From Sporosarcina ureae (GTDB lineage Bacteria; Bacillota; Bacilli; Bacillales_A; Planococcaceae), in assembly GCF_002101375.1 (NCBI RefSeq), contig NZ_CP015207.1, forward strand, positions 1,162,501 to 1,226,500: DNA of 64,000 bases. The letters are read 5' to 3'. The position numbers and the translations under genes were made by a program. The notes beneath the pieces are model-generated. The model ran no database searches and was not told where the DNA came from. It saw nothing but the letters and a program-made list of their open reading frames with translations. Positions 1-64,000 of this stretch are shown here, in pieces (the stretch's first letter is position 1; each line of letters opens with the position of its first letter).

Positions 1-200
1 CCTCATGCGAGAAAATGGGTTATTCGGTATTAGCCCCGGTTTCCCGGAGTTATCCCCATCTGAAGGGCAGGTTGCCCACGTGTTACTCACCCGTCCGCCG
101 CTAACTGAAGGAAGCAAGCTTCCAACAGTTCGCTCGACTTGCATGTATTAGGCATGCCGCCAGCGTTCGTCCTGAGCCAGGATCAAACTCTCCATAATAC
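1..200 (-). rRNA. rrs: 16S ribosomal RNA, 5' part only
   Basis: The reverse complement reads as the conserved 16S start: GGAGAGTTTGATCCTGGCTC, then the GACGAACGCTGGCGGC block and the TACATGCAAGTCGAGCG segment that precedes V1. The gene runs off the left edge, so only the first ~200 nt are present. The exact 5' end (about 200) is set by analogy with Bacillus 16S. It is transcribed leftward from the two promoters at 503-532 and 605-634. Confidence 0.97.
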
Positions 201-502
201 TGACCGCCAATCCAAAGCGAATTGCGTTGTCAGTTTCACTCGTTCAGTCGGTCACGTACCTAAGTACGCTCCCTTCTTCACTCGATCACTTCCTAGCACT
301 TCACTACGACTCAACGCCCAGAAGATGAAAATTCGATTAGCTCGAGTTTCATTTGCTGGCATCAATTAAGATACTCATTTTGTTTATGTCATCGTTAGAT
401 GCATAAACTGTATTTCGTTAACGTTTTGCTGTTCAGTTTTCAAGGTTCGTGTTTTTCGCTTTATGCTTTATGCTTTATGCTTCTTGCAAAAGCAACTTCT
501 CT
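201..502 (-). promoter_or_regulatory. rrn leader with processing/antitermination sequence
   Basis: Transcribed spacer between the P2 promoter and 16S. On the minus strand at about 425-455 it carries CTTGAAAACTGAACAGCAA, the conserved Bacillales pre-rRNA leader motif associated with antitermination and 16S processing. At 460-480 there are three tandem copies of TTTATGC on the plus strand. I see no gene here; the 76-codon open frame over 139-369 is a by-product of the rRNA sequence. Confidence 0.7.
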
Positions 503-532
503 AATATAACTCATCTTGCTCTCATTCGTCAA
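503..532 (-). promoter_or_regulatory. rrn P2 promoter (sigma-A type)
   Basis: On the minus strand, -35 TTGACG (527-532) and -10 TATATT (503-508) are 18 bp apart, upstream of the 16S leader and facing it. Shifting the -10 by one base to TTATAT gives 17 bp. The location and sequence fit the proximal promoter of a tandem rrn promoter pair. Confidence 0.75.
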
Positions 533-604
533 GTCTTTTTTAAAATTCTTTTTTCGAATGTGTTGTGTGCGTTGTTAGAACGTTTCTCCCAAGCGACATT
601 TACT

Positions 605-634
605 ATAATAACATGATGCCAAAGAATAAGTCAA
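605..634 (-). promoter_or_regulatory. rrn P1 promoter (sigma-A type)
   Basis: On the minus strand, -35 TTGACT (629-634) and -10 TATTAT (605-610) are 18 bp apart, about 100 bp upstream of P2. Tandem promoters are usual for Bacillales rrn operons. It lies just downstream of the ygxA terminator. Confidence 0.6.
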
Positions 635-644
635 CAACTATTTC

Positions 645-678
645 AATAAAAGTTATAGAGCGATCGTAGAATCGCTCT
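645..678 (-). terminator. terminator of ygxA
   Basis: An 8-bp perfect stem AGAGCGAT / ATCGCTCT (657-664 / 671-678) is followed, in the minus direction, by a T-rich stretch (ACTTTTATT). It separates ygxA from the rrn promoters. Confidence 0.6.
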
Positions 679-685
679 ACGACAG

Positions 686-1558
686 CTACCGAGCTCTTAT
701 AATACGGTACTCTCTATGAAATAGCAACTCATTTTTAGAAGGCACTTGCGTAATTTCAATTAGATGCTTATCAACTAAATATTCGATAAAGAACTCTAAA
801 TCCGAGGAATATAACGATAGCTCGTCCTGTTCATGCAATTGCTGAACGGTCCATGATTCCTTTTGACCCATGATAGCCAACAAATGTACAGCTGCTTCAT
901 TTGTATAGTTATGGATGAAGAACTCACTTGCCAAGAACACTAAATCCAAGCGCTTCTCTAGTTCCTCTTCACTGCCAATCAATTCTTCATACAACTTAAA
1001 AACAGCTGGATCTATTTTCTTCATTTGTGCCCAGACGGTATTTTCAGGTAAGACGTTACGTTTAACGGCAACGAACCTAGCTAGGTGATGCAATGTATTG
1101 ATCGCGTATAAATAGGAATCCATATGCTGTTTTCTTTCAAAATGAATTTTCCCTTCATTATAAGCGCGAATCATTTTAGCCATTTCGATTCCCATTTTAA
1201 TACCCCTACCAAACAACGGCTCTTCAGATAAACGTCTTTTTAGCCGTTCCGCATATTCATCACGATCAAAGAATACCTTTCCAAGGACAAGCCAATCAAT
1301 GATTTTCTTGTTTGTTCCAACAAGTAACCAATGCGTTAATTGTCGTTCGCTAATGATGTGCATAGCTGCTTTACGTCTGCCATCTGTATAATGTTTGGTC
1401 TGAATAGGTATTTCATTGTTTGAGGTAATAATAAATAAGATTTCATCAAAGGTGTCAGTGATCGGGTCGTCTTCTCTTTGATTGCCAATGAGGAGCACAC
1501 TTAATGTTTCAGGTAAACTGGCTCTCTCTTGGTACACTGGCCGTAGCATTTGTTCCAC
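686..1558 (-). CDS. ygxA: nucleotidyltransferase-like protein YgxA
   Basis: 290-residue protein that I place as YgxA by its position between an rrn operon and ygzB-perR, as in B. subtilis. YgxA has a nucleotidyltransferase-like fold annotation, but its substrate is unknown. It is soluble, with no signal or membrane segment. The C-terminal ~90 residues look like a winged-helix or substrate-binding helical region, which is an inference. The start is GTG at 1556-1558, behind GGGAGGCG; the next in-frame ATG is three codons later and could also serve. Single gene, read toward the rrn operon and ended by the hairpin at 657-678. Confidence 0.8.
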   Translation of the reverse strand: MEQMLRPVYQERASLPETLSVLLIGNQREDDPITDTFDEILFIITSNNEIPIQTKHYTDGRRKAAMHIISERQLTHWLLVGTNKKIIDWLVLGKVFFDRDEYAERLKRRLSEEPLFGRGIKMGIEMAKMIRAYNEGKIHFERKQHMDSYLYAINTLHHLARFVAVKRNVLPENTVWAQMKKIDPAVFKLYEELIGSEEELEKRLDLVFLASEFFIHNYTNEAAVHLLAIMGQKESWTVQQLHEQDELSLYSSDLEFFIEYLVDKHLIEITQVPSKNELLFHREYRIIRAR

Positions 1559-1707
1559 TTTCTCGCCTCCCAGTTTTCTATAGATCGTCTCGAATACTCT
1601 ATTTCGACGAATTTCACATAAAATCCTTTATTTTAAAGGGAGTTTATACTGCAATTAAATAATAATATGATATATTAGGTGAGGATAGCGTTAGGAGGAA
1701 ACTTAAG

Positions 1708-2064
1708 ATGAAGCCTTACAAAAATAAAATAAATCGAATCCGATCATTTGCCTTGGCACTTATTTTCATTGGGGTTGTCATTATGTACATCGGAATCTTT
1801 TTCCGTTCCAATGAAGTTGTCATGCTGATCTTTATGTTCTTGGGAATGCTTGCAATTATCGGTAGTACAGTGGTGTACGCATGGATTGGCACCTTATCAA
1901 CACGAGCTATACGAGTACAATGTCCGAATTGCGGTAAGCATACTAAAGTGCTTGGACGCGTTGATATGTGCGGACATTGCCGCGAGCCATTAACACTCGA
2001 TCCAAATCTTGAAGGTAAAGAATTCGACATCGCGTATAATAAAAAAGGGAAGCAAGAAAATTAA
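1708..2064 (+). CDS. ygzB: YgzB family zinc-ribbon membrane protein (DUF2614)
   Basis: 118-residue small membrane protein. There are two hydrophobic segments (about residues 13-32 and 36-60), then a cytosolic-looking zinc ribbon with C-P-N-C (about 72-75) and C-G-H-C (about 89-92). Length and position beside perR match YgzB of Bacillus. The function is unknown. It starts with ATG after TTAGGAGGAAAC. It converges on perR, with a shared bidirectional terminator. Confidence 0.85.
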
Positions 2065-2067
2065 TAC

Positions 2068-2111
2068 AAAATAAAAGAGTGTAACCCCAATGGGCTACAC
2101 TCTTTTATTTT
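2068..2111. terminator. bidirectional terminator ygzB/perR
   Basis: A 16-bp perfect stem (2068-2083 / 2096-2111) whose A-rich and T-rich arms give U-tracts on both strands. It lies between convergent ygzB and perR and overlaps the last codons of perR. Confidence 0.85.
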
Positions 2112-2551
2112 GCTCGGCTTTGCTGCGTTGCTGCGCAGTCAGGACAAGTTCCATACACTTCTAGTCGATGTGAATTTACTTGGAATCCTGTTACATGCGC
2201 TGCAAGACGTTCTACTTCTTCCAGACCAGGATGATGGAAATCTACGATCTTTCCACAATCGTCACAAATAATATGGTAATGATCATGTGTCACGAAATCA
2301 AAACGACTTGATGCATCTCCATACGTCAACTCTTTCACTAATCCGGAGTTTCGGAATACACGCAAGTTGTTATAAACTGTCGCCACACTCATATTAGGAA
2401 AATCTTCTTCTAGCGCTTTATAGATTTCATCAGCAGTTGGATGTGAATGGGATGTGATTAAATACTCGAGAATCGCATGTCGTTGCGGAGTAATTCTCAC
2501 ACCACTTTCTTTCAATGTCACTAACGCATCTTTTAAGAACACTCCAGGCAT
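2105..2551 (-). CDS. perR: peroxide-responsive repressor PerR (Fur family)
   Basis: 148-residue Fur-family regulator. The N-terminal winged helix includes the [13 protein letters not shown] helix and the [12 protein letters not shown] recognition helix. The C-terminal dimerisation domain has two zinc C-x2-C pairs (ICDDC and GTCPDC) and the H-D-H-Y-H metal-site segment with the oxidisable histidines typical of PerR. I chose ATG at 2551: an open GTG at 2566 lies inside the Shine-Dalgarno GTGAGGTG. PerR with Fe(II) or Mn(II) represses peroxide-defence genes. The perfect PerR box in its own promoter indicates autoregulation. Confidence 0.95.
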
Positions 2552-2583
2552 CGTAATGCACCTCACTTCATAAGGATTACTTC

Positions 2584-2612
2584 TTTATAATCATTATAAT
2601 TAGTTTACTCAA
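2584..2612 (-). promoter_or_regulatory. perR promoter with perfect PerR box
   Basis: The box TTATAATCATTATAA at 2585-2599 matches the 7-1-7 PerR consensus TTATAATNATTATAA at every defined position. On the minus strand it overlaps the -10 of TTGAGT (2607-2612)-17 bp-TATAAA (2584-2589), 33 bp upstream of the perR start. Binding there would block RNA polymerase, giving negative autoregulation. An alternative -35, TTGACA, lies a little further upstream. Confidence 0.9.
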
Positions 2613-2653
2613 CTTTGGGGTGTAATGTCAACTTTTCTGCTGATAACGCAATA

Positions 2654-3598
2654 TTAATAACCTCTTGCCAGATCTACTTGGTTGATCAGATCTGGATCTC
2701 CCGCCACCCATTTCTCAAGGTTGGCATCCATAATATCTAAAGAACGTTTAATGTATTGATCAGAAAGACTGGACATATGCGGAGATACCGTACAGTTCGG
2801 CAATTCCCAAAATGGGCTATCTTTAGGTAACGGCTCTGTTTCAAAGACATCAAGGACTGCATGACGGATTTCATTTTGTTTTAACGCGTCCAACACATAC
2901 TGCTCTTTTACTGCGTCTCCCCTGCCCACATTCATAAAAACGGCCGTCTCTTTCATTGCGCGAAAATGCTCTGGTTGATAAATCCACCGTGTTTGAGGAG
3001 TGCTTGGCAATATGGAAATCACATAATCGACTTGAGGAAGCTTTTCGAGAATGTGATCTAAAGAAATCGTTTCATCCATATAAGGACTTGAATGCCCCGA
3101 ACGGTTACATCCAACTGTGTGTACATGAAATGCCTTCAGAAGCCTTCCAATTTCCCCGCCAATCGCTCCCGTTCCTACTATCAAAGCAGTCGAGTGATTC
3201 ACTTCGCCAGGTAAAGAGTCTAGCTCCCACTTTTTCTCAGTCTCTCTTTTGTAGATGCCCGGCAATCCCCTTTCAAGGGATAACAAATGAGCCAGTACAG
3301 ATTCAGCTAATGGCATTTTATGAACCCCATGCGAATTCGTGACTAGCACATCCCGCGCCTGAAGTTCTTCGATCGGCAATGTATCGACTCCTACAGCCGC
3401 AACCATCACCCACTTCAGTTCAGTAGCTTTAGTAACGTGTTCTGATTTCAAATCCCCACCATCTGTCACGAGTACTTCTATATCTTTTAATGAGACTTCA
3501 TTAATATTCGTTGTATACATGAATTCAACAGTAGGATATTTCTCTTTTAATTGCTCTTTAAATGAAGTTTTGATCTTAAAAGTGAATAAAATCTTCAT
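2654..3598 (-). CDS. D-2-hydroxyacid dehydrogenase family protein
   Basis: 314 residues, the usual length of the family. It shows the NAD(P)-binding signature GTGAIGGEIGRLL (about 143-155) and then the catalytic-domain signatures: NVGRGDAV (about 224) supplies the Arg, LDVFETEPLP the Glu, and SPHMS the His. It would oxidise or reduce a 2-hydroxy/2-keto acid; the substrate cannot be read from sequence. ATG behind AGGAGGTGG lies 11 nt after the bcp stop, so it is the second gene of a bcp operon. Confidence 0.88.
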   Translation of the reverse strand: MKILFTFKIKTSFKEQLKEKYPTVEFMYTTNINEVSLKDIEVLVTDGGDLKSEHVTKATELKWVMVAAVGVDTLPIEELQARDVLVTNSHGVHKMPLAESVLAHLLSLERGLPGIYKRETEKKWELDSLPGEVNHSTALIVGTGAIGGEIGRLLKAFHVHTVGCNRSGHSSPYMDETISLDHILEKLPQVDYVISILPSTPQTRWIYQPEHFRAMKETAVFMNVGRGDAVKEQYVLDALKQNEIRHAVLDVFETEPLPKDSPFWELPNCTVSPHMSSLSDQYIKRSLDIMDANLEKWVAGDPDLINQVDLARGY

Positions 3599-3609
3599 AT
3601 GTCCACCTC

Positions 3610-4083
3610 CTAGTTCGTCAGTTGCTCAAGTGTCGCCAATGCATCTTCTACATGACCTTTCACACGAACTTTTCGCCATTCTTTTACTACTGTACCCGTT
3701 GGATCAATCAAGAATGTAGATCGCTCTATTCCCATATACTCTTTACCGAAGTTCTTCTTTAGCTTCCACACTCCATACTGTTCAGCTACCGCATGATCTT
3801 CATCTACAAGTAAAGAAAATGGCAAGCCGTGCTTCGCGATAAACTTTTGATGAGAAGTTGCATGATCAGGACTGACACCGAGCACTACCGCATTCAACCC
3901 TTCAAAATCCGCTTGCGCATCACGAAAATCACAAGCCTCTGTCGTACAACCAGGTGTTGAGTCTTTCGGATAAAAATACAACACTACATAATTTTTCCCT
4001 TTAAATTGATTTAATGAAACCATTTCGCCATTTTCATTTGCTAACGAAAATGCCGGTGCTTGTTTTCCTTCTAATTTTTCCAT
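3610..4083 (-). CDS. bcp: thiol peroxidase Bcp (peroxiredoxin Q)
   Basis: 157-residue cytosolic peroxiredoxin. The motif STPGCTTEACDFRD (about 42-55) contains the peroxidatic Cys and, five residues on, the resolving Cys of atypical 2-Cys BCP enzymes. It reduces H2O2 and organic peroxides with thioredoxin. It is the ygaF position of the B. subtilis block. ATG lies behind AAAAGGAGG. The nearby perR suggests peroxide control, but I see no PerR box directly ahead of it. Confidence 0.93.
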   Translation of the reverse strand: MEKLEGKQAPAFSLANENGEMVSLNQFKGKNYVVLYFYPKDSTPGCTTEACDFRDAQADFEGLNAVVLGVSPDHATSHQKFIAKHGLPFSLLVDEDHAVAEQYGVWKLKKNFGKEYMGIERSTFLIDPTGTVVKEWRKVRVKGHVEDALATLEQLTN

Positions 4084-4254
4084 TGAGAATCCTCCTTTTA
4101 TAAAAAACGAATAGCATACTTCGGTCTCTCCCTACTTATCGTATCGGAAGTATTTGAATTTTACAATTTACCTATACTCCACTCTGAAAGTAGAGACTTC
4201 ACTCCGATTAATGGTAAAATGGATAACGTATAATTGATTTGGAGGAATTAACTA

Positions 4255-5541
4255 ATGAACCGAAAAAATTCAGAAGCGATCTACGCAGAAGCATGTGAAC
4301 ATATTGTGGGCGGTGTTAACAGCCCAGCTCGAGCTTACGGAGCTGTTGGCGGAGGTGCACCTACTGTCATGGAACGTGCAGAAGGCGCTTATTTCTATGA
4401 TGTAGATGGCAATCGTTATATTGACTACTTGGGAGCATACGGTCCAATCATTACAGGACACGCGCACCCACACATTACAAAAGCAATTACGAAGGCAGCG
4501 GAAACAGGCGTACTGTACGGTACACCTACACGTCACGAAGTACAATTTGCCAAAATGTTAAAAGAAGCTATTCCAGGAATGGACAAAGTCCGCTTCGTTA
4601 ATTCTGGTACAGAAGCTGTCATGACAACAATTCGTGTAGCAAGAGCATATACTGGACGTACGAAGATCATGAAATTCGCAGGTTGCTATCACGGTCACTC
4701 GGATCTAGTATTAGTAGCTGCTGGATCAGGTCCCGCTACATTAGGAACACCAGATTCTGCAGGCGTCCCTTCTTCTATCGCGAAAGAGGTCATTACCATT
4801 CCGTTCAATGATCCCGAAAGCTATAAAGCAGCAATGGAACAATGGGGGGATGAACTGGCTTGTATTCTAATCGAACCGATTGTCGGGAACTTTGGAATCG
4901 TCGAGCCGAATGAAGGTTTCTTGGAACTTGTTCATGATTTAGCTAAAGAACGAGGTGTTTTGACTGTCTACGACGAGGTCATTACAGCATTCCGTTTTCA
5001 TTATGGCGCGGCACAGACGTTACTTGGACTCCAACCCGATTTAACAGCTTTCGGAAAAATTATCGGTGGCGGCTTGCCAATCGGTGCTTACGGCGGTAAA
5101 AAAGAAATCATGGAACAAGTTGCTCCACTCGGCCCTGCTTATCAAGCTGGAACAATGGCTGGAAATCCTGCCTCTATGCTTTCAGGAATTGCTTGCCTCG
5201 AAGTGCTTCAAGAACCAGGTATCTATGATGAGATGGATCGCTTAGGTGGTTTACTTGAAGACGGCATTTTAAAATCGGCTCAAAAACACCGTGTTCAATT
5301 GACGATCAATCGTCTAGGAGGCGCACTTACTTTGTTTTTCACAGACGTCAAAGTGGAAAACTACAAGCAAGCTGAAGCGACAGACGGTGAAATCTTTGGA
5401 CGGTTCTTTAAAGAAATGCTAAAAAACGGCATCAACTTGGCGCCATCTAAGTATGAGGCGTGGTTCTTAACTTCTGCTCATACAGAATCAGATATAAACG
5501 AAACACTGGAAGCAGTAGATCGTGCATTTAAAACACTTTAA
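4255..5541 (+). CDS. hemL: glutamate-1-semialdehyde 2,1-aminomutase
   Basis: 428-residue class III PLP aminotransferase-fold enzyme that converts glutamate-1-semialdehyde to 5-aminolevulinate in C5-pathway tetrapyrrole synthesis. It has the substrate loop GGVNSPARA near the N-terminus, [10 protein letters not shown], the Asp of [10 protein letters not shown], and the PLP lysine in [17 protein letters not shown] (about 267). It starts with ATG after GGAGGAATT, with TATAAT just upstream. In B. subtilis the gene at this place is gsaB, a second copy outside the hem operon; whether that holds here cannot be seen. 5-Aminolevulinate also feeds siroheme, used by cysI in this window. Confidence 0.95.
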
Positions 5542-5615
5542 ATTAGAACAATTGACCGTATTATGCGTATATTGTAAAGTAAGCATAAAAGAGCTTTTAG
5601 GAAAGGAATTACCCA

Positions 5616-6695
5616 ATGAAACTTGGTGCCCGCGTCTTTAAGACGGGTATTGCGATTGTATTTGCTCTGTTTCTCGCAAATTTACTAGAATTACCTACAG
5701 CAGTGTTCGCGGGTATTGCAGCTATATTCGCAATCCAACCCTCTATTTACAGATCGTACTTAACAATAGTTGAACAATTGCAAGGTAATTTAATCGGTGC
5801 CACTATAGCAGTCTTATTCACACTCATCTTCGGACCTCAATTAATAATTGTCGGTTTGGCAGCTGTCATCGTTATGACTATTATGTTGAAACTTGGACTC
5901 GAAAAGTCTATGTCACTCGCACTTGTTACGATGATTGCGGTGATGGAGGTAAAAGATGATGCCTTCTTAACATTTGCCCTTCTTCGTGTAGGTACAATTT
6001 TGGTAGGTGTACTAGCAGCATTCATTGTGAATCTAGTATTTATGCCGCCGAAATATGAAACGAAACTGTTTCAGGCGATTCATCAGGCACAGGATGAAAT
6101 TATTCGTTGGACGCGTCTAGCTGGTCGTCAAGCCTCTGAACACACAGCTATGAAGAAATCGTTGAGTAAGTTAAAAGAACGTCTGATACAAATTGATCAG
6201 CTGTACTTATTATTTAAGGAAGAGCGCAGCTATTTCAAAAAAACTTCTGCCGCAAAAGCGAGACGACTTGTTGTCTATCGCCAATTGATCGGTACAACTA
6301 GGAGTAGTTATGACGTCCTAAAAAGGCTGCATAAGTTTGAAAATGAACTCATCAATCTCCCAGAGCATTTCCGAATGATGATTCAAGAGCGTCTAGAATC
6401 ATTACTCGTCTATCATGAACAGCTTCATCTGAAATTCGTCGGTAAACTAAAGGCGGATTTCGACGAAGATGAAACCCATAGTGAGTTTATTCAACGACAA
6501 GAAGTTATGAATATTTTCGTGAAGGAAATTGCGATAACTAGTGAAGAAGAGGAGTTTTCTTCCTATCACTTACTTCATGTCCTTTCAGCTATTCTGAATT
6601 ACGAAGAACAGCTGGAGCATCTAGATACGCTGATCACTTCTTATCAAACACGATATGAAGATGAAGAGAATATTTTAGAAGATGAATTCTATTAA
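5616..6695 (+). CDS. aromatic acid exporter family membrane protein (YgaE-like)
   Basis: 359 residues. The N-terminal ~145 residues are hydrophobic, with four to five membrane segments, and the rest is a hydrophilic, helix-rich cytosolic tail. That is the layout of the DUF939/ArAE_1 (FUSC-like) family, and the position after hemL matches ygaE of B. subtilis. Export of small aromatic or other organic acids is a family-based guess. ATG follows TAGGAAAGG. Terminated by the hairpin at 6697-6735. Confidence 0.75.
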   Translation: MKLGARVFKTGIAIVFALFLANLLELPTAVFAGIAAIFAIQPSIYRSYLTIVEQLQGNLIGATIAVLFTLIFGPQLIIVGLAAVIVMTIMLKLGLEKSMSLALVTMIAVMEVKDDAFLTFALLRVGTILVGVLAAFIVNLVFMPPKYETKLFQAIHQAQDEIIRWTRLAGRQASEHTAMKKSLSKLKERLIQIDQLYLLFKEERSYFKKTSAAKARRLVVYRQLIGTTRSSYDVLKRLHKFENELINLPEHFRMMIQERLESLLVYHEQLHLKFVGKLKADFDEDETHSEFIQRQEVMNIFVKEIAITSEEEEFSSYHLLHVLSAILNYEEQLEHLDTLITSYQTRYEDEENILEDEFY

Positions 6696-6696
6696 T

Positions 6697-6735
6697 AAAA
6701 ACGGCAGAAGACTTTTAACGTCTTCTGCCGTTTTT
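6697..6735 (+). terminator. rho-independent terminator
   Basis: A 16-bp perfect stem (6697-6712 / 6720-6735) rich in GC in the middle, ending in a T5 tract, directly after the stop of the exporter gene. Confidence 0.9.
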
Positions 6736-6831
6736 GCTTATATAAATAGTTTGAATAAACAGTGGAAGTTACTTGACCAAACGGTTTGGATTGCCGTTAC
6801 AGACTCACACTGATCCTTCGAATTGCCCTTC

Positions 6832-8577
6832 TTATCCCACAAGTTCTTGGCGATTGAACAAACCAGCGTAGGTGCCGTTTAGTTTCATCAACTCTAAATG
6901 AGTACCAGATTCCTTTAATTCCCCTTGATCTATTACATAAATACAATCGGCATGCGTAATTGTAGATAATCGATGAGCAACTATTAGTGTAGTGCGATCG
7001 TGCGCCAAGCGTTCCAATGAATCCTGGATGAGCGCTTCGCTTTCCAAATCCAAGGCCGATGTTGCTTCATCTAAGATGAGCAATGCCGGATTTTTCAAGA
7101 AAACGCGCGCAATGGAGATACGTTGCTTCTGTCCACCAGACAACTTTACTCCACGCTCTCCTACCCTTGTATCATATCCTTCACTCAATGTCTCTATAAA
7201 ATCATGTGCATTTGCGGCTTTTGCTGCAGCAATAACTTCTTCATCTGTGGCATCCGGTTTTCCCATCAAAATATTACTTTTGACAGAATCGCTAAACAGA
7301 ATAGAATCTTGAAGTACCATACCGATCTGGTCACGAAGCGATTTAACTTTTACATCACGGATATCATGGCCGTCAATGCGAATAGCGCCAGACGTAACAT
7401 CGTAAAATCGCGGGATTAAACTGATGATCGTTGATTTCCCACCACCACTCATACCAACTAGTGCAACTGTTTCGCCAGGGCGGATGTTCAAGCTAATATT
7501 TGTCAGTACTTCATCCTCTTCATATGCAAAGCTGACACTATCAAACTCGATCTCCCCAGCAATCGATGGTAAAACTTTTGCATTCTCTTTATCGATCACG
7601 TCATACTTTTCATTCATTAGGTCCAGTACTCTGTCCATTGAAGCAAATGATTGCGTCAATGAAGTGGATGAGTTAACAAGACGGCGTAACGGCGAGTACA
7701 ACCTTTCTATGAAAGCGATAAAAGCAACCATCGTTCCGACTGTTAATGATCCATTGATTACTTGATAGCCGGCATAGCCAATAACGAGTAATGGCGCTAC
7801 ATCGGTAATCGTATTGACAACCGCAAACGCTTTGGCATTCCAGCGTGTATGCTCAATTGCTCGGTCCAGGAATTTATTGTTCACTTCATCAAAACGTTCC
7901 TGCTCTTTGTCTTCGATTGCAAAACTTTTAATAATACTGACGCCCGCCACACGCTCATGCAAATAACTTTGTACATCGGCAAGTGCTTGCGATCGCTTGC
8001 GTGTCAGTTGACGCAATTTACCGAAGAAATGCTTGACACTGAACGCATAAAACGGAAATGCGAGCAATGTAACGAGTGTCAGCTCCACATCCAAAGTCAA
8101 CATGATAGCAATTGCAATAATAATGGTAGCCAAATCAAGCCAGACATTCATCAAACCAATCATGACGAAGTTTTTTGTCTGCTCTACATCATTTATAACT
8201 CGCGAGATTACTTCACCTGCACGCGTATTGGAATAGAAGCGCAGGCCAAGCTTTTGCAAATGAGCATAAAGTGATTTGCGGATATCGAACAAAATTTTAT
8301 TACTTACTAATTGTGCGTAGTATTGACGGTAGTATTCCACGGGTGGACGGATTAAGAAGAACACAATGATCGTGCCACCTAGCCAATAAAATAATTGCTG
8401 TGTTTTATCGGAATCACTTAACGTCGGCGAACCGATGATATCATCAATCACAATTTTAATTAATAAAGGTAAAAATAGCGGAATAGCAAACTTTACAACA
8501 CCAATGAGAACAGTGAAGACAATTTGCCAATTATAAGGCTTTACGAATTGAAGATAACGTTTAATACTCTCGCCCAT
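6832..8577 (-). CDS. ABC transporter, ATP-binding/permease (YgaD-type)
   Basis: 581-residue half-transporter. The N-terminal ABC exporter membrane domain has six expected helices over about residues 1-310. The nucleotide-binding domain has Walker [10 protein letters not shown], the signature LSGGQKQR, Walker [13 protein letters not shown] and the switch His in VAHRL. It works as a homo- or heterodimer; the substrate (lipid, drug or peptide) is unknown. I start at ATG 8577 behind TAGGAGGAAC; an upstream frame adding 14 residues runs through the ntdP terminator and is unlikely. Position equals ygaD. Confidence 0.9.
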
Positions 8578-8592
8578 TCTGTTCCTCCTACT

Positions 8593-8625
8593 AAAAAAAC
8601 CTGACTTGCACGAATGCAAGCAGGT
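8593..8625 (-). terminator. ntdP terminator / ygaD upstream hairpin
   Basis: An 11-bp stem with one bulged base (8599-8610 / 8615-8625), followed on the minus strand by T7, between the ntdP stop and the ygaD Shine-Dalgarno. It should reduce read-through from ntdP into the ABC transporter gene. Confidence 0.75.
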
Positions 8626-9174
8626 CTAGCTTTGTTCTTCTTGAATTTGCTTATAAAATCCATACCGTGAAGTCCAGACATCAATGAAGTCGGGAGCAAA
8701 TGGACCTTTCCTTTGTTTGATCCAGCCAAGTAGCTTTTTTAAGTTATCCTGCAAGATTAAATCGATTACTTCCGGATAGTTCATTTGGCGCTTATGATCT
8801 GCATATTCGTCTTCATCGAGAATCAAATAGCTCATATCAGGAAACACTTTTACGTCTAAGTCATAATCGATATACTTCAAGTACTTTTCATCGTAAACGA
8901 ATGGCGAACTCATGTTGACATAATAGTAGACACCATCTTCACGTAGCATACAAATGATGTTAAACCAATTTTCCGCGTGAAAATAGCAGATGGATGGTTC
9001 ACGTGTCAGCCAAGTGCGACCATCTGACTCTGTCACGAGCGTGCGTTCATTGCCTCCAATGATAATATTGCGTGTGCCTTTCAATACGAGTGTCTCTTGC
9101 CAGACACGGTGAATTTTGCCGTTATGTTTGTAGCTGTGTATCTGTACAGTTTCTCCTTCTTTTGGAATCGCCAT
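8626..9174 (-). CDS. ntdP: nucleoside tri-/diphosphate phosphatase (DUF402, NtdP)
   Basis: 182 residues, closely matching YgaC of B. subtilis. It has [16 protein letters not shown] at the N-terminus, then [22 protein letters not shown], the acidic [12 protein letters not shown] segment and the C-terminal RKGPFAPDF. Family members hydrolyse the phosphate ester of nucleoside tri- and diphosphates using a metal-bound acidic cluster. Cytosolic. ATG lies behind AAAGGTGG. Single gene with its own hairpin terminator. Confidence 0.9.
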
Positions 9175-9312
9175 TTTTTATACCACCTTTGAGCCTTGCC
9201 GCTCTTGCTATCTGTCTATTATACCAACAGCTTTCCTAAATTTAAAACGATTCAACCATCTATTTCGTAATTGATTAAATTTAGTAGGTCCACAGCATGG
9301 TTTTTCACACAA

Positions 9313-9354
9313 GAAAACCGGTAGAAATGGCTTATAATAGCCTTTTCTACCGGT
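9313..9354 (-). terminator. sspE terminator
   Basis: Hairpin with arms ACCGGTAGAAA (9317-9327) and TTTCTACCGGT (9344-9354), with a T-rich run on the minus strand after it, just downstream of the SASP gene. Confidence 0.7.
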
Positions 9355-9369
9355 CGGTGATGTCCACGC

Positions 9370-9684
9370 TTAGTTTGAACCTTTATATTGGTTCGCACGT
9401 GCTCCTGAAGCTTTTTGTTTGTTTGCTTCTGCTTTGTTGATTTGTTGCTTCACTTGATTGACATCTGTTTCAGATCCGAACTCCTCGTTCATAGAGGACT
9501 GCATCGCGGATGAAGAAGACTGCATGTTCATTGCGGATTGCGCGTTTTGCTGACGAACTTGATTGACGTCCGTCTCGGAAGCGAACTCTTCATTCATCGA
9601 TTGTTGCGCATTCTGTTTCTTCACTTGGTTCGCATCTGTCATAGATGGGTCTTGCTGTGAATTGCGTTTTGATTGGTTTGGCAT
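9370..9684 (-). CDS. sspE: gamma-type small acid-soluble spore protein
   Basis: 104 residues, rich in Gln, Asn, Ser and Ala, and without hydrophobic segments. It carries two internal repeats, each with the germination-protease-like motif E-F-(A/G)-S-E-T-D-V-N-Q-V, as in SspE. Gamma SASP does not bind DNA; it is an amino acid store degraded at outgrowth. The gene shows that the organism forms endospores. ATG behind GGAGGTG. Expression would be forespore-specific (sigma-G); I did not identify the promoter with confidence. Confidence 0.92.
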   Translation of the reverse strand: MPNQSKRNSQQDPSMTDANQVKKQNAQQSMNEEFASETDVNQVRQQNAQSAMNMQSSSSAMQSSMNEEFGSETDVNQVKQQINKAEANKQKASGARANQYKGSN

Positions 9685-9755
9685 GTTTTATTCACCTCCG
9701 TACTCACTATGATGTCCCATAAGTCAGGATTTTATTCACGGTAGGTTTTAAAGTT

Positions 9756-10802
9756 TTACCATTCCAGCAATTCGATAATTTTCAGGACAGGTTTTGACTT
9801 TGGCAGCGACTCAACTTCCTGTTTAGTGAAGAACTGCAAATTACCTTCTGGATGTGACTCTTCCAGTTGTGCACGATATACATGAATATTCCATGTGATA
9901 TGAGAAAACACATGATTGACATGCGGCAACTCTTGAAGATTTTTGAGTTTCAATCCATTTTCTTTTGCAAATGCTTCCACTGCAGAAGTTTCTTGAAGTT
10001 CGATCATCGGAAATTCCCAAAGACCGGCGAGCAGTCCAGTGCTTGGACGTTTTTGCAACAGCCATTTGCCGTCTTCATTTTGAATCGCGAAGGCAGCCAG
10101 CGTAATATGCTTCATTTTCTGCTTTTTTATCTTAATTGGCAATTGCTTTTGTTTTCCTTCTTCAAAGGCGATACAAAATTCTCTAACCGGGCATAATAAG
10201 CAATGTGGATTCGGTGTACATATTGTTGCACCCAGTTCCATAAGCGCTTGGTTGAAAGAAGATGGATTCTCTTCCGAAATTAATTCCATCACAGCTTGTT
10301 CAAATAACTTTTTATTACGCGGCAAAGCGATATCTTCTTCTATTAATAAGATTCTTGACAATACCCGCATAACATTACCGTCTACTGCATGTTCCGGTAC
10401 TCCGTAGGCAATACTTAAGATAGCACCTGCCGTGTAGGGGCCAACTCCTCTTAATGTGGAAATTTCTTTTCGGTTATTAGGGACCTTACCGCCATATGTT
10501 TCGACAACTTCTCTCACACCTGACTGCAGATTCCGTACTCTGGAGTAATACCCCAGTCCTTCCCACATTTTCAAGATATCTTCTTCTGGTGCATCCGAAA
10601 GATCTTGCATCGTCGGAAACCTTTTAATAAAACGCTCATAGTACGGTATCACCGTATCTACTCGTGTTTGTTGTAACATAACTTCCGAAATCCAAATATA
10701 GTATGGATTGTCAGTTCTTCTCCACGGTAAGTCTCGCTTTTCAGCTTCATACCAAGTTAATAACGCATCTTGAAATGCCTTCTTTTGTTCAATGATTTGC
10801 AT
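9756..10802 (-). CDS. mutY: A/G-specific adenine glycosylase MutY
   Basis: 348 residues. It excises adenine opposite 8-oxoguanine. Visible are EVMLQQTRVDTVIPYY with the catalytic Glu (about 39), a helix-hairpin-helix GVGPYTAGAILS, the Asp in EHAVDGNVMRV, an iron-sulfur cysteine set, and a C-terminal NUDIX-like domain from about 225. The cysteine spacing is C-x5-C-x2-C-x5-C; in characterised MutY proteins the first gap is six. The shortening by one residue is visible in the DNA. ATG behind ACGAGGTCC. Probably functional, but the cluster loop deserves a check. Confidence 0.95.
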   Translation of the reverse strand: MQIIEQKKAFQDALLTWYEAEKRDLPWRRTDNPYYIWISEVMLQQTRVDTVIPYYERFIKRFPTMQDLSDAPEEDILKMWEGLGYYSRVRNLQSGVREVVETYGGKVPNNRKEISTLRGVGPYTAGAILSIAYGVPEHAVDGNVMRVLSRILLIEEDIALPRNKKLFEQAVMELISEENPSSFNQALMELGATICTPNPHCLLCPVREFCIAFEEGKQKQLPIKIKKQKMKHITLAAFAIQNEDGKWLLQKRPSTGLLAGLWEFPMIELQETSAVEAFAKENGLKLKNLQELPHVNHVFSHITWNIHVYRAQLEESHPEGNLQFFTKQEVESLPKSKPVLKIIELLEW

Positions 10803-10899
10803 ATGGACCTCGTTTCTGCGTGTAAATACTTTTAGTTATGATAATAAAGGGTATATAATTATAAGTAGTATACAACTCTTCCGATAAAGGAGTGATGAT

Positions 10900-11883
10900 T
10901 TGGATACAGGTACACATATTGCTATGGGTGTTGCGATCAGTGGATTGGCTCTTGTCGATTCAGTCGTAGCAACTGAACCTGCCACAATGGGTGCCGTTTT
11001 TGCGGGGATTATGGTCGGTTCACTAATTCCCGATATAGATACGGTATTGAAACTTCGAAACAATGCTGTCTATTTACGTAATCACCGCGGTATTACGCAT
11101 TCAGTTCCAGCTGTAATGCTATGGCCGTTACTGATTTCCATATTGTTGACCTTCATTGTGCCGGGGTCTATTTTCTTTCACGTCTGGGCGTGGACATTTT
11201 TAGCGGTGTTTATACATGTATTTGTCGATATTTTCAACTCATATGGTACACAAGCCCTTCGACCATTTTCACAAAAGTGGGTGGCCATAGGAGTCATTAA
11301 TACATTTGACCCCATTATATTTGGGCTCCATGTAATAGCAATCATGGCGTGGGTGTTTGGCGCAGATCCGGTCTTTACAATGTCCACATTATATGTCGTC
11401 ATCTTCTTCTATTACCTATTGCGCTTCGCAGTGAAGAGCGCAGTGAAGAATGCAGTGAAGAAAACGATTCCTAACGCGACGCATATATTTACTGCACCTA
11501 CAATGAACTTCTTCCAATGGCGAATTGCTGCCACGACAGATGTTGATCATTTTGTAGGACGAGCATACGGACGTTCCATTACAATTTATGAACGATTTGA
11601 GCGCGAAGTGATGCCGATGTCACCTCAAGTTGAAGTGGCACTAGAAGATCCGAACATGCAAGCTTTCACTTCATTTTCGCCCCTTTATCGTTGGTCGATT
11701 TCGGAAGAAGGACATATTTATGAAGTCCGTTTAATTGATTTGCGTTATCGAAGCAAAGGTTACTACCCATTCGTTGCAGTCGCGCATGTCAATGAAGACT
11801 TAGAGGTCGTCAATTCTTATACAGGATGGATCTTCTCAGAAGAAAAACTTCGTAAAAAACTTAATTTTGCCCCAAATAACTAA
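10900..11883 (+). CDS. YfhP-type membrane-bound metal-dependent hydrolase
   Basis: 327 residues of the YdjM/YfhP family. HIAMG near the start, GSLIPDIDT and NHRGITHS are the conserved His/Asp motifs of this membrane hydrolase family, within about four membrane segments in the first 190 residues. A hydrophilic C-terminal domain of ~130 residues follows. The substrate is unknown. In B. subtilis YfhP lies beside mutY and regulates yfhQ (mutY); no such role can be read here. The start is TTG at 10900 behind AAGGAG with 7-nt spacing; no ATG fits. Confidence 0.8.
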   Translation: MDTGTHIAMGVAISGLALVDSVVATEPATMGAVFAGIMVGSLIPDIDTVLKLRNNAVYLRNHRGITHSVPAVMLWPLLISILLTFIVPGSIFFHVWAWTFLAVFIHVFVDIFNSYGTQALRPFSQKWVAIGVINTFDPIIFGLHVIAIMAWVFGADPVFTMSTLYVVIFFYYLLRFAVKSAVKNAVKKTIPNATHIFTAPTMNFFQWRIAATTDVDHFVGRAYGRSITIYERFEREVMPMSPQVEVALEDPNMQAFTSFSPLYRWSISEEGHIYEVRLIDLRYRSKGYYPFVAVAHVNEDLEVVNSYTGWIFSEEKLRKKLNFAPNN

Positions 11884-11919
11884 AGAACGTTCGTGCATAT
11901 TGCACGAGCGCTCTTTTTT
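11884..11919 (+). terminator. terminator after yfhP
   Basis: Imperfect 14-bp stem AGAACGTTCGTGCA / TGCACGAGCGCTCT, with a G.T pair and a mismatch, followed by a T6 run. It lies between the convergent yfhP and yfhH genes. Confidence 0.7.
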
Positions 11920-11921
11920 GT

Positions 11922-12254
11922 TTATTTTCCGCTTTTTACATTTTTCAACATAGCTAGCGGCAATGCCTCTTCAGCTTTTTCACCGCCTAAGCGATAACCC
12001 CACGCGAATAATCCTTTTAGGTAGTCTACTTGAAAGAAGACCCCATCATCTCCTTCAATACGGTACATCTCGCCTGGCTTAATAGTAGCCGGATCTACAA
12101 GGTATGACTGTACGAGAGTCGCTTTTCTTTGGTGAACTGCATATTCACTGATCATTCCCATCTGTTCGGCTTTACGTGCTTTCTCCATTAGATTAGCGAC
12201 TTCACTACGCAGTTCGTTTTCATTCATATCACTATAATGTTTTTCAGTATCCAT
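11922..12254 (-). CDS. yfhH: YfhH family protein (DUF1811)
   Basis: 110 residues. It carries the YfhH features LMEKARKAEQMGMISEYAVHQRK (shown in part), then GEMYRIEGDDG and LFAWGYRLG with EEALPLAML at the end. The function is unknown; the C-terminal part resembles a small SH3-like barrel. I start at ATG 12254, behind AAAAGGAATG at 9 nt, which gives the family length; a frame extended upstream would start inside recX. It overlaps the recX stop by 11 nt, so it is translationally coupled to recX. Confidence 0.82.
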   Translation of the reverse strand: MDTEKHYSDMNENELRSEVANLMEKARKAEQMGMISEYAVHQRKATLVQSYLVDPATIKPGEMYRIEGDDGVFFQVDYLKGLFAWGYRLGGEKAEEALPLAMLKNVKSGK

Positions 12255-13056
12255 CTTCTTCATTCCTTTTCTGTTCAATAAATTGGTCGATTTGACTAAG
12301 TGGAATGCCTTTTTGATACATCGATTGCTTCACGCGTTGTCTAAGGTCGGATCCTGAGTATTTGCTTTGGTATCGTCTCCATGCCTTTTCCCCAAATGTA
12401 GACGTAATGTCAGACCATTCTTCTTCATCACGTTCGATGGTCAAATTGCTGAGAACTTCCGAAATTTGCTGATAAGAAAAACCTTTTCTAGCTAATGTAT
12501 TTTGTATTTTTTGCTTAACTTGTGCCGGCGGTTGTGAACTATTCGATCGCATCGTCTTTTCAGCCAGCTTCATAGCATTAGCCATTTGATCTTCCATTGT
12601 ATATTCCTCCAATGCTTGAGTTTGCAGTTCTTTGGGTATACCTTTCTTATAGAGAGATTGCTGAATAGCTCTCGGACCTTTTAACGTACTATTCTTCTCT
12701 GTACGTACAAGAGCTTCTGAAAATGCTTCATCATTTAAAAAGCCGAGTCGTTTTAACTTCACGATTGCTTCCAGAACCACTGCTTCTCCATATTCTTTTT
12801 CAAGCAATTTCTTTTTCACTTCCATTTCACTCCGCATTCGGAATGATAAAAAATGCAATGCACGATTAAATGCCTTTTCAATTTGGTCGGAATAAACAAT
12901 TTCGTCCTTAGACCAATCATCCAATTCCATCCCTTTCGTGAGTTCAAATTTCACCAAGACTGTTTCATGGACACTGAATGCATATTGATCATCAAGAAAA
13001 ATATTATAACGTTCGCTATCTCGTTTTTGTTGTGATATTTTGGTAATAAGCGGCAC
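12244..13056 (-). CDS. recX: recombination regulator RecX
   Basis: 270 residues, the long RecX form of Bacillales (B. subtilis ~264). It is built of repeated three-helix RecX modules, for example LHFLSFRMRSEMEVKKKL, LKRLGFLND, SLYKKGIPKEL, KGFSYQQI and SMYQKGIPLSQI. RecX modulates RecA filament dynamics in recombination and the SOS response. It is followed by yfhH with an 11-nt overlap and diverges from yfhF across about 90 bp. Confidence 0.93.
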   Translation of the reverse strand: MPLITKISQQKRDSERYNIFLDDQYAFSVHETVLVKFELTKGMELDDWSKDEIVYSDQIEKAFNRALHFLSFRMRSEMEVKKKLLEKEYGEAVVLEAIVKLKRLGFLNDEAFSEALVRTEKNSTLKGPRAIQQSLYKKGIPKELQTQALEEYTMEDQMANAMKLAEKTMRSNSSQPPAQVKQKIQNTLARKGFSYQQISEVLSNLTIERDEEEWSDITSTFGEKAWRRYQSKYSGSDLRQRVKQSMYQKGIPLSQIDQFIEQKRNEEDGY

Positions 13057-13149
13057 GTTTCCATCACCTACTTTATCTTAGTATACCGCTTCTTGTGGTG
13101 ATGGTCAGCAATAGTGTATTAATTTTCAAAAGAATGGAGGGAATGCATT

Positions 13150-14049
13150 GTGAAAGTGGTTATTACAGGAGGCACCGGTTTCATTGGTAGCGTCTTAACT
13201 GAGAAGTTGAAGGAAAACGGTCATGAAGTAGTAATCTTAACGCGTAAGCCTTCATCAAAGCATAATGGAGTTCAATATGTTCAATGGTTGACGGATTATG
13301 CTTCACCTGAGAATGAAATCGGGCAAGTAGATGCATTCGTCAATTTAGCCGGCGTGTCCATAGATGATAGTCGTTGGTCTGAAGAACGAAAAAAGCAAAT
13401 TTACGATAGCAGAATAACTGCTACACAAGAAGTGTTACGCATTATACGAAGTCTTCCTGAGAAACCACGTGTCCTAGTGAATGCAAGTGCAATCGGTATT
13501 TATCCCACGTCATTTACCGCTCAATATACCGAAGATTCCACTGCAGTCGGCGATGATTTTCTAGCCAAAACCGTACATGATTGGGAAGATCTTGCGGGAC
13601 AAGCAAATGAAATGGGTGTACGAACTGTATATACTCGCTTTGGTATTGTGCTCGGTAAAGAAGGCGGAGCGCTTCCACTTATTAAGCTGCCTTATCAACT
13701 ATTTGCCGGTGGTAAAATAGGTTCGGGCAATCAATGGTTCTCCTGGGTCCACGTTGAAGACGTAGCCAATGCAATCCTATTCTCAATAAAGAATGATAAT
13801 GTGGAAGGTCCTGTTAACGTAGTAGCGCCGAGTCCAATGCATATGAATGCTTTCGGAAAGACTATCGGAAAAGTATTGCATCGTCCACATTGGTTCCCAG
13901 TTCCAAGTTTTGCAATGAAAGTTGCCTTGGGAGAAAAAAGTATTGTCGTTCTGCAAGGACAGCATGTAGTACCGAAAAAGTTGTTGGCTAACGGATTTAC
14001 ATTTGCTTACCCTTCATTACGACCGGCGCTTGAAAACTTATTAAAATAA
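13150..14049 (+). CDS. yfhF: TIGR01777 family epimerase/oxidoreductase (YfhF)
   Basis: 299-residue atypical SDR. The nucleotide-binding motif GGTGFIGSVL lies at residues 7-16; NLAGVSIDD, the ASAIGIYP segment and FSWVHVEDVA are family signatures, and the C-terminal DUF1731 domain (about 250-299) is present. It is an NAD(P)-binding cytosolic protein whose substrate is unknown. The start is GTG at 13150 after TGGAGGGAATGCATT. Divergent from recX, as in B. subtilis. Confidence 0.88.
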   Translation: MKVVITGGTGFIGSVLTEKLKENGHEVVILTRKPSSKHNGVQYVQWLTDYASPENEIGQVDAFVNLAGVSIDDSRWSEERKKQIYDSRITATQEVLRIIRSLPEKPRVLVNASAIGIYPTSFTAQYTEDSTAVGDDFLAKTVHDWEDLAGQANEMGVRTVYTRFGIVLGKEGGALPLIKLPYQLFAGGKIGSGNQWFSWVHVEDVANAILFSIKNDNVEGPVNVVAPSPMHMNAFGKTIGKVLHRPHWFPVPSFAMKVALGEKSIVVLQGQHVVPKKLLANGFTFAYPSLRPALENLLK

Positions 14050-14156
14050 CTTTAAATGTTTGTTAAGACGTTTTTACGTTTTGACAAACATTTTTTCTCT
14101 TTCATTACATACAAAAAGCGGTTTGGCACATGCTTAGTAAAAAGGAGTGACGCTTA

Positions 14157-14957
14157 ATGACTCATCATTTGTCAGGAATTTTACTGGCATCTTGCTTACT
14201 CATTGTTGGAGTTGTGATGAATCCCTTCACTGTTCAAGCTGAAGCTTTTCATTGGGGTTTCAAGAAAGCAACTGAAGGTGTTCCCCCTTCCGCCGGAGCA
14301 GAACTGGATAAATTGCTTGATGATTACGGTGCAATCTACAAAGGGAAAGAAGATAAAAAAGTCGTCTATCTAACATTTGATAACGGATATGAGAACGGCT
14401 ATACTGAAAGCATTTTAGACACGTTGAAAAAAGAGAAAGCCCCCGCCACATTTTTCTTGACTGGGCATTATGTAAAAAGCGCCAGTGATTTAGTAAAACG
14501 TATGGTGAAAGATGGCCATGGTATCGGAAATCATTCATATGACCACCCAAACATGGCGAATATAACAGAACAACAGATGGAAGACGAGTGGAAGAGGCTA
14601 GATGAAATTGTATATGCTACTACCGGTCTAAAGAGAACCATCTACGCGAGGCCACCCGAAGGGACATTTAATGCGAAATTGCTGCAAAAAGGAAATGAAC
14701 TAGGGTACAGACATATTTTCTGGTCCGTTGCATTCATTGACTGGCATCGGGATCAACGAAAAGGAAAAGCGTATGCCTATAATGAATTGATGAATCAATT
14801 ACATCCAGGCGCCGTCATTCTGATGCATACCGTAGCATCAGATAATGCAGAAGCACTCCCCGATTTCATTCGTGATGCCAAGAAACAAGGCTATGAATTC
14901 CACTCACTTGATCAGTTAGTGAAGGAATATGAGAAAGGAAATGCGATTACACAATAA
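14157..14957 (+). CDS. pdaA: peptidoglycan N-acetylmuramic acid deacetylase PdaA
   Basis: 266 residues with an N-terminal signal segment (about 5-28) and an NodB-type polysaccharide deacetylase domain. Motif 1 reads TFDNGYENG rather than TFDDG; motif 2 is GNHSYDHPNM with the two metal histidines; RPPEGTFN and LMHTVASDN are later motifs. PdaA-type enzymes deacetylate muramic acid so that the muramic delta-lactam of the spore cortex can form, which is needed for germination. TFDNGYE is usual in this subgroup. ATG behind AAAGGAGTGACGC. It ends in a strong terminator. Confidence 0.92.
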   Translation: MTHHLSGILLASCLLIVGVVMNPFTVQAEAFHWGFKKATEGVPPSAGAELDKLLDDYGAIYKGKEDKKVVYLTFDNGYENGYTESILDTLKKEKAPATFFLTGHYVKSASDLVKRMVKDGHGIGNHSYDHPNMANITEQQMEDEWKRLDEIVYATTGLKRTIYARPPEGTFNAKLLQKGNELGYRHIFWSVAFIDWHRDQRKGKAYAYNELMNQLHPGAVILMHTVASDNAEALPDFIRDAKKQGYEFHSLDQLVKEYEKGNAITQ

Positions 14958-14960
14958 ATA

Positions 14961-15003
14961 AGAGACCTTATCTGTATGTTCACTACCGACAGATAAGGTC
15001 TCT
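14961..15003. terminator. strong bidirectional terminator
   Basis: 15-bp perfect stem AGAGACCTTATCTGT / ACAGATAAGGTCTCT with a 13-nt loop. T-rich stretches follow on both sides, so it can end pdaA on the plus strand and a short minus-strand transcript from the promoter at 15160-15188. Confidence 0.85.
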
Positions 15004-15020
15004 AATTATTTGATACATCT

Positions 15021-15131
15021 TCAGTTTGCATGTTCACATTCGTAGTTATCCAACGTATTCACCGATGTTGGATTGTTACGGATCCCCTCCTTCGTTGTTA
15101 TGTGTCTAGGATTCGATTCGTCTCTATAACT
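15021..15131 (-). other. possible small ORF without canonical start codon
   Basis: A 36-codon open frame on the minus strand beginning SYRDESNPRH and ending ECEHAN before TGA. It sits between a good promoter with AAAGGAGG behind it (15135-15144) and the terminator at 14961-15003, which is the layout of a small gene. No ATG, GTG or TTG lies at the right distance from the Shine-Dalgarno. It could be a gene whose start codon has decayed (the N-terminus faintly recalls YpzG-type small proteins), a non-coding RNA, or a gene with an unusual start. Not recognised with confidence. Confidence 0.3.
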
Positions 15132-15159
15132 ACGACCTCCTTTTCTTTTTATTAAACTT

Positions 15160-15188
15160 ACTATACCAACTATTCTGTTAATTGTAAA
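15160..15188 (-). promoter_or_regulatory. sigma-A promoter on the minus strand
   Basis: -35 TTTACA (15183-15188) and -10 TATAGT (15160-15165) with an exact 17-bp spacer, followed 16 bp later by AAAAGGAGGT. It faces the small frame at 15021-15131. This is one of the better promoter matches in the window. Confidence 0.65.
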
Positions 15189-15312
15189 GTATTTTGTTGA
15201 AATATTTTAATATTTTATTTATTATTTCTTCATTTACAGTACGCACAACAAAATCAGATTGAAAAAGATAGTGTTTTCGTATACGATATCAATGATAGAA
15301 AGAGGTGTACGT

Positions 15313-15483
15313 ATGGATAAATCACAAAGTAATGAACAAGTCGTTGAACTAAAAAATCGATTCAATCAATTCATTGAAACATTGGAAGCAATTGAACCTG
15401 AGCACACGGAGCTCCAGGATATAGATCGTCTGATCATGTTACTCGATGAATTAGAAGAACAGATGGATAATTCTAAAAAATAA
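15313..15483 (+). CDS. SE1561 family small protein
   Basis: 56-residue acidic protein, predicted all-helical with heptad-like Leu/Ile spacing (VVELKNRFNQFIETLE, then DIDRLIMLLDELEEQM), resembling the SE1561 family of Bacillales. The function is unknown. I use ATG 15313 behind AGAGGTG rather than the longer upstream frame. It lies 24 nt before the fumarase gene, with which it is probably cotranscribed. Confidence 0.7.
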   Translation: MDKSQSNEQVVELKNRFNQFIETLEAIEPEHTELQDIDRLIMLLDELEEQMDNSKK

Positions 15484-15507
15484 CATATACTAACGGGGGA
15501 TTTTGAA

Positions 15508-17040
15508 ATGTACATAGAGACACTTGAAAAAAGTATTTATGAACTGGTTTGCGAAACATCCACAAACTTGCCAAAAGACGTCCGACGCGCAATTCTTTCT
15601 GCGAAGGAAAAGGAGAATAAAGGAACAAGCGCTGCAATGAGTTTGGATACGATTGCAAATAATATTAATATGGCAGATGATAAACTATCTCCAATTTGTC
15701 AGGATACCGGCCTTCCTACATTTAAGATCAAAACGCCAATCGGGGTAAACCAATTGGAAATCAAAGCGGCAATTGTACGCTCTTTGGAACTAGCTACGGA
15801 AAAAGGAAAGCTACGTCCGAACGCTGTAGATTCATTGACTGGCGATAATAGCGGCAATAACTTAGGAATCGGCCTACCGGTTGTCAAGTTTGAACAATGG
15901 GAAAAAGATTATATAGAAGTAAAGTTAATCTTAAAGGGTGGCGGTTGTGAAAACAAAAACATCCAATATAGCCTCCCTACTGAATTGGAAGGTCTTGGCC
16001 GCGCAGGACGCGATTTGGACGGTATTCGCAAATGCATCCTTCACTCGGTTTATCAAGCCCAAGGACAAGGTTGTTCTGCTGGATTTATCGGTGTCGGAAT
16101 TGGTGGCGATCGTTCATCTGGATATGATCTGGCGAAAGAACAACTTTTCCGCGATGTAACAGATGTTAATCCAATTCCTGAACTTGCAAAATTAGAAGAT
16201 TATGTATTAGAAAAAGCCAATCTTCTTGGAATCGGGACGATGGGCTTCGGCGGAGAAGCAACATTACTAGGATGTAAAATCGGTGTCATGCACCGTATTC
16301 CCGCAAGCTTCTATGTATCTGTAGCATATAACTGCTGGGCATATCGCCGTATGGCAGTGAATATTAATGCAGAAACTGGCGAAATCATGGATTGGCACTA
16401 CAATGAAGGCGAGAAAATTGCATTCGAACAGCCAGCTGAGGAAGCAAAATCCACTGCACGTATTGTACACTTGCAAGCACCTATTTCGGAAGAAGACGTA
16501 CGTGATCTTCACGTTGGTGACGTTGTAAAAATTTCAGGCCGTATGTACACAGGTCGCGATGCGATTCATAAGCACTTAATGGATAATGACGCACCAGTTG
16601 ATTTGAATGGTCAAGTCATCTATCATTGTGGACCGGTTGTTCTAAAGAACGATGAAGGCAAGTATGAGATCAAAGCTGCGGGTCCGACGACTTCTATGCG
16701 TGAAGAACCGTACCAAGGTGATATTATGAAGAAGTTTGGTATCCGCGCAGTGATCGGCAAAGGCGGAATGGGACCTAAAACACTTGCCGCTCTTAAAGAG
16801 CACGGCGGTGTATACTTGAACGGTATCGGCGGCGCGGCACAGTATTATGCTGACTGTATTAAAGAGGTTGAAGGTGTCGACTTGCTGGAGTTCGGTATTC
16901 CTGAAGCGTTATGGCATTTACGCGTAGAGGACTTCACTGCAGTTGTAACGATGGACTCTCACGGTAACAGCCTGCATGCTGACATCGACAAGTCATCTCT
17001 AGAAAAACTCTCTCAGTTCAAAGAAAAAGTATTTAACTAA
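15508..17040 (+). CDS. class I fumarate hydratase, iron-sulfur dependent
   Basis: 510-residue single-chain fumarase joining the alpha (about 1-285) and beta (about 320-510) domains. Cluster-ligand regions are seen: LSPICQDTG with Cys, GGGCENKN with Cys, and ATLLGCKIG with Cys. The C-terminal domain has KISGRMYTGRDAIH and GIRAVIGKGGMG. It interconverts fumarate and malate in the TCA cycle with a labile [4Fe-4S] cluster. B. subtilis uses the unrelated class II enzyme. ATG after ACGGGGGA. It ends at the hairpin 17046-17077. Confidence 0.92.
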   Translation: MYIETLEKSIYELVCETSTNLPKDVRRAILSAKEKENKGTSAAMSLDTIANNINMADDKLSPICQDTGLPTFKIKTPIGVNQLEIKAAIVRSLELATEKGKLRPNAVDSLTGDNSGNNLGIGLPVVKFEQWEKDYIEVKLILKGGGCENKNIQYSLPTELEGLGRAGRDLDGIRKCILHSVYQAQGQGCSAGFIGVGIGGDRSSGYDLAKEQLFRDVTDVNPIPELAKLEDYVLEKANLLGIGTMGFGGEATLLGCKIGVMHRIPASFYVSVAYNCWAYRRMAVNINAETGEIMDWHYNEGEKIAFEQPAEEAKSTARIVHLQAPISEEDVRDLHVGDVVKISGRMYTGRDAIHKHLMDNDAPVDLNGQVIYHCGPVVLKNDEGKYEIKAAGPTTSMREEPYQGDIMKKFGIRAVIGKGGMGPKTLAALKEHGGVYLNGIGGAAQYYADCIKEVEGVDLLEFGIPEALWHLRVEDFTAVVTMDSHGNSLHADIDKSSLEKLSQFKEKVFN

Positions 17041-17045
17041 TAAGC

Positions 17046-17080
17046 AAGCAGCGAATGAGAACTATCATTCGCTGCTTTTT
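17046..17080 (+). terminator. fumarase terminator
   Basis: 13-bp perfect stem AAGCAGCGAATGA / TCATTCGCTGCTT (17046-17058 / 17065-17077) with a following T tract. Confidence 0.9.
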
Positions 17081-17283
17081 TTAATGAATCGATTAGCCTG
17101 AATAAGTTGTTGGGTAGAGGATGCATCATTACGCTACGTTCCAGGCGAACCCGTTAGCAACTGAGCTTCAATCATTTCGCACTCACCCGGTCTACTTCCC
17201 TTCATTTATCAACAACATCTACAAATCTTGCATGAATTAGCCAAATAAGTAACACTTCTTATTGAGAAATGATATACTGTAGA
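17081..17283. other. intergenic stretch without recognised gene
   Basis: About 200 bases between the fumarase terminator and the PfeT control region. I find no open frame with a ribosome binding site and no recognisable RNA. The closest item of interest is TTGAGA at 17262-17267, a possible -35 for the downstream gene. Confidence 0.4.
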
Positions 17284-17399
17284 TAATAACTATTATAACT
17301 TCATATTCATTCTATTTAAACGCCCGAAAAGTCGATTCTACTACTGTAGAGTCGACTTTACTGCTTTAATAAGAGTTTTGAAATTGAAAATCATTATCA
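17284..17399 (+). promoter_or_regulatory. PerR-like and Fur-like boxes upstream of the P-type ATPase
   Basis: Two 7-1-7 operator-like sites. TAATAACTATTATAA (17284-17298) matches the PerR consensus at 12 of 14 defined positions. TGAAAATCATTATCA (17385-17399) matches the Fur consensus TGATAATNATTATCA at 13 of 14, and lies directly before the Shine-Dalgarno. A hairpin (17328-17360) lies between them. In B. subtilis pfeT is controlled by both PerR and Fur, which fits. The core promoter was not assigned. Confidence 0.6.
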
Positions 17400-17415
17400 A
17401 TTAGGAGGAGAATAC

Positions 17416-19320
17416 ATGACAACACTTGCAAAAGAACAACCTGAACAGACGATTGACTGGTCTGCACGTCTTGAACTGATCGCGGCTATATTATCTGGAA
17501 TTATCATTCTTGCTGCATGGATTTTAGGAAAAAACGGTACAGAATCCTTTTCTGTCACGCTGTATATCATAGCGTTTCTAATTGGTGGTTACGCTAAAGC
17601 CAAGGAAGGTATTGAAGAAACGATAAAAAATAAAGAACTGAACGTCGAGATGCTAATGATTTTCGCGGCCATCGGTTCAGGAATTATCGGATATTGGGCT
17701 GAAGGTGCAATTCTGATTTTCATCTTTGCAATTAGCGGTGCATTAGAGACTTATACACTTAATAAAAGCCATAATGAAATATCTTCTCTGATGGAGATGC
17801 AGCCTGAAGAAGCGTGGTTAATTCTTGAAGATGGCAGTGAGAAAAAAGTATCTACTGACTCCCTATCGATCGGCTCTGTTTTGCTCGTTAAACCAGGCGA
17901 ACGTATTCCGGTTGATGGTAAAGTATTAAGCGGAATTACTTCAATTGATATGTCAGCTATTAACGGAGAGTCTATTCCGGTGACAAAGCAGGAAAATGAT
18001 GAGTTATTTGCAGGAACGGTTAATATTAGCGGGGCGATTCGTATGACAATGACGAAACCTAGTTCCGAGACGTTATTCCAAAAGATTATAACGATGGTAC
18101 AAAACGCGCAAAGCGAAAAGTCTCCTTCACAACAATTTATCGAGCGCTTTGAAGGATCTTATGTGAAGATTGTGCTGGCAGCAGTTGTAATCATGATGTT
18201 CCTGCCTCACTTCTTATTCAACTGGGATTGGACTACAACGTTCTACCGTGCAATCGTCTTACTAGTCGTCGCTTCCCCTTGTGCGTTGATGGCTTCTATT
18301 ATGCCTGCTACATTAGCGGCTGTTTCCAATGGCGCTAGAAAAGGTGTGTTATTTAAAGGTGGAGTTCATTTAGAGCACTTAAGTACATTGCAAGCATTCG
18401 CTTTTGATAAAACAGGTACTTTGACTACGGGGAAACCGATTGTGATGGATTTCATCGTTCGGGAAGGTGCAGACATGGAAGAGACGCTTGCTTTATTTGC
18501 AGGTGCAGAATCACTATCCAATCACCCGTTGGCGAAAGCTATCATCAATTACGCGACAGAGCATGGTGTAGAACCCGAACGTAATCTTCATATTGAAGAC
18601 ATTCCTGGATTTGGTATTAAAGCAGAGACGAGTAATGGTGACATTCTAATCGGTAATCCGAAATTTGTCGGAGTAGAGTTAGTAGAGGAATTCCAAGATA
18701 ATGTGGCAGTGTCACTTGCAAATGAAGGTAAAACTGTCATTTTCATGAGAGATGAACAAGGAATTGTGGCGCTGGCTGCTTTACAGGATACCTTACGCAA
18801 AGAAGCAATTTCCGCAATTAAATCACTCCAATCTCTAGGAATTCGTACAGTGATGTTAACTGGCGACAATGAAAATACCGCTCATGCAATTGCAAATGAA
18901 GTAGGTGTCGATACGTACGTAGCAGAATGTCTACCCGAAGAGAAAGTCATTCAACTTAAGCATTTATTGAAAGAATATGGAACGGTTGGCATGGTAGGAG
19001 ACGGGATCAACGACGCTCCTGCATTAGCTACTGCAACTTCGGGCATCGCGATGGGTGAAGGTACAGATGTAGCATTGGAGACAGCTGATGTTGTCCTGAT
19101 GCAAAACGACTTGAATCGTTTATCGTATGCTATTAAGCTTTCAAGAAAAATGCAACGAATCGTTAAACAAAACGTATTCTTCTCGATAGCTGTGATATCG
19201 ATCCTCATAATCGCAAACTTCATGCAAGTAGTCGACTTGCCTCTCGGTGTCATTGGACATGAAGGAAGTACGATTTTGGTTATATTAAACGGTTTACGAA
19301 TGCTAAATAAAATAGATTAA
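17416..19320 (+). CDS. pfeT: P1B-type heavy-metal ATPase, probable Fe(II) exporter
   Basis: 634 residues with no N-terminal metal-binding domain. Eight-helix P1B topology; the actuator loop reads INGESIPV, the membrane metal motif is SPC (VVASPCALMAS), the phosphorylation site is DKTGTLT, the HP motif is SNHPLA and the hinge is GDGINDAPA. SPC plus the last-helix motif HEGSTILVILNGLRML marks the P1B-4 group (PfeT/ZosA, FrvA), which exports Fe(II) and possibly Co or Zn. The Fur-like and PerR-like boxes upstream support iron efflux under iron excess or peroxide stress. ATG after TTAGGAGGAG. Confidence 0.88.
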   Translation: MTTLAKEQPEQTIDWSARLELIAAILSGIIILAAWILGKNGTESFSVTLYIIAFLIGGYAKAKEGIEETIKNKELNVEMLMIFAAIGSGIIGYWAEGAILIFIFAISGALETYTLNKSHNEISSLMEMQPEEAWLILEDGSEKKVSTDSLSIGSVLLVKPGERIPVDGKVLSGITSIDMSAINGESIPVTKQENDELFAGTVNISGAIRMTMTKPSSETLFQKIITMVQNAQSEKSPSQQFIERFEGSYVKIVLAAVVIMMFLPHFLFNWDWTTTFYRAIVLLVVASPCALMASIMPATLAAVSNGARKGVLFKGGVHLEHLSTLQAFAFDKTGTLTTGKPIVMDFIVREGADMEETLALFAGAESLSNHPLAKAIINYATEHGVEPERNLHIEDIPGFGIKAETSNGDILIGNPKFVGVELVEEFQDNVAVSLANEGKTVIFMRDEQGIVALAALQDTLRKEAISAIKSLQSLGIRTVMLTGDNENTAHAIANEVGVDTYVAECLPEEKVIQLKHLLKEYGTVGMVGDGINDAPALATATSGIAMGEGTDVALETADVVLMQNDLNRLSYAIKLSRKMQRIVKQNVFFSIAVISILIIANFMQVVDLPLGVIGHEGSTILVILNGLRMLNKID

Positions 19321-19322
19321 AT

Positions 19323-19360
19323 AAAAAGTGAAGAAAAGGGAACCCTTTTCTTCACTTTTT
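19323..19360. terminator. bidirectional terminator pfeT/yihY
   Basis: 18-bp perfect stem AAAAAGTGAAGAAAAGGG / CCCTTTTCTTCACTTTTT (19323-19340 / 19343-19360) with A/T tracts serving both strands, between convergent genes. Confidence 0.9.
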
Positions 19361-19362
19361 AT

Positions 19363-20313
19363 TTATATAGTTTGTTCTTTACGTTCTTGACGGTTTTTTA
19401 CGACGGAGTTGATTGTACCTCCAAGTAACAAAATGATAGCTGATAGATATAACCACATGATTAATACGATAATACCAGCGATACTACCATACGTATTCGC
19501 ATAGCTTCCAAAATTGCTAATATAGAACGAGAATCCTAGTGACGTAATAATCCATCCTATTGTTGCAAAAATAGCACCTGGAAGTACTCCTTTAAAATGC
19601 AACTTTACACTTGGAACTAGCCAATATAATAAAGAGAATACTGCAAAGATCAGGAATGGTGGAATGAGGAATCGTATCAAATTCCATACGGTCAAGAACG
19701 TCTCTTCCAATCCTAAGAATGTGAAGATCAAATTCCCAATTGGTTGACCAAATATCGGTAGCACTAGCGCGATGATTACAGTCATAACTAACATAATAGT
19801 AAACGCAATTGACAATCCTTTTGAAACGAAAAAGTTTCGATCATCTTCAACTTCATATGCTTCATTCAAACCTTTCGTTACTGCACTCATACCTTTAGAC
19901 GCGGACCAGATTGTAGCCAGAATACCGACTGATAGTAATCCCCCACTTTTATTATCCAGTACTTCAGAAAGTGTTCCTTCAATTAGAGAAGCTGTACTTT
20001 CCGGCGCATACTCGCGGATAAATAAAAAGATTTGGCTTTGGTCTAACTGCAAGTAAGGCAGTAATGTAAAAAGAAAGATTAGTAGAGGAAATAATGACAA
20101 TAGGAAAAAGAAGGCTAACTGCGAACCAGTTGCTGAAATATCCAATTCTTTCACTCGGATAATCAATTGTTTGAAAAATCCGCTCGTAGTTGTCGGATCG
20201 AAATCCTCTTCTTCTCCGTCTTTTATATCTTTGATAAATTCTTTTACTTTTTCAGTTTGAGACCCACCTTGGTTTTCAGCATCTGAAGAAGGGGCACTTT
20301 TTTGTCTATTCAA
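19363..20313 (-). CDS. YihY/virulence factor BrkB family membrane protein
   Basis: 316 residues. A hydrophilic N-terminal tail of ~60 residues is followed by six hydrophobic segments typical of the YihY/BrkB family, with the conserved YxxFFLLSLFPLLIFL-like first helix and LLYWLVPSVKLHFKGVLPG. The family was once called ribonuclease BN in error; the real function is unknown. The start is TTG at 20313 behind AAAGGGGGAC; no nearby ATG is in frame. Probably in the same operon as the ytxH-like gene, with a 35-nt gap. Confidence 0.85.
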   Translation of the reverse strand: MNRQKSAPSSDAENQGGSQTEKVKEFIKDIKDGEEEDFDPTTTSGFFKQLIIRVKELDISATGSQLAFFFLLSLFPLLIFLFTLLPYLQLDQSQIFLFIREYAPESTASLIEGTLSEVLDNKSGGLLSVGILATIWSASKGMSAVTKGLNEAYEVEDDRNFFVSKGLSIAFTIMLVMTVIIALVLPIFGQPIGNLIFTFLGLEETFLTVWNLIRFLIPPFLIFAVFSLLYWLVPSVKLHFKGVLPGAIFATIGWIITSLGFSFYISNFGSYANTYGSIAGIIVLIMWLYLSAIILLLGGTINSVVKNRQERKEQTI

Positions 20314-20348
20314 CTGATGTGTCCCCCTTTCATTTACTGATTCTACCG

Positions 20349-20786
20349 TTATTTTTTCTCTAGTGGTATCATGTTTTTTTTTTGGATCATCGGAGGCAAC
20401 GATGCATCTTCCGTTGAGACAGAAGATGCGGCTGTGGAATCATCCACGATGATTTGCTCATACTCTGATTTGGAATCAGAGATTGCTTCTTTTGTATCCG
20501 CAAACATTTCTTTTACTTGTGGAGTCAACGTCTTAATTTCATCGACCTGTGATTTGATGTAATTTACATCACCTTTCACTTGATCAACAAGAGTTTGAAC
20601 TTTTTCTTTTTTCTGTTGGAACTCATTTTTTACAATATCCGGATTTTCTTTGTAATATAATACTTTTTCATAAGATGATCTTGCTGTAGTGATCGTGTGC
20701 TGTCTAGTTGCCCGATCCAGCATACTCGCGGCTGCTCCAAGTAGTGCCCCGCCTAATACATATCTTCCAAATTTACTAGAACTCAT
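20349..20786 (-). CDS. YtxH domain-containing protein
   Basis: 145 residues. The N-terminal glycine/alanine-rich hydrophobic stretch YVLGGALLGAAASML (about 8-22) acts as a membrane anchor, and the rest is an acidic/basic coiled-coil-like helix (about 45-115). YtxH-family proteins are associated with the sigma-B general stress regulon of Bacillus. The sigma-B-like promoter upstream supports stress control. ATG after AAGGAGGCG. Likely cotranscribed with yihY. Confidence 0.8.
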   Translation of the reverse strand: MSSSKFGRYVLGGALLGAAASMLDRATRQHTITTARSSYEKVLYYKENPDIVKNEFQQKKEKVQTLVDQVKGDVNYIKSQVDEIKTLTPQVKEMFADTKEAISDSKSEYEQIIVDDSTAASSVSTEDASLPPMIQKKNMIPLEKK

Positions 20787-20827
20787 ACAACTTCGCCTCC
20801 TTATACACGTTTACGTTTCACTTCATT

Positions 20828-20852
20828 ATACCCCTATTGCAACTTACCAAAC
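20828..20852 (-). promoter_or_regulatory. sigma-B-like promoter of the ytxH gene
   Basis: On the minus strand GTTTGG (20847-20852), 13 bp, GGGTAT (20828-20833), against the sigma-B consensus GTTTAA-N12-15-GGGTAT. The -10 is perfect and the -35 has four of six. TATAAT overlaps the -10, so sigma-A use is also possible. Confidence 0.5.
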
Positions 20853-21008
20853 AATCTTTGTAAAAGTTTATTCAAAAAAGGCTTGACGAATCGTTCTATT
20901 TTTTAGATTATTAACAATAACATGTTAATAACAGAATTCACTGAAAGGAGTTGGTTCTCGTAATCTTGGGAACGGATACAAACATCACAGAGAAATTGGG
21001 GGGATGAA

Positions 21009-22364
21009 ATGGAGAAGATCGAGAATTTCTTGACAACTGCGTCCGATTTAATATGGGGACCGCCGTTGCTCATCTTATTAATTGGTACCGGAATTTATTT
21101 AACATTACGTTTAACATTCATTCAATTAAGATTACTGCCCTATTCACTGAAGCAAGTTTTTTCACGGAAGCATGATAAAAAAGCAGATGGAGACATTTCA
21201 CAGTTTCAGGCTCTCATGACCGCGATGGCCGCGACTGTGGGTGTCGGTAATATCGTCGGAGTTGCATCTGCTGTTGTTGCAGGTGGGCCAGGTGCGATTT
21301 TCTGGATGTGGCTGGCTGGATTCTTCGGTATGGCAACAAAATACAGTGAGGCCATCTTGGCTGTTAAGTACCGTGTCAAAGATTCAAACGGTTTAATGGC
21401 TGGTGGACCGATGTACTATCTTGAACATGGTCTGAAGCAAAAATGGCTAGGCGTACTATTTGCGTTATTCGGCGCACTGGCTGCGTTCGGAATCGGTAAC
21501 GGAACACAAGCTAAAGCTGTAGCAGACGTAATGAAAAGCACATTTGAAGTGCCCCATTATATTACAGGAATTGCATTGGTATTATTCGGTGCACTTGTAA
21601 TTCTAGGTGGTATCAAATCAATCGGCCGAGTAACTGCTTTTTTCGTACCGATTATGGCATTATTCTATTTCTTTGCTGGTGCAATCGTTATGGTATTGAA
21701 CATTGAACAAGTTCCAGCAGCATTCGGTTTGATTTTCACAGATGCATTCACAGGCCAGGCTGTTGCCGGTGGGGCAATCGGTACAGTAATACGATTCGGT
21801 GTCGCACGCGGTCTCTTCTCTAACGAAGCAGGTCTCGGTTCAGCTCCAATTGCAGCTGCTGCTGCACGTACAGATATGCCTGGACGTCAGGCACTCGTTT
21901 CGATGACGCAAGTATTATTCGATACGTTAATCATCTGTTCGATTACGGGTGTCACAATTGTTATGAGTAATAAGTGGCAAGATAAATCAATTGATGCTGG
22001 TTCTTTGACAGCAGAAGCGTTTGGCTCTTTCCTTGGTGGTATTGGGCCGATTTTAGTATCAATTGGACTTGTGTTCTTTGCTACATCCACCATTTTAGGT
22101 TGGAGTTATTATGGAGAAAAATGTTTCCAATATCTCTTCCCTAACCGCGCTGCTGTTCTTGCCTATCGAATAATATTCGTAGCATTCATTTTTGTAGGCG
22201 CGACTGCATCACTTGACCTGGTATGGATTTTAGCGGATGTACTGAATGGCTTAATGGCGATTCCAAACTTAATTGGATTGCTCGGTTTGTCCGGTGTTGT
22301 CATTATGGAGACAAGACGTTTTAAGAAGAGAATTGACGAAGAACGTGAAGAAGCTCGCAAATAA
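21009..22364 (+). CDS. sodium:alanine symporter family protein (AGCS)
   Basis: 451 residues, about ten membrane segments. It carries the AGCS signatures ATVGVGNIVGVASAVVAGGPGAIFWMW (quoted here only to identify the region around residues 77-103 in part: GVGNIVGVA, GGPGAIFWMW), FGMATKYSEA, GGPMYYLE and FSNEAGLGSAP. It imports a small neutral amino acid such as alanine, glycine or glutamine with Na+. ATG behind GGGGGGATGAA. Followed by the DUF1128 gene after ~75 nt. Confidence 0.88.
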   Translation: MEKIENFLTTASDLIWGPPLLILLIGTGIYLTLRLTFIQLRLLPYSLKQVFSRKHDKKADGDISQFQALMTAMAATVGVGNIVGVASAVVAGGPGAIFWMWLAGFFGMATKYSEAILAVKYRVKDSNGLMAGGPMYYLEHGLKQKWLGVLFALFGALAAFGIGNGTQAKAVADVMKSTFEVPHYITGIALVLFGALVILGGIKSIGRVTAFFVPIMALFYFFAGAIVMVLNIEQVPAAFGLIFTDAFTGQAVAGGAIGTVIRFGVARGLFSNEAGLGSAPIAAAAARTDMPGRQALVSMTQVLFDTLIICSITGVTIVMSNKWQDKSIDAGSLTAEAFGSFLGGIGPILVSIGLVFFATSTILGWSYYGEKCFQYLFPNRAAVLAYRIIFVAFIFVGATASLDLVWILADVLNGLMAIPNLIGLLGLSGVVIMETRRFKKRIDEEREEARK

Positions 22365-22438
22365 CACTTCGTAGTTCAGTTGACAGCTTACTACTTTCAT
22401 GAAATGATAGTTTTCATTAGAGGAAAGGCGGTACGCAT

Positions 22439-22660
22439 ATGGATTTGTCTACAAAATCACCTGAGAATGTCTCATACATGATTGAAAAGATTAAAGAAAA
22501 ACTACGCATGGTAAATGTCGATGCGATGAAACCCGAAAACTTCAGTACAGAACAGTATGATGATTTGTACTATATGTACGAAATGGTCATGAAACGTGAA
22601 AACATTACGCCAAATGAAATGCAAGCAATTGCCTCAGAACTCGGTTCTATGCGCAAATAA
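22439..22660 (+). CDS. yfkK: DUF1128 family protein YfkK
   Basis: 73 residues, soluble and helical. [30 protein letters not shown] and [11 protein letters not shown] match YfkK of B. subtilis in order and spacing. The function is unknown. ATG after GAGGAAAGGCGG. It ends at a strong terminator shared with motB. Confidence 0.85.
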
Positions 22661-22690
22661 AAAAGCGACTCCACTTGGAGTCGCTTTTTT
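22659..22690. terminator. bidirectional terminator yfkK/motB
   Basis: 14-bp perfect stem AAAAAAGCGACTCC / GGAGTCGCTTTTTT (22659-22672 / 22677-22690) between convergent genes, with A and T tracts at its ends. Confidence 0.9.
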
Positions 22691-23456
22691 ATTGCGCTGT
22701 GACGGGTGTACCATCTTTTAATACAAGTGGCTGAATGAGCACTTCCACTCTACGGTTTTTGCTGCGATTTTCTACCGTATCATTTGGAACAATTGGCTTA
22801 TATTCTCCGTATCCTTTCGCGCTAAATAGATTCGGATCAACTTCATTGTCTTGGACGATGATTTTCAAAAACTCAACAGCCCGCATAACACTTAATTCCC
22901 AGTTGGATGAATATTGAGCGTTATTGATGGGAATGTCGTCTGTATGACCCGTGATGACCACCTGACGTGGTCTATCAAGTGTCAGCAGTCGAGAAATATC
23001 ATTAGCCAACCTTTTATACTCAGGATTGATTGTTGACTTCCCTGATTTAAACAGCACGCTGTCACGAATCGTGAGCAATAAGCCTTCATTCGTCATTTTA
23101 GTATCAAACTGATTCTCTAGTTCATTCACGGCAATATACTCGTCCAAATCATCTTGCGTTTCTCCCAAAGATTGCTGATCTTCCATATAGGAGGAGTTTT
23201 CATCTAACTCCCCTACCGAGTCGTCTGGAACAGGGGTAGTGGTCGGCGCACTCTCATTCATGATTCCACTACCACTTTCAAATATTTCACTGAATACTTT
23301 AGAGACTTCTGCAAATCTTCCCTCATCTACCGAACTCGTAGCAAATAGCACGATGAATAATGCTAGTAATAATGTCAATAGATCAGAGTAAGGTAATAGC
23401 CAAGATTCGTTAATATGTTCTATTTCGCGCTTCTTTTTCTTACGCTTCTTCGCCAA
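22689..23456 (-). CDS. motB: flagellar stator protein MotB
   Basis: 255 residues. A basic N-terminus AKKRKKKKREI, the plug/membrane helix SWLLPYSDLLTLLLALFIVL with the ion-binding Asp (about 24), a linker (about 60-135), and an OmpA-like peptidoglycan-binding domain with ITGHTDDIPI and NWELSVMRA (about 135-245). The Val in the helix fits a proton-driven MotB rather than MotS, which is an inference. I choose TTG at 23456, behind GAAGGAG, overlapping the motA stop by 17 nt; a longer ATG frame (23480) adds eight residues. Confidence 0.92.
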   Translation of the reverse strand: MAKKRKKKKREIEHINESWLLPYSDLLTLLLALFIVLFATSSVDEGRFAEVSKVFSEIFESGSGIMNESAPTTTPVPDDSVGELDENSSYMEDQQSLGETQDDLDEYIAVNELENQFDTKMTNEGLLLTIRDSVLFKSGKSTINPEYKRLANDISRLLTLDRPRQVVITGHTDDIPINNAQYSSNWELSVMRAVEFLKIIVQDNEVDPNLFSAKGYGEYKPIVPNDTVENRSKNRRVEVLIQPLVLKDGTPVTAQ

Positions 23457-24249
23457 CTTTACCAGCTCCTTCGCCACCATCCATAGCTAGCTTTTTCCGG
23501 TCCTCTACAGATAGATAAGATGCCAATTTCTGTTCGATGACACGCGGCGCTTCCCCTTCCAATACGGAAAGAATTCCTTCAATTACCATTGTCCTCTGGC
23601 GGACTTCTTCTTTTGACTTGCGCACCAGTTTATTAGAGAACGGATGCCATAAAACATATCCTGTAAAAATCCCAAGCAATGTCGCAATAAATGCAGCAGA
23701 AATCGCATGTCCTAACGCATCGATATTGTTCATATCTTTTAGTGCGGCAATCAATCCCACAACAGCTCCGAGAACCCCTAGTGTAGGGGCATATGTACCG
23801 GCTTGAGAGAAAATGAGTGCACCAACTGAGTGACGTTCCTCCATCGCCTCAACTTCTTCACTTAATACATCCCGAATATAATCGGCATTCTGACCGTCAA
23901 TGGCCAAACTCAAGCCATTTTTCAAAAACGGATCATCAATTTCATCTGTTTTTGCTTCCAAGGCAAGTAATCCTTCTCTACGCGCAATATCAGCCCAAGA
24001 AGAAAATAGACGAATTAATTCTGCATCTGACGCAAGCTTTTGCTGAGTAAAAATAATTTTAAATAATTTAGGTACCTTCTTTAATTCATTTAGCGGAAAT
24101 GCGATGACAACAGCACCAATCGTTCCTGCAATGATGATTAGGATAGCGGCCGGGTTAAGTAACGCATCGGGCGTTACCCCTTTGAGCGTCATCCCAATAA
24201 GGAGAGCTGCAAATCCTAACACTAAACCTACAATTGTGGATAAATCCAT
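23440..24249 (-). CDS. motA: flagellar stator protein MotA
   Basis: 269 residues with four membrane segments (about 2-20, 29-49, 150-172 and 182-205) and the large cytosolic loop that contacts FliG. It includes ARREGLLALE, the conserved Pro in AGTYAPTLGVLGAVVG and GIFTGYVLWHP. With MotB it forms the ion-conducting stator that drives flagellar rotation. ATG 24249 is preceded by TTGGAGG at 8 nt; an ATG five codons upstream has no Shine-Dalgarno. First gene of motAB. Confidence 0.93.
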   Translation of the reverse strand: MDLSTIVGLVLGFAALLIGMTLKGVTPDALLNPAAILIIIAGTIGAVVIAFPLNELKKVPKLFKIIFTQQKLASDAELIRLFSSWADIARREGLLALEAKTDEIDDPFLKNGLSLAIDGQNADYIRDVLSEEVEAMEERHSVGALIFSQAGTYAPTLGVLGAVVGLIAALKDMNNIDALGHAISAAFIATLLGIFTGYVLWHPFSNKLVRKSKEEVRQRTMVIEGILSVLEGEAPRVIEQKLASYLSVEDRKKLAMDGGEGAGKVGEEA

Positions 24250-24283
24250 ATATAAAGCCTCCAAATACTACATTCTTCTTATT

Positions 24284-24310
24284 ATTTCGGTTATTTTATG
24301 ACGTTGTTTA
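24284..24310 (-). promoter_or_regulatory. sigma-D-like promoter of motAB
   Basis: On the minus strand TAAA (24307-24310), 15 bp, ACCGAAAT (24284-24291), compared with the sigma-D consensus TAAA-N15-GCCGATAT (six of eight in the -10). It lies about 35 bp upstream of the motA start, where a motility-sigma promoter is expected. Confidence 0.5.
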
Positions 24311-24432
24311 GGGAAAACCGTCGACTATTGTTTAGGGAGTTAAGAGTATTTCATCCTATCTCGATTGCTTTATCGTTGCGAACTGTGATCTTCACTTGTT
24401 AGAATTATCACAATACGTAAAAAGGAGATGTC

Positions 24433-25668
24433 ATGATGAATCAATTTCAAGACCAACTTTCCAATTATGCCGACTTAGCCGTAAAGGTAGGTGTAAATAT
24501 TCAACAAGATCAATATCTGTTCATCAGCGCTTCTACTGAAATTACTTCATTTGTTCGATTGATCGTTGAAAAAGCTTATGAAGCAGGAGCACGACAAGTA
24601 TTCGTAGACTGGGTCGACGATATCGTCACACGTCTGCGTTATGAAAAAGCACCAGCGGATTCGTTTTCTGAGTTCCCTGCGTGGAAACAAATGGAACGTG
24701 AACAGCTAGCTGAAAAAGGCGCTGCTTTCATGTCCATCGTATCGCAAGACCCAGACTTATTAAACGGCATTGAATCTAGCAGAATACGCGATAATCAGAA
24801 AGCCTCCAGCACTGCTCTTAGCCAGTTCCGTCAAGCTATGCAGGCAGATAAATTTAGCTGGACAGTAATCGCTGCACCTTCGACTGCATGGGCAGCTAAA
24901 GTTTTTCCTGAATTACCTACGGAAGAACAAGTACCTGCTCTATGGAATGCTATTTTACGTGCTGTAAGAGCTGATCAGCCAGATCCAGTGCAAGCATGGA
25001 ATAAGCACAATGAAAATTTGCATGAAAAAGTAGATTATTTGAATGGTAAACATTACCGTAAACTTCATTATACAGCTCCAGGCACCGACTTAACAATAGA
25101 ATTACCGGAAAAGCACTTATGGTGTGGAGCTGGTAGTGTCAATCAAGCTGGGCATGAGTTCATGGCGAATATGCCAACCGAAGAAGTCTTTACAGCACCG
25201 TTAAAAACTGGAGTGAATGGCTCTGTTACCAGCACTAAACCACTTAGCTATGCGGGAACAATCATTGAGGGCTTCACGATTCAATTTAAAGACGGCAAAA
25301 TCACAAACGTTTCAGCTGATCAAGGTGAAGAAATCCTGAAACAACTGGTCGATACCGACGAAGGCTCCCAATTCCTTGGTGAAGTAGCACTGGTACCGCA
25401 TGACTCACCTATTTCCAATTCAAATGTTTTATTCTACAATACTTTATTTGATGAAAATGCCTCAAATCACTTGGCAATCGGGAGTGCTTACGCATTTTGT
25501 CTAGATGGTGGAAAAGAAATGGATTCCGAACAACTACAAGCTAATGGATTAAACCAAAGCTTGACACACGTCGATTTCATGATTGGATCTGAAAAGATGG
25601 ATATTGATGGAATACTTGAAGATGGAACAGTAGAGCCTGTCTTCCGTAATGGCAATTGGGCATTCTAA
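24433..25668 (+). CDS. ampS: M29 family aminopeptidase AmpS
   Basis: 411 residues, the usual length of the thermophilic metalloaminopeptidase T family. Metal ligands of the C-terminal domain lie in the segments AGTIIEGFTIQF, LGEVALVPHDSP, NASNHLAIGSAYAF and THVDFMIGS. It removes N-terminal residues from peptides in the cytosol using two metal ions. Two adjacent ATG codons follow AAAGGAGATGTC; the first is used. Single gene. Confidence 0.9.
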   Translation: MMNQFQDQLSNYADLAVKVGVNIQQDQYLFISASTEITSFVRLIVEKAYEAGARQVFVDWVDDIVTRLRYEKAPADSFSEFPAWKQMEREQLAEKGAAFMSIVSQDPDLLNGIESSRIRDNQKASSTALSQFRQAMQADKFSWTVIAAPSTAWAAKVFPELPTEEQVPALWNAILRAVRADQPDPVQAWNKHNENLHEKVDYLNGKHYRKLHYTAPGTDLTIELPEKHLWCGAGSVNQAGHEFMANMPTEEVFTAPLKTGVNGSVTSTKPLSYAGTIIEGFTIQFKDGKITNVSADQGEEILKQLVDTDEGSQFLGEVALVPHDSPISNSNVLFYNTLFDENASNHLAIGSAYAFCLDGGKEMDSEQLQANGLNQSLTHVDFMIGSEKMDIDGILEDGTVEPVFRNGNWAF

Positions 25669-25775
25669 AATCCGTCACTTTTCATTCGAAGTTTACAATA
25701 GCTCTTAATATTTTCTTGAAAATCGTGTATAATGGATAAGAGATCATAATACATTTCAGAAAGAGGGGCTTTCAA

Positions 25776-25916
25776 ATGGCTTTAATGTATACAACAGTTA
25801 TCGGTTACATGGTTGTTCTTGGACTTGCATCCTTGTTTACGATGCACTTCTTATCTGGATCAATGGATTCAAACGACTCCATTACTATTGATCCGAAACC
25901 AGAAGGCAGAAACTAA
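25776..25916 (+). CDS. hypothetical single-pass membrane protein, 46 aa
   Basis: 46 residues: MALMYTTVIGYMV leads into one hydrophobic helix to about residue 28, followed by an acidic tail ending KPEGRN. It has ATG with AAGAGGGG nine bases upstream, TATAAT about 45 bp before, and a terminator hairpin after it (25959-25983), so it looks like a complete transcription unit. I do not recognise the family. Possible roles, such as a stress peptide or an accessory membrane subunit, cannot be separated. Confidence 0.65.
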   Translation: MALMYTTVIGYMVVLGLASLFTMHFLSGSMDSNDSITIDPKPEGRN

Positions 25917-25958
25917 TTTGCTTCTATTCCAGTCTCAATGGATATGGATTACATGATT

Positions 25959-25990
25959 AGAGTTGCCTGACAAAGGCAACTCTTTTCTTT
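25959..25990 (+). terminator. terminator after the 46-aa gene
   Basis: 9-bp stem AGAGTTGCC / GGCAACTCT (25959-25967 / 25975-25983) followed by TTTCTTTT. It lies upstream of the carbonic anhydrase ribosome binding site and may also act as an attenuator for it. Confidence 0.7.
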
Positions 25991-26025
25991 TACATACTAT
26001 AAACAGTGCGAAGGAGATTATAACC

Positions 26026-26604
26026 ATGACATCATTATCCGAAATTATGATTTATAACAAATCGTTCGTTGAAGAAAAAAAGTACGAAGAGTTTTCCACT
26101 ACGAAATTTCCGAATAAACGGATTGTCATCCTCACGTGTATGGATACAAGATTAATCGAGCTTCTTCCTAAAGCAATGAATTTAAAAAATGGCGATGCTA
26201 AAATCATTAAAAGTGCTGGCGCTATTATCACATCTCCTTTTGGCGGTTTGATGCGAAGTATATTAGTTGCCGTTTATGAATTACAAGCAGATGAAATATA
26301 CGTGATCGGGCATCATGATTGCGGCATGAGCTCGATCAACACGGATCACATTATAGGAAACATGATTGAGCGCGGTGTTGATCCGAACATGTTCAAAACA
26401 TTGAAGTATTCCGGTATCGATATGGAAAAATGGTTGCACGGTTTCAGCGATGTGACAGAGAGCGTGAAAAAGAGTGTGGACGCGATCCGCAACCACCCTC
26501 TCATCCCAACCGACGTAAATGTTCATGGTCTTGTAATCGACCCTGCTAACGGCAAGCTGGACATTATTGAAGATGGTTACAATGCACAAGAGTTATCTCA
26601 GTAA
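26026..26604 (+). CDS. ytiB: beta-class carbonic anhydrase (YtiB-type)
   Basis: 192 residues. Zinc-site motifs: Cys and the Asp-Arg dyad in LTCMDTRL (about 38-45), then His and Cys in GHHDCGM (about 97-103). It hydrates CO2 to bicarbonate in the cytosol. I use ATG 26026 behind AAGGAG at nine bases; a longer frame starts in the upstream terminator. It is a single gene with its own terminator. Confidence 0.9.
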   Translation: MTSLSEIMIYNKSFVEEKKYEEFSTTKFPNKRIVILTCMDTRLIELLPKAMNLKNGDAKIIKSAGAIITSPFGGLMRSILVAVYELQADEIYVIGHHDCGMSSINTDHIIGNMIERGVDPNMFKTLKYSGIDMEKWLHGFSDVTESVKKSVDAIRNHPLIPTDVNVHGLVIDPANGKLDIIEDGYNAQELSQ

Positions 26605-26615
26605 AATAATTAGAT

Positions 26616-26650
26616 AAAAAACCGGCCTCTTTGTTATGAGGCCGGTTTTT
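26616..26650 (+). terminator. carbonic anhydrase terminator
   Basis: 13-bp stem AAAAACCGGCCTC / GAGGCCGGTTTTT with T5 tail, just before the tandem array. Confidence 0.9.
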
Positions 26651-26658
26651 GTGTTTTT

Positions 26659-27594
26659 ATGACGTGTGGCGTAGTGGGGCTATGAGCGGTTGTAGGGCGA
26701 CTTTGAGCGCTCAGGCCAAATGTATGAGCGAATCCAACGCAATATAGAGCGGTTAGCCAGCGGGATAGAGCGATCCGGCATGAACTATGAGCGCCTACAC
26801 GAAACTATGAGCGGAAACGCGTTCGCGCTGTTGCTCCACCTTAGAATGACGTGTGGCGTGGTGGGGCTATGAGCGGTTGTAGGGCGACTTTGAGCGCTCA
26901 GGCCAAATGTATGAGCGAATCCAACGCAATATAGAGCGGTTAGCCAGCGGGATAGAGCGATCCGGCATGAACTATGAGCGCCTACACGAAACTATGAGCG
27001 GAAACGCGTTCGCGCTGTTGCTCCACCTTAGAATGACGTGTGGCGTGGTGGGGGGCTATGAGCGGTTGTAGGGCGACTTTGAGCGCTCAGGCCAAATGTA
27101 TGAGCGAATCCAACGCAATATAGAGCGGTTAGCCAGCGGGATAGAGCGGGCATGAATTATGAGCACCTACACGAAACTATGAGCGGGAAACGCGTTCGCG
27201 CTGTTGCTCCACCTCAGAATGACGTGTGGCGTGGTGGGGGGCTATGAGCGGTTGTAGGGAGACTTTGAGCGCTCAGGCCAAATGTATGAGCGAATCCAAC
27301 GCAATATAGAGCGGTTAGCCAGCGGGATAGAGCGGGCAGGCATGAACTATGAGCACCTACACGAAACTATGAGCGGAAACGCGTTCGCGCTGTTACTCCA
27401 CCTCAGAATGACGTGTGGCGTGGTGGGGCTATGAGCGGTTGTAGGGTGACTTTGAGCGCTCAGGCCAAATGTATGAGCGAATCCAACGCAATATAGAGCG
27501 GTTAGCCAGCGGGATAGAGCGATCCGGCATGAACTATGAGCACCTACACGAAACTATGAGCGGAAACGCGTTCGCGCTGTTGCTCCACCTCAGA
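26659..27594. repeat. five 187-bp tandem repeats with 21-bp phased GAGCG cores
   Basis: Five near-identical head-to-tail units starting with ATGACGTGTGGCGT at 26659, 26846, 27033, 27219 and 27408. The unit lengths are 187, 187, 186, 189 and 187 bp. Each unit contains seven TGAGCG/AGAGCG cores: in unit 1 they start at 26684, 26705, 26726, 26747, 26768, 26789 and 26809, that is every 21 bp (last gap 20). About 62-65 bp without a core separates one set from the next, close to three 21-bp steps. The 13-16 bp between cores differ within a unit but are kept between units. No credible gene lies here, and terminators flank the array. Function unknown. Confidence 0.95.
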
Positions 27595-27599
27595 CATCA

Positions 27600-27642
27600 A
27601 GAAAAACCAGCATCTTCTATTCGAAGAGCCGGCTTTTCCATA
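27600..27642 (-). terminator. possible terminator of the GNAT gene
   Basis: Imperfect hairpin with arms around CCAGCATCTTC and GAAGAGCCGG, followed on the minus strand by a TTTTTCTTG run. Weak stem; placed between the array and the GNAT gene. Confidence 0.45.
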
Positions 27643-27676
27643 TAGTTATCCACTTTTCCAAAAAGGTCTTACCCTT

Positions 27677-28222
27677 TCAATAATCCGCTTCCACAATGGC
27701 ATACATATAGTGATCTTCCCATATACCATTAATAAACAGTAATTGACGCAACAACCCCTCACGCTGGTATTTCGCTTTTTCCAATACTTTGACCGAACCT
27801 ACATTACGAGGAGATACATAGGCTTCTATCCTATGCAAATTCGCTTTTTCAAACGCAAATTGATTAATGAGTGAGACTGCTTCAGTCCCAATGCCTCTTC
27901 CTGCTTGCCGCTGATCAATGGAATACCCCACAAAACCACTGGAAAACGGCAACCGTTTAATACTATACAATGAAATTTGGCCAATAATCATACTAGTTTC
28001 CGAATCAAAAATTCCGAAATTGTACTCTCGTCGATCACGCATTTGATAAAGTGATTCTCGAATTTTATCCCGTTGCATTGCTACTGTGTAATACGTATTA
28101 TCGTGTTTTGGTTCAAATTCTGTCCAGTATTCCTTATTGGCGATAAGTAGCTGGGTGAATTGATACGCATCATCTTCCGTGAGTATTCGTAGGTAGCACT
28201 GCTCCCCTTCGAGTAAAATCAT
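27677..28222 (-). CDS. GNAT N-acetyltransferase, RimJ/RimL type
   Basis: 181 residues with a RimJ/RimL-like GNAT fold. The pyrophosphate-binding loop region is YSIDQRQAGRGIGTEAV (about 102-118), and NHRL-type residues follow as LHRIEAYVSPRNVGSVKVLEKAKYQREG in part (LHRIEAYV, NVGSVKVLEK). It would acetylate an N-terminal alanine/serine of a ribosomal or other protein, or a small amine; the target is unknown. ATG after ATGAGGACAA. Single gene reading toward the 187-bp array. Confidence 0.87.
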   Translation of the reverse strand: MILLEGEQCYLRILTEDDAYQFTQLLIANKEYWTEFEPKHDNTYYTVAMQRDKIRESLYQMRDRREYNFGIFDSETSMIIGQISLYSIKRLPFSSGFVGYSIDQRQAGRGIGTEAVSLINQFAFEKANLHRIEAYVSPRNVGSVKVLEKAKYQREGLLRQLLFINGIWEDHYMYAIVEADY

Positions 28223-28453
28223 TTGTCCTCATCCTTTTCGAAGCATTCTGTTCTTACCTTCTACTTTATCTAATCGGTGCGAATGAAATGGAGATTCAGT
28301 ACAAGTTACCTGAATTCATTAATTCTTATTATAGTTTTTTTCCAGTTACAAGACAATAGAATGCCACATTTTCTCATTTGTAAAGGAATATTCATACTTT
28401 CCCACTCCATCGATCCGTAATCTCTGTATACTATTGTTCAGGAGGATTTTATC

Positions 28454-29191
28454 ATGCTAAGAATTATTTTGATGGTACTTTCGCTACTCATCATGATTGG
28501 AACTCATATCGCTGCAAATTTAATCCCACTTAACGGACTGACTACTTGGGAAATTGCTAATCGGGTACCAGTTCTATTCATGCCTGCAGAGTACGTTTTT
28601 TCAATTTGGATTGTGTTAGACCTGCTACTTGTCAGTTGGCTATACTTGTTTTCCAAAACATCAGCTAGACTCTCTTCATCCGTTGCCAATTTACGTGCAA
28701 TCTCGTTCTCGGTCAGCTGTTTTTTAAATATTGCATGGCTTTTATTATGGCATTATAGTTATTATTATTGGGCCATTGTGAGCGTAATTGCTTTATTAAT
28801 TTGTTTACTCGTGTTGTATTTCAGTTATGCAAAAATAGAGGGAACGAATCGCGAACGACTTCCGATCTCAGCTTATATGGCATGGATCTTTATCGCTGTC
28901 ATCGCGAATTCTACCTATGCTTTCAAATTCCACGATTGGACAGGATGGGGTTTGAGTGATCCACTATGGACAGTATTGTTCTTAACTCTGACTACAGCAA
29001 TCGCTCTACATTTTATGTATCACTACCATGACTATATGTTTAATTTAATTATTATTTGGTCTTTCATCGGTATTGCAATAAAAAATGGAACCGAGGAATT
29101 ATTTGTTTCTACAGCCGCTTTATTTCTTTCTGCAGTAATTGGTTTTATACTATTTATGGGTCAGCGTTTTTCAAAGTCCAAACAATTATAA
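28454..29191 (+). CDS. TspO/MBR-like membrane protein
   Basis: 245 residues with about seven to eight hydrophobic helices. The segment MPAEYVFSIWIVLDLLLV resembles the conserved PAxYxFxIWxxIY signature of TspO/MBR proteins, and W and Y residues are frequent. TspO proteins bind porphyrins and lipids; this is a longer, divergent relative, so the function is unsure. ATG after CAGGAGGATTTTATC. Single gene with terminator 29191-29223. Confidence 0.65.
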   Translation: MLRIILMVLSLLIMIGTHIAANLIPLNGLTTWEIANRVPVLFMPAEYVFSIWIVLDLLLVSWLYLFSKTSARLSSSVANLRAISFSVSCFLNIAWLLLWHYSYYYWAIVSVIALLICLLVLYFSYAKIEGTNRERLPISAYMAWIFIAVIANSTYAFKFHDWTGWGLSDPLWTVLFLTLTTAIALHFMYHYHDYMFNLIIIWSFIGIAIKNGTEELFVSTAALFLSAVIGFILFMGQRFSKSKQL

Positions 29192-29223
29192 CACGGTGCC
29201 AATCAGGCAGCCGTGTTTTTTTC
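29191..29223 (+). terminator. terminator after the TspO-like gene
   Basis: Stem ACACGGTGCC / GGCAGCCGTGT with a single bulged G, followed by a T7 run. Confidence 0.75.
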
Positions 29224-29292
29224 GTGATTATACCGTAAACTGGGGTATAGGTTAGAGTGTGGACTATCATGCTAGAGAGTGGAGGTTACGCT

Positions 29293-29634
29293 ATGTCAAA
29301 TTCAAAGTTATTGTCTTCTCTTAGTTATTTCAGTGTCTTTTTCGCTCCCCTTTTACTGCCAATCATCATTTATTTCGTTGCAGATGAATTCGAAGTTCGC
29401 CGTCATGCAAAAAAAGCACTCGTTTCACATATCGTCCCTATGGTATTACTAATAGCTGGTTTCATTATCATGTCCTTTTCGATCTTTTCCTTTAATACCG
29501 ACAGCATCACAAATGCAAACAGCAATATGATGTTCTGGGGATTCATTCCTATGTTATTCATTATTTTATATAGTTTATTGTTTGTAATTGTCCTGATTTG
29601 GAATGTATATCAAGGCATAAAAGTCTTGAAATAA
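29293..29634 (+). CDS. DUF4870-like small membrane protein
   Basis: 113 residues with three hydrophobic helices (about 7-30, 45-68 and 80-108). The short charged loop EFEVRRHAKKAL between the first two is the hallmark of DUF4870 proteins. The function is unknown. I use ATG 29293 behind GGAGG at seven bases; upstream ATGs lack a ribosome binding site. About 90 nt before map. Confidence 0.75.
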   Translation: MSNSKLLSSLSYFSVFFAPLLLPIIIYFVADEFEVRRHAKKALVSHIVPMVLLIAGFIIMSFSIFSFNTDSITNANSNMMFWGFIPMLFIILYSLLFVIVLIWNVYQGIKVLK

Positions 29635-29700
29635 GGATGGAAAGAACAAGCTAATCATTAAAAAAACATCAATAAAGTATGATATAGTAGAATTGAATAA

Positions 29701-30477
<777 letters not shown>

Positions 30478-30487
30478 TAGGAGAAAC

Positions 30488-30525
30488 GAGTGTGTGCGGG
30501 CATTTCCGTGCACACTCATTTTTTT
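30488..30525 (+). terminator. map terminator
   Basis: Stem GAGTGTGTGCGG / CCGTGCACACTC with G.T pairs, followed by T7. Confidence 0.85.
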
Positions 30526-30559
30526 GTACAAAGATTTTGAAAGACTGACATACTGGTTA

Positions 30560-30609
30560 AAAGAAAAAAACTGAAGAACAGCCTCCTAATATAAGGGCTG
30601 TCTTCAGTC
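30560..30609 (-). terminator. terminator of the DEAD-box helicase gene
   Basis: Stem ACTGAAGAACAGCC / GGCTGTCTTCAGT with one bulged A (30571-30584 / 30597-30609), followed on the minus strand by TTTTTTCTTTT. Confidence 0.85.
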
Positions 30610-30641
30610 TTTGCGTATCATCATGTGGAAGTTACGTTTTA

Positions 30642-31823
30642 TTATTTCTTTTTCTTAACTTTCGGCTTTGATTTCTTTGGTGCCGCTTTTTTCATTTCTT
30701 CCACTGTCTTAGAGTTTCCTTCGATCAGTTGTCCGTTGTACCAGACTTTTTGAACGGTTTTGATGCCTTTGGAAACTTTACGGTAGTCGCGTTCTTCCGT
30801 GTAAGATAGAAGTGTCAGGACTTCACCGTCTGCTCCTGCACGGCCTGTTCTTCCCGATCTGTGCACGTATTGCTCAGCTGTGTGTGGTACATCGACATGG
30901 ATGACGTGTGTCAGTCCTTCGATATCCAGGCCTCGCGCTGCTAAGTCTGTTGCAATCAGTATACGAATAGTACCTTTTCTGAAGTCTTCTAATGTCTTCT
31001 GGCGATCGAGTTTTTTCATATCCGAGTAGAGGACTGCAATTGGTGCATCGGTGTAAAGTAGTTTTAGTTCTTTCATACGCAATTGATCTACGTTATTCAT
31101 GAATGTTAGTGCGCGCACCCCTGATATTGCAGAGATCCCTCGAAGTACGTCGGTCTTTTTGCGTTCATCCACTTTTACGTAGGAATGAATAACTTCACCA
31201 CTATTTGGAATCTCATCCGCATTGACTTGTAGGCGGATTGGATCTTTCATCAGTTGCTTGGCAACCAGCTCGATTTCATCTGTAATTGTAGCAGACACAA
31301 CTGCCACCTGACGTTCAGGATTTGCTGCTTCAATTAAGCTTTTCACTAGTACGCGATATTCACGCGACAGAAGCTGATCCCCTTCATCAATGACCAAGTA
31401 TTGAATATCATACATTTTCAGCTTTCTTTCTCTTACTAATTCATTTAATCTTCCCGGTGTACCGACTACGATTGTTGGTTTTTTCTTTAGCTTTTCGATT
31501 TGACGTTGCATATTTGCACCGCCAATCAGCTGAGTTACTGTAACTGGAGTACCTTCAACCAACTCACGTATCACATTGACTATCTGCATAGATAGCTCTT
31601 GTGATGGCGTAATAATTAACGCTTGTGTCTTCGGTAGATTTCCGTCGACCATTTGAATCACAGGTAACGCATAGGCTAGTGTTTTCCCTGTCCCTGTTGG
31701 TGATTCAGCTACTATGTCTTTACCAGACAACATCTCGGGTATCATTTGAGACTGAATCGGCATAGGTTGTTTAAATTTCCATTTTGTGCGCAAAGATTCA
31801 TTCAGCTCGTCTAAAAAATTCAT
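30642..31823 (-). CDS. yfmL: DEAD-box RNA helicase, YfmL type
   Basis: 393 residues. Motifs in order: the Q-motif region with PMPIQSQMIP, motif I ESPTGTGKT, Ia TPSQELSMQI, Ib VGTPGRLNEL, motif II VIDEGDQLL (DEGD in place of DEAD), motif III SAT, then ATDLAARGLDIE and HRSGRTGRAG. A Lys-rich tail (PKKSKPKVKKKK) follows. The sequence pattern is that of YfmL, a ribosome-assembly helicase of B. subtilis that also deviates in motif II (DETD). Start ATG 31823. It lies 38 nt after the femX-like stop and is probably cotranscribed. Confidence 0.9.
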   Translation of the reverse strand: MNFLDELNESLRTKWKFKQPMPIQSQMIPEMLSGKDIVAESPTGTGKTLAYALPVIQMVDGNLPKTQALIITPSQELSMQIVNVIRELVEGTPVTVTQLIGGANMQRQIEKLKKKPTIVVGTPGRLNELVRERKLKMYDIQYLVIDEGDQLLSREYRVLVKSLIEAANPERQVAVVSATITDEIELVAKQLMKDPIRLQVNADEIPNSGEVIHSYVKVDERKKTDVLRGISAISGVRALTFMNNVDQLRMKELKLLYTDAPIAVLYSDMKKLDRQKTLEDFRKGTIRILIATDLAARGLDIEGLTHVIHVDVPHTAEQYVHRSGRTGRAGADGEVLTLLSYTEERDYRKVSKGIKTVQKVWYNGQLIEGNSKTVEEMKKAAPKKSKPKVKKKK

Positions 31824-31861
31824 TCGGTTCACTCTTTTCTGTAGTTGAGGACTTCAACCGG

Positions 31862-32905
31862 TTATTTTTTTTGAAGCTTCTTTTTCAACTTCTGAATTTT
31901 AGGCACTACTTTTACAAACATGTTATAAATGAACGGTTTGTATACTTTATCGATTTCACCGATAAATTCTGTTACGCCGTCTACCTGACAAAAACTGTTC
32001 TTAAAGTTATATAATCCATCTTGCTCACTATCGAGTACGAATACCCCACCAAGATCATACTGTTCCGCTCCGATTTCCAATCCCCACTTCATCATTTCAT
32101 AGTTCATTAGATAACTAGGATTAAGATTGCGCTTCGTGTTGGAACTGCCAGCGTATAAATAATACAATTTCCCATTATAGTTAATTGTTACAGCACCAGC
32201 TAAATAATCGTCTTCATGCTTTGCTATATAGATGCGTAAATCATCGAATGCTTCTCGCATTTTGACGAAATAATCATAGGAACGAATAGAGATTTGATTA
32301 CGAACAGACATTTCTTCATGGATTTCAAAGAATTTCTTTAAATATTCATCACTGCGAGAATAAGAAATCTCCACACCTTTACGTGCAGAGCTTCGGATTT
32401 TACTTCGTGTTCTGCTACGGAACTTAAGCATTAACGAATCTTCATCTTCGTCGGTCAATTTAACAATCATATTGTAACGAGGCTGTATTAAATCTTCTTT
32501 GCCCGCGCCTTCGTTGCGTACTATGTAACCTGCATCACGGTAAAGCTTGTCCAATTCATCTGTATACAGCTGTTCTGGATCCATTTTTAATGCAAAGGCT
32601 TTATGTTTTTTTACAAGCACCTCTGCCTCTTGAATTAATTCTTCAACCAATTTCTGATTATGTAAATCACAAATAGGTCCACGTGGTGCATATAGTAATG
32701 AAAAACCGCCTGGTACCTTCCGTATCAATAAGGACATAGCGGCTACAATTTCTCCATCTCGTTCTACGTATACTTGCTCATTACCCCAATCATCTTTAAC
32801 ATTTGCCCAGTTGGGATCTTGTGTAATTGAACGAAAGGGAGAATTTCTCATAAACGTTTCATATCTTTTAACATCTTCTGCATTGCTTTTATCTAAAATC
32901 GGCAC
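31862..32905 (-). CDS. FemABX-family peptidoglycan interpeptide bridge aminoacyltransferase
   Basis: 347 residues, a lipid II aminoacyltransferase of the FemA/FemB/FemX family with two GNAT-like subdomains. It shows QDPNWANVKDDWG, YAPRGPICDLHN (the usual GPV/I signature), KMDPEQ, RSRTRSKIRSSARKG, YYLYAGSSN, LMNYEMMKWGLEIGAEQYDLGG and FCQVDGVTEFIGEID in part. It transfers an amino acid from aminoacyl-tRNA to the stem-peptide lysine. Only one gene is seen, so a one-residue bridge or an intermediate is likely. Start GTG 32905 behind AAGGAG. The Asl-like ligase gene 2.2 kb away may act on the same bridge. Confidence 0.9.
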   Translation of the reverse strand: MPILDKSNAEDVKRYETFMRNSPFRSITQDPNWANVKDDWGNEQVYVERDGEIVAAMSLLIRKVPGGFSLLYAPRGPICDLHNQKLVEELIQEAEVLVKKHKAFALKMDPEQLYTDELDKLYRDAGYIVRNEGAGKEDLIQPRYNMIVKLTDEDEDSLMLKFRSRTRSKIRSSARKGVEISYSRSDEYLKKFFEIHEEMSVRNQISIRSYDYFVKMREAFDDLRIYIAKHEDDYLAGAVTINYNGKLYYLYAGSSNTKRNLNPSYLMNYEMMKWGLEIGAEQYDLGGVFVLDSEQDGLYNFKNSFCQVDGVTEFIGEIDKVYKPFIYNMFVKVVPKIQKLKKKLQKK

Positions 32906-33190
32906 TGCTCGAACACTCCTTACATTACTATAGCTCCGTACAATTTCCGTTTTGATCTTTTGAAAATCTTAAAGAACCGCACAGCCACAGCTCTATTAAG
33001 TGTAGCCTACTGTATTTTTCAAGTCAAGAATCGAAGAGTAGTTACCTGTCATTTAACAATGAAGTTTGAAAAACAAGTAGGAAATTACTATTAAATGAGA
33101 CAAGCTATTCCGTTATTAATCATAATAGCCTATACTAATAAAAGGGTATAAAGGTTTCATATAGCAAAATGCAAAAGGGGGCATTACATA

Positions 33191-34924
33191 GTGAAAGGTT
33201 CAGTACGCAACAAGTTAATAGCGCTCGCAGCACTTGTTATTTTTATTCCATTATTAGCTGTGGGGATCGTCAATTACTTTGTAGCGAAGCAAGAACTTGA
33301 GAAAGTTGGGGAAATGGGATTACAGAACGGGACTTATGCTGTTCTGGACTTAATCGATGAACTGAATGTTCAAGTAGAGAATGGTACAATAAGTTTGGAG
33401 AAAGCACAAGAACGAGCTAAAGACAAAATTATGGGACCTATGGCCACTGATGGCACTAGACCTATAAACAATCCAGCGAAATATGGGGAGAACTTCTACT
33501 TTTACGTTGTGGATGAGGAAGGTACTTTACTTGTACATCCACAGAAAGAAGGAGAAAGTCTCTATGAAACGAAAACAAAAGATGGCCGTTACTTCATTCG
33601 TGAAGTAATCTCAGAAGCTAAAAGCGGAGGTGGTTATGTACAGTATGACTGGCCGCTGCCAAGTAACTTGAATGTTGAAGCACCCAAAGTCACATACAGC
33701 CTACAAGACCCTAATTGGGGATGGATTATAGTGGCAGGGACTTATCTAGTAGATTTTAATGCTGGAGCAAAAAATGTTTTATGGTATACCTTAATTTCAA
33801 TCATTATTTCTATTATCGTGGGTGTTACACTATTCTCGATCTTCTCAGGGCGCCTAACATCATATATTAAGAATATCCGTCACATTACAGCTGAAATTGC
33901 GCAAGGGAAACTATCAGGCGAAGATATTCCAATCCGTTCACGTGATGAGCTCGGCCATTTAGCTGAAAACGTAAATACAATGAAAAATAATCTGAATGAA
34001 ATGGTCGGTCACACAAGACTTTCTTCAGACCGTATGAGAACATCTTCCGAAACACTTAGCGCAATCACGGAAGAAACAACAGCATCGGCTGACGAAATCC
34101 ATAGCGCTATTGCTGAAGTATCTTCAGGTGCAGTATTGCAATCCGAAGAAGCAGATATCGCGATTACAAAAGTTAGTCAATTATCTACATTGATTTCTAA
34201 AGCATCCGAGCAATATGAAAACGTAGTGACAGAAATGCGCAGCATGAACGATCTACAAAGTTCAGGTATGCAAAAAGCGGAGACTTTAGAGGAAAACTCT
34301 CAAAACTTCAACATTGTCATCAACGACTTGCAAGGGAACTTCTCACAACTTGTATCTAGAATGAATGAAATACAAACCATCGTCCAAACGATTTCATCCA
34401 TCTCTGAGCAAACGAACTTACTGGCATTAAACGCTAGTATCGAAGCCGCTCGCGCAGGAGAACATGGAAAAGGATTCGCTGTAGTAGCCAATGAAGTCCG
34501 CCATTTATCGGAAGACACGAATGAGGCAACTACGAAAGTTCGCGATCTCCTTGTGCATATTCGAAAAGATACGACAACTGCCGAAAATCAAATGAAACAC
34601 ACATTAGATTTGACGAGTAATCAAGAAGGCACGATTATAGAAACTAAAAATGCTTTCGAACAACTATCCGATTCCATTCTCAACATCACATCACTGTTGA
34701 AGACTATGGAAAATGATATGAACAGTATGGATGAAAATCGACAACATGTTGTTCAGGCAATAGATCAAATTGCAGCTGTCGCAACTGAATCGGCTGCCGC
34801 TACCGAACAAGTCAATGCATCCATCGATGAACAAAAAGCTGCAATCAGCACGATTATGCACGCTTCCCTTGACCTTCATACAGAAGCAGAGAATATGCAC
34901 GATCTAGTTGACCGATTTAGCTAA
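33191..34924 (+). CDS. methyl-accepting chemotaxis protein with Cache sensor
   Basis: 577 residues. TM1 at about 7-29, an extracellular single-Cache (sCache_2-like) domain at about 30-195 with [17 protein letters not shown] and [15 protein letters not shown]2 at about 200-220, HAMP at about 221-275, and a signalling domain with the conserved tip [19 protein letters not shown] (about 400-418) and the flanking Glu/Gln methylation helices. sCache_2 domains often bind small carboxylates; the ligand is unknown. No CheR-binding pentapeptide at the end. Start GTG behind AAAGGGGGC. Single gene. Confidence 0.93.
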
Positions 34925-34948
34925 TTATTTAAGTAAAGTAAGATATAA

Positions 34949-35080
34949 CGAGGCTGGGACAGAAGTAGAAAATCTATCGTAATTAACTAAAAGGACAAAA
35001 TTAAAACCGTGTGAATCCAAGATGCTTTTAACTTGGATTTACACGGTTTTTTCATTTTATTGAGTTTTGTCTCAGCCTCG
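34949..35080. repeat. GAGGCTGGGACA element enclosing a terminator
   Basis: A 132-bp element bounded by CGAGGCTGGGACA (34949-34961) and TGTCTCAGCCTCG (35068-35080), inverted copies with one G.T pair. Inside is a 19-bp near-perfect stem (35003-35021 / 35032-35050) with T and A tracts that works as a bidirectional terminator for the convergent chemoreceptor and ligase genes. A relative with the same end motifs lies at 51370-51617. Similar GAGGCTGGGACA intergenic repeats are known in staphylococci. Confidence 0.8.
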
Positions 35081-35082
35081 CT

Positions 35083-36300
35083 TTATTCTTCGACAGCATT
35101 TTTATACTTCTTGTAATAGTTGATTTGACGCATCAGTAAATACATTTTTCGCTTCATATGTTTATCTTTATTGTAAAATAAAGGATTACCATACTTTCCT
35201 GCTTTGATAAGCGATCGAATCTCTTTTTCCATAGGCGGATTATCGACAAACTTTTTCAATACTGCTTTCGGTACGACAGTGAATAAGAAATGGTCATCTA
35301 GATAGGTTAATGGCTTTTCCTTCTCGTATACCAAGTCATCGACCAAATACTTCGCCATATTCTCACCGCATTGCGTAATGTAATAACTCGAACGTCCTTG
35401 ACGGATATTCACTTCAAACGCTTTGAATTTGCCATCGCGTTCATCGTATTTCAAATCGAAGTTCCCGTAACCGACATAGCCAATTGCTTCAAGGAATTTA
35501 GCTAACTTCGTCATAATTTCTTCATCATACCGCGTAATCAATGCCGTATAATTTCCGATAGCCGTCATCGCACGTTCTTGTAATACCACCTGAGCCAATG
35601 TGATTAGCTGCGCTTTACCATGCTGATCAGCGTAATATACAGCATCCCACATATACGTATCATCCCCAGGAATGAAATCTTGGATGATCAGATCTTCTGT
35701 GTATCCACTGGCCTTAACCATTTGGATAATGCGATTGATTTCCTCATATGTATCAACTTTATAGATTTTCTGCAACCCGTCAAACGGATGACGATAATAT
35801 TGAACACCATCGCTCGGCTTGATGATGACCGGGAACAGTACTTCTTCTGTAAATGGTTCATCGGATAAACATGAATGGAAGTACGTAGAGGGTGTATCTA
35901 TTCCATGCTCTGCACATAATTTATAGAAGTTTTTCTTAATATACACGGCATTCATGATTTCTTCATCTATATAATTGAATAAGAAATCTTCTTGCAAAGC
36001 TTCTCGTTGCTCAATAATCAATCGGACATATAAATCGTCTGTTCCGACAAGCACTAATTTTTGATCAGCCGTACGGTATTTCTTCGCAATATCCCGTAAA
36101 AACTGAACAAATACTTTTGGATCGTGTAGACCGTGATTCAGTTCCTGGATATCTGTAATCGTACTATAGCTTGTAAATGGTAATGGTTCCCTACCAACAA
36201 TTACAGGTTTGATGCCATATTCTTCATGAAATGAAATTGCCATATTATAGGCATTAATATTAGTTCCGACAATAATCGGGATAAAAGAATGCTTACTCAT
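35083..36300 (-). CDS. ATP-grasp ligase, D-aspartate/D-glutamate ligase (Asl) like
   Basis: 405 residues: an N-terminal pre-ATP-grasp domain (IIVGTNINAYNMAISF), the ATP-grasp core with VIIKPSDGVQYYRHPF, and the C-terminal metal/ATP segment NFDLKYDERDGKFKAFEVNIRQGRSSYYIT in part (NFDLKYDERDG, FEVNIRQGRSS). Together with IIQDFIPGDD these match the pattern of Enterococcus faecium Asl, which ligates D-Asp to the lysine of the peptidoglycan precursor. Here the added residue may be D-Glu or D-Asp, possibly onto a FemX-added residue. Start ATG 36300 behind TTGGAGG. Last gene of the minus-strand run. Confidence 0.8.
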   Translation of the reverse strand: MSKHSFIPIIVGTNINAYNMAISFHEEYGIKPVIVGREPLPFTSYSTITDIQELNHGLHDPKVFVQFLRDIAKKYRTADQKLVLVGTDDLYVRLIIEQREALQEDFLFNYIDEEIMNAVYIKKNFYKLCAEHGIDTPSTYFHSCLSDEPFTEEVLFPVIIKPSDGVQYYRHPFDGLQKIYKVDTYEEINRIIQMVKASGYTEDLIIQDFIPGDDTYMWDAVYYADQHGKAQLITLAQVVLQERAMTAIGNYTALITRYDEEIMTKLAKFLEAIGYVGYGNFDLKYDERDGKFKAFEVNIRQGRSSYYITQCGENMAKYLVDDLVYEKEKPLTYLDDHFLFTVVPKAVLKKFVDNPPMEKEIRSLIKAGKYGNPLFYNKDKHMKRKMYLLMRQINYYKKYKNAVEE

Positions 36301-36375
36301 ATATTCCTCCAACAGACGTTTTTCCATTTAGTGTAGTTGCACTGAATTCGTAAGTCAAGAAAGGACCGTTCTTCA

Positions 36376-37077
36376 CTAACCATATGTTTTATAAACTTGA
36401 TCATGAGTAGCATATAATTCCCAAGGATAAACTCGCGGTGCTTCTGAAGTAAACTGCATCATTTCCTTTGTTGTCGGATGTTCAAATTCCAACTTGTGCG
36501 CCCATAATGCAATCTGTTCGCCACGCTTATTCATTGCACTACCATATTTCTGATCACCATAAAGCGGGAAGCCTTCTGTTGCCATTTGTACCCGAATTTG
36601 GTGTGAACGTCCTGTATGTAGACGTACACTTACTAAACTTTGATCTATTTTGCTATCAAGTACTTGATAATCCAAACTGGCCACTTTCCCTTCCGGATGA
36701 TTCGGTCTCACACTATACACTTGATTTTTCTGACGATTCTTGTATAAGTAATGCTGAAGAGTAGATTGTCTTTTCTGAGGCACACCACGGAGAATCGCTA
36801 AATATCTCCGATCAATGATGCCGCGACGAAGCTGATTGGACAGACGAGATGCCGCTTTGGAAGTTTTAGCAAATACCATCACACCGCCAACAGGACGATC
36901 AAGACGATGTACTAAGCCAAGATATACCTTTCCTGGTTTTTGATAACGTCTTTTAATATCCTGCTTTAATATAGTCAATACGTCCAAATCTCCACTCTCA
37001 TCTTTTTGCACCGGGACATTGACAGGCTTTTCCACGACTAAGAGATGGTTATCTTCATATAGTACAGGTATCTTCAT
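36376..37077 (-). CDS. RluA-family pseudouridine synthase
   Basis: 233 residues without an S4 domain. The catalytic motif is GLVHRLDRPVGGVMVFAKTS with the conserved Asp (about 62); RRYLAILRG, LHTGRSHQIRVQ and LWAHKLEFEHP follow. It isomerises a uridine in rRNA or tRNA; the target is not assignable. ATG overlaps the phosphatase stop by four bases (ATGA type), so the two are translationally coupled. Confidence 0.9.
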   Translation of the reverse strand: MKIPVLYEDNHLLVVEKPVNVPVQKDESGDLDVLTILKQDIKRRYQKPGKVYLGLVHRLDRPVGGVMVFAKTSKAASRLSNQLRRGIIDRRYLAILRGVPQKRQSTLQHYLYKNRQKNQVYSVRPNHPEGKVASLDYQVLDSKIDQSLVSVRLHTGRSHQIRVQMATEGFPLYGDQKYGSAMNKRGEQIALWAHKLEFEHPTTKEMMQFTSEAPRVYPWELYATHDQVYKTYG

Positions 37078-37541
37078 TTAATGGATGCCTCTTTTTTAAT
37101 ACAATCCAATAATGCCTGACAACCTTCGAGCACTAAGTCGTATGTTTCTTGGAAATCACCAGTGAAGTACGGATCTGGAACGTCTTTTTGGTGACTAGTC
37201 AAATCCAAAAAACGAAACACACGCTGGTGGTCACGATCACCAAAAATGTTATGTATATTTCGGATGTTTTCTGCGTCCATTCCAATAATATAATCAAATT
37301 CCGCTGCATCTTTCATATTCAACTGACGTCCAGCCATCCCCTCTGCCGAAATTTGAAATTCTGCCAGTTTGGATATCGTTCCTTCATGAGGGGCTTTCCC
37401 CACATGCCAATTGCTTGTTCCTGCCGAGTCTACTTCGATGTGATTCTCCAAATGTTCAGTATGAATCATCTTACGAAATACTCCTTCAGCCATAGGTGAG
37501 CGACAAATATTCCCGAGACAAACGAATAATACACGTATCAT
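37074..37541 (-). CDS. low-molecular-weight protein tyrosine phosphatase (YfkJ-type)
   Basis: 155 residues. The N-terminal P-loop VCLGNICRSPMAEG has the C-x5-R-S signature (nucleophile Cys about 8), and the general acid Asp lies in VPDPYFTG (about 120). It removes phosphate from protein tyrosine or arginine residues in the cytosol. ATG after GGGAGAGAGTC. First gene of a pair with the RluA-type synthase. Confidence 0.92.
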   Translation of the reverse strand: MIRVLFVCLGNICRSPMAEGVFRKMIHTEHLENHIEVDSAGTSNWHVGKAPHEGTISKLAEFQISAEGMAGRQLNMKDAAEFDYIIGMDAENIRNIHNIFGDRDHQRVFRFLDLTSHQKDVPDPYFTGDFQETYDLVLEGCQALLDCIKKEASIK

Positions 37542-37762
37542 ACGACTCTCTCCCTTTACTAGTATATTTCTATTCTAGTATACAGCATTCGATAATTTTC
37601 TTCATTTTATGTATAATAATCAGCGATAATTCCAAACGTTACGAAATACATGTCTTACACAAGGGAATTAAGTCATAATTAATATTTATTATAACTTTGT
37701 GATATACTAGGACTTAAATATCATCACAAAGGGAATGATGTAGGAAAAAGGAGGTCTACCCT

Positions 37763-38137
37763 ATGCAAATTATGTTTGAAGAAACGTGGGATGCTACATT
37801 ATCAGACCAACAAAAACAGGCTTTTATTTATCAATACGAAACCAAAAGATCTGTTCATGATGAATTTACAGCTACACCTATACTGTTAAAAAGAAAACGC
37901 AATGGAGGATTAGTCGCTACTGTATTTTTGCAAAATAATCGTGATGAATTATTATCTATTCGTGAAGCTACAGTATATGTAGTAAATGAACGAGGAGAAA
38001 CAGCAGCTGAAGAGACTTTTTCATTGTCCCTAGATATTCCATCTTTTACGGCAACACCTTGGTCTTTCGTCTTTTTACCAACTTGTGTCGATTCCACTGA
38101 AGAACCTACTGACGGATGGAAGGTCTTCATAAAGTAA
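37763..38137 (+). CDS. SLAP domain-containing protein
   Basis: 124 residues, no signal peptide and no membrane segment. The pattern MFEETWDATLSDQQKQAF followed by beta-rich FTATPILLKRKRNGGLVATVFLQNN in part (PILLKRKRNGGLVATV) and TPWSFVFLP resembles the SLAP domain found in accessory-Sec/S-layer-associated proteins of Bacillales. The function is unknown. ATG after AAAAGGAGGTCTACC. A near-palindrome at 37695-37731 overlaps a TATACT element about 55 bp upstream. Confidence 0.72.
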   Translation: MQIMFEETWDATLSDQQKQAFIYQYETKRSVHDEFTATPILLKRKRNGGLVATVFLQNNRDELLSIREATVYVVNERGETAAEETFSLSLDIPSFTATPWSFVFLPTCVDSTEEPTDGWKVFIK

Positions 38138-38142
38138 CACAT

Positions 38143-38180
38143 AAAAAAACAGCCGCTCCATTATGGAACAGCTGTTTTTT
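38143..38180. terminator. bidirectional terminator SLAP gene/yeeN
   Basis: Hairpin with arms AAAAAACAGCCGCTCCA and TGGAACAGCTGTTTTTT, one internal mismatch, and A/T tracts on both sides. Confidence 0.88.
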
Positions 38181-38896
38181 CAAGTTAACTCAACATTATG
38201 ATGAACCTGTTGTACATCTTCTAAATCATCTAGTGCATCAATCATTTTTTCAAACTGTTCCTGCGCTTCTGCATCTAATGAAATTTCATTCTGAGCTATC
38301 ATGGATAACTCTGCTACAGTAAAGTCCGTAACACCAGCTTGATTAAACGCTTCCTGTACTTCATGGAAATGGGAAGGATCAGCGTATACAACTACTTGCC
38401 CATCTGCCTCCTCGATATCGTTGACATCAACGTCGGCTTCCATCAATAATTCTAATACTTCATCTTCTGTTTTGCCTTCAACACCAATAATAGCAGCTGG
38501 ATCAAACATATAAGCTACAGAACCACTCACGCCCATGTTGCCTCCATTTTTACCAAATGCCGCACGTACTTCTGACGCTGTCCGATTGACGTTATTTGTT
38601 AATGCATCCACGATTACCATAGAGCCGTTCGGTCCGAACCCTTCATAACGAAGTTCGTCGAAGTTTTCCTCGCCGCCACCTTTTGCCTTTTCGATTGCAC
38701 GGTCGATGATCGCTTTAGGTATGCTGTATGTTTTTGCACGTTCGAGTACGAATTTCAATGCTTGATTCGATTCGGGATTTGGATCTCCTGATTTTGCTGC
38801 TACATATATTTCACGGCCAAACTTTGCATAGATTCTACTCGTGTTCGCATCTTTAGACGCTTTCTTTTCTTTAATATTATTCCATTTACGGCCCAT
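38180..38896 (-). CDS. yeeN: YebC/PmpR-family translational activator YeeN
   Basis: 238 residues. The N-terminal [20 protein letters not shown] in part ([17 protein letters not shown]) is that of YeeN rather than YebC (which has AGHSKWANIK). [19 protein letters not shown] and [15 protein letters not shown] are family signatures. YebC-type proteins relieve ribosome stalling on difficult motifs such as polyproline, or act as regulators. Start ATG 38896; GTG three codons earlier is possible. Single gene. Confidence 0.9.
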
Positions 38897-39027
38897 TGAG
38901 TGCACACTCTTTCCTTTAGTTATAATGATTTACTACTATTTAGTATACCAATTGCTTTTTGACATGAAAAGTAAAAAGATAAATAGACGTAGGTAGGAAC
39001 CTCTACACTTCTAAGAGTTGTCGTGTA

Positions 39028-39100
39028 CTAAAAATTAGTGAGTGTCTGCGCTACTGAGTAGTAATAATGTAGATTGTACTAGCAAAACAAGACTTTTTAT
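39028..39100. repeat. degenerate repeat unit lacking the GC-rich core
   Basis: GTACTAAAAATTAGTGAGTG is followed directly by TGCGCTACTGAGTAGTAATA and a tail resembling the end of the array at 40335-40385. Compared with a full 252-bp unit, the 99-bp GC-rich core and its edges are missing. Confidence 0.5.
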
Positions 39101-39149
39101 ACGTTACACAACTAAGAAATCCATTTGACAGAACCACTACGCGGCTGCC

Positions 39150-40385
39150 CGTCTTACTCACTTTTGGTTGGGGACGTCGCTCGACTGATTGTTAGGTATT
39201 GAAATTAGCGAGGGTATGCTTTCTGGACCCGCGCAGGCACGTGGGGGATTGCCTCCAGCCCTGAGCCAGCTGGCGATGGGGCTGCCAGTTGTCTCAGGGC
39301 CACGGCCTACCCCGCAGTTGTGCCTGCGCTACTTTGGGGAAAAGAATTAGTTTGTGTTTCTAGCAAAGAGAAAACCAGTGACATGGTGATAGCTATCATG
39401 TATTTCTTACTCACTTTTTGTTGGGTACGTCGCTCGACTTATTTTTGGGTACTGAAGTTAGCAAGTGTTCACTTTCTGGACCCGCGCAGGCACTTGGGGG
39501 ATTGCCTCCAGCCCTGAGCCAGCTGGCGATGGGGCTGCCAGTTGTCTCAGGGCCACGGCCTCCCCCGCAGTTGTGCTTGCGCTACTGTGGGGAAATGAAT
39601 TAGTTTGTGTTTCTAACAAAAAGAAAAACAGTGACATTGTGATAGCTTTCATGCATTTCTTGCTCACTTTTGTTGGGGACGTCGCTCGACTGATTGTTGG
39701 GTACTAAAATTGGTGAGTGTATGCTTTCTGGACCCGCGCAGGCACGTGGGGGATTGCCTCCAGCCCTGAGCCAGCTGGCGATGGGGCTGCCAGTTGTCTC
39801 AGGGCCACGGCCTACCCCGCAGTTGTGCCTGCGCTACTGTGGGGAAATGAATTAGTTTGTGTTTCTAACAAAAAGAAAAACAGTGACATTGTGATAGCTT
39901 TCATGCATTTCTTGCTCACTTTTGTTGGGGACGTCGCTCGACTGATTGTTGGGTACTAAAATTGGTGAGTGTATGCTTTCTGGACCCGCGCAGGCACGTG
40001 GGGGATTGCCTACAGCCCTGAGCCAGCTGGCGATGGGGCTGCCAGTTGTCTCATGGCCACGGCCTACCCCGCAGTTGTGCCTGCGCTACTTTGGGGAAAT
40101 GAATTAGTTTGTGTTTCTAGCGAAGAGAAAAACAGTGACATGGTGATAGCTATTATGCATTTCTTGCTTACTTTTGTTGGGGACGTCGCTCGACTTATTT
40201 TTGGATTCTGAAGTTAGCAAGTGTTCACTTTCTCGACCCGCTCAGGCACGTGGGGGATTGCCTCCAGCCCTGAGCCAGCTGGCGATAGGGCTGCCAGTTG
40301 TCTCATGGCCACGGCCTACCCCGCAGTTGTGCCTGTGCTACTTAGTGGTAATGATGTAAGTTGTGGTTCTAACAGAAATAAAAAC
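39150..40385. repeat. tandem array of ~252-bp units with GC-rich foldable cores
   Basis: Five cores at 39231-39329, 39484-39582, 39736-39834, 39988-40086 and 40240-40338, spaced 253, 252, 252 and 252 bp. Each core is GC-rich and bounded by GCGCAGGCAC and GTGCCTGCGC (10-bp inverted repeat). Inside nest GTGGGG/CCCCGC, CCCTGAG/CTCAGGG and AGCTGGC/GCCAGTT, so a single strand could form one long hairpin. The remaining ~150 bp per unit are AT-richer and include TTGGGGACGTCGCTCGACT. Because 252 is a multiple of three, 80-codon frames recur in each copy, but they lack good ribosome binding sites. No protein or RNA family recognised. Confidence 0.92.
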
Positions 40386-40790
40386 AGAGACAGGCGAACT
40401 TTCTGTCAGTGGCTCCTTACGAAACCCATCCACCAGCGCCGGAGTGAGGACCATGACCGCCCCAGTCTCATTGCCAGCAAAACCACGCACCCCTAACAGA
40501 AACGGAATCCAACAAGCACTAATTCCATTAAAAATTCAACTACTCACACTGCCTTGCACCATTTCCAACACGTAAACCATCCTATAGCACTATACTAAGG
40601 ATCAATATACTCTTTCTTCGCACTACCATGAAAACAAGAAACTTTCTACAAATCCCGGAAATAAAATAAATTTTCAAAAATACTACCCATGTTCGTTGAG
40701 TACTTACCATGCTTTAGAGTCTCTTCCAAATAAGAAATCGCCATTATTTAAATAAATAAAAATTTCAATCCCTACTATTCTAATTTGTAT
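40386..40790. other. intergenic stretch downstream of the 252-bp array
   Basis: About 400 bases with no gene I can support. The first ~110 bases are still GC-richer and continue an open frame from the array (to 40575), without a ribosome binding site. The rest is AT-rich leader before cysH. Confidence 0.5.
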
Positions 40791-40791
40791 T

Positions 40792-40827
40792 GACTATTTT
40801 TAATTGTCTGTTAAACTGTTAATAATA
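40792..40827 (+). promoter_or_regulatory. cysH operon promoter region
   Basis: TTGACT with TAAACT 16 bp downstream, and overlapping it TTGTCT with TATAAC 16 bp downstream, about 25-50 bp before cysH. Which is used is not decidable from sequence. No S-box or T-box leader is visible. Confidence 0.5.
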
Positions 40828-40849
40828 TAACAGTTAGCGGGGGGATGGA

Positions 40850-41557
40850 ATGGTCACATTTGAATCGTGGAAAGATGCACCGGTCTTACCAAAGTTTCCG
40901 ACAGATTCCGAGACCAAAGGAGCGTCTGAAGTATTGAAATGGGCTTATGATCATTATGGAGAAAAGTTAGTCTATGCTTGTAGCTTTGGTATCGAAGGTA
41001 TTGTATTAATTGAACTGATTTCACGGGTGAAGCCCAATGCCAAGATTGTTTTCTTAGACACTAATTATCATTTTAAAGAAACGTATGACACGATAGAAAA
41101 AGTGAAGAAGCGCTATCCTCAACTTCAAATTCATTTGCAACAACCTGGATTGACTATTGAAGAACAGACAAATCAATACGGTGTAGATCTCTGGAAAACC
41201 AACTCAAATCAATGTTGTGATTTGCGGAAGATTAAACCATTGGAAGAAGCTATTGACCCTTCCACCGCATGGATATCAGGATTACGTAGAGAACAATCTG
41301 AAATGAGAAAATCTACGGATTATCTAAATCTAGATAACCGTTTTGAGAAGATTAAAGTGTGTCCGCTTATTCATTGGACATGGAAAGATGTGTGGCGTTT
41401 CGCCCACACACATGAACTGGACTATAATATACTCCATGATCAAGGTTATCCGAGTATTGGTTGTGCAAACTGTACAAAACCAGCTTTTACTGAAGAAGAC
41501 ATGCGTTCCGGACGTTGGACTGGTAGTGGCAAAACAGAATGTGGCCTGCATACGTAA
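40850..41557 (+). CDS. cysH: phosphoadenylyl/adenylyl-sulfate reductase CysH
   Basis: 235 residues, cytosolic. It reduces APS (or PAPS) to sulfite with thioredoxin. Motifs: the nucleotide-binding ACSFGIEGIVLIELI, the LDTNYHF substrate loop, two cysteine pairs NQCCDLRK and GCANCTKP that hold a [4Fe-4S] cluster, and the redox-active C-terminal TECGLHT. The two pairs mark the cluster-containing class, which includes APS reductases and the B. subtilis CysH. ATG after GGGGGGATGGA. First gene of the sulfate/siroheme operon. Confidence 0.94.
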   Translation: MVTFESWKDAPVLPKFPTDSETKGASEVLKWAYDHYGEKLVYACSFGIEGIVLIELISRVKPNAKIVFLDTNYHFKETYDTIEKVKKRYPQLQIHLQQPGLTIEEQTNQYGVDLWKTNSNQCCDLRKIKPLEEAIDPSTAWISGLRREQSEMRKSTDYLNLDNRFEKIKVCPLIHWTWKDVWRFAHTHELDYNILHDQGYPSIGCANCTKPAFTEEDMRSGRWTGSGKTECGLHT

Positions 41558-41625
41558 ATTTTTTTAAATTTAAAACCTAGTATTTCTATATGACTTATTA
41601 AAATGTAAAGGATAGGTGCTTAAAA

Positions 41626-42768
41626 ATGACAACAATACAACCACATGGCGGTAATTTAGTTAATTTATATGATCCCACTCTCTCCATTAAAGGATTGCAC
41701 AAAACAGTCTCTATTGATGCAACATCAGTGAGTGATTTGGAATTAATCGCAACGGGTGCCTATAGCCCGTTAACTGGATTTTTAACTTCTAAAGATTATC
41801 ATGCAGTCGTCAATGATATTCGTCTCGCGGACGGTACGATATGGAGTTTGCCTATTACGCTACCCGTAAAAGACAGTTCGGCTTACTCCGTTGGCGATAC
41901 AGTATTACTCGACTATCAAGGTGATATATTCGGCACACTTGAAATAACGGATATCTTCGAACCTGATCAACAAATTGAAGCAGAAAAAGTGTATAAAACA
42001 ACTGACCGTGCACATCCAGGTGTAGCGAAGTTACTTGATCGCGGCCATATCTATCTAGGTGGACCGATTAAACTGATCAGACGAATAGAACAGAATTATT
42101 TTGCTGAGTTTTATTTCGATCCTTCTGAAACTCGTCAAGCATTTGAAAGTAATGGCTGGAAGACGATTGTCGGATTCCAAACGCGTAATCCTGTGCACCG
42201 TGCACATGAGTATATTCAAAAAACTGCACTCGAAATCGTGGACGCACTTTTGCTCAACCCGCTAGTTGGTGAAACAAAGTCTGACGATATCCCAGCCGAT
42301 GTACGGATGGAGAGTTATCAAGTTCTACTGAGTGATTACTACCCTGAAGATCGCGTGAAGTTGGCTGTCTTCCCTGCTGCAATGCGTTATGCAGGACCAC
42401 GCGAGGCAATATTCCATGCGCTTGTGCGTAAAAATTATGGTTGCACACACTTTATCGTCGGTCGTGACCATGCAGGTGTTGGAAATTATTATGGCACATA
42501 CGAAGCACAAGAAATCTTCTCGAACTTTACAGCGGAGGAAATCGGCATCACATTACTGTTCTTTGAGCATAGTTTCTTCTGTAAAACTTGCGGCAATATG
42601 GCAACACCTAAAACTTGCCCGCACTCCAGTGAGGACCATGTCATCCTTTCGGGAACTAAGGTGCGTGAGATGTTGAAAAACGGCATCTTGCCTCCACCGG
42701 AATTCAGTCGCAAAGAAGTGGTCGATGTACTCATTAATGGATTACAAGAAAAAGAACTGGCGAAGTGA
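41626..42768 (+). CDS. sat: sulfate adenylyltransferase (ATP sulfurylase)
   Basis: 380 residues of the homo-oligomeric Sat family. Catalytic motifs: [16 protein letters not shown] (QxRNP and HxxH, about 183-198), [17 protein letters not shown] in part, and [14 protein letters not shown]-terminal cysteine set [15 protein letters not shown] suggests a bound zinc, as in several bacterial Sat proteins. It makes APS from sulfate and ATP. 68 nt after cysH and directly before cysC; no sulfate permease gene lies between. Confidence 0.95.
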
Positions 42769-42779
42769 GGGATGACGAT

Positions 42780-43376
42780 ATGGCAAAGAACATTGTATGG
42801 CATGACCAATTAATTTCAAAAGAACAACAACGATCAAAAAATAAACATCATAGTGCAGTACTCTACTTCACTGGCCTATCCGGTTCGGGTAAATCCACCA
42901 TTGCTAATGCAGCCGCACGCCGGTTGCATGATCTTGGTGCTAACACTTATGTACTTGATGGTGATAATGTTCGTCATGGCTTAAATAAGGACCTTGGCTT
43001 CTCTGATGAAGCACGTAAAGAAAACATTCGTCGCATTGGTGAAGTCTCGAAATTATTCATTGACAGTGGTCAGCTCGTGTTTACCGCATTCATCTCCCCT
43101 TTCCAAGAGGATCGTGATGGCGTCAGACGCTTAGTAGAAGAAGATGAATTTGTTGAAGTGTATATCAGTTGTCCTCTTGAAGCTTGTGAACAACGTGATC
43201 CAAAAGGTTTATATGAAAAAGCACGTGCCGGTGTCATTCCTGAATTTACTGGGATTTCATCACCTTATGAAGCACCAGTAAAACCTGAACTTACATTAGA
43301 AACTGATCGATATACGATTGATGAGTGTGTCGAACAATTGATCGGTTACTTACGCGATAAAAAATGGATTCATTAA
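42780..43376 (+). CDS. cysC: adenylyl-sulfate kinase
   Basis: 198 residues. P-loop GLSGSGKST (about 34-42), the APS-binding [16 protein letters not shown], and [26 protein letters not shown] in part and [14 protein letters not shown]. It phosphorylates APS to PAPS. ATG 42780 follows GTGAGGG, which overlaps the sat stop; an upstream GTG frame would begin on the Shine-Dalgarno itself. Operon gene three. Confidence 0.94.
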
Positions 43377-43388
43377 GGAGTGATTGGA

Positions 43389-44165
43389 ATGGGCAAAGTT
43401 TGGCTAGTCGGAGCAGGTCCTGGAGATCCTGATTTATTGACCGTCAAAGCAGTGAAAGCTATACAGCAAGCGGATGTAGTTCTTTATGACAGACTGATCA
43501 ATCAAGAAATCTTAACTCATGTAAAGTCCGATGCAGAATTGATTTTTGTAGGAAAACTTCCTAAGCATCATTTCGTTCAGCAGGATATGATCAATTTCTT
43601 ATTGGTTAAACATGCGAAACAAGGTAAACAAGTCGTACGTCTGAAAGGCGGCGATCCATTTATATTCGGTCGCGGCGGTGAAGAAGCAGCGTTTGTGGTG
43701 AAGCATCACATCCCATTCGAAGTGATTCCGGGCATTACGTCCGGAATTGCAGCTCCAGCCTATGCAGGAATCCCTGTTACCCATCGTGATTACAGCGCTT
43801 CCTTTGCAATCGTCACGGGCCATCGTAAAGAAGGTGCCGAAGAGACTGAAAAATGGCAAGCTCTCGCAAAAGGGATTGATACTCTAGCGATTTATATGGG
43901 TGTCAGCAATCTACCTTATATCCAAAAACAATTGATTGAGCATGGTAAAGATCCAGACACACCTGTTGCCTTCATTCATTGGGGAACGACAGAGACACAG
44001 CGCACAGTTACTGCGACGCTTTCTACTATGACGGAAACGGCACGTCTGGAAGAAGTCAAAAATCCGAGTATGATCATTATCGGTGAAGTCGTTCGCTTGC
44101 GTGATGAATTACAATGGTTTGAAGAATCCAGTAAAGAACGTCGTTTACACGAGGCGATGGTATGA
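43389..44165 (+). CDS. cobA: uroporphyrinogen-III C-methyltransferase (SUMT)
   Basis: 258 residues. VGAGPGDPDLLTVKA near the N-terminus, VRLKGGDPFIFGRGGEEA and PGITSGIAAPAYAGIPVTHR are SUMT signatures. It methylates uroporphyrinogen III twice with S-adenosylmethionine to give precorrin-2, the first step of siroheme synthesis. ATG 43389 lies eight bases after AAGGAG; GTG at 43380 is too close. Its stop overlaps the sirB start (ATGA). Equivalent to ylnD (sumT) of B. subtilis. Confidence 0.93.
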   Translation: MGKVWLVGAGPGDPDLLTVKAVKAIQQADVVLYDRLINQEILTHVKSDAELIFVGKLPKHHFVQQDMINFLLVKHAKQGKQVVRLKGGDPFIFGRGGEEAAFVVKHHIPFEVIPGITSGIAAPAYAGIPVTHRDYSASFAIVTGHRKEGAEETEKWQALAKGIDTLAIYMGVSNLPYIQKQLIEHGKDPDTPVAFIHWGTTETQRTVTATLSTMTETARLEEVKNPSMIIIGEVVRLRDELQWFEESSKERRLHEAMV

Positions 44166-44923
44166 GAGCTATCTTATATATTTGCCATGGCAGCCGCGTA
44201 AAGAAAGGGCAGCAGGCTGCTTTGGCATTCATTGAGAAGACAATGGAAACCGAAGCGGCCCCTATTCAGGAAGCGTGTTTTCTGGAACTCGCTGAACCGT
44301 CGATTGCTGAAGGCGTTGCGCGCTGTATCGCACGGGGCGCAACAGAAATTATTGCTATCCCCTTTCTGTTATTACGCGCAGGTCATGCCAACGTGGATAT
44401 TCCTACTGAGCTTCAGGAAGTTATGATGGATTATCCTGATACTCCTGTTTACTACGGTGATCCAATTGGTGTGGATGAAAGAATGATCAATGTGCTAATC
44501 GAACGATTGCATGAAACGACAGAAGTAATTCCTGAGGATGCATGCATTTTATTGATTGGAAGAGGTAGCAGTGATCCCGCTACGCAAGATGATTTTGCAG
44601 AAATCAAAAGAATCTTCCAAGAAAAAACTAAACTCCACAATGTCAGTGTCGGTTATCTAGCAGCTTGCGAGCCTTTTTATGAAGATGAACTCGGACGATT
44701 ACTAGAACATCAGCCAAAGAATTTGTATGTTTTACCGTATTTATTGTTCACGGGTATCTTGATGAAATCAATTGAACGAACACTAAAGAAAACTAAAACA
44801 ACAACCGCTATTCATCTATGCCCCGAATTAGGCTATGATCCCGTGATTCATGCGATTCTGAATGAAAGGGCCGATGAAGCAACAGAAAGGAAACGTGGTC
44901 TCTATGTTCCCCATCATGCTTGA
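44162..44923 (+). CDS. sirB: sirohydrochlorin ferrochelatase (CbiX/SirB)
   Basis: 253 residues with two CbiX-type half domains. The first begins ICHGSRVKKGQ, with the metal-binding His and GHANVDIP; the second begins LLIGRGSSDPATQ, in which the His of the first half is replaced. It inserts Fe(II) into sirohydrochlorin to give siroheme. ATGA overlap with cobA. Equivalent to ylnE. Confidence 0.9.
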   Translation: MRAILYICHGSRVKKGQQAALAFIEKTMETEAAPIQEACFLELAEPSIAEGVARCIARGATEIIAIPFLLLRAGHANVDIPTELQEVMMDYPDTPVYYGDPIGVDERMINVLIERLHETTEVIPEDACILLIGRGSSDPATQDDFAEIKRIFQEKTKLHNVSVGYLAACEPFYEDELGRLLEHQPKNLYVLPYLLFTGILMKSIERTLKKTKTTTAIHLCPELGYDPVIHAILNERADEATERKRGLYVPHHA

Positions 44924-45539
44924 AAACATGGATGAATCAAATATTTTCCTAGTCGGTGGCGGGCACGTCGCATATCACAAAGTACTCAACCTCCATCGTT
45001 TCGGTATCCATCCTACCATTATCAGCCCTGAATTCCACCCGTCTTTTGAAGAACTAGAACAACGAGGGACGGTTACACTCATCACGAAAAAAGCACAATG
45101 GGAAGACGTTGCAAATGCTTTTCTCACCTTGCTTGTAACGGATGACGAAGCAGTAAATGATTGTCTTGCCAAACAATTAAAAGATGCGGGTAAACTGGTC
45201 GTTCACGCTTCCAATCCTTCTTTAGGTACTGCACAGATTCCCGCTGTTATGACACGCGGTAAACTGATCATCAGTGTATCGACAAGTGGCGCAAGTCCTT
45301 CATTGGCCAAAAATGTTCGTGACGAAATTGCAGAAACCTATGATGAACGATATGAGGACTACCTGGATTTCCTTGCTGATGTTCGACACTATGTGAAGCT
45401 TTACATCGCGGATCGCGCAGAGCGTAGGACATGGCTGAAAGAAGCTATCGAGCCTATTTATCTCCATAATGCAGAAGAGCGGCAAACTCTTATGAACGAA
45501 CTACAGCAAACCTTTCCGTCAAAAAAGCTCATCAGTTAA
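44904..45539 (+). CDS. sirC: precorrin-2 dehydrogenase (SirC)
   Basis: 211 residues. The Rossmann motif FLVGGGHVAYHKVLNL lies near the N-terminus, followed by LLVTDDEAVN, HASNPSLGTAQIPAVMTRG in part and STSGASPSLAKNVRDEI, all typical of siroheme synthase N-terminal domains. It oxidises precorrin-2 to sirohydrochlorin with NAD+. ATG 44904 is chosen behind AGAAAGGAAACG; it overlaps sirB by 20 nt. The frame is open further upstream inside sirB, and a GTG three codons earlier is an alternative. Last gene of the operon. Confidence 0.88.
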   Translation: MFPIMLENMDESNIFLVGGGHVAYHKVLNLHRFGIHPTIISPEFHPSFEELEQRGTVTLITKKAQWEDVANAFLTLLVTDDEAVNDCLAKQLKDAGKLVVHASNPSLGTAQIPAVMTRGKLIISVSTSGASPSLAKNVRDEIAETYDERYEDYLDFLADVRHYVKLYIADRAERRTWLKEAIEPIYLHNAEERQTLMNELQQTFPSKKLIS

Positions 45540-45558
45540 AAAAGAAAATAGAATTAAA

Positions 45559-45596
45559 AGAGATCCTTAATTCACTTACGAATTAAGGATCTCTTT
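45559..45596. terminator. bidirectional terminator sirC/thioredoxin-like gene
   Basis: 14-bp perfect stem AGAGATCCTTAATT / AATTAAGGATCTCT (45559-45572 / 45581-45594) with T- and A-rich flanks. Confidence 0.88.
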
Positions 45597-45613
45597 ATGT
45601 AGTTTTTAATCGA

Positions 45614-45958
45614 TTACTTATTCATGAATGATTTGATTTCTTCTTCAGACATGGAAGAATCACATTTAATATTTACTGTGTCTCCATTTGTGTAGATGAA
45701 GCCAGGCACTGTTGGAATGTCGTACTCATTACGGAAAGCAGAAACACCTTTCATGTCAGCATTTTCAATACTGTTAACGTAATAGATATGGGCATCCGTT
45801 TCTTTAGCCACTTTGTTTAATTTTTCAACGAATAGTTGGCAGAAAGGACATACGGATTTACCGACATAGATTACAGCCTCGCCGTCCCCTTTTACTAGTT
45901 CGTCTGCTCTTGCCGAATCAATTTTATCAAAACCCGCTACATTTTCTTCATAACCCAT
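45614..45958 (-). CDS. thioredoxin-like protein with CPFC active site
   Basis: 114 residues with a thioredoxin fold. The redox motif is VGKSVCPFCQLF (about 33-44) and the cis-proline region is YDIPTVPGFIY (about 81-91). No signal peptide, so it acts in the cytosol. CPFC differs from thioredoxin (CGPC); similar proteins are annotated as bacteriocin-transport-accessory or thiol reductase proteins. The partner is unknown. ATG after AGGAGATTG. Confidence 0.85.
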   Translation of the reverse strand: MGYEENVAGFDKIDSARADELVKGDGEAVIYVGKSVCPFCQLFVEKLNKVAKETDAHIYYVNSIENADMKGVSAFRNEYDIPTVPGFIYTNGDTVNIKCDSSMSEEEIKSFMNK

Positions 45959-46073
45959 TTATGATCAATCTCCTTTCATTGTTAGTATTAGTATACCGCA
46001 TTGTGTAAAGACTCAAACAAATCTGCTTATCGGTTCACCTCCATATACTTTTCAAAGACCCCCATCATACTAT

Positions 46074-46226
46074 CTATTCAAACGGATAGGCGTGGATGAT
46101 ATTCCCCATCCGTCCTGTCGTCGTGATAGCCTGTGATAGGGAATTCACTATTGCTTCTTCAGCCACTTCAGCTGCACTGAGAAAAAGGTCATCCATCTCT
46201 AACTTTTTAGATTCACGCGAGTCCAT
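46074..46226 (-). pseudogene. C-terminal remnant of a P1/DmpA-family peptidase
   Basis: A 50-codon frame whose sequence DLFLSAAEVAEEAIVNSL, then TTTGRMGN and AYPFE, matches the end of L-aminopeptidase/D-esterase (DmpA, S58) proteins. There the pattern is (D)LFxAxxEATEEAIxNAL, TTGRDG and ALP. The catalytic core and the rest of the ~350-residue protein are absent upstream. An ATG with GGGGTGA in front exists, so a short peptide could be made, but a functional enzyme cannot. Confidence 0.65.
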
Positions 46227-46302
46227 GTTATTCACCCCAAGTTAAAATTTTAAATAAGTAAAGACTTAGTTTCAGACTAGTTTTCTCTATTTTAATCAAA
46301 AT

Positions 46303-46333
46303 AAAAAAGGCAGCAAAGTTCTACTACCTTTTC
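46303..46333. terminator. weak terminator after livF
   Basis: Imperfect stem AAAAAGGCAG / CTACTACCTTTT near the livF stop, with a T-rich run on the minus strand. Low certainty. Confidence 0.4.
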
Positions 46334-46341
46334 AATCTTGA

Positions 46342-47049
46342 TTAATGACCTAAATAGGCTTTCTTAATCGTATCATCTTGCAATAATTCTTTAGCAGTAC
46401 CAGAAGCAACTACTTTCCCATTTTCAAGTACATAACCATGATCTGCTACTTTTAATGCTTGTCGCGCATTTTGTTCAACAAGTAAGACTGTGGTACCCGC
46501 TTCATTAATCTCTTTAATAATTTTAAATATATCTGCAACGATGATCGGTGCTAGACCCATTGAAGGTTCATCTAGTAAAAGAAGCTTTGGCCTAGACATA
46601 ATCACTCTGGCAATCGCTAACATTTGTTGTTGTCCACCTGAAAGTGTCCCACCGTATTGTTCTTTTCTTTCTCTCAGAATCGGAAAGCGATCCATCACCT
46701 TTTCAATATCCGCGCTAACTTCTGAATCACTTCGGTGATATGCACCCATTTCCAAGTTTTCTAAAACAGTCATTGTTGCCAAAATACCTCTACCTTCTGG
46801 AACAAGCGCTAAACCATTTCTTAAAAGCTGGTCCGGTCGACGACCTGTAACGTCTTTCCCTAAATAATGGATAGTACCTTCTTTGGGTTTTAAAAGCCCA
46901 GCGATGGTATTCATCATCGTCGTCTTACCAGCACCATTGGCACCTAAAATCGTTACGATTGTCCCTTCTTCTACAGCTATATCTATACTTTTTAACGCTT
47001 GAATTTTTCCATAAAAGGTACTGATGTTATCTAGTTTAAGCAAGCTCAT
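46342..47049 (-). CDS. livF: branched-chain amino acid ABC transporter ATPase LivF
   Basis: 235 residues. Walker A GANGAGKTT, signature SGGQQQMLAIAR, Walker B LLLLDEPSMGLAP (the LivF-type motif) and the switch region VLLVEQNARQAL. One of the two ATPases energising uptake. ATG 47049 with GGAGGAAG directly before it; it overlaps the livG stop by 14 nt. The longer frame from 47079 lies inside livG. Last gene of livKHMGF. Confidence 0.93.
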   Translation of the reverse strand: MSLLKLDNISTFYGKIQALKSIDIAVEEGTIVTILGANGAGKTTMMNTIAGLLKPKEGTIHYLGKDVTGRRPDQLLRNGLALVPEGRGILATMTVLENLEMGAYHRSDSEVSADIEKVMDRFPILRERKEQYGGTLSGGQQQMLAIARVIMSRPKLLLLDEPSMGLAPIIVADIFKIIKEINEAGTTVLLVEQNARQALKVADHGYVLENGKVVASGTAKELLQDDTIKKAYLGH

Positions 47050-47809
47050 CTTCCTCCTCAACCCCGAGGTAGGCTTCAATTACTTCTTTATTATTTTGAA
47101 TACTGCTCGGTGTACCTTCTGCAATTTTTTTACCAAAGTTCAAAACGATAATTCTACTACAAACACGCATCACGAGTGGCATATCATGTTCGATAAGTAG
47201 CACTGTAATATCTAACGTTTGGATTTTTTTAATTAAATTAAATAAATCATTCGTTTCTTTTTCGTTCATCCCAGCTGCTGGTTCATCAAGAAGGATTAAC
47301 TTTGGTCTACTTGCTAAAGCTCTTGCGATTTCTAATCTCCGCTGCGCACCGTATGAAAGGTTTTTTGCAATTGTTTCTTTATCATCCGCTAAGCCAACAA
47401 CTTCTAATATCTCATCTGAAGTTGCCAAGACTCTAGCTTCTTCTGCTTTTTGAGCTTTCGTGCGGAAAACACTTTGCAACACATTAGTTTTTAGTCGACA
47501 ATGATTACCTACCATAACGTTTTCACGTACTGTTAAGTCAGAAAACAGACGAATATTTTGAAATGTACGGCAAATGCCTTTTTCTGTAATTTGATGTGGC
47601 TTTAAATTCGAAAGTGGATTACCGACAAACGATATTTCACCAGAACTAGGAGGATACATAGCTGTAATCATATTAAACATAGTCGTCTTTCCAGCACCAT
47701 TAGGCCCAATTAAACCAAGAATTTCGCCTTCTTCCACTGAAAATGAGACATCGGTTAAAGCTTGGATACCACCGAAGTTTTTACTGATCTTCTTTATTTC
47801 CAGCACCAT
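47036..47809 (-). CDS. livG: branched-chain amino acid ABC transporter ATPase LivG
   Basis: 257 residues. Walker A GPNGAGKTT, signature NLSYGAQRRLEIARA, Walker B LILLDEPAAGMN (the LivG-type motif) and the C-terminal extension GKKIAEGTP...IEAYLG. Works with LivF as a heterodimer. The ATG start lies 29 nt inside livM, and the stop overlaps livF, so the three are tightly coupled. Confidence 0.93.
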   Translation of the reverse strand: MVLEIKKISKNFGGIQALTDVSFSVEEGEILGLIGPNGAGKTTMFNMITAMYPPSSGEISFVGNPLSNLKPHQITEKGICRTFQNIRLFSDLTVRENVMVGNHCRLKTNVLQSVFRTKAQKAEEARVLATSDEILEVVGLADDKETIAKNLSYGAQRRLEIARALASRPKLILLDEPAAGMNEKETNDLFNLIKKIQTLDITVLLIEHDMPLVMRVCSRIIVLNFGKKIAEGTPSSIQNNKEVIEAYLGVEEEDELA

Positions 47810-48764
47810 GCTTTTTCTCCCCTTTCTTCTTAGGTCTTAATCGTTTAAATCGGTTCATCATATTCACATCGATAATTCCTTGTGGGCGGAACGCCATCAT
47901 AAGAACAAGAAGCGCACCATAAATCATAAATCGATATTCGTTGATAAAACGTAAGAATTCCGGCATTGCAGATAAGAACACAGCTCCGAATATGGATCCC
48001 CATATCACTTCGCTTCCGCCAAAAATAGAGAAAATCAATATTTCTACTGCTCTATGATAATCAAAGTCTGATGGGCTAATGTACGCCATTAAATGAGCAT
48101 ATAAGGCGCCTGCAAATCCTGCTAACATTGCGCCTTGACCGAAAGCTAATACTTTGTAATAAGTAATATTAATACCCATTGCTTCTGATGCTTCTTCATC
48201 CATTTTAATAGCGGAGAAAGCACGTCCAATTCTAGAATTATTTTGTCTCACGAAGAACCAAATGACAGAAATCGTTATAATAAGTAAGACAAAAAAGACA
48301 GCTAAACTTATGAACTGGTTGTTTTTCAACCCAAACATATCAGGTTCTATTCCTATAGTTTTACTTACACTAAGTATTTCTCTTCCAAGATGCGGAATGC
48401 CTGATAAGCCAATTGCACCGTTTGTTAAACCATCCCAGTTAATGAAAAGAACTCGAACGACTTCACCGAACCCAAGTGTTGCAATAGCGAGATAAACACC
48501 TTGCAATCTTAAAGCCGGAATACCGATTAATGTCCCAACAATCCCTGTAAAGATAGCAGCTATAATGACACCGAGTACAAGCGGCATATTATAATTAAGC
48601 GTTAGAATAGCTGTTGTGTACGCACCTATACTCATAAAGCCCGCATGACCAAGTGATAATTGTCCTGTTCCAAGCGTTATGTATATGCTAACAGCTAGAA
48701 TGATATTAATTAAAATAAAAGAAGTAACTTGTAGATAATACGGGTTTATTAATTCGCCTAACAT
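47781..48764 (-). CDS. livM: branched-chain amino acid ABC transporter permease LivM
   Basis: 327 residues, about nine membrane helices, with the transporter signatures GTGQLSLGHAGFMSIGAYT in part, AIATLGFGEVVRVLF and a cytoplasmic coupling segment RAFSAIKMDEEASEAMGIN in part. It forms the membrane channel with LivH. Starts 4 nt after the livH stop and ends with a basic tail KRLRPKKKGEKK. Confidence 0.92.
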   Translation of the reverse strand: MLGELINPYYLQVTSFILINIILAVSIYITLGTGQLSLGHAGFMSIGAYTTAILTLNYNMPLVLGVIIAAIFTGIVGTLIGIPALRLQGVYLAIATLGFGEVVRVLFINWDGLTNGAIGLSGIPHLGREILSVSKTIGIEPDMFGLKNNQFISLAVFFVLLIITISVIWFFVRQNNSRIGRAFSAIKMDEEASEAMGINITYYKVLAFGQGAMLAGFAGALYAHLMAYISPSDFDYHRAVEILIFSIFGGSEVIWGSIFGAVFLSAMPEFLRFINEYRFMIYGALLVLMMAFRPQGIIDVNMMNRFKRLRPKKKGEKKHGAGNKEDQ

Positions 48765-48768
48765 CTAA

Positions 48769-49653
48769 TCAACCCTTTCTCCCAGTTGTAGCTGTTCCAA
48801 AGATTCCTTGTGGTCGTACGATTAAAATAACAATGATAGCGATAAACGCAACAGCATCCCGATAACCTGAATCTCCATATGCTACGATAAATGTTTCAGC
48901 CATCCCTAAAATCAAACCACCTACCATGGCTCCTCTAACATTACCTAAACCACCTAAAATAATAATAGCTAATCCTTTAAGTCCGAAAGATAAACCCATT
49001 TGAGGGTTAACAGAGTTGAAAGCGATTCCCACTAAAATTCCAGCAATTCCACCCATTGCTGATGCAATAATAACAGTTTGCGTTATCGTTTTTTTCGTAT
49101 TTACACCGAGAAGACTTGCTACTGCTAAGTTTTCCGCGCTTGCACGTAATGCTTTTCCTGCTTTTGTTTTAGATAACCAAAAAGTAAGTCCAAACATTAG
49201 TAAAATAGCAATAACGAAAATAATAATTTGAACGTAGTAAACAGTTGTTGATCCTAAAACGAATTTTAATTCTGAAAGTGATGTACGGAATGGTTGGTTG
49301 CCTGAACCAAAAAAGTGATGTGCAACGTTCTCAAGAAAAATAGAAACACCGATTGTACTTATTAAAGGCGCAAGATGTGAGACACCTTCTTTCCCTCGTA
49401 ATGGTCTTAGCGCAAATGTTTCGAGAAAATAGCCTAAAATTCCCGTCACTACAATGGCTACGACAAATGCAATATATAATGGCCAACCCAATATATTCGT
49501 GACAACGACGCCCATAAATGCTCCGAACATAAAGATTTCCCCGTGCCCCATGTTTACTACGTTCAACACACCAAATACGAGCGTGTAACCTAGCGCAACA
49601 ATGACATAGATACTTCCTAATGTTAAACCATTTATTAATTGTTCAATTAGCAA
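48769..49653 (-). CDS. livH: branched-chain amino acid ABC transporter permease LivH
   Basis: 294 residues, about eight membrane helices. LINGLTLGSIYVIVALGYTL at the N-terminus, VNMGHGEIFMFGAF, the coupling loop KTKAGKALRASAENLAVASLLG in part, and GLAIIILGGLGNVRGAMVGG in part are LivH signatures. It pairs with LivM. ATG after GGAGGAGTACTATTG. It is separated from livK by ~100 nt with an internal hairpin (49726-49750). Confidence 0.92.
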   Translation of the reverse strand: MLIEQLINGLTLGSIYVIVALGYTLVFGVLNVVNMGHGEIFMFGAFMGVVVTNILGWPLYIAFVVAIVVTGILGYFLETFALRPLRGKEGVSHLAPLISTIGVSIFLENVAHHFFGSGNQPFRTSLSELKFVLGSTTVYYVQIIIFVIAILLMFGLTFWLSKTKAGKALRASAENLAVASLLGVNTKKTITQTVIIASAMGGIAGILVGIAFNSVNPQMGLSFGLKGLAIIILGGLGNVRGAMVGGLILGMAETFIVAYGDSGYRDAVAFIAIIVILIVRPQGIFGTATTGRKG

Positions 49654-49725
49654 TAGTACTCCTCCTTCTTCATTTTCGACTTATATGATTAATCTCATTT
49701 TTCGTAAGTCATTTAGGAAAACAAC

Positions 49726-49750
49726 AAGGCTGGGAAAATCCCCAGCCCCT
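49726..49750 (-). terminator. intra-operon hairpin livK/livH
   Basis: A short GC-rich stem GGCTGGG / CCCAGCC right after the livK stop, with a TTGTTTTCC run behind it on the minus strand. Such a hairpin could let livK be made in excess over the permease genes. Confidence 0.65.
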
Positions 49751-49761
49751 TCCTTGAAAAA

Positions 49762-50913
49762 TTATTCGAATACTACGTATTCATCATCTTCAATAATTAA
49801 AACAGTTGGCTCCATAATAATGTCACCGTCTTCATCAAATGACATATTTCCTAGAACGCCTTCAAAATCTTTAATTTCAGCCAGTGCATCACGAATCGCA
49901 TCACGATCTGCTTCACCAGCATTTTTAATTGCTTCAGCCATTACATAAAAACCATCATATGCTTGTGCTGCGAACTGGTCCGGCTCCATACCGTAAGCCG
50001 CTTTATAATCTTCAACAAACTTTTTAACTTTCTCGTTGTCTTTCTTAGCGAACCAAGGAGTTGCAACGATTAAACCATTTGCAGCATCGCCAGCAATTTC
50101 AATAACTTCCGGTGAGTTAAAACCATTACCGCCAACGAATGGTACGTCAATTCCCATTTTGCGGGCTTGATCAAGAATTACTGCGCCTTCATTATAAAGA
50201 GCAGAAGCTAAAACTAAGTCTGGATTTAGGCTTTTAATTTTTGTTAATTGTGCTTTATAATCAGATTGTCCTAATTGGAAAGTTTCTGTTGTTAAAACTT
50301 CTAAATCTAAATCTTCAGCAACTTGCTTCATCGTGTCATATCCTGCTTTTGTGAATACATCATCATTTCCGTATAAAATCGCAACCTTTTTTGCGCCATA
50401 TTTATCAATAGCTTTCTGCACAGATGCAGGAATTGCTAATGTCTCAGGAATTGAATTTCTGAATACATATTCTCCAAGTTGTGGAATACCTTCAGCTGTG
50501 TTTGATGTACCTAGAATCGGAACACCGTTTAAATCTGCTTCTGGTCCAACAATTTGCATTTCAGTACTTAAAGTAGGCCCAATAATTGCATCTACATTTT
50601 CTGAGTTCATTAATTTTTGTGCAACTGATAGTGCTTCTTCTTGTTTACCAGCAGAGTCTTCAATTTTCAACTCAATGTCCACTTCTCCAAGTTCAGTAAT
50701 TTCTTTGTGTGCGAGATTAATTCCGTTTGTAATCGCTTCACCATAACTAGCACCTGGGCCAGTTAAGTATGAAATAACGCCTACTTTTGCTTTTACAACA
50801 TCACCAGAATCTGCACCTTCAGTATCATCTGTTGATGAGTTTCCACATGCGGCTAACATTACTAATGTGAAAGCCATTAAAACTGTAAACAAGAGTTTAC
50901 TTCTTTTACTCAT
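49762..50913 (-). CDS. livK: branched-chain amino acid ABC transporter substrate-binding lipoprotein LivK
   Basis: 383 residues. The lipoprotein signal peptide ends in the lipobox LAAC (about 17-20), followed by a Ser/Thr/Asp-rich linker and a type I periplasmic-binding fold with VGVISYLTGPGASYGEA, IGPTLSTEM, ILYGNDDVFTKAGYD in part and FVGGNGFNSPEV. It binds Leu/Ile/Val or a similar amino acid outside the membrane. ATG 50913 behind AGTAGGGGGCTGGG. A perfect 18-bp palindrome lies about 20 bp upstream (50932-50949). Confidence 0.92.
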   Translation of the reverse strand: MSKRSKLLFTVLMAFTLVMLAACGNSSTDDTEGADSGDVVKAKVGVISYLTGPGASYGEAITNGINLAHKEITELGEVDIELKIEDSAGKQEEALSVAQKLMNSENVDAIIGPTLSTEMQIVGPEADLNGVPILGTSNTAEGIPQLGEYVFRNSIPETLAIPASVQKAIDKYGAKKVAILYGNDDVFTKAGYDTMKQVAEDLDLEVLTTETFQLGQSDYKAQLTKIKSLNPDLVLASALYNEGAVILDQARKMGIDVPFVGGNGFNSPEVIEIAGDAANGLIVATPWFAKKDNEKVKKFVEDYKAAYGMEPDQFAAQAYDGFYVMAEAIKNAGEADRDAIRDALAEIKDFEGVLGNMSFDEDGDIIMEPTVLIIEDDEYVVFE

Positions 50914-50931
50914 ACTACCCAGCCCCCTACT

Positions 50932-50949
50932 TGATTGAAATTTCAATCA
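50932..50949. promoter_or_regulatory. 18-bp palindrome upstream of livK
   Basis: TGATTGAAATTTCAATCA is a perfect inverted repeat in the livK 5' region, a plausible operator. The regulator is unknown; it does not match the CodY consensus well. Confidence 0.5.
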
Positions 50950-50977
50950 TCGAGAATTATACAACTCTCAATAATTT

Positions 50978-51069
50978 GTTAGTTATATCATTTGTCACAA
51001 CTCTGGTTATCTTATGACTCATCGAACATGAGCTTCTGTTTTCATGTGACAAAATAGTGATATAACTAA
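50978..51069. repeat. long inverted repeat upstream of livK
   Basis: The left arm contains TTAGTTATATCATTTGTCAC (50980-50999). The right arm, read in reverse complement, has TTAGTTATATCA, CTAT, TTTGTCAC, so the arms match over ~20 bp apart from a short insertion. Inside the ~48-bp loop, CTCAT CGAAC ATGAG forms a second small hairpin. It could be a large operator, a cruciform, or a decayed mobile element end. Confidence 0.6.
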
Positions 51070-51184
51070 TATTTTGATTATACCCTATTATTAATAGCAT
51101 AGGTTGTAATATTTACAATATTTAAAACTATCTATCATATTAGAGATATTTATTTCTTAATTGAATATAATGTAAGTTATTTTG

Positions 51185-51369
51185 ATGAACTGGATTTATC
51201 CACTTATGGCTATCTTCGCAGCGAGTTGTTACGGTACAGTCTCTACTATTATTAATCTCGCTATATTAAATGATTTCACTGTTGCAGAAGCGGTGACTAG
51301 TCAGTAACTTATTGGTTTTATGTTTGCTCTTTTCATATTTATTATTGTATGTCGAAAAGCAAAAAAAAA
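51185..51369 (+). pseudogene. truncated EamA/DMT-family transporter remnant
   Basis: An ATG at 51185 opens MNWIYPLMAIFAASCYGT and continues to AEAVTSQ, then a TAA (51305-51307), then in the same frame LIGFMFALFIFIIVCRK. This is the N-terminal two-helix part of an EamA/DMT drug-metabolite transporter, with a nonsense codon where Tyr is expected (SQ-Y-L). The frame is then cut by the repeat starting at 51370. The remaining ~220 residues are missing. Not functional. Confidence 0.7.
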
Positions 51370-51617
51370 GAGGTTGGGACAGAACAGAAAAAACGTAAGG
51401 GGAATGAGTCCTTTACGCTTTTTTCTGTTCTATCAGCAAATATTTTTTAGAGTATCAGAATGTACCGGAACGGAGAAAGGCCGACTCCTGAGGGATCAGC
51501 GTGCGTCTTGAGACCCTGGACGTAGCAAAGCGAAGGAAGCGGCTCAAGCCACGCCCCTCGGAAAGCGTGCCTTTCGGAGTGCAGGGAAACGCGGTGAGAT
51601 AGTTATGTCTCAGCCTC
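51370..51617. repeat. GAGGTTGGGACA element with an embedded interspersed repeat
   Basis: Bounded by GAGGTTGGGACAGA (51370-51383) and TGTCTCAGCCTC (51606-51617), the same end motifs as the element at 34949-35080. A terminator-like stem (51381-51400 / 51411-51431) follows the left end. Then 51464-51597 is GC-rich, with CGACTCCTGAGGGATCAGCG, GAGACCCTGG, GGCTCAAGCCACGCCC and GGAAAGCGTGC. This resembles an interspersed repeat common in Bacillaceae and Planococcaceae genomes. It directly follows the EamA pseudogene. Confidence 0.72.
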
Positions 51618-51946
51618 CTTTGGATTTCTTATGTCCAAACGCACCCTTAGATGGGATAGTGGTTTAAACTCGTTAATCTGTGTTGCAGCCGGACGCGTGT
51701 GCTATGGGCGGGCGGTGAACCACTGATCCTCCCAAAATCACCTGCTGTAGCGAAGATTAACTTAGTAATTACAAATAAATCATGTTACGCAAACCCGCCC
51801 GATAGCTGAACCCCGCAAATAGATCTATAAAATTAATAACTTAAAAGTGTTTACAGAAGTATTACTAAATATGAAATAGCTACCATGTAAAGGTAGCCGG
51901 TTCTTCAACTAAGCATACATGGTCGTTCGTTTTCCAAGAAGAAATT
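51618..51946. other. intergenic stretch after the repeat
   Basis: No credible gene. There is a short GCTACC / GGTAGC hairpin (51879-51897) that may terminate the ferritin-like gene on the minus strand. Otherwise I see nothing recognisable. Confidence 0.4.
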
Positions 51947-52654
51947 TCATGGAATTTTCTTACTCTCCTGTAACAATTGAGATTCTCCTGTTCGCTCCCA
52001 AGATTCCACAGTTTCATACGCTTGCTTAGGAGAATACCCTTTGCCCACAAGTACCCCCATCAAGATAAACTCTTGAAAAACATGTGTTAAATTGATACCC
52101 CTTTTCACATCTTCTTGTGCTTCTTCGACTAAAAACTCTGTGTACCTAATCCAATCGTCAGGAGTTTTTTCTATATTTGATTCATTTTGCACATGACTAT
52201 TCGTACGATTTTCAGTGTAAAGAAAATTGTACTTTGCGGCATGCTTAAGTTCATCAGTTAATATATCAAATACTATGTCTCGATTTTGACGATCCGGTAG
52301 ACCTTTTCGTATTTCTCTATACTTTTCTACTGCTTTTAACTCGCCAAAAAGGGCTTGCTGAATTCCTTCTATATAGGAAGCTGGTTTCTTAAAATCCTCT
52401 GCAGTTACGTCCATTACTTCTTGACCAGTAAAATCTTTATACATTTTCTTAAACATTAAATTATGTCTAATCTCATCATCTCGAATGGATGAAATTATTT
52501 CTTTATCTTCCTGTGTGGGAGCAACAGATATTAAGTACTCATAAAAAAGCCGGTCTTCCTTTTCTCCTTGAACCGCCTCAAACATCAATGCTAATGACTT
52601 TTGTAATGCTTCTGGATCGTATCCTTGATATATACTGTTCCCTAAATAGTACAC
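51947..52654 (-). CDS. ferritin-like (rubrerythrin-type) di-iron domain protein
   Basis: 235 residues, largely helical. There are two metal-site pairs: E...DDEIRHN in the first half (with EKEDRLFYEYLI before it) and GELKAVEKYREI with TDELKHAAKY in the second, the E-x2-H pattern of ferritin-like domains. A C-terminal domain (about 160-235) has another EEAQEDVKRGIN helix. It could bind iron or reduce peroxide; the exact family is not certain. I take GTG 52654 behind AAGGGGGAC rather than the upstream ATG. It fits the iron/peroxide theme of the window. Confidence 0.75.
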   Translation of the reverse strand: MYYLGNSIYQGYDPEALQKSLALMFEAVQGEKEDRLFYEYLISVAPTQEDKEIISSIRDDEIRHNLMFKKMYKDFTGQEVMDVTAEDFKKPASYIEGIQQALFGELKAVEKYREIRKGLPDRQNRDIVFDILTDELKHAAKYNFLYTENRTNSHVQNESNIEKTPDDWIRYTEFLVEEAQEDVKRGINLTHVFQEFILMGVLVGKGYSPKQAYETVESWERTGESQLLQESKKIP

Positions 52655-52726
52655 AATTGTCCCCCTTATATATATTTTCATTCTTATCGTATGGGGTAAA
52701 TTATGAATTGGTTACTAGTAGCCCAT

Positions 52727-52876
52727 CTATTCTAAAGGTACCTCAATACCGTTAATACCCAAATTACCTAATATTACAGCACCCATAACAATGCCAGCAC
52801 AGCACCATAATAATAATATCGATAACCATCTTACTAAATGCAATATTACATAAAATCGTTTATCGAGAACAAGAAT
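52727..52876 (-). other. possible small membrane ORF without canonical start
   Basis: A 49-codon minus-strand frame with one hydrophobic stretch WLSILLLWCCAGIVMGAVIL and the end EVPLE before TAG. AAGGAG lies about ten bases before an ATT codon at 52874-52876; no ATG, GTG or TTG fits. It may be a decayed or non-ATG-initiated small gene. Not recognised. Confidence 0.2.
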
Positions 52877-52940
52877 TCTAAACTCTCTCCTTAATCAACC
52901 ATATATGTACAATTCACTTCTACACAATATTTCATTACAT

Positions 52941-52970
52941 AAAAAAAACAGCTAGTTTTCACCCTAGCTG
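52941..52970 (-). terminator. cysJI terminator
   Basis: Perfect 7-bp stem CAGCTAG / CTAGCTG (52949-52955 / 52964-52970) followed on the minus strand by T8, just after the cysI stop. Confidence 0.88.
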
Positions 52971-52984
52971 CCCTACTTATTTAA

Positions 52985-54709
52985 TCACACCGTATGGAAA
53001 TTCGTTCCGTCGGTAGTTTCTTCCACAATGCCAGCACGAATTACAAAGTCACCAAAGTGTTCCCCATCATTGCGTTCTTTCGCATAACGCTTTAATATAG
53101 GTCCTAATTCACCTAATATCTCTTCTTCACCAATATTCTCACGGTAGATCTTACTCAGGCGTTGCCCCGAAAAACCGCCACCTAAGTACATATTATACTT
53201 GCCTGGTCCTTTACCAATGAATCCGAGCTCTGCAATCGCTGGACGTGCACAGCCATTTGGACAACCCGTCATACGCGTCACGATTTCTTCATCTCCAAGC
53301 CCTGCTTCATCTAACAAGCCTTCGATTTTCGTGATCAATGAAGGTAGATATCGCTCTGCTTCTGCCATCGCCAACCCACATGTCGGCAGCGACACACATG
53401 CCATGGAGTTTCTACGTAATGCTGACTGCTCAGCTGATGACTCTAATCCATACTTCGCAATGATTTCTTCTATATTCTCTTTATTTGAAGCCGCTACATC
53501 ACCTAATACTAAGTTTTGATTCGGACTCAAACGGAAATCACCTGTGTGGATTTCTGCAATTTCACGAAGTGCGGTCATCAGTTTATAGTTTTCCGTATCA
53601 CGCACGCGACCGTTTTCAATGAAGAATGTATAATTCCAGTGTTCATTTTCAGCTGGTATCCAACCATAGCGATCGCCATTATGATCGAAGTGATAAGGGC
53701 GTGATTCTTCTAATTCCCAGCCAAGACGACTATGAAGTTCTTCAATTAACCAATCAAGTCCACGAGAATCAATCGTGTACTTGAATCGCGCATACTTTCG
53801 TACAGAGCGATTTCCGTTATCACGTTGGATCATCATCAAATGCTTCGCTACTTCTACCACTTGATCTGTAGGTATGAATCCAATTAGACGGCCTAACTGA
53901 GGATAGGTCTGCTCGTCGCCATGTGCCATTCCCATACCGCCACCAACTGCCACGTTAAAACCGACTAGTTTTTTGTCTTCTACTATAGCAATCAATCCAA
54001 TATCTTGGGAGAATACATCGATATCATTCATTGGAGGAACTGCAATACCAATCTTGAACTTTCTCGGTAAGTACGTAGCACCATATATAGGTTCCACCTC
54101 TTCCCCTGCTGTATCCACAACCTTTTCCTCATCCAACCAAATTTCATGATAAGCCGTTGTTTGTGGCAATAAGTCTAAGCTTAATCGCTTCGACCACTCA
54201 TAGACTTCCGTGTGAACCGATGACTGATTCGGATTTGGGCTGCACATGACGTTTCGGTTGACATCACCACAAGCTGCGATGGAATCCAGTAATGCATCAT
54301 TCATTTCCTGGATATTCTTTTTCATATTCCATTTTAAAATACCGTGCATTTGGAACGCTTGGCGTGTCGTTAATTTTAATGTGCCATTACCATATTTATG
54401 TGCCAATTTATCCATAACAAGCCATTGTTTTGGCGTAGCGAAGCCAGCTGGTGTCCGCACGCGGATCATGAACTGATAGGCTGGCTCTAGCTTTTGACGC
54501 TGTCGCTCGACCCGCAGATCTCGGTCATCCTGCAAATAACTGCCGTGGAACTTCATCAGACGGTTATCATCATCTGGAATTCCTGAACTGATAGAATCAT
54601 TCATCGTTTCAATGAGATTTCCTCGCAAGTAATCACTTTCAATTTTAATTTCTTCTACATCACTCGGTGCTCCATCTTGTATATGGATCGGTTTTGTTGT
54701 TGAAGACAC
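52985..54709 (-). CDS. cysI: sulfite reductase [NADPH] hemoprotein beta-component
   Basis: 574 residues. Two sulfite/nitrite reductase repeats, with the siroheme/[4Fe-4S] cysteines in [11 protein letters not shown] and [10 protein letters not shown] (about 440-490). [10 protein letters not shown] and the Arg/Lys anion-site residues are present. It reduces sulfite to sulfide with six electrons from CysJ. The start is GTG 54709 behind GAAGGGGAG; the longer TTG frame begins at the Shine-Dalgarno. 23 nt after cysJ. It needs siroheme from the cobA-sirB-sirC genes. Confidence 0.95.
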
Positions 54710-54732
54710 GCTTCCACTCCCCTTCAAATTAC

Positions 54733-56547
54733 TTAATAGACGTCTCTCTGATAGCGTTTTTCTTGAACTAACTGTGTTATGAATTGTTCGGCTTCTTCAA
54801 GTGATTTATCGCCTTCTTGCTGAAGGATTTCCAGCAAAGTCGCGTGGACGTCTTTTGCCATGTTCTGTTCATCACCGCATACATAAATCACTGCACCTTC
54901 TTCAATCCATTGATACAGTTCTCGACTCGCTTGTTTCATACGATGCTGCACATATACTTTTTCATCCGTATCACGTGAAAAAGCTACATCGAGACGTGTT
55001 AACATGCCATCCTTCACGTAATTTTGCCACTCAGTCTGATAATAAAAATCGGTCACATAATGCTGATCTCCAAAGAACAACCAAGACTTTCCTTCCGCTC
55101 CTGTTTCACTACGTTCTTCAATGAATGAACGGAATGGCGCGATACCCGTCCCTGGCCCTATCATAATGATGGGTGTTTCCAAATTAGCAGGCAAACGGAA
55201 ATTATCATTTTTATGAATATAGATGGGTAATGTATCTCCCGGTTCAAGGTTTTCTGCACATTGGATAGAGCAAACGCCTTGTCTATCGCGGCCATGCGCT
55301 TCGTAACGAACAACACCAATTGTCAGATGGACTTCTTCAGGATTCGCTTCTAGGCTACTAGCAATTGAATATAATCTCGCGGGCAATTTACGAAGAATCC
55401 CCACCAGTTGTTGTTCTGAAGCTTCTACTGGTCCGAAGTCCGTTAATGCATCGTATACATCCCGTCCATCAACATACGCACGTAGTTCATCCGCATTTTC
55501 TTTATTTACAATTCGTTTCAACTCTTCCGACTTGGAGTAAGTAGATAGTTTTTCAAGTAGCGGTTTAGTTACTACGGTAATCTCTAAGTGATTCAGTAAA
55601 GCAATACGTAAAGCACGGCGTTCTCCTTGCGAGTTGATTTCAACCGTTTCTTCTGCATTCCAATTACCTAGACTAATAATCTTATCGACTAAGTCGGAAT
55701 TATTTGTTGGAAAAATCCCTACACTATCTCCTGGTTTATATGTCAATCCAGAACCTTCCAATGAAATTTCTATATGACGCGTCTCTTTATTTGAACCTCG
55801 ACCGTTTAGGTTAATATTTTCAAGTACTTCTGCTTTAAATGGATTTGTGCGTGAGTACTGAGTGGAGGATGAAGCTTCAACTTCTACACTAGCTGCCGCT
55901 GATTGGCCCCCCGTATGAATTTCCAATGAGACTTCCACTGCCGCTAACCACTGTGCTGCAGGCTCATCATAATCCAAATCACACTCTACACGCGGTGCTA
56001 ACTGAATAGCACCGAGTTCGGCTAGTTTCTGATCAAAATCAGCACCTGTCTTACAGAAAAATTCGTACGAGCTATCGCCCAGTGCCAATACAGAATAATG
56101 AAGATGATCTAGTTTTGGCGCACGTTTACCATGCAAGAACTCAAAGAATGGTAAAGCTGTGTCAGGTGGATCTCCTTCTCCATGTGTACTGATGACCAGC
56201 AATAGGTTTTCAATTTTCTTCAGATTATTTGGTTTAAAATCATTCATGGACTGGATTGTTACATTAAAAGATTGTTCTTTTAACTTGGCAGCTGCTCGTT
56301 CTGCTATTCCCTGTCCGTTACCTGTTTGTGATCCGTAAAGAACAGTTATTTCTTTTATCGCTGTCGGAACTTCGATGGCGGGACGTTCTAACACAGCGAC
56401 GCCAGCCGATGGTACTGAAGCTGAACTGACAGCTGTTAAATAACCACTCAACCAACTTTGCTGTGTTTCTGTAATGTTCGGTAATAAACGATTGAGCAAT
56501 TCTACTTGTTCTTCACTAAAAGGACTGTTCGATACTTGTAACGCCAT
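54733..56547 (-). CDS. cysJ: sulfite reductase [NADPH] flavoprotein alpha-component
   Basis: 604 residues. Flavodoxin domain with [15 protein letters not shown] and [12 protein letters not shown] (about 70-210), FAD-binding domain with RLYSIASS and GVCSIQCAE (about 235-450), and NADPH domain with [21 protein letters not shown] and [13 protein letters not shown]. It passes electrons from NADPH via FAD and FMN to CysI. ATG 56547 is placed behind GCGAGGGTG. Promoter at 56641-56669. Confidence 0.95.
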
Positions 56548-56640
56548 ATTCATCACCCTCGCAACCTCTTATTGTATTTTTATTATGGCTTAATGTTGTA
56601 GAAAATCTGACTAAACTGACAACTTTTTTAAGATGGTTTC

Positions 56641-56669
56641 ATTGTATTATGATTATTCCTATTAGTCAA
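56641..56669 (-). promoter_or_regulatory. cysJI promoter
   Basis: On the minus strand, -35 TTGACT (56664-56669) and -10 TACAAT (56641-56646) with an exact 17-bp spacer, about 95 bp before cysJ. ATAGGAAT within the spacer might be part of a sulfur-regulator site, but I cannot confirm it. Confidence 0.7.
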
Positions 56670-56801
56670 GTAGGTATTTAATATAGAATGAATTGACAGT
56701 TTCCGAGTAGTGATTTGTGCTTCGCAAGAGACGTGTTCCCTACGTACTCACTAGTTAAACTACTACATCTATCAAACATAAACTTTGAACTTAGATATAC
56801 G

Positions 56802-56847
56802 TAAAAAAGAATGCCCTGTTGAAGTGAAGTAACTTCTAGGACATTCT
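56802..56847 (-). terminator. efeOBU terminator
   Basis: Stem AGAATGTCCT / AGGGCATTCT on the minus strand with one G.T pair (56808-56817 / 56838-56847), followed by a T6 run, just after the efeU stop. Confidence 0.85.
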
Positions 56848-56854
56848 CGTTTAG

Positions 56855-58603
56855 TTAATTCGATAGTTTTACGTTAGTGTGCTTACCTGTTCTTCGTATC
56901 CAAGCAGCTACTAAGATGAGGATTAGTAAACCGAGTTGTGCCATAATCGTTTCATAGGTCGGATAAAAACCAATTAAGTCAATTATCGGCAATCTGGGTT
57001 GTACCGTTGTGTTGATCACGTTCGTCAACTGCAACGTATGCAGACTGACACCAATAATCTTGAAAGCCAGTACGTAGATCAAAATCGTCGCTACTGCAAA
57101 GAAGCGATGGATCGGAATACGATGGCTGAGCTTCATGAAGACGACCGCAACGATCGCCAATATGATAATAGCTAGCAATATCCCCATCACAAATTCCAGA
57201 GTAGACATTTTCGGCGCAATTCCTGCATAGAAGACAATCGTTTCCGCACCTTCTCTAAATACAGAAAGGAAACTGACCGATGCCATGGCGAATACACTAC
57301 CTTTTGAAATTGCTTGACCCATTTGCTTAGATATATATCGATTCCACGAGGCGATATTAGATTTTTGATGCATCCAAATGCCGACACCAATCATTAGTGC
57401 AGCAGCTACTAGTCCAACATAACCTTCCATTATTTCACGGTCATTACCAATCGTGAGAGATTGCAATACCGTGGACATCATGATCGCTACTACCATACTA
57501 AGCATCATGCCAGCACTTGCTCCAACAAACACCCATTTACGCATAGCTTGTTGATTAGCACTAGTTAAGAATGATAATAGTGCCATAATAATCAGCAATG
57601 CTTCGAGACCTTCACGTAATAAAATCAGTGCAGAGTCCCAAAAACTGAAACTATCATTTGTTTGCAGTAAGGCAATCTGTTGTTTGAAATTTTGTAACTG
57701 ACGATCGGCATTTTTAAGATCATAACCACTATTTGACAATTGTCCAATCATCAAAGGTAGTTCATTTTCAAGCTCTGTATAAAGAGAGGCATTTTTCGTA
57801 CGCACTTCCCCTTCTATATTCGGCCAAATTTTAATGAACTCACTCAATGATTTCTTCGCGTTATCAAGCTCTCCATTTTGTAAGAAGTCTGTGCTTTCAT
57901 CTAACAGTGCAATCAATGTGGTCAAAGAATAGTCTTCAGTCGCTGTCTCTTTCAACGTCCCCTCGACAAACTGATCTACCGTGACAGTTAATTCATCAAA
58001 TTGTGTCCGCAACATATTAAGGTCAGGTTCTTCCTCCGCCAACGTGATTCTCATGAATGCCATAGCCGTTTCAATTGCACCATACGCTGAAATACTTTGC
58101 TCTCGCACTGGACGTTCATTGCGTGTCCAAGTAGAAATGAACTGTTGATTGGCTTGTTCGATTTCTTCAAGTGAACCCGACTCAATTGATAATCGCAAGT
58201 CCGCGAGCGACGATTCCATCGCTTTTCCAAACTTCTCACGTTCCGCTTGTTCGTCAACTGGATTTTCTGACATTTCCAATTCATGTACTGCTTTAGATAA
58301 TGAACTCAATAACACTCCGCGTGTTTCCGAGTCAGCTTGTATTGCTTTTTTTAACGTTTTATCGATTTCTTTCGTGTACCGCGAACTCTCCAGATTCTGT
58401 TGTTGCCAAATCGTTTCGAATTCTCGTAAAGATGTCAGTGCTTCTGCATCGTTCGATTTCTTAGTTTGCATAATCGAATCACTAATGGAAATATAGAGGT
58501 CACTATAATTTGTTTCCGTTTCAGCGAACGCTGGACGGATTGGCATGAATAGAACGATTAACATAACTGCAATCCATTTATATAATTGAGAAGAGTGAGT
58601 CAC
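56855..58603 (-). CDS. efeU: FTR1-family iron permease EfeU with N-terminal extracellular domain
   Basis: 582 residues. The signal segment (about 10-30) ends near AFAETE, followed by a ~270-residue helical, Glu-rich extracellular domain. The FTR1 permease comes after that, with two REGLE-type motifs: LREGLEALLI and FREGAETIVF. The C-terminus has about seven membrane helices. It imports ferric iron with EfeO and EfeB. Start GTG 58603 behind AAAAGGGAGG; it overlaps efeB by 26 nt. Confidence 0.9.
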   Translation of the reverse strand: MTHSSQLYKWIAVMLIVLFMPIRPAFAETETNYSDLYISISDSIMQTKKSNDAEALTSLREFETIWQQQNLESSRYTKEIDKTLKKAIQADSETRGVLLSSLSKAVHELEMSENPVDEQAEREKFGKAMESSLADLRLSIESGSLEEIEQANQQFISTWTRNERPVREQSISAYGAIETAMAFMRITLAEEEPDLNMLRTQFDELTVTVDQFVEGTLKETATEDYSLTTLIALLDESTDFLQNGELDNAKKSLSEFIKIWPNIEGEVRTKNASLYTELENELPLMIGQLSNSGYDLKNADRQLQNFKQQIALLQTNDSFSFWDSALILLREGLEALLIIMALLSFLTSANQQAMRKWVFVGASAGMMLSMVVAIMMSTVLQSLTIGNDREIMEGYVGLVAAALMIGVGIWMHQKSNIASWNRYISKQMGQAISKGSVFAMASVSFLSVFREGAETIVFYAGIAPKMSTLEFVMGILLAIIILAIVAVVFMKLSHRIPIHRFFAVATILIYVLAFKIIGVSLHTLQLTNVINTTVQPRLPIIDLIGFYPTYETIMAQLGLLILILVAAWIRRTGKHTNVKLSN

Positions 58604-59855
58604 CGATAAAGCCTCCCTTTTGAATCCCAGGGAAGCAGGCGAATAGCGCACTGCCGCGATGAGTAATATATTCATTTAATTTATCTTCACGACCAAAACT
58701 ATTTTGGATTGCGATAAATTGTTCGGGATCTTTTTGGAACGAGATGAACAATAAACCTGCATCAAATGTACCTGTTGAATCCATAACGCCCGAACTATAG
58801 GAGAATGATCGACGTAAAATTTTCTTTTTGGATTTCTTAGCCAACCGCACATGGGAAGTTTGGGAGATAACATACTCACCATTTGCATCTTTTTCATCCA
58901 AGTCTACTTCGTCCGTTTCTTTTTCTTTACCTATTGGCGCCCCCGTATCACGATGACGGCCAAATGTAGCTTCTTGTTCCCGCAAAGCTGTTCTGTCCCA
59001 TGTTTCTAAATGCATCTGAACTCGACGGACAGCCATGTACGTACCATTGGTCATCCAACTTTTTGATTGACCAGCAGCTATCCAAGCGACTTCATTCATT
59101 TCAGCTTCTTTAGATCCATTAGGATTAACTGAACCATCTTTAAATGCAAATAAATTTCTTGGTGTTTCTTTTTTCTTCCCTTTCATTGGATAGGAATTAA
59201 AACCTGCTTGTGTCCATTTTAATGACACTTTCCCTGAAGCTATACGCACTAAGTTTCGAACTGCATGGAACGCAACTTGCGGATCATCTGCACAGGCTTG
59301 AATACAAATATCTCCACCCGTATAAGTTGGATCTAGTTGATCTTTCGGGAAGTGCGGCAAATCTTTCAGTTCAGAAGGCTTTTTTGATGCTAAGCCTATA
59401 GATTCTTTTTCAAATAGTGACGGACCTACACCAAACGTCAACGTTAAATTGGAAGCATCCAATCCGACTGCTTCTCCTGTATCTTTTGCCGGAATGAGCA
59501 TATTAGAAGTCTGACCATCAATCTGTTCACCATTCATCATGCGAACAGCAATGGGAGTCCACGTTTTAAATAGATCCATTAATTCTTGTTGTGAATGTAC
59601 CAAGACATTTAACGAAGCAAAATATACATAACTTTGGCATTCAGTCGCAATTCCGGATTGGTGCTTTCCATAGAAATTAATCTTGTTTTTTGAGAGTGGA
59701 TTATCTTCTTCCTCTACCATTCCGAATACTTTGAGAACACTGCCAAGACCTGATGCTCCGATCGCTACACCTGCTGCACCTGCTCCTGTATACTTCAGCA
59801 TTTGACGACGTGAAATTTTCTTTTCATAGAATTTCTCTTCCGTTTGGTCCGTCAT
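58578..59855 (-). CDS. efeB: Dyp-type peroxidase EfeB, Tat-exported
   Basis: 425 residues. A twin-arginine signal KKISRRQMLKYTGAGAAG (about 12-29) is followed by a Dyp-type heme peroxidase domain with the distal motif NLFAFKDGSVNP (the GxxDG region) and the C-terminal YSSGVMDSTGTFDAGLLFISFQ in part. It is folded in the cytosol, loaded with heme, and exported. It works with EfeO and EfeU in oxidising or delivering iron. ATG 59855 lies 4 nt after the efeO stop. Confidence 0.93.
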   Translation of the reverse strand: MTDQTEEKFYEKKISRRQMLKYTGAGAAGVAIGASGLGSVLKVFGMVEEEDNPLSKNKINFYGKHQSGIATECQSYVYFASLNVLVHSQQELMDLFKTWTPIAVRMMNGEQIDGQTSNMLIPAKDTGEAVGLDASNLTLTFGVGPSLFEKESIGLASKKPSELKDLPHFPKDQLDPTYTGGDICIQACADDPQVAFHAVRNLVRIASGKVSLKWTQAGFNSYPMKGKKKETPRNLFAFKDGSVNPNGSKEAEMNEVAWIAAGQSKSWMTNGTYMAVRRVQMHLETWDRTALREQEATFGRHRDTGAPIGKEKETDEVDLDEKDANGEYVISQTSHVRLAKKSKKKILRRSFSYSSGVMDSTGTFDAGLLFISFQKDPEQFIAIQNSFGREDKLNEYITHRGSALFACFPGIQKGGFIGDSLFSII

Positions 59856-59859
59856 AGTA

Positions 59860-60708
59860 TCACTCCGTTACGATGCCCATCATACTTAATGGTTCACCTA
59901 ATTGATTTACCGCTTCTGATAGCGATTTTGTATCTTCTTTTGTTAGTTCTTCATACGATATATAGCCGCCATTTCCATCTTCATATTCAGCAAGTAGACT
60001 ATTGATTGTTCGGAATTTAGTTTCAAGTTCATCGACTAGTTGCTGATTTTTCTCTGCCATCTTATCCTTTAGAATTTCATAGATTTTTTCTGCACCTTCA
60101 ATATTTGCTTTAAAATCATATAGATCGGTGTGAGAATAAATTTCTTCTTCACCAGTTATTTTAGAAGTAGAAACTTCATTCAGTAAATCGACTGCTCCCG
60201 TGATCATCAAGTCAGGTGATACTTCAACTGTTTCTACTCGTGCACGCAGTTCCTTTGCATCCTTAAGTAATTGATCCGCAACATCTGCGTACCCTTCGGT
60301 TGTATTCTCCATCCATAGACCGTACTCGATTTTATGATAGCCAGACCATTCTTCTTCTCCTTGCCCCTCTTCTTGAACATCTGCAAGGCGTGCATCGATT
60401 CGTGGATCTAAGTCCCCAAAGCTTTCTGCAATCGGTTCAGAGCGTTCAAAATACATTCTAGCAAGAGGATAGATTTTCTTTGCTTCTTCTATATCTCCCG
60501 CTTTAACAGCTGTGACGAATTTTTCTGTGCCCATAACGAATTCATCCATTTGTTCAAGCGCAAACTCTTTATACGCATCTGTTTCAACAGTTAAGTCGAC
60601 TTCTTCAGTTGCTGCTGGTGCTTTTCCCGTAGATTCTTCAGCTGCTCCACAACCTGATAGTAAAATTCCTGTTGTTAAAACGAAAGCTGTTACTATTTTT
60701 TGTTTCAT
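59860..60708 (-). CDS. efeO: iron uptake lipoprotein EfeO/EfeM
   Basis: 282 residues. Lipoprotein signal with lipobox LSGC (about 17-20), then an M75 peptidase-like imelysin domain. It carries HKIEYGLW (the HxxE metal motif) and the acidic residues around YSHTDLYDF. It binds Fe(III) or Fe(II) outside the membrane and hands it to EfeU. It lacks the N-terminal cupredoxin domain, so it is the EfeM form. ATG after AGGAATAAAT. First gene of efeOBU, under the Fur-like box. Confidence 0.92.
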   Translation of the reverse strand: MKQKIVTAFVLTTGILLSGCGAAEESTGKAPAATEEVDLTVETDAYKEFALEQMDEFVMGTEKFVTAVKAGDIEEAKKIYPLARMYFERSEPIAESFGDLDPRIDARLADVQEEGQGEEEWSGYHKIEYGLWMENTTEGYADVADQLLKDAKELRARVETVEVSPDLMITGAVDLLNEVSTSKITGEEEIYSHTDLYDFKANIEGAEKIYEILKDKMAEKNQQLVDELETKFRTINSLLAEYEDGNGGYISYEELTKEDTKSLSEAVNQLGEPLSMMGIVTE

Positions 60709-60747
60709 ATTTATTCCTACCTTCCAAAGTTTAGTTTTCTGTTATCA

Positions 60748-60775
60748 ATGATAATCGTTCTCAAGTGAATGTCAA
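60748..60775 (-). promoter_or_regulatory. efeO promoter with Fur box
   Basis: On the minus strand, -35 TTGACA (60770-60775) and TATCAT (60748-60753) 16 bp apart. TGATAATCGTTCTCA on the plus strand at 60749-60763 matches the Fur 7-1-7 consensus at 12 of 14 positions and covers the -10 and spacer. Iron repression by Fur is the simple reading. Confidence 0.75.
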
Positions 60776-60952
60776 TAGGAAATTAAAGGAGAAATATGTA
60801 TCTTTCTAGTATTTATTGTATTTTTAGAAAATATACGAGATACTATATTTAACTAGATAATTCCTGTTAGGATATTTTCATCCTTGATATTCTGTAACAT
60901 ATAATGTATTAATCAGTCTACTTAGTAACTATTATGAAAGGAGGGAATTAGT

Positions 60953-62035
60953 ATGAAAAGAACAGTTAGTAAGCAACAATTCACTTTCTTGCAACAAGAG
61001 TTTTCTTTTCTACAACAGCAAGGCAAAATGAAAGAAGCAGATGTCAACGAAATGCTCTCGCTATATGAATCTAAGGGTGGCACTAATTTCGTGAGAATCT
61101 TGCTGGCTTTTGGGGCTATATTAGTGGGGATAGGCATACTGAGTTTTATCGCAGGTAACTGGGCTGGACTAACGCCTTTCTTTAAGTTTGGATTAATTGT
61201 CGTTGGCATGATCTTGGCATACATCGCAGGATACAAGCTTGAAAGCAATTACGAAAGAACGTCCCGCAGTATGCATTATATAGGAGCTGCCATTTTTGGA
61301 GCCGGGATATTTCTAATTGGTCAGAGCTTTCATTTACAACATACCGTATATACAGATTTCCTATTATGGGGTATCGGAATCTTGCCACTTGCCTATTATT
61401 TAAAAGATCAATTGCTCGCTGTGTTTGCAAGTGCATTCTTTATTATCTACAGTTTTAGTGCTTTCTCTGCCTATGAAGTTGGAAGCTTTGGTCCTTTCTG
61501 GTTGCTACTATTGATTCCTCTACTATTTTGGATGAATGAAACACGATTCGGAAGAAAAAGCTCATTGTTTGTTATGAATGTATTGCTTAGTGCGGCTTTT
61601 ATCGTCAATATGCTAGAATTCTTCCATATTGAGGAATGGATTTCCGTATTGATTGTCTTTGTATTAGGCGTACTTCTTGCACTCGCACCTTTTCAACATT
61701 ATCGTACAGAGTCCTCTTGGACGGGTTCCGTACTATTTGGAATTACGGGTATTATGCTGACTTTCCCGTTCATATGGAATGATTTACGATTTGGTGATGC
61801 TGTACCTTATATCTTCACCGCTGTATTCATTATCTTATTGATTTATCTTCTAAAGAAAGACAGTTTACCTGCTATTTTGATCACGTGTGCGTTAATCTAC
61901 CGTTATTACACGGATATCACATATGACTTCATGCCAAAGTCATTGTTTTTCATCGTAGGCGGTTTGCTGTTGATTGGCTTTGGATTCTGGTTTGAAAAAT
62001 CAAGACGAGAGACGGTGAAACGTCATGAAGAATAA
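60953..62035 (+). CDS. DUF2157 domain-containing membrane protein
   Basis: 360 residues. A soluble N-terminal helical part (about 1-40, rich in Gln) is followed by about eleven hydrophobic helices, as in DUF2157 proteins (VRILLAFGAILVGIGILSFIAGNWAGL in part). The function is unknown. It overlaps the next gene by 11 nt; the pair DUF2157 with GDYXXLXY is commonly linked and probably acts as one membrane unit. ATG after AAAGGAGGG. Confidence 0.82.
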   Translation: MKRTVSKQQFTFLQQEFSFLQQQGKMKEADVNEMLSLYESKGGTNFVRILLAFGAILVGIGILSFIAGNWAGLTPFFKFGLIVVGMILAYIAGYKLESNYERTSRSMHYIGAAIFGAGIFLIGQSFHLQHTVYTDFLLWGIGILPLAYYLKDQLLAVFASAFFIIYSFSAFSAYEVGSFGPFWLLLLIPLLFWMNETRFGRKSSLFVMNVLLSAAFIVNMLEFFHIEEWISVLIVFVLGVLLALAPFQHYRTESSWTGSVLFGITGIMLTFPFIWNDLRFGDAVPYIFTAVFIILLIYLLKKDSLPAILITCALIYRYYTDITYDFMPKSLFFIVGGLLLIGFGFWFEKSRRETVKRHEE

Positions 62036-62564
62036 ACGGAATCTATTTCTTGTTGCTTTAATAGTCCCAATTATCCTTCTCCTAGCGATGACTTGGAAGC
62101 CTTTATATACAATGAATACAGGTAAAACCATCACATTGGAAACAGTACCTGTCGATCCGCGCGACATTCTTTATGGTGATTATGTTAGTCTCCAATTTGC
62201 GATTGAAGAATTCTCCAAAGAAAGACTTGATCCGGCGCTTATTAAAGAATTCTCCAAACATGATACTGGTAAATTGACGGTATATGCCGTTTTAGAACAA
62301 GATGAAGGAAATTTATACGGGTTGAAGACCGTTACACATAAGAAACCAAGTGACGGTCTATTTTTAAAAGGAGATATGTATTATTACGGCGAACACAGTA
62401 TCGATGAAAATCAAATGTATTTCGCAAACTTCCTTCCCGATCGTTTCTATGTAGCTGAGAATACGGGTATGCAGTTAGAGGATTTATCACGCAAAGGTCA
62501 ATTGCTCGCAGATATAAAAGTTCGTGATGGCTTTGCTGTGTTAGAAGATGTACGACCTAAATAG
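62025..62564 (+). CDS. GDYXXLXY domain-containing protein
   Basis: 179 residues. One N-terminal membrane helix (about 6-25), then an extracellular domain with the defining motif YGDYVSLQF (about 53-61, the GDYxxLxY box) preceded by VDPRDIL. The function is unknown. Translationally coupled to the DUF2157 gene. Followed by a strong terminator. Confidence 0.85.
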   Translation: MKNKRNLFLVALIVPIILLLAMTWKPLYTMNTGKTITLETVPVDPRDILYGDYVSLQFAIEEFSKERLDPALIKEFSKHDTGKLTVYAVLEQDEGNLYGLKTVTHKKPSDGLFLKGDMYYYGEHSIDENQMYFANFLPDRFYVAENTGMQLEDLSRKGQLLADIKVRDGFAVLEDVRPK

Positions 62565-62585
62565 GTCACTTTATCAAAGTAGCGG

Positions 62586-62638
62586 AAGCCGTTGCTGGAG
62601 GTCGTGGAATACACGATTTCTAGCAACGGCTTTTTAGT
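62586..62638 (+). terminator. terminator after the GDYXXLXY gene
   Basis: A long hairpin with arms AAGCCGTTGCT and AGCAACGGCTT and a T5 tail; the loop contains a second small stem (CGTG/CACG). Confidence 0.88.
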
Positions 62639-62860
62639 TTAGTATTATTTTTGAAGATAGTGAGAAATCGACTGTTGGATGTAGGGCAGTTCATATAGTT
62701 CATTCTCAAGAAATACATGATAGTATCACGATATCGCTTGTTTTTAGGCATTTTCTCACAAAGACTTGAATTTGTAACTATTTATTCTGTTTATATACTA
62801 TTCAAAACTCCTACTTTTACGTATAATTTAAGTAATTCACTAAAGGAGCTGGAGCTGAAC

Positions 62861-64000
62861 TTGAAGCCTATTTCAAAATTAGCATCAAAAATTTTTGTCG
62901 TAGTCCTCTTTGTCATGGCCATTGCTGCAGGTGCCACTTGGAACTATTTACAATCCACTGGGGGAAAAGAAGTTTCTTTTGCCCAGATGGAAAAACTGAT
63001 TGGTGAACAATCAGATGCTAGTGTCTTATTAAACGAAACAGCCAAAGGTAAATTATCAATCATTATAGATAACACAACATACAGCACGATGGTGCGTCCA
63101 CAGAGTACATTAGTGGATGACTTGGTACAGAAATATAATGTAACTTATCAATATAAAGCAGCAAGTTCGATGGGTAGCTGGATTTTTGGTGGGCTTGTCC
63201 TGGCAGCTCTTTTGACACTTTTCATTCTGCATAAAAAAGGCAAGCTCAATATTGGTGCGTCGGCTATGAAGCATCAAGCGTCAAAAGCGACTCCTCTTCC
63301 TGATATTACAATGGACAATATTGGTGGAATCCCTCAAGAAATGAAAGAAGAAATCCTCCAAACGTTAGAAGTATTCAAAAACCCTGAAGTTGCAAATGAA
63401 ATGGGCATTGCATTGCCTCAAGGTATTTTACTATATGGACCTCCGGGAACAGGTAAAACATTACTAGCTCAAGCTATCGCAAAAGAAATAGGAGCTACTT
63501 TTTATTCTTCTAGCGGAGCAGCCTTTACAGAATTATTTGTAGGTGTTGGAGCTTCACGGGTACGTACACTTTTTGAAAATGCCCGCAAACAACGCCCTGC
63601 TGTTATCTTCATAGACGAAGTAGATGCATTGGCTGGAAAGAGAAAAGAACATGGTGGAGAAGAATCGGAAAAGACGTTAACCGAACTACTTGTTCAACTT
63701 GACGGTGGTAATGATAATGACGGTGTGTTATTCATTGCAGCTACGAATCGAAAAGATATGCTGGATGATGCCTTCTTACGTCCAGGACGTATCGACTTTA
63801 CGTTTCACGTTCAATTGCCAGATACAAAAGGACGTCGCGAAATTATCGATATCCACACAAACGGCAAAACGTTGGCTCCTAATGTAGCAGCGTCTCTCGA
63901 TACACTTGCAGACAGCACGTCAGGTTTTTCTGGTGCAGAAATAAGCAGCTTGTTCGAAACAGCCAGCCGCCGTGCCATTCGCGAAGGTCGGAAATTAATC
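62861..64000 (+). CDS. FtsH-like AAA+ ATPase, cut by window end
   Basis: 380 codons to the edge, still open. TM1 at about residues 8-27, a short extracytoplasmic segment of ~80 residues, TM2 at about 108-127, then an AAA+ domain. That domain has Walker A LYGPPGTGKT (about 193), the pore-loop region with FVGVGASR, Walker B VIFIDEVDALAG and second-region-of-homology AATNRKDMLDDAFLRPGRID in part. The layout is that of FtsH, but the zinc peptidase domain (HEXGH) would lie beyond the window and cannot be seen. Start TTG 62861 behind GGAG. Confidence 0.85.
   Translation, partial: MKPISKLASKIFVVVLFVMAIAAGATWNYLQSTGGKEVSFAQMEKLIGEQSDASVLLNETAKGKLSIIIDNTTYSTMVRPQSTLVDDLVQKYNVTYQYKAASSMGSWIFGGLVLAALLTLFILHKKGKLNIGASAMKHQASKATPLPDITMDNIGGIPQEMKEEILQTLEVFKNPEVANEMGIALPQGILLYGPPGTGKTLLAQAIAKEIGATFYSSSGAAFTELFVGVGASRVRTLFENARKQRPAVIFIDEVDALAGKRKEHGGEESEKTLTELLVQLDGGNDNDGVLFIAATNRKDMLDDAFLRPGRIDFTFHVQLPDTKGRREIIDIHTNGKTLAPNVAASLDTLADSTSGFSGAEISSLFETASRRAIREGRKLI

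Follow-up and report, generated by a model that had tools for sequence, protein, structure and literature searches.

Many places on the chromosome of Sporosarcina ureae carry arrays of the five-letter core GAGCG in which, as shown by comparing their sequences, the sites lie two helical turns apart on one strand, with core and phase kept and the spacers between them free to change. We interpret an array as a series of sites, acting in cis, to which a putative dedicated protein would bind sequence-specifically, a reading towards which we lean, if by a little. This is because selection on a 5-bp core and on a two-turn, one-strand spacing, with free spacers, is the pattern expected of a cooperative row of binding sites.

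A phased GAGCG array and its counterparts across the chromosome

The array that served as the starting point lies in the window, the 64,000-nucleotide stretch of DNA that was analysed, and consists of a seven-core unit amplified fivefold (Table 1). Its five tandem units are 187, 187, 186, 189 and 187 bp long, and TRF reports a period of 187 with 5.0 copies at 26659-27594. A recount confirmed what the initial annotation had described, namely units of 186-189 bp holding 35 GAGCG-type cores (32 GAGCG and three GAGCA, at 27161, 27351 and 27538) at steps of 21, 21, 21, 21, 21 and 20 bp within each unit, the sole exception being a 17-bp step in unit 3 (27144 to 27161). Its count of three GAGCGG cores per unit stood for units 1, 2 and 5 and failed for units 3 and 4, which have four each. 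The claim that the phase runs on through the core-free tails has to be given up: from one unit to the next, the core-to-core gap measures 62, 64, 65 and 62 bp in the window array, and its ortholog in a sister species (G018) has gaps of 73 and 70 bp, so that phase is kept inside a unit and is looser from unit to unit. No ORF of at least 60 aa spans 26659-27594, where every unit changes reading frame at its 20-bp step, and no protein-coding heptad repeat was found there.

Table 1. Array units and neighbouring features in the window (positions counted from its first letter)
Feature	Position	Strand	Remarks
Carbonic anhydrase gene (Pfam Pro_CA), neighbour	26026..26604	+	
Terminator-like hairpin with T-run, 3' of carbonic anhydrase gene, 5' of array	26619..26652	+	script-scored (array row 1189184)
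Array unit 1	26659..26845	+	7 cores, first GAGCG at 26684
Seven phased cores of unit 1	26684..26813	+	fits model of dispersed ~130-bp seven-core element
Array unit 2	26846..27032	+	7 cores
Array unit 3	27033..27218	+	7 cores including one GAGCA; a single 17-bp step
Array unit 4	27219..27407	+	7 cores, one of them GAGCA
Array unit 5	27408..27594	+	7 cores, one of them GAGCA
Hairpin with T-run, 3' of convergent GNAT gene, adjoining array	27600..27640	-	found by eye; not scored by script
GNAT acetyltransferase gene, convergent neighbour	27677..28222	-	

A second tandem repeat of the window, at 39152-40392 (252 bp x 4.9), belongs to a dispersed element with 35 matches at about eight places in the same genome, mostly tandem; one strand of it forms a long hairpin (-71 kcal/mol, z -4.1).

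Across the whole chromosome (G000, 3.35 Mb), a pattern of three phased cores matches 502 times (220 forward, 282 reverse), as against 0 matches for the reversed control pattern, and a sequence-only model of the seven-core unit, scored on 150 of 443 candidates, finds at least 168 matches. Cores chained by steps of 20-22 or 41-43 bp give 62 array rows including the window array, or about 60 arrays, with 823 cores over 20 kb; this number is a lower bound, obtained from the scored candidates of the model search plus one place from the pattern search. The rows hold 4 to 57 exact cores each, and no row results from the chain rule in the stretch around 2971803. Their steps, a table partly selected by that rule, comprise 598 of 21 bp, 24 of 20, 5 of 22, 65 of 42 and 11 of 41, where the middle word of a 42-bp step is an altered core, chiefly GATCG or GAGCA (24 each of the 65). 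The period also emerges when all 5-mers are considered, N words removed, in stretches chosen around or opposite GAGCG arrays rather than at random (420 kb from G000, 782 kb from G018). Counted on both strands, equally spaced triples at 21 bp number 1812 in the former and 1476 in the latter; no other spacing from 15 to 30 bp exceeds 26 in G000 or 96 in G018, and the top 5-mer at 21 bp in both is GAGCG with its complement.

Counting each distinct 21-mer once (n=637), the consensus reads S-WWW-GAGCG-S-W-T-R, a motif of about 12-13 bp, after which some 8 bp show little base preference; the very number of distinct 21-mers indicates that the cores are alike and the spacers are not. Two sorts of array can be told apart, short ones of ~130 bp, whose roughly seven cores follow a recognisable order, and longer tandem ones. 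The short arrays have spacer letters in common, and so seem descended from one element.

Two species agree in the core, phase, place and orientation of their arrays

Comparison with the sister species G018 shows that core, phase, place and orientation of the arrays are conserved between the two, at least as far as their sequences tell. Both flanks could be placed in G018 for 28 of the 62 G000 rows (34 were unmapped), and at all 28 mapped places G018 has an array in the same orientation, none being reversed. Core number and unit structure mostly differ between the two species at these places, and yet among steps of 18-24 bp exactly 21 bp is found in 342 of 362 in G000 and in 377 of 417 in G018. 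In the 12 alignable pairs of similar length among the 28, identity is 97.4% for cores, a value that core-to-core alignment may inflate, against 66.5% for spacers and 80.1% for the intergenic flanks. Core and phase thus look selected: neutral homogenisation would preserve the spacers too, and does not explain the difference between core and spacer. A neutral minisatellite, arising by slippage and unequal exchange, would suit the 187-bp higher-order units and their changing number, but is at odds with a core kept far better than its spacers, with the predominance of exact 21-bp steps in both species and with the recurrence of the same core at some 60 places; we regard it as the least probable of the explanations weighed here.

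At the place of the window array itself, the neighbouring gene was matched in 60 of 61 genomes, and among the 30 loci read an array is present in six, with five units in G000, three in G001 and G018, and one in G019, G024 and G079; in these six genomes the protein is also the most similar. At the remaining 24 loci, one of them interrupted by a contig end, this place has no array, and two of the genomes without one here, G012 and G068, have 449 and 485 pattern matches elsewhere. One, three or five units at a single place, depending on the species, fit the earlier suggestion of an old 21-bp array that was later amplified as a higher-order unit.

Gene context and strand polarity

With genes called by codon score, 25 of the 62 G000 rows lie between convergent genes, 26 between tandem and nine between divergent ones (four of these forming one cluster), two being undetermined. 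Several other arrays fall inside ORFs of at least 90 aa, which we read as chance, 21 being a multiple of three. Where a gene end faces an array within 300 bp, a terminator-like hairpin precedes the array in 37 of 65 cases and none does in 28, and the median distance between gene end and array is 81 bp. A Pfam scan of 17 genes neighbouring 11 arrays matched 16 and left one without a match; the neighbours include carbonic anhydrase, MreB, Rho, leucyl-tRNA synthetase and SHMT, and have no theme in common, which makes local gene control less likely.

Proximity to gene ends would also be expected of gyrase-binding repeats, and the arrays could in theory be topology elements without a dedicated reader, in which phased AT-rich triplets and GC-rich cores bend or wrap DNA for gyrase or a general nucleoid protein, a role known from the BIME-2 repeats of E. 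coli at gene ends. The three positions 5' of each core are A or T at 95-99%, the GC content is 53% in arrays and 40% in the window, and the ~130 bp spanned by a seven-core unit come near the gyrase footprint. Words that differ between species (see below) would likewise be expected if shape alone counted. Shape alone, however, does not call for the exact GAGCG that is kept at 97% between G000 and G018 while GC-rich spacer positions are not kept, nor for failed cores in the 42-bp steps that are mainly GATCG and GAGCA. A purely topological role is, in our judgement, distinctly unlikely.

The arrays are polar with respect to replication. Setting the origin at dnaA (1.886 Mb in G000) and assuming the terminus opposite, GAGCG is on the lagging strand in 44 of the 62 G000 rows, or in 41 of 59 if the clustered rows are taken as one (p = 0.004). 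A more distant species, G008, has it there at 19 of 24 places (p = 0.007), or at 19 of 26 when two single three-core sites at 621 kb and 1847 kb, both leading, are included; pooled, the two species have 60 of 83 places on the lagging strand. These counts are of places, and arrays of common descent are not independent events. Convergent gene pairs, which are free of gene-direction bias, have the core on the lagging strand in 26 of 35 cases (p = 0.006; 18 of 25 in G000, and 8 of 10 in G008, which alone is not significant at p = 0.11). Between tandem genes the array is antisense to both in 20 of 26 cases in G000 and in 8 of 9 in G008, and gene direction rather than replication could there account for the strand bias. 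Also of note, arrays are dense in G000 at 2.1-2.45 Mb, which on that arm is a distance of about 0.2-0.55 Mb from dnaA; in the array list, the opposite arm shows no comparable density equally far out.

The antisense orientation in those 20 of 26 tandem cases bears on whether the arrays act as RNA, either as structured RNA or as an RNA-protein sponge. Their location just 3' of genes would suit such a role, and in two of eight stretches the fold beats that of almost every shuffled version (z -1.96 and -2.54), but the other six have z between -0.80 and 1.55, and the consensus fold of eight arrays has 13 pairs, two of them with double changes, and an unfavourable covariation term (+0.38). Rfam returned no match at gathering score (for the window, and for the array searched loosely), its four weak matches lying at the terminator, outside the array. 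An RNA-level element is therefore extremely unlikely, given also that orientation.

Polarity relative to the origin further recalls Chi, the recombination site read by AddAB; the B. subtilis Chi is AGCGG, which has AGCG in common with GAGCG, and the initial annotation had pointed to it. The idea is not supported. Outside arrays (365 kb of G000) GAGCG occurs at expectation, with z -0.6 on the leading and 1.2 on the lagging strand, and its 245 leading versus 180 lagging occurrences rank 206 of 1024 in leading-strand skew, whereas AGCGG is more skewed (395 to 236). Most arrays are on the strand opposite to Chi's, and to our knowledge Chi needs no helical phase. We consider a Chi-like recombination-polarity site very unlikely.

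A lagging-strand bias is, finally, the expectation for IS200/IS605-type insertion, which targets the lagging-strand template according to PMC6006769. The arrays might accordingly be selfish satellites, the core being read by an enzyme, for example a single-strand transposase on the lagging-strand template, that copies multiples of 21 bp without gain for the host. Such an origin would be in keeping with the ~130-bp seven-core element, whose common spacer letters are dispersed at several loci, and with the unit number that varies between species at the window place. It fits poorly with the agreement of position and orientation between G000 and G018 at every mapped place, and Y1 transposase genes do not go with the arrays: in a Y1 search that covered 37 genomes, the only Y1 transposase gene found in G000 adjoins a different repeat of ~50 bp, GAGCG arrays occur in G010 and G017, where Y1 has no match, and G013 has a Y1 match without a GAGCG array. 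We thus rejected a RAYT/Y1 transposase as the partner of the arrays, since array presence does not track the Y1 match. Plasmid and phage collections, moreover, hold no similarity to the window array. Selfish spread in this form we hold to be unlikely.

At locus L488, a solo Y1 (IS200/RAYT-like) transposase gene (5307-5912, minus strand) has beside it, at ~6090-6680, a tandem repeat of ~50 bp with ACCTGGTAC words, which is unlike the GAGCG arrays.

Other genomes, other words and a putative reader

Among the relatives sampled, the three-core pattern occurs in 33 of 61 genomes, the counts within the genus ranging from 0 to 577, and the reversed control has 1 to 23 matches in several congeners. 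GAGCG arrays are present in Sporosarcina sp. P32b, P34 and P2, in S. luteola and in S. koreensis, and, with their own letters around the core, in Oceanobacillus arenosus (95 three-core matches, 0 for the reversed control), Ornithinibacillus halophilus (317 and 69), Allobacillus saliphilus (70 and 0) and Virgibacillus oceani (197 and 131); the control matches in Ornithinibacillus and Virgibacillus imply that the signal there is partly common to the word GCGAG. The match counts of P32b, P34 and S. luteola equal exactly those of the sampled congeners G001, G024 and G004, respectively. Phase-kept GAGCG arrays in relatives, on which the first interpretation had been made to depend, are thus found genome-wide, at orthologous places in a sister species and in other Bacillales genera. 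Throughout the class Bacilli, a four-core pattern occurs in 13 of 250 genomes, of which three belong to the own genus and three more to the own family, these six having up to 485 matches; the matches in the seven others were rejected as arrays, since by eye they look like coding or simple tandem repeats. One further genome of the family, G281, has 42 and 32 four-core matches for the reversed GCGAG control and none for GAGCG, and may use GCGAG as its core.

Evenly picked stretches, chosen blind to arrays, were scanned in G005, G014, G065 and others for other words. G014 has TTGCGCG and TTGGCG arrays at 21 bp and G005 a TTGCAC array at 21 bp, neither having GAGCG arrays; G065 has TATGATCG or TATGCTTG at 20 bp, G017 CGAGCG at 20 bp, and G062 and G068 have arrays at 20 or 21 bp of GAGCG- or GATCG-like words. 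Few clusters in these even scans fall off 20, 21 and their doubles, namely lag 15 (G005), 18 (G083), and 30 and 33 (G065). Other words at 20-21 bp in congeners suggest that the geometry is more constant than the word. At one locus of G014 (L327), TTGGCG and TTGCGCG arrays lie less than 5 kb apart (2379 and 6940).

A scan of genome contigs gave at least 80 loci, of which 13 were read in detail, nine of them Bacillales picked by name. One locus, L101, on a Prevotellaceae metagenome contig, is a 21-bp array of GAGCGGGAGCG-like units; three others, L107, L122 and L073, look coding and were set aside. The viral four-core matches (at least 80 loci) were likewise discarded, as 73 of the 80 listed lie inside an open frame and so look like coding repeats or chance.

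Returning to the arrays as rows of protein-binding sites, we envision that the putative protein would occupy one face of the DNA and touch neighbouring copies, so that many weak 5-bp contacts would add up to one cooperative nucleoprotein fibre. Arrays would make use of the gaps between genes because these are for the most part not traversed by transcription, and the fibre would serve chromosome organisation, or fork or recombination traffic, rather than one gene; a role at the level of the chromosome is suggested by scanned neighbours that share no theme. Between species the core would drift together with its reader, and the two-turn geometry would stay. Several observations count against this reading. 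A core of only 5 bp that depends on the species makes one conserved protein not obvious; the period is mixed in G008 (61 steps of 20 bp and 58 of 21 bp); two congeners, G074 and G083, have no clear array in 120 kb each; reversed-control matches occur in some genomes; and hairpins were found at only the 37 of 65 facing gene ends given above.

More tentatively, and as something possible rather than probable, the arrays could form a chromosome-wide cis system of Bacillales, with dozens of intergenic, mostly origin-facing fibres and a fast-evolving putative protein, in which the word is rewritten (GAGCG, GATCG, TTGCGCG, TTGGCG, TTGCAC) and the 20-21-bp geometry remains constant. Such a system would be a bacterial counterpart of centromere DNA that co-evolves with its reader. 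If this is true, a group of Bacillales has an undescribed, selected, chromosome-wide DNA code with a putative reader protein, and species with different words and the same geometry make the joint change of a DNA-binding specificity and its sites directly testable. In practice, the arrays may hamper assembly from short reads and might be of use in marking strains.

The open-access literature, as far as its accessible texts go, yielded no earlier description of such arrays, and one may exist elsewhere. Among known systems, plasmid iterons and plasmid centromeres are alike in their direct repeats about two helical turns apart with an asymmetric core, which there a protein reads on one DNA face, as the putative reader would here, but the arrays occupy some 60 chromosomal places, no replication or partition gene is among the 17 Pfam-scanned neighbours of 11 arrays, and the plasmid collection holds no match to the window array. 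REP/BIME elements with their RAYT (TnpAREP) also occur in many copies, are intergenic and near gene ends, often between convergent genes, and the genome has a solo Y1 transposase gene as well; the array cores, in contrast, are non-palindromic and co-oriented, have no supported common stem-loop, and are present independently of a Y1 match. Chi sites resemble the arrays as a short polar word with a replication-strand bias, whereas the arrays' word is not enriched outside them, is mostly on the opposite strand and is helically phased. HIP1, DNA-uptake sequences and other frequent words are likewise short, frequent and spelled according to lineage, but HIP1 and DNA-uptake sequences are scattered words, while GAGCG arrays are defined by the 21-bp phase within them. 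In CRISPR arrays, too, conserved and variable parts alternate between genes, but CRISPR has near-identical repeats of 20-50 bp and unique spacers of like length, whereas the arrays have a period of 21 bp, a degenerate ~13-bp motif, a variable part of ~8 bp, some spacers common to several units, and ~60 places in one genome. Because every known family tested fails at least one defining feature, we rate the GAGCG arrays as a new kind of dispersed element.
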